Of a DNA stretch of 22,671 nucleotides, positions 1-22,671 are shown piece after piece. The notes beneath the pieces were generated by a model. The model was not told where the DNA came from and did not search any database. It saw nothing but the letters and a program-made list of their open reading frames with translations. The translations under genes were made by a program, and so were the position numbers. Each line of letters starts with the position of its first letter. Position 1 is the stretch's first letter. Source of the DNA: a virus. The DNA is taken from the IMG/VR virus record IMGVR_UViG_3300044911_000139, positions 1-22,671 of that record, one strand, 5' to 3'.

Positions 1-3000
1 ACTACAGCAGAAATGGTTATCGATGGTAAGAAACTTACTTTCTCTACCTTGGATCCATTCCTTGACTCTCAACTTACAAATTTTGTCAAGTGGCCGGATG
101 TTAACGCAATGCGGCAACTTACCGGAACCGCAAGAAGCATACTTTCAAAGAATGAAACAGCACAGCAGTTCCGAGCATTTACAACAGAAGCCTTTGACTC
201 TTTCTTCAAGCAGACTGTTCTCGTTGGCCGTATCTCGTATATCCAAAGAAATATACTTGATATGCAGATTAGATCGTTCCTGACAGGATCTGCAACACTC
301 TTCTCTCATCCGTTGCAGTTTATCTCAACAATGATGGCGAACCCTAAAGGTTCTGCAGCTCGTCAATACTTAACCAACTTCTCACGCTTTGATAACAATA
401 TCTTTGGCACATCATTCCGTGACTTGATTGAGCAATCAGATTCTGCAGGCTTTAGAGGTGCAGCCCTTGCTGATGCCGACAAGTATGCAATGATGATGAA
501 TCGTCAAATTGGTAGAGGTGTTGGTGCAGGATCTCGTTCGGGTCTATTGCCTACCGGTATGCGTTTCGTTGATGCAACAGAACGCCAGTTCAATCGTGCA
601 TGGGCTAACTCAATTCTTATCAACCGTGAGTCACAGATCAGCCGCTTGGTTGCTGGTGGACTTGAGGTTGGAACTACAATCAATGGTGTATTCAAGCCTA
701 CATTCCCAGAGGCAAAGGCATTTGTTGAACTTAAGAAGGCACAGGGATTAACCCTTGCTGATAACTATCTAGACATAGTTACAGACTTCTTAGTTGAGAC
801 AAAGCGTGGCAAGGATCTGATTGCTCAGATCGCCAAGGTCGATGAGACCAGCCGTGGTGTATTGATGTCAGATGATCCAGTAGTTGCTAAGCAGGCTATT
901 CGTTTCTACTTAGATACAGCAGCCAAGGCTGTTGATGAAATCTCAGTAGGTCGTCCAGAGATTCGTGCATACATTGCAGGTAAGCCAATGGTTACTACCA
1001 AGGGTGAAAGACTCTCAGGTAAGAATGGTTTTGATCCAGCAGGTAAGACATCTAAGGATGTCTGGCTAGGCCGTGTACTTAATGACTACCGAAACACAGA
1101 AGATGTAAGTCGTGTAATCGGTCAGCTTCGTTTACCAGCAGAAGATTTCCAGCAAGCAGCAGTCCTCAAGGGAACTTGGGATCGTGCAGCATCTGCCTTC
1201 TTCCGTTACTCAGCATCTGTTGAAAAGCGTATGTCGCTAGGGCCTGAGTATCGTCAGCAATACTGGAAGAAGATCGCTGAAAACATTAACCTTATGAACA
1301 AGACTGATGCTGAAAAGGCATTGGCTCAAGCTGAGAAAGAACTTCGTGGCACTACCTTCTTTGGTAAGCCAGCATCGTTTCCTAACCCAGCATTGGTTCG
1401 TATGCGTGAGGGAATCAAGACTCTTGATGACCGTGGCATTGGACTCAAGGAGATGGACGAATACGGCCAGAAGTTAGCAGCCGATGAGATCCAGAAACTG
1501 TTCTACGATGCAACTCGCCAGAAGCAATATGCAGCAGCAATGCGTTTGGTAGCACCGTTTATTTCAGCATGGGCAAACACCATGGGTGTATGGTCTAAGT
1601 TGATTACAAAGGATGTGGCTAACACATTCCGCCTACAGGGTAAGGCTCGTGTATACAAGGCAGCTAATGCTTTCGAGTTCCTTACACATCCTGAGACTGG
1701 CGTAATCTACGAGTGGACTAATGCAAACTGGGATGACCCAAGCCAAGGCTTTATCTACAAAGATCCAACCTATGGTGATCCACGCATGGTCATTCCTCTA
1801 GCAGGTGACATTCTTGGTGGCATGCTTTCTTTGACATCTGGAACTAGCGTTCCGGGTATGCCTACATCGCTTTCTATCCCGTCACTTAACATGGCCTTTA
1901 GTAACGAATTGTTACCGGGTGTAGGCCCAGCCATGCAGTTGACTGTAGGCAAACTTGTACAGAATCAGAATGGCTGGATAGCAGATCAGCTACGAGACAT
2001 CATATATCCGTTTGGAGCCCCAGAACCGGGAGCCCAAGGCATCGTTGAGACATTCACCCCAGCATGGGCCCAACGCCTTCTATTCGGCCTTGGAATGGAT
2101 AACTACGAGGCTAAGAATCTTTCTACCCTTCGTCCGATTATGACCTACCTTGCCACTACTGGTAAGTACGGTGAGTTCCCATTGGACAATACTCAGACTG
2201 AAGAACTGCTTAAGGATGCCGGAAGACTCAACCGAGTCCTCGCCCTATGGCGTGGTATCACAGCCAACATTGCTCCCGGTGCTATTGCACCTCAGATCCT
2301 TGCTAAGGATAAGACTGGTGAGCTACATGTTCAGGCTTTGATGGTCAACGACTTCTTGCAGATTCGTGCTAACAACCCAGACAACTATGCACTAGCAGTT
2401 GCCAAGTGGGCAGACAAGTACGGAGATTCAGCACTCTTTGCATTGGTATCTGGATCCCGTGGTGGTATCCAGCCTACTGATGAAGCATGGACTTTCTACC
2501 AGAATAACCGTGCAGATGCTACTAAGTATGCAAATGCGTTTGCCCTCTTCTTCCCCGGCGGACAATACTCACAAGAGTTTGCTAAGTGGCAGGCACAGTC
2601 AGGTAAGCGTTTCAAGTTGACTCCAGCAGAAATGCAGATGGAAGCAGCTCGTTATGTATACACAGCCCGTAAGGCTAAGTTGCAATCTGATGAGGCTATC
2701 GCCGTTCGTGACGGCGAAGATCCTAAGTTGGCCCACGAGGTTTACATGACTCGTAAGGCTGCATTGGATGATGACTTCGGTGGACAGCCAGACTTCCGTT
2801 CTGCAGGTGTACCTCGTGAGACTTTAGTCAAGGAACTAGAGCAAGCAGTAACAGAGCCTAAGTTTGCAGAGACTGAAGCAGGTAAGGGTCTTGCTGAGTT
2901 CTTGCAGTATCGCAAGGCAGCAATGGATTCTGCAGCAGCTGCAGGATTCAAGACACTAACTGCTAAGTCAGTAAGCAATGTCGCTGAGTGGTTAGACGAA

Positions 3001-3084
3001 TCAGCGTATAAAATTATTGCTCAGTATCCATCATTCAGCGTTATGTACTGGCGTGTATTCGCCACCGAGACAGGGAATAACTAA
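1..3084 (+). CDS. Large virion-associated protein, 5' partial (putative internal/DNA-ejection protein)
   Basis: The frame is open from base 1 and the first ATG (position 13) has no ribosome-binding site before it, so the gene almost certainly begins upstream; at least 1,027 residues are present. The protein is soluble-looking and mostly helical. Counting from the ATG at 13, a hydrophobic patch lies near residues 87-110 (SFLTGSATLFSHPLQFIS) and another with the sequence RLVAPFISAWANTMGVW near residues 510-527. Such PF-x-AW segments recall, from memory, large polyvalent or ejection proteins of phages, but no catalytic motif is seen. The stop overlaps the next start (TAATG). Its position upstream of scaffold and capsid, followed by three more virion-like genes, suggests an internal virion protein that enters the cell with the DNA. 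A tape measure or portal-fused protein are alternatives. Confidence 0.55.
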   Translation, partial: TTAEMVIDGKKLTFSTLDPFLDSQLTNFVKWPDVNAMRQLTGTARSILSKNETAQQFRAFTTEAFDSFFKQTVLVGRISYIQRNILDMQIRSFLTGSATLFSHPLQFISTMMANPKGSAARQYLTNFSRFDNNIFGTSFRDLIEQSDSAGFRGAALADADKYAMMMNRQIGRGVGAGSRSGLLPTGMRFVDATERQFNRAWANSILINRESQISRLVAGGLEVGTTINGVFKPTFPEAKAFVELKKAQGLTLADNYLDIVTDFLVETKRGKDLIAQIAKVDETSRGVLMSDDPVVAKQAIRFYLDTAAKAVDEISVGRPEIRAYIAGKPMVTTKGERLSGKNGFDPAGKTSKDVWLGRVLNDYRNTEDVSRVIGQLRLPAEDFQQAAVLKGTWDRAASAFFRYSASVEKRMSLGPEYRQQYWKKIAENINLMNKTDAEKALAQAEKELRGTTFFGKPASFPNPALVRMREGIKTLDDRGIGLKEMDEYGQKLAADEIQKLFYDATRQKQYAAAMRLVAPFISAWANTMGVWSKLITKDVANTFRLQGKARVYKAANAFEFLTHPETGVIYEWTNANWDDPSQGFIYKDPTYGDPRMVIPLAGDILGGMLSLTSGTSVPGMPTSLSIPSLNMAFSNELLPGVGPAMQLTVGKLVQNQNGWIADQLRDIIYPFGAPEPGAQGIVETFTPAWAQRLLFGLGMDNYEAKNLSTLRPIMTYLATTGKYGEFPLDNTQTEELLKDAGRLNRVLALWRGITANIAPGAIAPQILAKDKTGELHVQALMVNDFLQIRANNPDNYALAVAKWADKYGDSALFALVSGSRGGIQPTDEAWTFYQNNRADATKYANAFALFFPGGQYSQEFAKWQAQSGKRFKLTPAEMQMEAARYVYTARKAKLQSDEAIAVRDGEDPKLAHEVYMTRKAALDDDFGGQPDFRSAGVPRETLVKELEQAVTEPKFAETEAGKGLAEFLQYRKAAMDSAAAAGFKTLTAKSVSNVAEWLDESAYKIIAQYPSFSVMYWRVFATETGNN

Positions 3085-3842
3085 TGAAAGAAAATGAGAT
3101 TATTGCACCGGTAGCCGGTGCTTCTTCTTCTTCGAGTAGTATTAACTACCCATTGAAGAATACTCAGGTTTACCGTCCGGGTCAGATGGCTATGGATGCA
3201 AGTGGCAAAAAGGTAACTGTTAGTGGTGGTTTATTTACAGCCCTTTACAACGGAACACCTGCTGAAGTTCTAGCAATTAGAAACGAAAAGTTTAAGACAC
3301 CTCAAGATCAGAACTACATCAAGACTTTGATGTTGCAGGCAGGTCTTTATGCTAACAAGAATGAGTATCAAACTTCATTCTGGAGTAGTGCAGATACTGC
3401 AGCATTTGCTGATCTACTAAAAGAGGCTAACTCTGCAGGTGGTTACTCATGGGAAGAAATGACTCAGGTCTACCAAAAGGGTGGCAAGTTAGGTGGCGGC
3501 CCACAGGTACAGAAGTCAATCAACCTATCGGATCCACAGACTGCCAATGCAATCATTGACACAGCAGGTCGCTCACTTCTTGGTCGTGATATGTCAGAGG
3601 GTGAGAAGAATCGTCTTCGTGCAGCATTGACTCGAGCAGAAGAGGCAAGCCCTTCTATCTCAACCACAACTCAAACCGGTAGCACATTCTCTACTCGTAC
3701 AACTGGTGGATTAGATATGGCTGGCAAGGGTCAGGTTATTGAACAGAACATCATGGCAGACGAAAAGCTTCTTCCAGAAGCCGTTAACAACCAACTCAAT
3801 GGATATGGCGACATCATCGCTAGATTGGCGGCTGGTCAATAA
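3084..3842 (+). CDS. Putative virion protein, 252 aa, unknown family
   Basis: I do not recognise a family. The protein has a serine run near residues 14-20, a short beta-like N-terminal part, then a mainly helical middle. Residues about 160-190 (from IIDTAGRSLLGRDMSEGEKN) look like a compact helical domain, followed by a Ser/Thr-rich linker and a final helix ending RLAAGQ. No membrane segment, cysteine cluster or catalytic motif is visible. It begins in the TAATG overlap with the preceding gene and ends in another with the following gene, so the three are likely translated together and in related amounts. By context it is an internal virion or portal-proximal protein; this is inference from position only. 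Confidence 0.6.
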   Translation: MKENEIIAPVAGASSSSSSINYPLKNTQVYRPGQMAMDASGKKVTVSGGLFTALYNGTPAEVLAIRNEKFKTPQDQNYIKTLMLQAGLYANKNEYQTSFWSSADTAAFADLLKEANSAGGYSWEEMTQVYQKGGKLGGGPQVQKSINLSDPQTANAIIDTAGRSLLGRDMSEGEKNRLRAALTRAEEASPSISTTTQTGSTFSTRTTGGLDMAGKGQVIEQNIMADEKLLPEAVNNQLNGYGDIIARLAAGQ

Positions 3843-5557
3843 TGGCTGAGACAGTAGGCACTATAGATATTAACAAGCTCCTTGCTGATGCTGCAAAAAC
3901 TGCAGCAACAAACAAGGCAGCTCGTGCAGCAGCTAAGGCTGCAGCCGACAAGGCTAAGGCTTCAAACGCTATTGAACAGCGTGTAAAGACTATGGCTAAG
4001 TCTGCATCCGATCGTGCAGAGGGTCTTGAGAGAACTATCCAAGATGACTTAGTTCAAATCAGAATGATTAGCCGTGCAATCACCGATCAAGGTGGTAAGC
4101 CAAATGCTGCACAGGCTCGTGATCTTAGAACATTCGTAAATCGTTACAACACATCCATTGCAGAACAGCAAAGACTTCTTAAGGAATCAACAGACCTATC
4201 TGCAGGTAAGTATGATGTAGATGCACAGGGTAAGTTAACGCCTAAGCCAACTAAAATTCCACCAAGCGGTGCAGATAATGCACGAATTGGTGCAACTCTA
4301 CCTCCACTTCCCGGACAAGGCCCATCAGTTGTTTCTGATGTTAAGAAGGGTACAGTTACAGCAGATCAAGCCAAGGCAGGTGCTGATGCAGGTAAGGTAA
4401 CTCCTACACCAACACCAAAAGTTCCTAAGACTCCTGAGCAGATAGCAGCAGACAAGGCTAAGGCGGACAAGATTGCAGCTGACAAAGCTAAAGCTGGTGG
4501 CAAGTTAACTGCAGAACAAGAAGCAAGACTTGGAACTTTTGGATCTAAGTTTCTTATTGAATACTTTAAGACTGCCGAGAGTGGCAAGTACAAGCCTATC
4601 TATGACAAGCTTGTTACCTTTGCTATCCAGAACGCCCAACCTGCAAAGGTTGAGGCATATCTTCGTGATACCGCTTGGTACAAAGATGTTAACGAAAGAA
4701 CTTATGCGGTCATCGGTGCATCTGCACTAGCCAACGGTATCAAGTTGGATACCGCTACTCGTGACTCATACCGAGATCAGATCCTTGGTAAGGTGAAGAC
4801 TGCAGAAGAGATTGCATACGACATCCGTATGAAGTCTATTGGTGAGTACCAACTACAGACCACTAAGCCAGAAGTAGCACGACAGATGATGGCTGGCAAA
4901 GACTTTGCCGTGGCTATCGGTGACTACATCAACACATACACAACTAGCTTTGAGATGGCAGCATCTCAGTTCAGTCTTGATGATGCCAACTTCCAGACAA
5001 TCTTTAAGAGTTCTACATCTCTTGGAGACTTCGATAAGAAGTTAAAGCGTACCGACCAGTACCTGTCTCTTCCAAAGGTTCAGACTGCTATCAGCCAGAA
5101 TGTTGCAATGGTCAAGCAGAAGTATCGTCAGTATGGTCTTAACCTTACTGATGAGGCTGCATCTAACCTCGGCAAGAACGCATACCTTGGAGATACAACC
5201 ACAGAGGCTATTGACGAAAACCTTCGTCAGCAGGCAATCAAACTGTTCCCGGCTTTCAAGGATCGCATCCTTAATGGAGAGTCAGTCTTATCCATTGCAA
5301 GTCCTTACATCGGTGCAGTTAGCCGAATTCTAGAGGTGCCAGAAGGATCTCTAGATTTAGAGGATCCAACGATTCGTAAAGCCATGATGGGTACAACTAC
5401 TACAACTGGCGATAAGACATCAACAACAGTTAAGCCATTGTGGGAGTTTGAACAAGAACTCTTCAAGGATAGCCGCTGGCAGTACACATCCAATGCACGA
5501 CAGAAGTTAGATGGCATCACATTAGATGTCATGGGTAGATTCGGAGTAATCGGGTAA
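3842..5557 (+). CDS. Putative internal virion protein with Ala/Lys-rich coiled coil, 571 aa
   Basis: The N-terminal third is built of Ala/Lys-rich helix: residues about 10-60 form one likely coiled coil, and near residues 200-222 a short repeat appears (AADKAKADKIAADKAKA). Between them is a Pro/Gly-rich linker (about 135-200). The C-terminal two thirds are a folded helical region, with a Trp-rich end (PLWEFEQELFKDSRWQYT) near residue 540. Low-complexity Ala/Lys helices are common in phage internal core and ejection proteins, and the gene sits in a cluster of four overlapping genes directly upstream of the scaffold and capsid genes. No enzymatic motif is visible. Stop and next start overlap as TAATG. 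The function is inferred from composition and position. Confidence 0.6.
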   Translation: MAETVGTIDINKLLADAAKTAATNKAARAAAKAAADKAKASNAIEQRVKTMAKSASDRAEGLERTIQDDLVQIRMISRAITDQGGKPNAAQARDLRTFVNRYNTSIAEQQRLLKESTDLSAGKYDVDAQGKLTPKPTKIPPSGADNARIGATLPPLPGQGPSVVSDVKKGTVTADQAKAGADAGKVTPTPTPKVPKTPEQIAADKAKADKIAADKAKAGGKLTAEQEARLGTFGSKFLIEYFKTAESGKYKPIYDKLVTFAIQNAQPAKVEAYLRDTAWYKDVNERTYAVIGASALANGIKLDTATRDSYRDQILGKVKTAEEIAYDIRMKSIGEYQLQTTKPEVARQMMAGKDFAVAIGDYINTYTTSFEMAASQFSLDDANFQTIFKSSTSLGDFDKKLKRTDQYLSLPKVQTAISQNVAMVKQKYRQYGLNLTDEAASNLGKNAYLGDTTTEAIDENLRQQAIKLFPAFKDRILNGESVLSIASPYIGAVSRILEVPEGSLDLEDPTIRKAMMGTTTTTGDKTSTTVKPLWEFEQELFKDSRWQYTSNARQKLDGITLDVMGRFGVIG

Positions 5558-6909
5558 TGGTTAGATTCGTAGACAGAATGATGACTGATGGTGGTGGTGT
5601 AGACACTACTCCTAAAAGCGGTTACGCAGCGTTATCAGATGAAGAGCTTGCTTCTCAAGTTGCTTATCTTCAATCTATGCGAGGTGGAAACTTCCGCGTA
5701 GGAGAAGAGTTGAGCATGGCTCAACTTGAGCTTATGAACAGAAACACATCAGCAGGTGTACCCGATGTTATAGACGATGGTGCCGATAGCCCAATAGATG
5801 GTGACGGCAAGATTCTTGGTGAAGGCAATGAAGATTTTGGTCAGGGTGAAGATCCGGATTTAATAACAGAAGAAGATGATGAACCTGCAACAGGACTAAC
5901 TGCAGAGCAGATTCAAGCAATGCTTGCTGAACAAGCTGCATCATTTCAAAAGCAGATGGCTGAAATGCAACGCCAGATGCAACAGCAAATGCAAGATTCA
6001 ATGAAGGCTCAGCAAGCCGCTATTGATCAGCAGAAAAAAGATGCGTTAAATGCACAGCGTAAGTCAGCATTTGAAATTACTAAAGAACGCTTTGCCAATG
6101 CAGGTATGAAAGAACTCGGTGATGAAATCACCGCCATCTACCAAGGCACAGGCGTAGATAGATTTGGTAAGAAGTTTGATGAAATCCCTACAACAGGTGA
6201 AGGATTCTATCTAGCACTCATCAACACTAAGTCTTACTATGACCGATTCGGAAAGGTTAATGAGGATCGCCTTGCTAAGGGATTCAAGGCATTAGACGAA
6301 CGAACAATCATTGGTATGGAAGATGAATACCAGCAGGTACTACAGGCTTACAACCAGCCAGCAGGGTTCTATGACTCACCTACTGACTATCAGGTATTTC
6401 TTAAGAACAACTACAACAAGGCAGATGTGGCTTCAGCCCTTCAGGCTTCAGCAGACTTTGTAGCATCCAAGGATCCAGTAATTCGTAAAGAACTTCAGGA
6501 TCTATTCGGCATCGATGATGCAGCATTGACTGCATACTATGCAGACCCTAACAAGGGCCAGAAGATTCTTGAGAACATTGCTGGTAAGAACATGAATACA
6601 GCAGCAGCTCTTATCGCTGGATTAAGCCGTGAGGATGCAACAGTAGGTCAGCAGTACGGTGCAGGTTCATTCACATACGAACAGAATCGTCAGCGTTACT
6701 CACAGGCAGCACAGTCACTTGAGACCACAGGAAACCTCGCAAAGATTTATGGCGAGAACTTCGGAGCCAAGGAAGCAATCGCTGCAGAGTTCGGCGATGC
6801 AGCATCTCAAGCACAAGCAGCTCGTGTCCGTCAGACAGGCCTAGCAGCCTTCGGTGGATCATCTGCCGTAGGAACAAGAGCGTTGAGAGCTACTGGCCAA
6901 GTCAGTTAG
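5557..6909 (+). CDS. Putative virion structural protein with acidic region and Gln/Met coiled coil, 450 aa
   Basis: Residues about 70-115 are strongly acidic (Asp/Glu/Gly-rich). Residues about 118-175 form a Gln/Met-rich coiled coil (QKQMAEMQRQMQQQM). The rest (about 175-450) is a helical domain including AGFYDSPTDYQVF and ELQDLFGIDDAALTAYY, whose style recalls helical structural proteins in actinobacterial phage late operons; that resemblance is from memory only. The last ~30 residues are Gly/Ser/Arg-rich and look disordered. The gene starts in a TAATG overlap and is the last of the upstream cluster; a 163-base gap with RNA-like structure follows. The likely role is an internal core, portal-associated or ejection protein. 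Confidence 0.6.
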   Translation: MVRFVDRMMTDGGGVDTTPKSGYAALSDEELASQVAYLQSMRGGNFRVGEELSMAQLELMNRNTSAGVPDVIDDGADSPIDGDGKILGEGNEDFGQGEDPDLITEEDDEPATGLTAEQIQAMLAEQAASFQKQMAEMQRQMQQQMQDSMKAQQAAIDQQKKDALNAQRKSAFEITKERFANAGMKELGDEITAIYQGTGVDRFGKKFDEIPTTGEGFYLALINTKSYYDRFGKVNEDRLAKGFKALDERTIIGMEDEYQQVLQAYNQPAGFYDSPTDYQVFLKNNYNKADVASALQASADFVASKDPVIRKELQDLFGIDDAALTAYYADPNKGQKILENIAGKNMNTAAALIAGLSREDATVGQQYGAGSFTYEQNRQRYSQAAQSLETTGNLAKIYGENFGAKEAIAAEFGDAASQAQAARVRQTGLAAFGGSSAVGTRALRATGQVS

Positions 6910-6916
6910 TTCTATC

Positions 6917-6956
6917 GGGTGATTGGCAATCTCCGGGGTTCAAGACCCCGGCACCC
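6917..6956 (+). ncRNA. tRNA-minihelix-like structured element (acceptor plus T-arm mimic)
   Basis: GGGTG (6917-6921) pairs with CACCC (6952-6956), and CCGGGG (6933-6938) pairs with CCCCGG (6946-6951) around a seven-base loop TTCAAGA (6939-6945), which is a textbook T-loop (TTCRANN). The two stems abut on the 3' strand, as acceptor and T stems do in tRNA, giving 11 stacked pairs. Where the D and anticodon arms should be there is only an 11-base insert that can form ATT-GGC-AAT. No full tRNA can be drawn because no matching 5' half or anticodon arm exists. It could be an RNA-processing or stability element, a decayed tRNA, or the tRNA-3'-end part of an attachment site. Confidence 0.5.
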
Positions 6957-7007
6957 ACTCCGCATCAGAGAGACCGGTTCTGAATGTGTGTACATACGGT
7001 AGTTGGA

Positions 7008-7038
7008 GCCAAGTCAATTTCCCCGAATGACTTGAGGC
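7008..7038 (+). promoter_or_regulatory. Hairpin in the leader of the scaffold-capsid genes
   Basis: CAAGTCA (7010-7016) and TGACTTG (7028-7034) form a perfect 7-bp stem with an 11-base loop, and GC/GC (7008-7009 with 7037-7038) can extend it across a two-base bulge. No T-run follows, so it is not an intrinsic terminator. It lies about 35 bases before the scaffold start and leaves that gene's ribosome-binding site free. It may be an mRNA-stability or translation-control hairpin. No convincing promoter was found in this gap. Confidence 0.4.
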
Positions 7039-7072
7039 CAGCGATCTAACCATAGAAAAGGGAGTAGGACAC

Positions 7073-7555
7073 ATGTCCAATGAAGAGCTATACGAGGATG
7101 ATTTCGATAACGAATACGAAACTGATCCTATCAAGCAACTACGCAAAGCCAATAAGGCAAAAGAAAAGCAACTGAAGGAAATTCAGGAAGAACTTGCAAC
7201 CCTGCGTAGAGAAAAAAGAGAACGAACAATTTCGGAAGTCCTCACAGCTCGTGGGTTGAATCCAGCTATTGCTGAGTTCATTCCACAGGACATCGACCTC
7301 ACGGAGGAATCGTTGTCAGCATGGGTAGAAGCAAAGTCATCAATCTTTGGTGCAGCTCCTGCTCAGCAAACCCAGACCCCTACTGGCTTGCCAGAAGGTT
7401 TTCTTGATAGTTACAACAAGGCACAAGCCACGGTAGAACAATCCTTACCTGCTGATCGTCAACAGATGATTCAGAAGCAAATGGATGAAGCTTCCGCTAA
7501 GGGCCCAGATGCATTGAAGCAACTATTTGCAGACCTTGGTAAAGCCGGTTACTAA
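7073..7555 (+). CDS. Capsid assembly scaffold protein, 160 aa
   Basis: This small, charged, helical protein lies immediately upstream of the major capsid gene, the usual place for a scaffold. The N-terminus is acidic (residues 4-18 hold many Asp/Glu). Residues about 20-55 form a Lys/Glu coiled coil (KEKQLKEIQEELATLRREK). A Gln/Pro-rich linker lies near 96-106, and a C-terminal helical segment with mixed charge follows, where scaffolds usually bind the capsid protein. The length is normal for phage scaffolds. GGGAG about 9 bases before the ATG serves as ribosome-binding site. No protease motif (Ser-His-Asp) is visible, so a fused scaffold-protease is unlikely. It acts transiently in procapsid assembly. 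Confidence 0.75.
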   Translation: MSNEELYEDDFDNEYETDPIKQLRKANKAKEKQLKEIQEELATLRREKRERTISEVLTARGLNPAIAEFIPQDIDLTEESLSAWVEAKSSIFGAAPAQQTQTPTGLPEGFLDSYNKAQATVEQSLPADRQQMIQKQMDEASAKGPDALKQLFADLGKAGY

Positions 7556-7577
7556 CCCAAGAAAGAGGTATTGCTAA

Positions 7578-8501
7578 ATGGCAACTACACAAATCTCTGG
7601 TCTCGGTAATCTCGTTCAAAATGCATATGACACATATGTACGGGCACAACTCCGTTCACTTCCAGTCATGCGTCAGATCGCAGATCTCCGCCCAGTATCA
7701 CTAACAAACCCGGGAACCTCACTCAAGTTCAGCGTTTACGCTAACTTGGACAAGGCAACCACAGCTTTGACAGAAGCATCCGATGTAACTCCAGTTGCAT
7801 TGGCTAACCCATCACAGGTAACAGTTACTGTTACTGAGTATGGAAATGTACTAGAAGAGACAGAGAAGGTTAACCTTGCTTCTTTCTCATCTATCGACAC
7901 AATGATTGCAGATGCACTTGCGTATAACGCAGCAGACACAATCGATACCCTTGTTGCCAATGCACTTGTTGCAGGTACAAAGGTTAAGTTCGGTGGATCT
8001 CGTACAACAACAGCAACACTTACAGCATCAGATGTTCTTTCAACAGCGATGCTACGCAAGGCTCAGACAGAACTCCTTGAGGGTAATGCTCAGCCACGCC
8101 AAGGTGACTTGTACACACTATTCATCCACCCACGCCAAGCTTTCGACCTTCGTGCCGAGACAGGTGCTGGCGGATTCGTAGACATCCACAAGTACACAAC
8201 TGAGAACATGGGTAACATCCTTACAGGCACCATCGGTGTTCTTGAAGGATTCCAAGTTGTACAGACAAACCGCGTTCTCAAGACAACTGAGGGTGCATCA
8301 TCTGCTTCTGTCTACAAGGCAATCGCAGTTGGTAAGGAAGCTCTTCTTGAGGCAAATGTATACGATGTAACAACAGTCGTATCACCTCAGACAGACTACC
8401 TACGCCGCAAGTCAGCCATCGGCTGGAAGTACTTCGGCGGTTGGGGAATCTTCCGTGACGATGCAGTAGTTCGTCTAGAAACAGGCGGATCTGCTCTCTA
8501 G
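7578..8501 (+). CDS. Major capsid protein (N4-gp56-like / HK97 fold), 307 aa
   Basis: The N-terminus (SGLGNLVQNAYDTYVRAQLR) followed by a segment like PVSLTNPGTSLKFSVYANL and then by TVTVTEYGNVLEETEKVNL matches, from memory, the N4-gp56 type of HK97-fold major capsid protein found in many actinobacterial and environmental phages. A helix like the HK97 spine helix follows (about residues 108-130, SIDTMIADALAYNAADTIDT), and the C-terminus has SAIGWKYFGGWGIFRDDAVV, typical of the axial domain end. The length of about 300 residues fits the family, and no long N-terminal delta domain is present, consistent with a separate scaffold gene upstream. A ribosome-binding site (AAGAGG) precedes the ATG. 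A strong hairpin follows the stop. Confidence 0.9.
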   Translation: MATTQISGLGNLVQNAYDTYVRAQLRSLPVMRQIADLRPVSLTNPGTSLKFSVYANLDKATTALTEASDVTPVALANPSQVTVTVTEYGNVLEETEKVNLASFSSIDTMIADALAYNAADTIDTLVANALVAGTKVKFGGSRTTTATLTASDVLSTAMLRKAQTELLEGNAQPRQGDLYTLFIHPRQAFDLRAETGAGGFVDIHKYTTENMGNILTGTIGVLEGFQVVQTNRVLKTTEGASSASVYKAIAVGKEALLEANVYDVTTVVSPQTDYLRRKSAIGWKYFGGWGIFRDDAVVRLETGGSAL

Positions 8502-8515
8502 TCAGATTCATAGTT

Positions 8516-8541
8516 GAGGGGGTGGGGCAACCTGCCCCCTC
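8516..8541 (+). promoter_or_regulatory. Strong GC-rich hairpin after the major capsid gene
   Basis: GAGGGGG (8516-8522) pairs with CCCCCTC (8535-8541), with a 12-base loop that can itself form GGGG/CCCC alternatives. It begins 15 bases after the capsid stop. The next bases are TCTACTAAAGGAG, not a T-run, so full intrinsic termination is doubtful. A 3'-end mRNA-stabilising or partial-termination role, keeping capsid mRNA more abundant than downstream genes, is plausible. Confidence 0.6.
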
Positions 8542-8559
8542 TCTACTAAAGGAGTAACA

Positions 8560-8865
8560 ATGGCATTTGAATTTTATCCACCACAAGTGATGGAAGCGTG
8601 GCCCTTGAAGGATAGTCTTCTTAAGCGAGTAGTTTCTCCAAGAGGTGTAGCAGTACTTATTACCGGATCAAGCGTTGTGTTAGCACGAGCAGTAACACAA
8701 GATGATACCGATGCAGCAGACTATGCCTACCTTGGCGGTAGGACACATAATGTTTCAACAGCAGAAAAAGATTTATTGGTTTCACTTGGATTCCCCATTA
8801 GAACATCATCTGAGTCGGTAGCGTTATCTGACACAGCACATACGGGATTCTTAGTGGAGATCTAA
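8560..8865 (+). CDS. Small conserved-looking phage protein, 101 aa, unknown
   Basis: I do not recognise a family. The protein is soluble, starts with an aromatic/Pro stretch (FEFYPPQVMEAWPL), has a beta-rich middle (RGVAVLITGSSVVLARAV) and ends in a second beta-like region. It is directly downstream of the capsid gene and is preceded by a good ribosome-binding site (AAAGGAG, 8548-8554). Its stop overlaps the next start (TAATG). Position would fit a capsid decoration or head-completion protein, but nothing in the sequence proves this. Confidence 0.6.
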   Translation: MAFEFYPPQVMEAWPLKDSLLKRVVSPRGVAVLITGSSVVLARAVTQDDTDAADYAYLGGRTHNVSTAEKDLLVSLGFPIRTSSESVALSDTAHTGFLVEI

Positions 8866-9269
8866 TGACATGCGATCATGTAGGTAAAGTAGTTAAGTTT
8901 GGATATAAGTTAATAGATGGTCAGATGGAATCTCATGTAGAACTATGGGGTTGCAGCAAGTGTGATGAGACATCACCAGAACCTCTTTACGATATGGCCG
9001 AGAACTTTGCAAAAAAGGAACCATGCAAGTCAGGATGCGAGTGCTTTGGCTGCAAGGCTAAAGGACTCCAGCTAAGTACTGGAGATGCTAATGGTCGCCG
9101 TACGATGTCAGCAAAGGCATACGATGGAGAACTCAAGGCATACAGCGATGCAGTCCGTCAGGGTGTAGAGCCAGCAACAACTAATATGAAAGACATTCAA
9201 GCAGCAATGAATCTTAGCCAGCTTGCTGGTAAAGCCTTCGACTCAACCGATAACTCATTTAAGGGATAA
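8865..9269 (+). CDS. Putative zinc-binding phage protein with two Cys clusters, 134 aa
   Basis: Two possible metal sites are visible. The first is C3-x-H5 together with C30-x2-C33; the second is C54-x3-C58-x-C60-x2-C63. The sequence after the second cluster (FGCKAKGLQLSTGDA) and the later helical half (about 85-125) resemble, from memory, small Cys-rich proteins of unknown role in actinobacterial phage late operons. The fold of the N-terminal part looks like a zinc ribbon, which would suggest binding of nucleic acid or protein. The gene overlaps its upstream neighbour by TAATG and ends five bases before the next ATG, so it is co-translated with the proteasome-like gene. Function is unknown. 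Confidence 0.65.
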   Translation: MTCDHVGKVVKFGYKLIDGQMESHVELWGCSKCDETSPEPLYDMAENFAKKEPCKSGCECFGCKAKGLQLSTGDANGRRTMSAKAYDGELKAYSDAVRQGVEPATTNMKDIQAAMNLSQLAGKAFDSTDNSFKG

Positions 9270-9273
9270 GCCA

Positions 9274-9990
9274 ATGACAACCATTATCGGTATTCAAGGT
9301 AAAGGTTGGGGATTGATTGCTGCAGAGTCTTTGATAGTTGCTGGAGATCAGAAGTACATGGCAACCGGTATGGATAAGGTTGTCGAAAAGGGTGAGTTTG
9401 TATTTGCCTTTGCCGGTGATGCAATAGCCGGAGATATAGCTTTGCACAGTTGGGATATGCCAAAGATCCCACGAGGGGTAAACCTCGATAAGTTTATGAT
9501 GACAGACATCTTGCCATCATTGAAGCAAGCCTATGCAGACTATGGGTATGACCCAGCACCAAAGACTGCAGACAATGATCCTAAAGCAGAAGCAGGGTTT
9601 GATGCCCTGCTATGTGTCAAAGGAAAGATTTACCAGATTGATAATGACTTTTCTTGGGTAAGAGATGACCGTGGAATCTACGGTATCGGATCCGGTGGAT
9701 CCTATGCACTTGGCTCATTAGCCAGAGCATCTCTTTCTCAGACTAATACACGAACAGCAGCCAATGAAGCTCGTAAGAGCATAGAGGTTTCCATATCGTT
9801 TGATATAAACAGCGGTGGGAAAATCAAAGTAATCACACAAAGGGAGAACCAAATGCCAATGGTAGGCGGAAAAAAGTTCAAGTACACAGCAAAAGGCAAG
9901 ATGGAAGCAAAGATGGAAGAGAAGAAGATTGCAAAGAAAGCTGTTGCAAAGAAGAAGCCAGCTAAGAAGGCTGTAGCAAAGAAGAAGTAA
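9274..9990 (+). CDS. Proteasome/HslV-type Ntn hydrolase with C-terminal lysine-rich tail, 238 aa
   Basis: The chosen start (ATG 9274, preceded by AAGGGA) gives MTTIIGIQG; removal of Met exposes a threonine, as in 20S proteasome beta and HslV (TTIVSV-like) enzymes. Hand alignment to proteasome beta subunits places the catalytic set: Thr2 (T1), Glu18 in AAES (D17 position, changed to Glu), Lys35 in MDKVVEKG (K33), Ser140 in GIGSGG (S129), Asp177 and Ser180 in FDINSGG (D166/S169). AGDAIAGD at 47-54 matches the conserved AGGAADC-like turn. The hydrolase fold ends near residue 190. Residues 194-238 are a basic tail with AKKAVAKKKPAKKAVAKKK, joined in frame and possibly with its own start. A role in processing virion or host proteins is inference; a protease activity is not shown. 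Confidence 0.75.
   Translation: MTTIIGIQGKGWGLIAAESLIVAGDQKYMATGMDKVVEKGEFVFAFAGDAIAGDIALHSWDMPKIPRGVNLDKFMMTDILPSLKQAYADYGYDPAPKTADNDPKAEAGFDALLCVKGKIYQIDNDFSWVRDDRGIYGIGSGGSYALGSLARASLSQTNTRTAANEARKSIEVSISFDINSGGKIKVITQRENQMPMVGGKKFKYTAKGKMEAKMEEKKIAKKAVAKKKPAKKAVAKKK
9841..9855 (+). promoter_or_regulatory. Internal ribosome-binding site and ATG inside the Ntn hydrolase gene
   Basis: AGGGAG (9841-9846) stands six bases before an in-frame ATG (9853-9855). The spacing is ideal for initiation. Translation from here would give a separate 45-residue basic protein identical to the C-terminal tail of the hydrolase. Confidence 0.45.
9853..9990 (+). CDS. Possible nested small basic protein (in-frame internal start), 45 aa
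   Basis: The candidate product starts MPMVGGKKFKYTAKGK and continues into a lysine/alanine repeat typical of histone H1-like or nucleoid proteins. Free-standing small phage proteins starting with MPMV-GKKF-YT are known to me from environmental phages, which makes an independent gene here plausible; in this phage it lies in the same frame as the hydrolase with no stop codon between. Two readings fit: a true fusion made by loss of a stop, or two products from one frame. The internal ribosome-binding site supports the second. Next gene starts directly after its stop. Confidence 0.4.
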   Translation: MPMVGGKKFKYTAKGKMEAKMEEKKIAKKAVAKKKPAKKAVAKKK

Positions 9991-10257
9991 ATGGCTGAGA
10001 AGAAAGATTCTCGCCTCAAGAAGGCAGGAGTCTCTGGGTTCAATAAACCCAAGAGAACTCCAAGTCACCCAACGAAGTCTCATGTGGTCGTAGCCAAAGA
10101 AGGTGCAAAGGTTAAGACTATTAGGTTCGGTCAACAGGGTGTATCAGGCGATAAGAAGCCAACTGCAAGACAAGCATCATTCAAGGCTCGTCATGCAAAG
10201 AACATTGCCAAGGGCAAGATGTCAGCGGCATATTGGGCGAATAAGGTGAAGTGGTGA
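9991..10257 (+). CDS. Small conserved basic phage protein, 88 aa
   Basis: The protein is Lys/Arg-rich with conserved-looking blocks: KKAGVSGFNKPKRTPSHP, KSHVVVAKEG, KTIRFGQQGVSG and KARHAKNIAKGKMSAAYWAN. These match from memory a small basic protein of unknown function (a DUF) that is widespread in marine and freshwater phages. No signal peptide or membrane segment is seen. The ATG follows the previous stop with no gap, and the stop overlaps the GTG start of the next gene. Its charge suggests binding to DNA or RNA, or packing in the head, but the role is unknown. Confidence 0.8.
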   Translation: MAEKKDSRLKKAGVSGFNKPKRTPSHPTKSHVVVAKEGAKVKTIRFGQQGVSGDKKPTARQASFKARHAKNIAKGKMSAAYWANKVKW

Positions 10258-10418
10258 AAAAGAAGACAGCGTTTTGGGATAAGAAGAATCCAAAGAAAAC
10301 TTCTAAGAAGTTAACGCCAGCACAGAAGACACAGGCTAAGGCTCGTGCTAAGGCTGCTGGTCGTAAATATCCAAACCTTGTAGATAACGCAGCAGTAGCA
10401 AAGAAGAAGGGTAAGTAA
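10254..10418 (+). CDS. Small very basic protein with GTG start, 54 aa
   Basis: A GTG at 10254 overlaps the preceding TGA (GTGA), and the frame runs to a TAA at 10416-10418 that overlaps the next ATG. The product starts (M)KKKTAFWDKKNPKKTSKK, continues LTPAQKTQAKARAKAAGRKY and PNLVDNAAVAKKKGK. Blocks such as TPAQK-KA-ARAKAAGR and YPNLVDN look like a conserved phage small-protein family known to me from environmental phages. It fills what would otherwise be a 160-base hole in a fully overlapping operon. About a third of residues are Lys or Arg, so a nucleic-acid contact is likely; the function is unknown. Confidence 0.75.
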   Translation: MKKKTAFWDKKNPKKTSKKLTPAQKTQAKARAKAAGRKYPNLVDNAAVAKKKGK

Positions 10419-10687
10419 TGACACTCGGCACTAATGGAAGTACACTCAAGGCAGAACTTAATCGTCTTGCTAACGGTGGTACATATCCTGCAATTCAGTC
10501 ATATGTAGGTGTAGCACAAGCTGCTAACACTTGGGCTGGAACAACAGGACTAGACCTCGTTGGTGCCTTGAATGTCAAAGCTGAAAACTCTAGACCTAAT
10601 TGGAAAGACCTTCGTGGTGTTTGCAATCAACTTGGTGGAACTACTGATCTGGCTGCAGCAGCAGCCCTGAGAGCGGTGAGCGAATGA
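10418..10687 (+). CDS. Small phage protein, 89 aa, unknown
   Basis: The sequence has blocks STLKAELNRLANGGTYP, AANTWAGTTGLDLVGALN and RPNWKDLRGVCNQL, which I have seen in environmental phage late operons without an assigned role. It is soluble and mostly helical, with one cysteine. It begins at a TAATG overlap and ends in an ATGA overlap with the following structural gene, so translation is coupled on both sides. Head completion or fibre-attachment functions are possible from position only. Confidence 0.65.
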   Translation: MTLGTNGSTLKAELNRLANGGTYPAIQSYVGVAQAANTWAGTTGLDLVGALNVKAENSRPNWKDLRGVCNQLGGTTDLAAAAALRAVSE

Positions 10688-11586
10688 CAACAACATTTAA
10701 TGGGTTAATCGAAAGAGTCCTTGGACAGATCCAAGGCTACGGGGCCCAGCAAGAGACTGCTACTTGGATCAACCAGTCAGGTGGAATCACAGCATCTGCT
10801 ACAGACTTCGTTGTTAACGAGACCTCTCAGATGGGTCGAGGCTTGATTGAAGTCGGCGATGAGTTGATGTATGTAGATCGTACAGATAACCTCACCAAGC
10901 AGGTATACCTTGCACCATGGGGTCGTGCCTTCCGTGGTACTACTGCAGCAACTGCAGCTAACCAAACCAAGGTAACTGTAGCTCCAGCGTATCCACGCTT
11001 TATGGTTAAGCAGGCAATCAACGACACCATCCAAGCTGTATACCCAGAACTCTATGGCGTTGCAACACACACATTCCCATTCAATACATCCGTGGTTTCA
11101 TACGATCTACCTGCTGCAGCAGAGTACATCTTGGCAGTTAAGTGGCAGACACTTGGCTCATCCAAGGAATGGCTTGATGTCCGTAGATATGACTTTGATA
11201 AGACATCAAACACAACAGCCTTTACATCAGGCAAGTCACTATTATTATTCGATGGCATCGATGCTGGACGAACAGTACAGGTTACATATGCCAAGGCACC
11301 AACAATTTTATCTGCAGCTGATGATGTGTATGAGACCGTAACAGGTCTTCCTTCAAGCACAACAGATGTAATTACCTACGGAACTATTGCCCGTCTCCTT
11401 GCCGGAGCCGATGCTGCACGAGTTCCTACAACTACAGTTGAAGCAGATATGCTCGATAGATCAAAGCCTATTGGCTCTGGATCTGCTGCATCTCGTTACT
11501 TCCTCGGTCTTTACACCCAGCGACTTCAGCAAGAAGCTGCCGGACTCCGTGATCTCTATCCACCTAAACTCCACTACACGAGGTAA
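10684..11586 (+). CDS. Head-tail or tail structural protein, 300 aa
   Basis: The N-terminal ~100 residues look like a beta domain (TDFVVNETSQMGRGLIEVGDEL, followed by a Trp-Gly-Arg turn, LAPWGRAFRGTT) similar in style to adaptor and fibre-attachment domains; an equivalent pattern (DPDTNKEELIKVTGV ... VVRGQDGT) occurs in the next gene. The middle and C-terminus (FMVKQAINDTIQAVYPELY, then YFLGLYTQRLQQEAAGLRDL) resemble helical parts of head-tail connector or tail tubular proteins. Length is near that of such adaptors. It lies between small head genes and the tail fibre, with three bases to the next start. Tail tube/adaptor is my best guess; minor tail protein is the alternative. Confidence 0.6.
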   Translation: MTTTFNGLIERVLGQIQGYGAQQETATWINQSGGITASATDFVVNETSQMGRGLIEVGDELMYVDRTDNLTKQVYLAPWGRAFRGTTAATAANQTKVTVAPAYPRFMVKQAINDTIQAVYPELYGVATHTFPFNTSVVSYDLPAAAEYILAVKWQTLGSSKEWLDVRRYDFDKTSNTTAFTSGKSLLLFDGIDAGRTVQVTYAKAPTILSAADDVYETVTGLPSSTTDVITYGTIARLLAGADAARVPTTTVEADMLDRSKPIGSGSAASRYFLGLYTQRLQQEAAGLRDLYPPKLHYTR

Positions 11587-11589
11587 TCA

Positions 11590-13077
11590 ATGGCCCAAAA
11601 TAGATACTACGCCTCAACGGCTAAGCAAGCATCCCTTGCTGCATCAGTCGATAGCGTTGTCGAATCAATCACCCTCGACCTCGTTACCGGATTCCCATCT
11701 AACTATCCATACACACTTGTTGTTGATCCTGACACAAACAAGGAAGAACTCATCAAGGTTACAGGTGTATCTGGAACTGTTGCTACGGTTGTTCGTGGAC
11801 AAGATGGAACGACAGCGATCTCTCACTCAATCGGTGCAACAGTCCGACATGTGGTTTCAGGTCAAGACTTCAACGAGTTCTCAGCTCACGCTGGAACATC
11901 TGGAGATCCAACTAAGGCTGGAGTCCATGGTGTAACTGGTGATGTAGTCGGTACATCCGATGCACAGACTCTTACTAACAAGATTATTTCTGGTGCAGTA
12001 ATTGCCAACGGCGGAATCTCTTTTGAAGGTTCAACCTCAGATGCTTACGAGACAACAGTTACGGTAGTTGATCCAACGGCAGACCGAACAATTACGCTAC
12101 CCAATGCAACAGGTACAGTCACCCTTGATGGTGTGGCATCTACCCTTACATCTAAGACAATTACAAGCGGAACCTTGGGTTCCGATCTTGCTGCTGCAAC
12201 TTACAAGATCACAGGACTTGGAACCCCATCGGCTAATACCGATGCAGCAACCAAGGCTTATGTAGACACAACAGTTGCAGCAGTAATTGATTCCGCCCCA
12301 GCAGCCCTTGATACTCTTAACGAGTTAGCGGCTGCCCTTGGCGATGATGCCAACTTTGCAACAACGGTATCTACATCTATCGGTACTAAGGTAGCCAAGG
12401 CTGGCGACTCTATGACCGGTGCCTTGTCTATGGGTAACAATAAGATCACAGATCTTGCTACCCCTACGAACAATACAGATGCAGTCAATAAGTCCTATAT
12501 AGACACAGTATTTGGTTCTACCTCATCTGCGGCCACAAGTGCCACTTCAGCGGCTACATCGGCCTCTAGTGCCTCTACAAGTGCATCCTCAGCCCTGACC
12601 TCAGCCAACTCTGCAGCCACATCTGCTACCTCGGCTGCTACCTCAGCATCCTCTGCCTCTACCTCGGCTTCATCAGCGGCATCCTCTGCTGCTACTGCAG
12701 CAGGTCAGCTTGGTTCTGGACTGGTCAGAGATATGGGAACTATTGATGTATCTGATACGACATCTACTACATATGTAAGTGTTGCTACGATTGCTGGACA
12801 GGCTTCAACAAGTGCCTCTTCTGCAGCAACTTCAGCCTCATCAGCAGCAACATCAGCATCTAGTGCAAGCACCTCGGCTACGAGTGCTGCTACTTCTGCA
12901 TCTAGTGCATCAACATCAGCATCTTCTGCGGTCACATCAGCCACATCAGCGGCCAATAGTGCAACTGCAGCAGCAAGTTATATCCCAGCAATTTCTGGTG
13001 GGGTTAGCGGTTACTTCTTAACAAACAATGGAACCTCAGCTTCTTGGGCTTCCTTAGCAGATTGGGGAACAATCTAA
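11590..13077 (+). CDS. Tail fibre protein with Ser/Ala/Thr repeat shaft, 495 aa
   Basis: Residues 1-100 form a beta-rich attachment domain (ELIKVTGVSGTVATVVRGQD). Around residues 160-250 are short fibre repeats (ITLPNATGTVTLDG, LTSKTITSG, KITGLGTPSANTDAATKAYV), and this last motif recurs near residue 280-300 (KITDLATPTNNTDAVNKSYI); both are typical of phage tail fibres. Two long blocks of Ser/Ala/Thr repeats (about residues 310-371 and 405-463) follow, separated by a short beta segment with a VRDMGTIDVSDT core. The end is short and hydrophobic. Such repeats form trimeric shafts that hold a receptor-binding tip. The last codon overlaps the start of the next gene, which may supply the tip. Confidence 0.85.
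   Translation: MAQNRYYASTAKQASLAASVDSVVESITLDLVTGFPSNYPYTLVVDPDTNKEELIKVTGVSGTVATVVRGQDGTTAISHSIGATVRHVVSGQDFNEFSAHAGTSGDPTKAGVHGVTGDVVGTSDAQTLTNKIISGAVIANGGISFEGSTSDAYETTVTVVDPTADRTITLPNATGTVTLDGVASTLTSKTITSGTLGSDLAAATYKITGLGTPSANTDAATKAYVDTTVAAVIDSAPAALDTLNELAAALGDDANFATTVSTSIGTKVAKAGDSMTGALSMGNNKITDLATPTNNTDAVNKSYIDTVFGSTSSAATSATSAATSASSASTSASSALTSANSAATSATSAATSASSASTSASSAASSAATAAGQLGSGLVRDMGTIDVSDTTSTTYVSVATIAGQASTSASSAATSASSAATSASSASTSATSAATSASSASTSASSAVTSATSAANSATAAASYIPAISGGVSGYFLTNNGTSASWASLADWGTI
12517..12702 (+). repeat. Ser/Ala/Thr repeat block 1 in the tail fibre
   Basis: Sixty-two residues composed almost only of Ser, Ala and Thr, with units such as SAATSASSASTSA. Synonymous codons vary strongly between units (TCA, TCT, TCC, TCG, AGT), so the repeat is preserved at protein level rather than by recent DNA slippage. 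Confidence 0.85.
12802..12978 (+). repeat. Ser/Ala/Thr repeat block 2 in the tail fibre
   Basis: Fifty-nine residues of the same Ser/Ala/Thr pattern as block 1, separated from it by 33 residues of beta-like sequence. Codon choice again differs between units. Confidence 0.85.
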
Positions 13078-13637
13078 TGTCATTCGCATTTCAACGCCGT
13101 AGGGGAACCACGGCACAACACGCATCCTTTACAGGGCTACTGGGCGAATTGACAGTAGATACTGATAAGGACACGGTAGTAGTCCATGATGGATCCACAG
13201 CAGGTGGATTCCCTCTAGCTCGTGCAGCAGGTGGATCACTTGCTGATACAACTATCAGAGGTATCGAAGAAGATATAAATGTTGTGGCATCTGCTGCAAC
13301 TGGAACTATTAACTTCGATGTATCAACAGCTTCTATCTGGTACTACACATCCAATGCAACAGCAAACCATACACTTAACTTTAGATACAGCAGTTCCGTG
13401 TCACTTAATACTGCATTGCCAGTAGGAGATACAATCACCCTTGTGTGGCTTAATACCAATGGAACTACTGCTTACTATCCAAACACAATCCAGATTGATG
13501 GAACTGCTGTAACCCCAAAGGTTCCAGCAGCAATCACAGCTGGAAACGCATCATCTATTGATGCATACTCATTTACAATTATTAAGACAGCATCTGCAAC
13601 ATATACAGTTCTTGAAACACAAACCAAGTTTGCCTAA
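13077..13637 (+). CDS. Receptor-binding/adaptor protein with Mtd-N-like domain, 186 aa
   Basis: The start at 13077 is chosen because it overlaps the previous stop (TAATG); an earlier in-frame ATG at 13044 would lie inside the fibre gene. The first ~50 residues (RRRGTTAQHASFTGLLGELT, then TVVVHDGSTAGGFPLAR) match the N-terminal domain known from the major tropism determinant (Mtd) and many tail-tip proteins, where it makes a small beta fold used for attachment. The rest (about 60-186) is a beta-rich domain with LNFRYSSSVSLNTALPVGDT and is unassigned. It is likely a tail-fibre or tip component. No variable-repeat or reverse transcriptase is seen, so a diversity-generating system is not supported. 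Confidence 0.75.
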   Translation: MSFAFQRRRGTTAQHASFTGLLGELTVDTDKDTVVVHDGSTAGGFPLARAAGGSLADTTIRGIEEDINVVASAATGTINFDVSTASIWYYTSNATANHTLNFRYSSSVSLNTALPVGDTITLVWLNTNGTTAYYPNTIQIDGTAVTPKVPAAITAGNASSIDAYSFTIIKTASATYTVLETQTKFA

Positions 13638-13652
13638 TAAGGAGATCTAAAA

Positions 13653-15314
13653 ATGCCACTTATCAGCACATTAGCAGGAGGCTCAGCCAGAGGCTTGGGC
13701 GGTATGAGAACTTTTGCACCATCAACTTTATTAGTTGATTTTCTTGTTATCGCTGGCGGTGGTGGTGGAGCAGCAATTTCATCAGGTGGTGCTTATGGCG
13801 GCCCGGGTGGTGGTGCAGGTGGTTACAAATCATCAGTTGGTAGTTCTGGCGGTGGTGCAGCCGCTTTAAGTCCATTAGAACTTTCATTTAATGCTAACCA
13901 CACAGTAACGGTTGGAGCTGGTGGTGCTGGAAATGCAGTAGGTTCAGCTAGTGTTTTTTCTACTGTTAACACCGTTGGTGGTGGCAATGCTCCAGCTGGC
14001 AGCGGTGGATCTGGTGCTGGTGCATTTGATTTTGGAACTCTAACTCCGGGTGGTGGAGCAACAGGTGAAGGCTTTTCGGGTGCAGCAGCCGCAGGAGCTA
14101 CATCTCCCGGCGGCGGTGGCGGTGCTGGTGGAGCAGGAAGTTCATCAAGAACAGGTGGCATAGGTGTTACAAGTTCTATTTCTGGATCTTCTGTTGGTCG
14201 TGCAGGTGGCGGTGGCGGAGGTTATACCTCTAGCTCAAACGCTACTGATGGTGGTGGCTCAGGTGGAATTTCTCCTTCAAATAATGGAAGTAATGCAACA
14301 GTAAATACCGGAGGCGGAGGCGGAGGCGGTGCTGCTAACGGCACTACAACTTCTGGTGGTGCAGGTGGCTCAGGAATTGTAATTGCCCGTTACTCTGGAA
14401 CTACGCAAAAAGCAACTGGCGGAACCGTAACTACATCAGGTGGAAATACTATTCACACATTTACTTCTGATGGAAACTTTATTACTGCTGTTGCCAAAGC
14501 AACTGGTGGAACGATTAGTCTTAGTGGTGGATATTTTATTCATACATTTAACTCTGACGGAACATTTATTCCTAGTGCAAACTTAAGTACTGAATACTTA
14601 ATTGTTGCAGGCGGTGGTGGTGGCGGTTCACGCTATGCAGGAGGTGGTGGCGGTGCAGGAGGTTTGCTTTCAGGAACTGGCTCTGTTACTTCTGGAACTT
14701 CATACACAATTACTGTAGGCGGCGGTGGAGCAGGTTCGGTAGGTACTTCAACTACTGTTGGTGGAACACAAGGTACAAACTCTACAGCCTTTACTTTAAC
14801 CGCTACTGGTGGTGGCGGTGGAGGGCAAGGCGATTCAACTACATCTACTGCTACTACTGGCGGTTCAGGTGGTGGTGGTGGAGGCTGGGCGTACAACAAC
14901 AGTCACCCAGGTGCTGCTGCCTCTCCTTCTGGGCAAGGTAACGCAGGTGGACAAGGTGCAGTAGTTAATTCACCAAACGAACGCGGTGGCGGTGGTGGTG
15001 GTGGAGCAGGTGCTGTTGGTGCAAACGCAACTACAAATGGTGGCTCTAGCGGTAATGGCGGTGCCGGTGGTGCAGGAACTGCCTCAAGTATTTCAGGTTC
15101 ATCTGTTACCTACGCAGGTGGAGGTGGTGGTGGTACTTTCTCAGGCACAAATGGCGTTGGCGGTGCTGGCGGTGGTGGTGCTGGAGTTAGTACTGGTACT
15201 GCAAATAATGGCACTACAAATCGTGGCGGTGGCGGTGGCGGTCAAGGCAATGCTACTTCTGGAAGCGGTGGTACTGGCGGTTCAGGTATAGTTATAGTCC
15301 GTTATCTAGCGTAG
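13653..15314 (+). CDS. Tandem glycine-rich phage adhesin, 553 aa
   Basis: Two copies of one architecture lie head to tail. Each starts with a (V/I)AGGGGG beta strand (FLVIAGGGGGAA near residue 30; YLIVAGGGGGGS near residue 313), runs through Gly-rich loops with a TVTVGAGGAG or TITVGGGGAG strand, and ends GGSGIVIARY or GGSGIVIVRY. Between them are two 29-residue linker repeats. This fits the glycine-rich domain of phage receptor-binding proteins, where polyglycine II helices form a sandwich displaying variable loops, as in T-even gp38-type adhesins. A good ribosome-binding site (AAGGAGA) precedes the ATG. Probable host-recognition protein carried on the fibre. Confidence 0.8.
   Translation: MPLISTLAGGSARGLGGMRTFAPSTLLVDFLVIAGGGGGAAISSGGAYGGPGGGAGGYKSSVGSSGGGAAALSPLELSFNANHTVTVGAGGAGNAVGSASVFSTVNTVGGGNAPAGSGGSGAGAFDFGTLTPGGGATGEGFSGAAAAGATSPGGGGGAGGAGSSSRTGGIGVTSSISGSSVGRAGGGGGGYTSSSNATDGGGSGGISPSNNGSNATVNTGGGGGGGAANGTTTSGGAGGSGIVIARYSGTTQKATGGTVTTSGGNTIHTFTSDGNFITAVAKATGGTISLSGGYFIHTFNSDGTFIPSANLSTEYLIVAGGGGGGSRYAGGGGGAGGLLSGTGSVTSGTSYTITVGGGGAGSVGTSTTVGGTQGTNSTAFTLTATGGGGGGQGDSTTSTATTGGSGGGGGGWAYNNSHPGAAASPSGQGNAGGQGAVVNSPNERGGGGGGGAGAVGANATTNGGSSGNGGAGGAGTASSISGSSVTYAGGGGGGTFSGTNGVGGAGGGGAGVSTGTANNGTTNRGGGGGGQGNATSGSGGTGGSGIVIVRYLA
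14409..14582 (+). repeat. Two tandem 87-base linker repeats between glycine-rich modules
   Basis: The copies 14409-14495 and 14496-14582 encode KATGGTVTTSGGNTIHTF... and KATGGTISLSGGYFIHTF..., each followed by a SDG-x-FI segment. Period is 29 codons. They are similar at protein level and moderately diverged in DNA. Linker repeats of this kind also occur singly between other phage glycine-rich modules. Confidence 0.75.
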
Positions 15315-15322
15315 GAGAAAAT

Positions 15323-15523
15323 ATGTCAAATGTAACTAAGATTAAAGAAACCAAACCAACTCAATGCTTCTCATACGAAGTTAATATGTTGGTACACATC
15401 ATTGCAGATGATGAGACAGCTGCCAAGAATCAACTTGATGAAAAAGGTGGCATCGTTACTAAGCGTGATGTCAAGCTAGTAAACACAGTAACGCTTTACG
15501 GCGAGGATAAGGATAAAAAATAA
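15323..15523 (+). CDS. Small phage protein, 66 aa, unknown
   Basis: A small mixed alpha/beta protein (CFSYEVNMLVHIIADDETAA in the middle, DVKLVNTVTLYGEDKDKK at the end). AGGAGA before the ATG is a good ribosome-binding site, and the stop overlaps the next start (TAATG). It lies between the adhesin and a chaperone-like gene, so it may take part in fibre assembly, but no family is recognised. Confidence 0.65.
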   Translation: MSNVTKIKETKPTQCFSYEVNMLVHIIADDETAAKNQLDEKGGIVTKRDVKLVNTVTLYGEDKDKK

Positions 15524-15870
15524 TGGCACATTGGGCAAAGGTAGAAGACGGAATTGTTACTCAAGTTAATGTAGTTGAGGATGATTTCCTGCAAGCAAAC
15601 CCTGATCGCTACACAGGCACTTGGATTAAGACTTCATACAATACAATCGGTGGAGTACACACTCTAGGTGGTACACCATTGAATAAGAACTACGCAGGTA
15701 TTGGATACTCTTGGGATGGCATAGGCTTTGCGGCCCCACAGCCATATCCTTCTTGGATAAAGAACTCAGACACTTATCTATGGGAAGCCCCAACTCCTAT
15801 GCCTACTGATGGCAAACTTTACGATTGGGATGAAGATACAACCTCTTGGGTTGAAGTTCCAGCAGAATAA
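15523..15870 (+). CDS. Tail-fibre-associated protein (chaperone-like family common in aquatic phages), 115 aa
   Basis: The start MAHWAKVEDGIVTQVNVVEDD and the motifs WIKTSYNT, LNKNYAGIGYSWDGIGF and PYPSWIKNSDTYLWEAPTP match, from memory, a family that is very common in cyanophages and other aquatic phages beside tail-fibre genes. It is often an uncharacterised virion or fibre-assembly protein. The protein is rich in Trp and Tyr and beta-like. It is coupled to the preceding gene by TAATG; a 70-base gap follows. Its position after the adhesin gene supports a fibre-related role; chaperone versus structural part cannot be decided here. Confidence 0.75.
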   Translation: MAHWAKVEDGIVTQVNVVEDDFLQANPDRYTGTWIKTSYNTIGGVHTLGGTPLNKNYAGIGYSWDGIGFAAPQPYPSWIKNSDTYLWEAPTPMPTDGKLYDWDEDTTSWVEVPAE

Positions 15871-15889
15871 ATAATTTCTTTACAGCCCT

Positions 15890-15910
15890 GAGCATGGCTT
15901 AAAACTGCTC
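15890..15910 (+). promoter_or_regulatory. Weak hairpin in the gap before the 665-aa tail gene
   Basis: GAGCA (15890-15894) pairs with TGCTC (15906-15910), loop of 11 bases. Downstream bases are ATCTTCTATTTCT, a poor T-run, so it could be a leaky terminator at most. Nothing else is seen in the 70-base gap except the ribosome-binding site AGGAG (15931-15935). Confidence 0.25.
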
Positions 15911-15940
15911 ATCTTCTATTTCTAAAACCAAGGAGTCATA

Positions 15941-17938
15941 GTGGTACTAAAGTTCTCAAAGTCACCAGACATTACCGAGACAGTTATCCTCGACCTTACC
16001 GGTCGAAGCTCTCAGTACTACGATCCAAACACATACTCTTTCGATGTGGCTATTGCTGGTCTGCCATTCATCTACAACATCACAGATGAAACTCCATACC
16101 GTAGATCAACTGCCCGATGGAAGTATGAGCGTGTGGATCAGGCTCGTGAACCGGGTGAGCAGACACTTGACTCAGGTCTATGGACACGAAGCCAGACATC
16201 CTTTCACTTAGGACAAGGCATGCAGTTTCAGGAAGCACTAGAAGGAAACCCGGATCAACTACGATTCCGTTACTTCACAAGCTCAGGCATTGACCCATGG
16301 ACATTGGGCCAGATCTCTTTACTTAAGAAAACAACTAAACTTTATCCAGCATCTGGATCTACATCTGCCCGTACCCTTGCACTCCCAGCGACTATCGCTG
16401 GAGTTGACTTTGTACTAGCCATCGATTGTGCAGCAGCAGCAGGCTCAGCAGTACGAGTTGCTAAGGTATCAGCAAGCGGAACAGCAACAACCTTGTTTAC
16501 TGGAGCCGACATCTCAGAAACAATTCTTGCTGCAGAGTCTGACGGAACAGAGTTATACATCGTCACACCTACCAAGATTTATCATGGTGACATCACCGTT
16601 GCCACCCCTACATTGCACTATCACTATGACATCAATAGCGGTAATGCCAGAGCTGCAACAATTAAGTTTGTTAAGAACCGCATCATTGCAGGTATCAGTT
16701 ATGTAACTGGAACAACTCCAAAGGCTGCCGTATACGAACTGCCTTTTACAACCCACGGATCTCCAGTAAACATATCAACCATTACACCTATTGCCAATAC
16801 AATAACAGTACCTATTGACTGGACTTGGTCTGATATTGCAGAAGGTCGTGGTGCTATTTATGTATCCGGTTATGCCGGAGACAAGTCTGCAATCTTTAGA
16901 ATCCAGCCAGATAATACTGGAGCCTTGGGTGCTGCAGTATCGGTAGCAGACATCCCTCGTGGTGAAGTAGTCCATGCAATCTTTGGATACCTTGGTACAT
17001 TCTTAGCCATTGGCACAAGCCGTGGTGTCCGTATCGCAGCTATTGCTGACGATGCAACCATTGTCTATGGCCCACTCATCTTTACAACTACAGATCCAGT
17101 CACTTGCTTTACAGCTCGTGACTCTTACATATGGGCTGGAGTTAAGTCTGGCGTAGCCGGTGCATCCGGTACATACCGCATCTATCTTGGTGACTTGCTA
17201 GAGAATGGATCGTATCCATATGCCACAGATATATCTGCTGTTGGAACTACCGGAGCAGTTAACTCACTTGGTATCTTCCCATCTACAGCACAGATCTTTA
17301 TGGGTATCTCAGCATCTGGTGTATGGATACAGCATGCTACAGATCTAGTAGATGAAGGAACTTTGACTACAGGTATCGTTAACTGGGGTACCCTTGAGAA
17401 GAAGGCATGGAAGCGTGTCCGTATTGAGACCGATACCCTTCAGGGAAACATTGAAGTCTATGCAGATTCCAATGAAGGTCGTACACAGATTGCTACTCTT
17501 ACCCAGAACAACTCATACAACTCAGACTTCGGACTTGAGAGTGCATACTCAAGCACTCAGGTTAATGGTCAGATAACTTTCGTATTGTATAAGTCAACAG
17601 CTAACAACACCACAGGTGGTGTACTTAAGGGCTATGCAATCAAGGCTATACCTAGCCCTAGTAGATCTCGTCTGATTCAGCTTCCGTTAATGTGTTATGA
17701 CTTTGAAGCCGACCGCCGTAACATGAAGTTCGGCGTTAAAGGTGGTGCAAGACTACGCTTATCTGCACTCGAGCAGATTGAATCTATGGGTGCCACGGTA
17801 CTTGTTCAAGACTTTAACTCTCTAGAGAACTTCGATGCATCCATTGAAGAGATTTCTTTTAGTCGCTTTACACCATCTTCAAGCAATGAAGATAACTTTG
17901 GCGGAATCATTACAATCACTATGAGAACGGTAGTCTAA
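15941..17938 (+). CDS. Tail structural protein with propeller-like middle, 665 aa (GTG start)
   Basis: GTG at 15941 is supported by AGGAG five bases upstream. Residues 1-120 form a beta-rich N-domain (VDQAREPGEQTLDSGLWTR). Residues about 130-500 contain repeated beta stretches such as ILAAESDGTELYIVTPTKIY, GAIYVSGYAGDKSAIFRI and YIWAGVKSGVAGASGTYRIY, which look like blades of a beta-propeller. The C-terminus (LIQLPLMCYDFEADRR, GGARLRLSALEQIESMGA, LVQDFN and IEEISFSRFTP) resembles, from memory, the end of minor tail proteins in actinobacterial phages. A nozzle or tail-tip protein is likely; a short-tail nozzle and a siphophage minor tail protein are both possible. The stop overlaps the next start (TAATG). 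Confidence 0.7.
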   Translation: MVLKFSKSPDITETVILDLTGRSSQYYDPNTYSFDVAIAGLPFIYNITDETPYRRSTARWKYERVDQAREPGEQTLDSGLWTRSQTSFHLGQGMQFQEALEGNPDQLRFRYFTSSGIDPWTLGQISLLKKTTKLYPASGSTSARTLALPATIAGVDFVLAIDCAAAAGSAVRVAKVSASGTATTLFTGADISETILAAESDGTELYIVTPTKIYHGDITVATPTLHYHYDINSGNARAATIKFVKNRIIAGISYVTGTTPKAAVYELPFTTHGSPVNISTITPIANTITVPIDWTWSDIAEGRGAIYVSGYAGDKSAIFRIQPDNTGALGAAVSVADIPRGEVVHAIFGYLGTFLAIGTSRGVRIAAIADDATIVYGPLIFTTTDPVTCFTARDSYIWAGVKSGVAGASGTYRIYLGDLLENGSYPYATDISAVGTTGAVNSLGIFPSTAQIFMGISASGVWIQHATDLVDEGTLTTGIVNWGTLEKKAWKRVRIETDTLQGNIEVYADSNEGRTQIATLTQNNSYNSDFGLESAYSSTQVNGQITFVLYKSTANNTTGGVLKGYAIKAIPSPSRSRLIQLPLMCYDFEADRRNMKFGVKGGARLRLSALEQIESMGATVLVQDFNSLENFDASIEEISFSRFTPSSSNEDNFGGIITITMRTVV

Positions 17939-18138
17939 TGTCGGCAATGGACTGGGCAGCATTTACAGTATCTATCTTTGCAATCATCGCTGGCTTTGCC
18001 ACCGGTATTCGATGGATGGTTATCCACTATCTTAAAGAGCTTAAGACCAATGGTGGGTCTAGTCTCAAAGATCAGGTCAATGCCCTACAAATAAAGGTAG
18101 ACTTGATCTATGACATCATCACATCCAAGCGAAAGTAA
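17938..18138 (+). CDS. Small single-pass membrane protein, 66 aa
   Basis: One hydrophobic helix (about residues 6-30: FTVSIFAIIAGFATGIRWMV) is followed by a cytoplasmic-looking tail with LKELKTNGGSSLKDQVNALQ and a short coiled coil ending KRK. Similar small proteins with a TM helix and GGSSLKDQVN-like tail occur among phage holin-like or lysis-region genes. It overlaps the upstream gene (TAATG) and the next gene by 29 bases in another frame. A holin or accessory membrane protein role is inferred; it is separated from the endolysin by about 2.4 kb. Confidence 0.65.
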   Translation: MSAMDWAAFTVSIFAIIAGFATGIRWMVIHYLKELKTNGGSSLKDQVNALQIKVDLIYDIITSKRK

Positions 18139-18712
18139 TTACCCTAACTGGTTTTCAATCTGGGCAGAGGGATACTTTAAGGATCTACTATCTGAGTTCA
18201 AGGGCAAAGAGAACCTTAAGTTCTTACAAATAGGTGCCTTCACAGGTGATGCCAGTCTATGGATGGTTAAGAACATACTCACCCACCCAAGCTCCATCCT
18301 TACGGATGTTGATACTTGGCAGGGTTCAGACGAAGAGGTTCATCATGCGATGGACTTCTCAGATGTCGAAAGAGTCTATGACTCCAAGCTAGGATTCAAC
18401 AGCAATGTCGTCAAGGTTAAGATGACAAGCCACGATTATTTAATTACAGCAGATGAAAAAGATTATTACGATTTCATCTACATAGACGGAGACCATACTG
18501 CTGATGCAGTATTCAAAGATGCTTCGCTCTCTTGGAGAGCGTTAAAGCCCGGTGGAATAATGGCGTTTGATGATTACACATGGGAGCCACAGCTCCCAAT
18601 GCATCTAAGACCACAACCAGCCATCGATCTATTCGTCACCCTCATGAAAGATCACATCGACTTGATAAGGACTGGCCCACAAGTATGGATAAGAAAAAGG
18701 TTTACAACTTAG
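18110..18712 (+). CDS. Class I SAM-dependent methyltransferase, 200 aa
   Basis: The SAM-binding glycine motif is [14 protein letters not shown] (residues 38-51), followed by the acidic end of the second strand (TDVDTW, 65-70), and then [11 protein letters not shown] (119-129) and [16 protein letters not shown] (143-158), as in Methyltransf_24/O-methyltransferase-like proteins. Length and motif order fit the family. The substrate is unknown; sugar, protein or small-molecule methylation are possible. The start ATG is the only early one, and it lies inside the previous gene (29-base overlap); the C-terminus overlaps the next gene by 28 bases. A weak AAAGG lies about 11 bases before the ATG. Confidence 0.85.
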
Positions 18713-20184
18713 TAGCCATAGTATTTTTAATCGGAGGTACATCGTTCTGGCTAATGCCATCTGCTAATGCAGCTCAGGGTAATGCCAATGTTGTATGCAG
18801 CAAGTCAGATGGAACTCAGCAATCGTTCCAAATTGGTTGGGATAATAGTCAGCCATTCTTTGCAGACAAAGGATATATCCCTCGCCTATTTTGCGAAGGT
18901 GGTTATGCACAAGGCTTTAATACTTATGTTAGTGACGATCTTTACGATTCTTCTTTGGGTTACTATAACGGCGTATCACCGACACCAACACCAGAGCCAA
19001 CAGCAACCCCTGAACCAACTCCATCACCATCTCCTAGTCCGACAGTAGAGCCGACTCCAGAGACCTCGCCTCAACCTCAAGAAACTTCAACCGCTGAAGC
19101 GAGTCCTTCACCTTCTCCAGAGACGACTCCAACCGAGCAACCCTCAAGTCAGCCCACTCCGGAACCGACTCCGACAACAGAGCCTTCTCCCGATACTGCA
19201 ACAGCAACTGTTGCTCCGAGTACAAACGATACTGCAACTCCAGTAACTGAGACTTCAACTGCTCCGTCAACAGATCAACCGACATCTTCTACCCCTTCCG
19301 ATAGTACGAATAGTACACCTGTTAATGAACCGGCAACAGAGCCTGAACCAACTCCGGCTCCTGTAAGTCCTGAGCCGACCCCTGAACCTGCACCCGTTCC
19401 CGTGACACCGGAGCCATCCCCGGCTCCAACACCTCAACCTGAGCCTCAACCTCAACCAACTCCGCAGCCAGAGTCTGCTCCGGTTCCTGTTCCAAGTCCG
19501 GAACCACAGCCAGTACCCGTTCCTCAGCCGGAACCTGCACCAGCCCCACAGCCAGAGCCAGCTCCAGCACCTGCTCCCGAACCTGCTCCATCTCCAGAGC
19601 CGTTACCCGAACCACCTGCTCCAGAGCCTGAACCAGAAGCTCCAGCACCTGAACCAATTCCCGATCCAGAGCCTTTGCCTGAACCTGTTCCTGACCCTGA
19701 ACCATTACCGGTTGACCCTCTTCCAGAGCCAGAACCTCCAGTTATGGAGGAACCAGTTCCAACTGAGCCAACCCCTGAAGTCGAGCCAGAGCCTGTACCA
19801 CAGCCTGAAGCTGAAGTCCTTCCTGAACCTGAACCAAATACTCATGAAGAAAATGTTACACCTGAAGTAGTGGTAATCACGGAAGACACGGACTTAGAAT
19901 CATTAGATCCACAGACTCCAGTACAACTGGAGAATGGCGTGATCCTTACAGCTGAGGTAGTCATTGCACTAGAAGTGTTGGGTAATCCAGCAGATCTAGT
20001 AGCGGCAATCTTTACAGACCCTACTCAAGCTCTCATGGCACTAGCCAATGTCGGTGCCGATATGTCACCTGAAGCAAGAGAAGAAGCCGAAGATGTAATT
20101 GTTGCAGCGGTAATCGCTGGCAACATCGCAACCCAAGCAGCGGCATCAGCCGCAGCTGCAGCAGCTTATAGGAGGAACCCATGA
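18685..20184 (+). CDS. Secreted proline/glutamate-rich protein, 499 aa
   Basis: ATG 18685 is chosen because it begins a clear signal peptide: MDKKK, a hydrophobic core ([15 protein letters not shown]) and an A-N-A cleavage site after residue 29. An earlier in-frame ATG (18580) would put a charged 35-residue stretch in front of it. Residues 30-97 form a small domain with two cysteines (C38, C70), possibly a disulfide. Residues about 98-384 are Pro-Glu-Pro-x repeats interspersed with Thr/Ser, expected to be an extended rigid rod. Residues 385-499 are an acidic, Ala-rich helical domain ending in a poly-Ala run. No sortase motif is seen. It lies just before the holin and endolysin genes, with ATGA coupling. 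Function is unknown; a wall-spanning lysis or superinfection protein is possible. Confidence 0.75.
18979..19843 (+). repeat. Pro-Glu-Pro repeat region
   Basis: Degenerate PEP-x-P units fill about 290 codons of the secreted protein. Codons for Pro (CCA, CCT, CCG, CCC) and Glu (GAG, GAA) alternate irregularly, so the repeat is not a simple DNA slippage product. The mirror pattern creates long false open frames on the other strand. Confidence 0.8.
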
Positions 20185-20351
20185 TTAAAAAGTTCATCGG
20201 TGCAATCCTCGACCAGACATACACATTGCTCGGCATGTTCGTGGCATGGGTTGTTCTCGAGGGTAGTGCAAGAACCATCGTCACATATGCCATTGCCATT
20301 GCAATCATGATCGATGCAACTCGTAACACAATCAAGAAAGAAGACAAGTAA
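20181..20351 (+). CDS. Small two-helix membrane protein, 56 aa
   Basis: The ATG overlaps the preceding TGA (ATGA), with AGGAGG 5-10 bases upstream as a perfect ribosome-binding site (20171-20176). The product has a hydrophobic stretch at residues 6-26 ([20 protein letters not shown]) and a second at about 32-45 ([14 protein letters not shown]), with a basic tail NTIKKEDK. The stop overlaps the next ATG. Its place between the secreted protein and the holin-like gene and its shape make a holin, antiholin or lysis accessory likely. No family is recognised. Translational coupling would balance it with the following gene. Confidence 0.65.
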
Positions 20352-20590
20352 TGGATACATTTAAGAATGTCATGATGAGAATCCTTGCAGTCATTGCAGC
20401 GGAATCTCTCGGTGTGATCGGTGCCGGTTCCCTTGTGGGTATCGAGGTCTGGCAGGCAGCAGTCCTTGCCGGTGCATTGGGTGCAGCTCGAGTCCTCGAA
20501 GCACTAGCCCGATTCTATCTAGCAGATGGATCACTCACAGCAGATGAAATCAACGAAGCCTTTGCCAAGGTAGATAAGAAAGCGAGTTAA
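20351..20590 (+). CDS. Putative holin (r1t-like), 79 aa
   Basis: A hydrophobic region at about residues 9-55 (ILAVIAAESLGVIGAGSLVG and then WQAAVLAGALGAARVLEALA) could make two membrane helices. It is followed by a short acidic tail (LADGSLTADEINEAFAKVDK). The tail DGSLT-DEIN-AF is like that of phage r1t-type holins found in Gram-positive bacterial phages, as I remember the family. It is directly upstream of the endolysin gene (two bases apart) and coupled to the previous gene by TAATG, which fits a holin-endolysin pair. It would form membrane holes or depolarise the membrane at the set time. Confidence 0.75.
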   Translation: MDTFKNVMMRILAVIAAESLGVIGAGSLVGIEVWQAAVLAGALGAARVLEALARFYLADGSLTADEINEAFAKVDKKAS

Positions 20591-20592
20591 TT

Positions 20593-21102
20593 ATGGGTCA
20601 GCGTTTAGACTTTATTGCAGTAGCACGAGGTGAAATCGGTGTTATTGAAGGCCCAAAGGATAACGAAACCAAGTACGGTGCCTTCACCAAAGCAAATTTC
20701 TTGCCATGGTGTGGCTCTTTCGTTAACTGGTGTGCCAACGAGGTAGGGTTAAAGATCCCTAACTGCGTATCAACAGTTGCTGGTGCAACTGCGTTTATGA
20801 AGAAAGGGCAATGGGAGAAGGCTGAGGAAGCAATTCCTCTACCCGGCGACATTGTGTTCTTCGACTTCCCCAACGATGGGGTAGACCGCATTTCACATGT
20901 CGGCATTGTTGTCAAAGACAATGGCGATGGAACGGTGACTTGCATCGAGGGCAATACCGCCCCAGATAAAAAGGGCGATCAGCGAAACGGTGGAGAAGTT
21001 TGCCTCAAGGTTCGTGCCTATAAGAAGAAGAACGGATCCAAGCTCCGCAGGTCACAAGCCGTGACTGTCGTGGGATTTGGCAAGCCAGTCTTCAAATCAT
21101 AA
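20593..21102 (+). CDS. CHAP-domain endolysin (peptidoglycan amidase/peptidase), 169 aa
   Basis: The CHAP catalytic cysteine is Cys40 in FLPWCGSFVNWC, the histidine is His102 in RISHVGIVV, and the acidic/Asn partners follow in CIEGNTAPD (119-121). A typical LPGDIVFFDF strand (83-92) precedes the histidine. Length fits a stand-alone CHAP domain; there is no clear C-terminal cell-wall-binding repeat, only a basic end (KKKNGSKLRRS). It cuts stem peptides or the amide bond in peptidoglycan. No signal peptide, so release depends on the holin upstream. The ATG is two bases after the holin stop. Confidence 0.9.
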   Translation: MGQRLDFIAVARGEIGVIEGPKDNETKYGAFTKANFLPWCGSFVNWCANEVGLKIPNCVSTVAGATAFMKKGQWEKAEEAIPLPGDIVFFDFPNDGVDRISHVGIVVKDNGDGTVTCIEGNTAPDKKGDQRNGGEVCLKVRAYKKKNGSKLRRSQAVTVVGFGKPVFKS

Positions 21103-21111
21103 GGAGATAAT

Positions 21112-21324
21112 ATGAAGTTCGGAAAAGCACCTGCCGCATGGGCAGGAGTCATTCAGGCAATCGTTGCATTAGTGATTGTCTATGTACCTGATCTACCAGT
21201 CGAATTGGTTCTCGGTGTAATCGCAGCAGCAACAGGTCTTTCATTCACAGCTCAGAAGGTTGAGAACGGAAAGACAGTAGCAGCTCTATTCACAGAGCCA
21301 GAAGATGTTGAAGATCTAGACTAA
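21112..21324 (+). CDS. Second holin-like small membrane protein, 70 aa
   Basis: Two hydrophobic helices are visible: about residues 10-26 (WAGVIQAIVALVIVYV) and 31-47 (LVLGVIAAATGLSFTA), followed by an acidic tail ending EPEDVEDLD. A good ribosome-binding site (AAGGAGA) precedes the ATG. It is the last gene before the strong terminator. The two-helix shape and the gene order next to an endolysin suggest holin or antiholin; a capsid-proximal role is less likely. Which of the small membrane proteins here is the functional holin cannot be told. Confidence 0.7.
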   Translation: MKFGKAPAAWAGVIQAIVALVIVYVPDLPVELVLGVIAAATGLSFTAQKVENGKTVAALFTEPEDVEDLD

Positions 21325-21343
21325 CCAAGTCTGCAAACTAGAT

Positions 21344-21371
21344 GGGCCCCTTAACCGGGGCCCTCTTTTTT
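21344..21371 (+). terminator. Intrinsic terminator ending the late operon
   Basis: GGGCCCC (21344-21350) pairs perfectly with GGGGCCC (21357-21363), loop TTAACC, then TCTTTTTT (21364-21371). This is a classical strong Rho-independent terminator 20 bases after the last lysis gene. Confidence 0.9.
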
Positions 21372-21423
21372 GTTGCCTAAAACTACACCGGCAGAAGAGC
21401 TTTAAGAAATGCCCCCCTACCCC

Positions 21424-21439
21424 CCATAAAAAATTATGG
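21424..21439 (+). promoter_or_regulatory. Small hairpin with A-tract loop next to C-tracts
   Basis: CCATAA (21424-21429) pairs with TTATGG (21434-21439), loop AAAA. It is preceded by two C-runs (GCCCCCC and TACCCCCC), and the following GGTGGTTGGG could pair with these C-runs in part. No T-run follows. Its role is unknown; it lies between the terminator and the larger structured element. Confidence 0.4.
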
Positions 21440-21442
21440 TGG

Positions 21443-21526
21443 TTGGGTGCTACACCGTATAGTGTCGCCTTGAAGTTTCTGCCCCACCTCTTACGAGGTA
21501 GGCGGACAATAGCACGACACACCCAA
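21443..21526 (+). ncRNA. Candidate structured leader RNA
   Basis: The DNA folds by eye into a nested, branched structure. P1: TTGGGTG (21443-21449) with CACCCAA (21520-21526). A small side hairpin CTA-loop-TAG (21450-21462) is inserted on the 5' side. P2: TGTCG (21463-21467) with CGACA (21515-21519), abutting P1 on the 3' strand. After an internal loop, P3: TCTGCC (21478-21483) with GGCGGA (21501-21506, one G-T). After a CC/A bulge, P4: ACCTC (21486-21490) with GAGGT (21495-21499), capped by TTAC. In total 23 base pairs in 84 bases, with no open frame. It matches no riboswitch I recognise. It lies in the leader of the genes that follow. Confidence 0.55.
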
Positions 21527-21543
21527 GATTGGGAAATGCACGA

Positions 21544-21579
21544 ATGATGTCGGTGGGAGGTGCCACACTTAAGCCATGA
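21544..21579 (+). CDS. Possible leader ORF coupled to the 121-aa gene, 11 aa
   Basis: ATGATG at 21544-21549 opens a short frame, MMSVGGATLKP, that ends at TGA 21577-21579. That stop overlaps the ATG of the next gene (21576) as ATGA, the same coupling used in the late operon. The 121-aa gene itself has no ribosome-binding site at normal distance (GGGAGG is 15 bases away, inside this frame). A leader peptide and re-initiation would explain this. Coding is unproven, since any frame this short can be chance. Confidence 0.35.
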   Translation: MMSVGGATLKP

Positions 21580-21941
21580 CAAAGCTAGTAGAAGTTGAAA
21601 CCATCTATGCACAGATGGCTGAGTTCTCGGACAAGTCATTCCGTCCACATCCATGGACTATGGGATTCTTGTACAACATCAACGGTGGTGTCACCGTCTG
21701 GTGGGATCATGCACATGAGTCAGAAAAATATTCTCAAGCAAAGCTTGACTTGGTGGATTGGATGCACGAAAATAATCTCATTGCAGATTCGTTTCTAAAA
21801 CTGATTCCACTACCTGAAGAAAAGAATTTAACACTACCCGGAGTATTGATTCTCTGGCGACCAGAAGGACAAAGCATGGCTGGTATTTATGATCTTGCAA
21901 ATGACTACATAGAAGGGTTGACCGATGCCACACAGCAATAA
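21576..21941 (+). CDS. Unknown protein, 121 aa
   Basis: I recognise no family. The protein is acidic and aromatic-rich (HPWTMGFLYNINGGVTVWWD in residues 25-44), with a helix around residues 50-75, and a beta-like end with LPGVLILWRPEGQSMAGIYD. No membrane helix or cysteine motif is visible. An in-frame stop (TAA 21570-21572) just upstream fixes the start at 21576 or later. It is the first clear gene after the terminator and structured RNA, and the next gene overlaps it by 17 bases. It probably belongs to a different transcription unit from the late genes. Confidence 0.65.
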   Translation: MTKLVEVETIYAQMAEFSDKSFRPHPWTMGFLYNINGGVTVWWDHAHESEKYSQAKLDLVDWMHENNLIADSFLKLIPLPEEKNLTLPGVLILWRPEGQSMAGIYDLANDYIEGLTDATQQ

Positions 21942-22662
21942 AGAAACACTATCAATCGCATGGTGTGATAATGGTGTAACCGATGGCAAGTTCACAGAAG
22001 GACTTGTGTATACAACATTGATGGCACACACAGTTGGTGTGCCAATCAACAATGCAATGAGAGTCAAAGGTAATCAGATCTCTCGTCAGCGTATGGAGTT
22101 GTTCAACCTATGGGCAGACAACGCCAAGACTGATTGGATCCTATGGATTGACTCCGATGTAGTCATGACCAAGGAAGTACTCAAGCTGCTATGGGATACA
22201 GCAGACAAGGTATCAAGGCCTGTTGTATCGGGTGTATACTTTGTCTGGAAAGATCACGCAGGTTCCTTACCAGTTCCTATGCCAGCAATTTTTTACAAAG
22301 GTCGGACTGAGTATGAACTTGAGTTCATCCATCCACTACCAGAACCACAAGTTATCGAGATTGATTCAGCAGGATTCGGATGCTTACTGATGCACAAGTC
22401 AGTCATCCCTAAGATGAGAGAGAAGCATCCTGATAAGAGCTTCTTCCACGAAGTTGATATGACAGAAGAGAAGTTTATTGGCGAAGATATTATCTTCTTC
22501 AATCGCTTGAAAGAAGCAGGTGTTCAAGCATATGCACATACCGGTGCCATCGTTACACACATGAAGACTATTCAGTACGACCTAGATTATTATGCATTGT
22601 TTTGGTCTACTGTTAAGAAAGAACAAGATCTAAGAGAAGCAGAGGAAGCGAAGAATGATTGA
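21925..22662 (+). CDS. GT-A type glycosyltransferase, 245 aa
   Basis: The N-terminal strand (TLSIAWCDNG) and the sequence TDWILWIDSDVVMTKEVL, with a D-x-D motif (residues 76-78) after a hydrophobic strand, are typical of GT-A fold nucleotide-sugar transferases, in which these aspartates bind the metal and nucleotide sugar. Later IDSAGFGCLLMHKSVI and KFIGEDIIFFNRLKEAG supply the acceptor-side acidic pair, and HTGAIVTHMKT holds the terminal His. Length is right for a single GT-A domain. Similar genes in phages are annotated as glycosyltransferases; the acceptor (phage DNA, virion protein or host wall) is unknown. ATG overlaps the upstream gene by 17 bases. The C-terminus is an acidic helix. Confidence 0.75.
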   Translation: MPHSNKETLSIAWCDNGVTDGKFTEGLVYTTLMAHTVGVPINNAMRVKGNQISRQRMELFNLWADNAKTDWILWIDSDVVMTKEVLKLLWDTADKVSRPVVSGVYFVWKDHAGSLPVPMPAIFYKGRTEYELEFIHPLPEPQVIEIDSAGFGCLLMHKSVIPKMREKHPDKSFFHEVDMTEEKFIGEDIIFFNRLKEAGVQAYAHTGAIVTHMKTIQYDLDYYALFWSTVKKEQDLREAEEAKND

Positions 22663-22671
22663 TCCAAAGGA
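22655..22671 (+). CDS. Start of next gene, 3' partial
   Basis: ATG at 22655 begins MIDPK and overlaps the glycosyltransferase stop by eight bases. Only five codons are in the window, and the start is a guess from the gene-overlap pattern; GAGGAAG upstream (22641-22647) is a plausible ribosome-binding site. Confidence 0.4.

Follow-up and report, generated by a model that had tools for sequence, protein, structure and literature searches.

A predicted structured RNA of freshwater actinobacterial viruses carries two G-rich modules that change in concert

The stretch of DNA analysed here (the window, 22,671 bases) is the complete virus record IMGVR_UViG_3300044911_000139, which is possibly a fragment of a phage genome. 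Its minus strand very probably carries, at 21376-21500, a gene for a structured RNA, as judged from the covariation among its homologues. The RNA is found in more than 120 viral contigs, with one copy in each, and two of its distant segments share a module, GGGGC-R-N3/4-C-YY, of which the variable bases covary by identity. Identity covariation of this kind is unusual, and it is the most surprising result of the analysis. Phage noncoding RNAs as such are known; this RNA family and its concerted double module are new, and the class is widespread among relatives of phages whose hosts rank among the most abundant bacteria of fresh water.

The window belongs to a tailed phage, in which a major capsid protein, an endolysin and a glycosyltransferase are the recognised families. 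Relatives of its capsid protein and of a large virion protein are found in Streptomyces Beephvirinae phages, and the isolates that come closest by having a related gene for the glycosyltransferase (55% identity) are the phages E7 and F5 (OX376640 and OX376641), both of which were isolated on 'Ca. Planktophila' LanE-43 (PMC10202952). From this relationship, a freshwater actinobacterium belonging to the Nanopelagicales is the most probable host of the window phage. The RNA is apparently carried by many freshwater viruses of actinobacteria. Directly after the major capsid gene (8518-8539), the window has the hairpin-forming sequence GAGGGGGTGGGGCAACCTGCCCCCTC, with the only other G5/C5 runs of the window, which looks like a processing site or a partial terminator. 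Near the endolysin, an open reading frame at 18580-20184 includes a long proline/glutamate-rich repeat region of the PEP type.

When read in the minus sense, the element starts with an extended -10 box and the hairpin H1. These are followed by motif 1 (GUGGGGCRGAAACYUCAA), by a segment that varies, by a hairpin with GGGGGGUAGGGGGG at its end, and by motif 2 (CRUUUCYUAAA). The predicted 5' end is near 21499 and the 3' end at or after 21376, which is as far as the conserved block reaches in homologues (approximately), giving an RNA of about 120-150 nt that starts at H1. The extended -10 box (TGcTATTGT, 21506-21514, minus strand) lies about 7 nt upstream of H1. A TAnnnT box is present 12-32 nt upstream of GUGGGG in all 88 members, compared with a mean of 35 in shuffled sequences, and it is exactly at -22 in 57 of them; a promoter-like box of this kind would suit a free-standing sponge or decoy transcript. 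No promoter was detected in a scan for consensus -35/-10 pairs. On the other strand (21557-21576), the 121-aa gene at 21576 begins a few bases after CACACTTAAGCC, which is conserved in homologues. The gene is therefore possibly leaderless and read from a promoter of its own that points away from the promoter of the RNA.

H1 (ACCUC-GUAA-GAGGU, 21486-21499, minus strand) is a GNRA tetraloop hairpin for which about 15 different paired stems occur across the members; of 88 members, 69 have GAAA, GCAA or GUAA as the loop, and two (L131 and L196) have UUCG. It is followed by the near-invariant hairpin H2, which is also motif 1 (GGGG-CAGAAA-CUUC, 21472-21485, minus strand); it is predicted by RNAalifold from 50 sequences, and 100% of its cells are paired in the model-aligned sets described below. 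The long-range helix P2 is formed by ACUAUAC (21457-21463) and GUGUAGU (21382-21388), both on the minus strand; in L206, ACUACAC is found opposite an unchanged partner. P2 encloses the hairpin P3 (ACCACCAU..loop..AUGGGGGGU, 21419-21443, minus strand), of which the inner stem pairs covary and the loop-closing pair is UA in 58, AU in 25 and CG in 5 members. The double G-tract (GGGGGG-UA-GGGGGG, 21412-21425, minus strand) is followed by motif 2 (CAUUUCUU) with the pyrimidine strand GCUCUUCU (21393-21411, minus strand). In the phage type of the window, this pyrimidine strand can pair with the second G-tract, as seen in the minimum-energy fold of L003, which is identical to the window. A terminator-like hairpin on the 3' side of the RNA is present in only 10 of 88 members. 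No conserved open reading frame was found in the RNA, confirming the absence of an open frame reported in the first-pass annotation; a short frame ending at the TAG between the G-tracts is open in L216 but broken in others, and it was discarded.

The homologues were retrieved by two pattern scans, one for each end motif, which each returned at least about 120 stretches. Many of these are true members, although the use of exact motifs biases the sample. A covariance model (R1) trained on 14 sequences from a different phage type, with the type of the window left out, matches the window at 21379-21499 on the minus strand (64.4 bits, E 7.7e-12), and a second model (R2) matches at 21379-21500 on the same strand (95.8 bits). 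Among 94 distinct rows, 91.5% of the cells are standard pairs and two-sided changes are found in 18 of 29 pairs. The covariation score is 0.309, compared with 0.147 for shuffled and at most 0.114 for slid alignments, these 94 rows having been aligned to the covariance model and thus leaning toward it; a second, largely separate set, likewise model-aligned, gives 0.352 compared with 0.149. RNAalifold alone recovers H1, H2 and parts of P3. For P2, where all eight pairs have two-sided changes, a swap test that is independent of any alignment was carried out by exchanging the 3' segments among 11 divergent groups, and the true pairings were the best (permutation p = 5e-5, the smallest attainable value).

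The strand of the RNA is also visible in these data. When the same fold is read on the plus strand, the share of standard pairs is 78.5% instead of 91.5%, owing to 421 cells with G-U, and the GNRA loops and the promoter are present only on the minus strand. The tolerance of G-U pairs, the GNRA and UUCG loops and the position of the TAnnnT box together identify the minus strand of the window as the RNA strand. The same signatures, namely the compensatory changes with one-strand G-U tolerance, the GNRA loops and the correctly spaced promoter, stand against a DNA element (an origin, a packaging site or an att site) with direct repeats. Two direct repeats evolving in concert at a module border would fit such an element, but this explanation is largely refuted and is considered highly improbable. 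An att or tRNA-derived site was also considered and rejected, as there is no tRNA and no host or plasmid match.

The fold proposed in the first-pass annotation was on the plus strand at 21443-21526, with four nested helices, a coaxial P1-P2 junction and a side hairpin. This 84-mer folds with -29.8 kcal/mol (z -3.18), and its minus-strand counterpart with -31.5 kcal/mol (z -2.15). Since only 2 of 200 shuffled sequences fold equally well, the plus-strand fold survives the shuffle test, which concerns the single sequence only. Comparison with 17 distinct homologues gives a different result. Of the 27 pairs, a compensatory change is found in one only, which belongs to the small inner hairpin; P1 has standard pairs in only 72% of the cells, without compensation; the lower side stem is broken in up to half of the homologues; and the covariation is 0.064, compared with 0.053 after shuffling. 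Because the pairs fail and the covariation is close to the shuffled level in these homologues, the proposed P1 and coaxial junction are judged to be single-sequence artefacts, and so is most of the side stem. Compensating base changes are thus lacking for most of the plus-strand structure, which was rejected on these 17 homologues with the exception of the inner hairpin; the latter is genuine, but it is a GNRA hairpin when read on the minus strand. There is indeed strong structure at this site, as had been proposed; the strand, the boundaries and most of the helices were wrong. The interval of 84 nt splits the RNA, including the -10 box and the 5' half and omitting the G-rich 3' half (21376-21442).

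The two modules are contained in motif 1, GGGGC-R-GAAAC-YY, and motif 2, GGGGGGC-R-UUUC-YY. All 127 scorable members have the same YY in both motifs, and each of the 113 among them that have a purine in motif 1 also has the same R in both; in the other 14 members, of a CU type, motif 1 has GC instead of CR and motif 2 has A. On a tree calculated from the remaining positions, which contain little sequence, there are about eight changes of YY and at least five of R, and no one-sided change of YY. The mutual information between the two R columns amounts to a full bit (78 rows), and no column with a pattern complementary to R was seen in the alignment. Watson-Crick pairing between the modules is excluded, because the segments covary by identity. 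What such covariation requires is an external partner common to both segments, or else a direct contact of like with like.

Every complete member has two G runs (5-8 G each, with a linker of 1-3), and this holds also for the members retrieved by motif 1 only, whereas the P3 strand opposite the G-tracts drifts among C, U and A. Since the G runs persist while the opposite strand drifts, the G strand appears to be kept by more than pairing in cis. A G-quadruplex was considered and rejected: when quadruplexes are allowed, ViennaRNA gives the same helical fold in four members, and the quadruplex is not energetically favoured.

It is possible, though rather improbable, that the RNA is an intramolecular switch or an RNA catalyst, in which motif 1, motif 2 and the G-tracts would swap partners (H2, P3, a GAAA/UUUC loop-loop contact and a downstream helix P4), possibly with self-cleavage. 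Mutually exclusive pairings do exist, and many type B members have a strand further downstream with which motif 2 can pair, but this downstream strand is not universal, and none of the known ribozyme models of Rfam matches the RNA. In type B loci such as L253 (3988-4124 and downstream of it) and L042, the possible pairings are GGCAUUUCUUA / UAAGAAAUGCC and GUUUCUUAAA / UUUAAGAAAC, in which the downstream strand follows the R base, in many phages and not in all.

Among 35 large records searched, 18 have the RNA, in one copy per record, and all 18 are viral contigs. A match in L291 (a Deltaproteobacteria MAG) consists of the G-tract motif alone, without a covariance-model match, and was taken as chance. 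By blastn, no homologue of the RNA was found among the INPHARED cultured phages, and E7, F5 and two Streptomyces Beephvirinae phages have no covariance-model match. E7 and F5 share with the RNA-bearing type C phages a syntenic flank, and in E7 (L292, about 31430-31630, compared with L204, L077 and L225) the type C flanks occur with no RNA at the site between them. A 185-aa open reading frame on the other strand occupies this spot in L048.

In the loci examined, the RNA lies between two modules, the late one and the early/DNA one that comes next, and its orientation relative to the neighbours varies, the module being inverted with respect to the late operon between phage types. The downstream gene differs between phages, being on either strand or absent in the direction of the RNA. 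It had been suggested that the element sits in the leader of the next genes as a riboswitch or leader regulator. In the window, the direction of the RNA leads away from the gene for 121 aa at 21576, and the RNA is convergent with the late operon, so that only the late-operon terminator lies in its direction, and a constant position before a consistent same-strand gene, as is typical of riboswitches and leaders, is not found. A riboswitch, leader or attenuator acting in cis on a neighbouring gene is therefore very unlikely; a same-strand gene is found 35-200 nt downstream in type B phages, but a leaderless promoter of their own is apparent for some of the following genes. The variable orientation and neighbours, the relatives without the RNA and the absence of a conserved open reading frame argue for a mobile, dispensable gene whose RNA would act in trans and not as a cis-regulator.

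In many phages, the RNA adjoins a gene for a Cas4-like exonuclease (phrog_1870). This is in agreement with a structural or regulatory RNA in which the two modules bind a phage or host protein, such as a nuclease, an RNA polymerase or an RNA chaperone, and in which the G-tracts are a P3 strand only; a dimeric protein reading two equal sites would also explain the identity covariation. Such a role is possible but on balance doubtful. In the type A phages, among them close relatives of the window, the RNA occurs without phrog_1870, other relatives have the exonuclease without the RNA, and no protein cluster tracks the presence of the RNA when 12 positive and 10 negative genomes are compared, which is a small sample. 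In several phages, phrog_1870 itself is split into slightly overlapping open reading frames of about 61 and about 200 aa, each corresponding to half of the profile (L077, 5165-5353 and 5346-5948; L292, 31712-31897 and 31881-32489), possibly expressed via translational coupling or frameshifting. Just upstream of the split gene in L292 (31633-31688) there is a conserved 18-nt inverted repeat, TTACATAGTTCTCCCTTA / TAAGGGAGGACTATGTAA; it is similar in type C loci (L077, L055, L061) and present with or without the RNA.

The reading that is preferred here, tentatively and at somewhat less than an even chance, is that the RNA is a decoy with two copies of one module, which would tie up one host factor. 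A protein decoy would be expected to have multiple copies of one module, and this RNA has two, in which R and YY follow one another; their binding is putative. The RNA would be transcribed from its own extended -10 promoter toward the late-operon terminator, and it would fold into a GNRA hairpin, a G-rich hairpin and a long-range helix enclosing a third hairpin, possibly with a GAAA/UUUC loop contact. As a free-standing RNA acting in trans, which its variable context suggests, it would present both modules to the same factor, which would be sequestered during infection. The partner is probably encoded by the host, because no phage protein cluster tracks the RNA in the small set of genomes compared and the only complementary sites in the window are those of the element itself, without a second C6 site. 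The leading candidate would be the actinobacterial 6C/B11 small RNA, with C-rich loops that could pair with the G6 runs carried twice by the phage RNA; a dimeric host RNA-binding protein would be the alternative. In 6C/B11, two C-rich loops repress targets via a run of six guanosines, one of the two loops being enough (PMC10470900); 6C RNA is widespread in Actinobacteria (PMC9569102). That the phage RNAs are a new actinophage class disarming the global host regulator 6C or an equivalent, with two co-evolving G-rich mimics whose concerted change is driven by the partner sequence, must be regarded as unlikely; if 6C RNA is the partner, the phage would be using an RNA to attack a regulator that is conserved in actinobacteria. 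Two points could weigh against the decoy: pairing of the G-tracts in cis with the pyrimidine strand could be their whole role, and the identity covariation could result from a direct non-canonical contact between the segments. If instead both segments respond to a partner, the identity covariation predicts that they contact the same one.

Phages and prophages are known to encode sponges of small RNAs and anti-sRNAs, in which a viral RNA titrates a host small RNA or an RNA-binding protein. The titration logic proposed here is the same, with a putative target, but those RNAs are not known to have the fold, the double G-tract or the concerted repeat of this phage RNA. In decoy RNAs of the CsrB/RsmZ type, repeated modules serve one dimeric factor; the phage RNA differs from these in that it has no series of GGA motifs in loops and only two modules, which are placed within a long-range fold. 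When compared with Rfam 15, no family reaches the gathering cut-off at the element in the window or at 15 other loci (the best sub-threshold match has 17.4 bits, with a cut-off of 37), so that the first-pass view that the RNA belongs to no recognised family holds, and no relatives were found in Rfam or in the open PubMed Central papers searched. GOLLD, ROOL and other ornate RNAs associated with phages are conserved structured noncoding RNAs of phages and aquatic metagenomes (PMC12286853); the phage RNA is about 5-fold smaller and has no Rfam match to GOLLD or ROOL. The 6C RNA (RF01066; B11 in mycobacteria) is a trans-acting small RNA of actinobacteria, and the phage RNA bears G6 runs, the kind of tract with which the 6C loops are known to pair (PMC10470900). 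RF01066 has no match in the window record, and the predicted transcribed strand of the RNA gene is G-rich and not C-rich; the relation between the two RNAs is a reverse one, with different folds.
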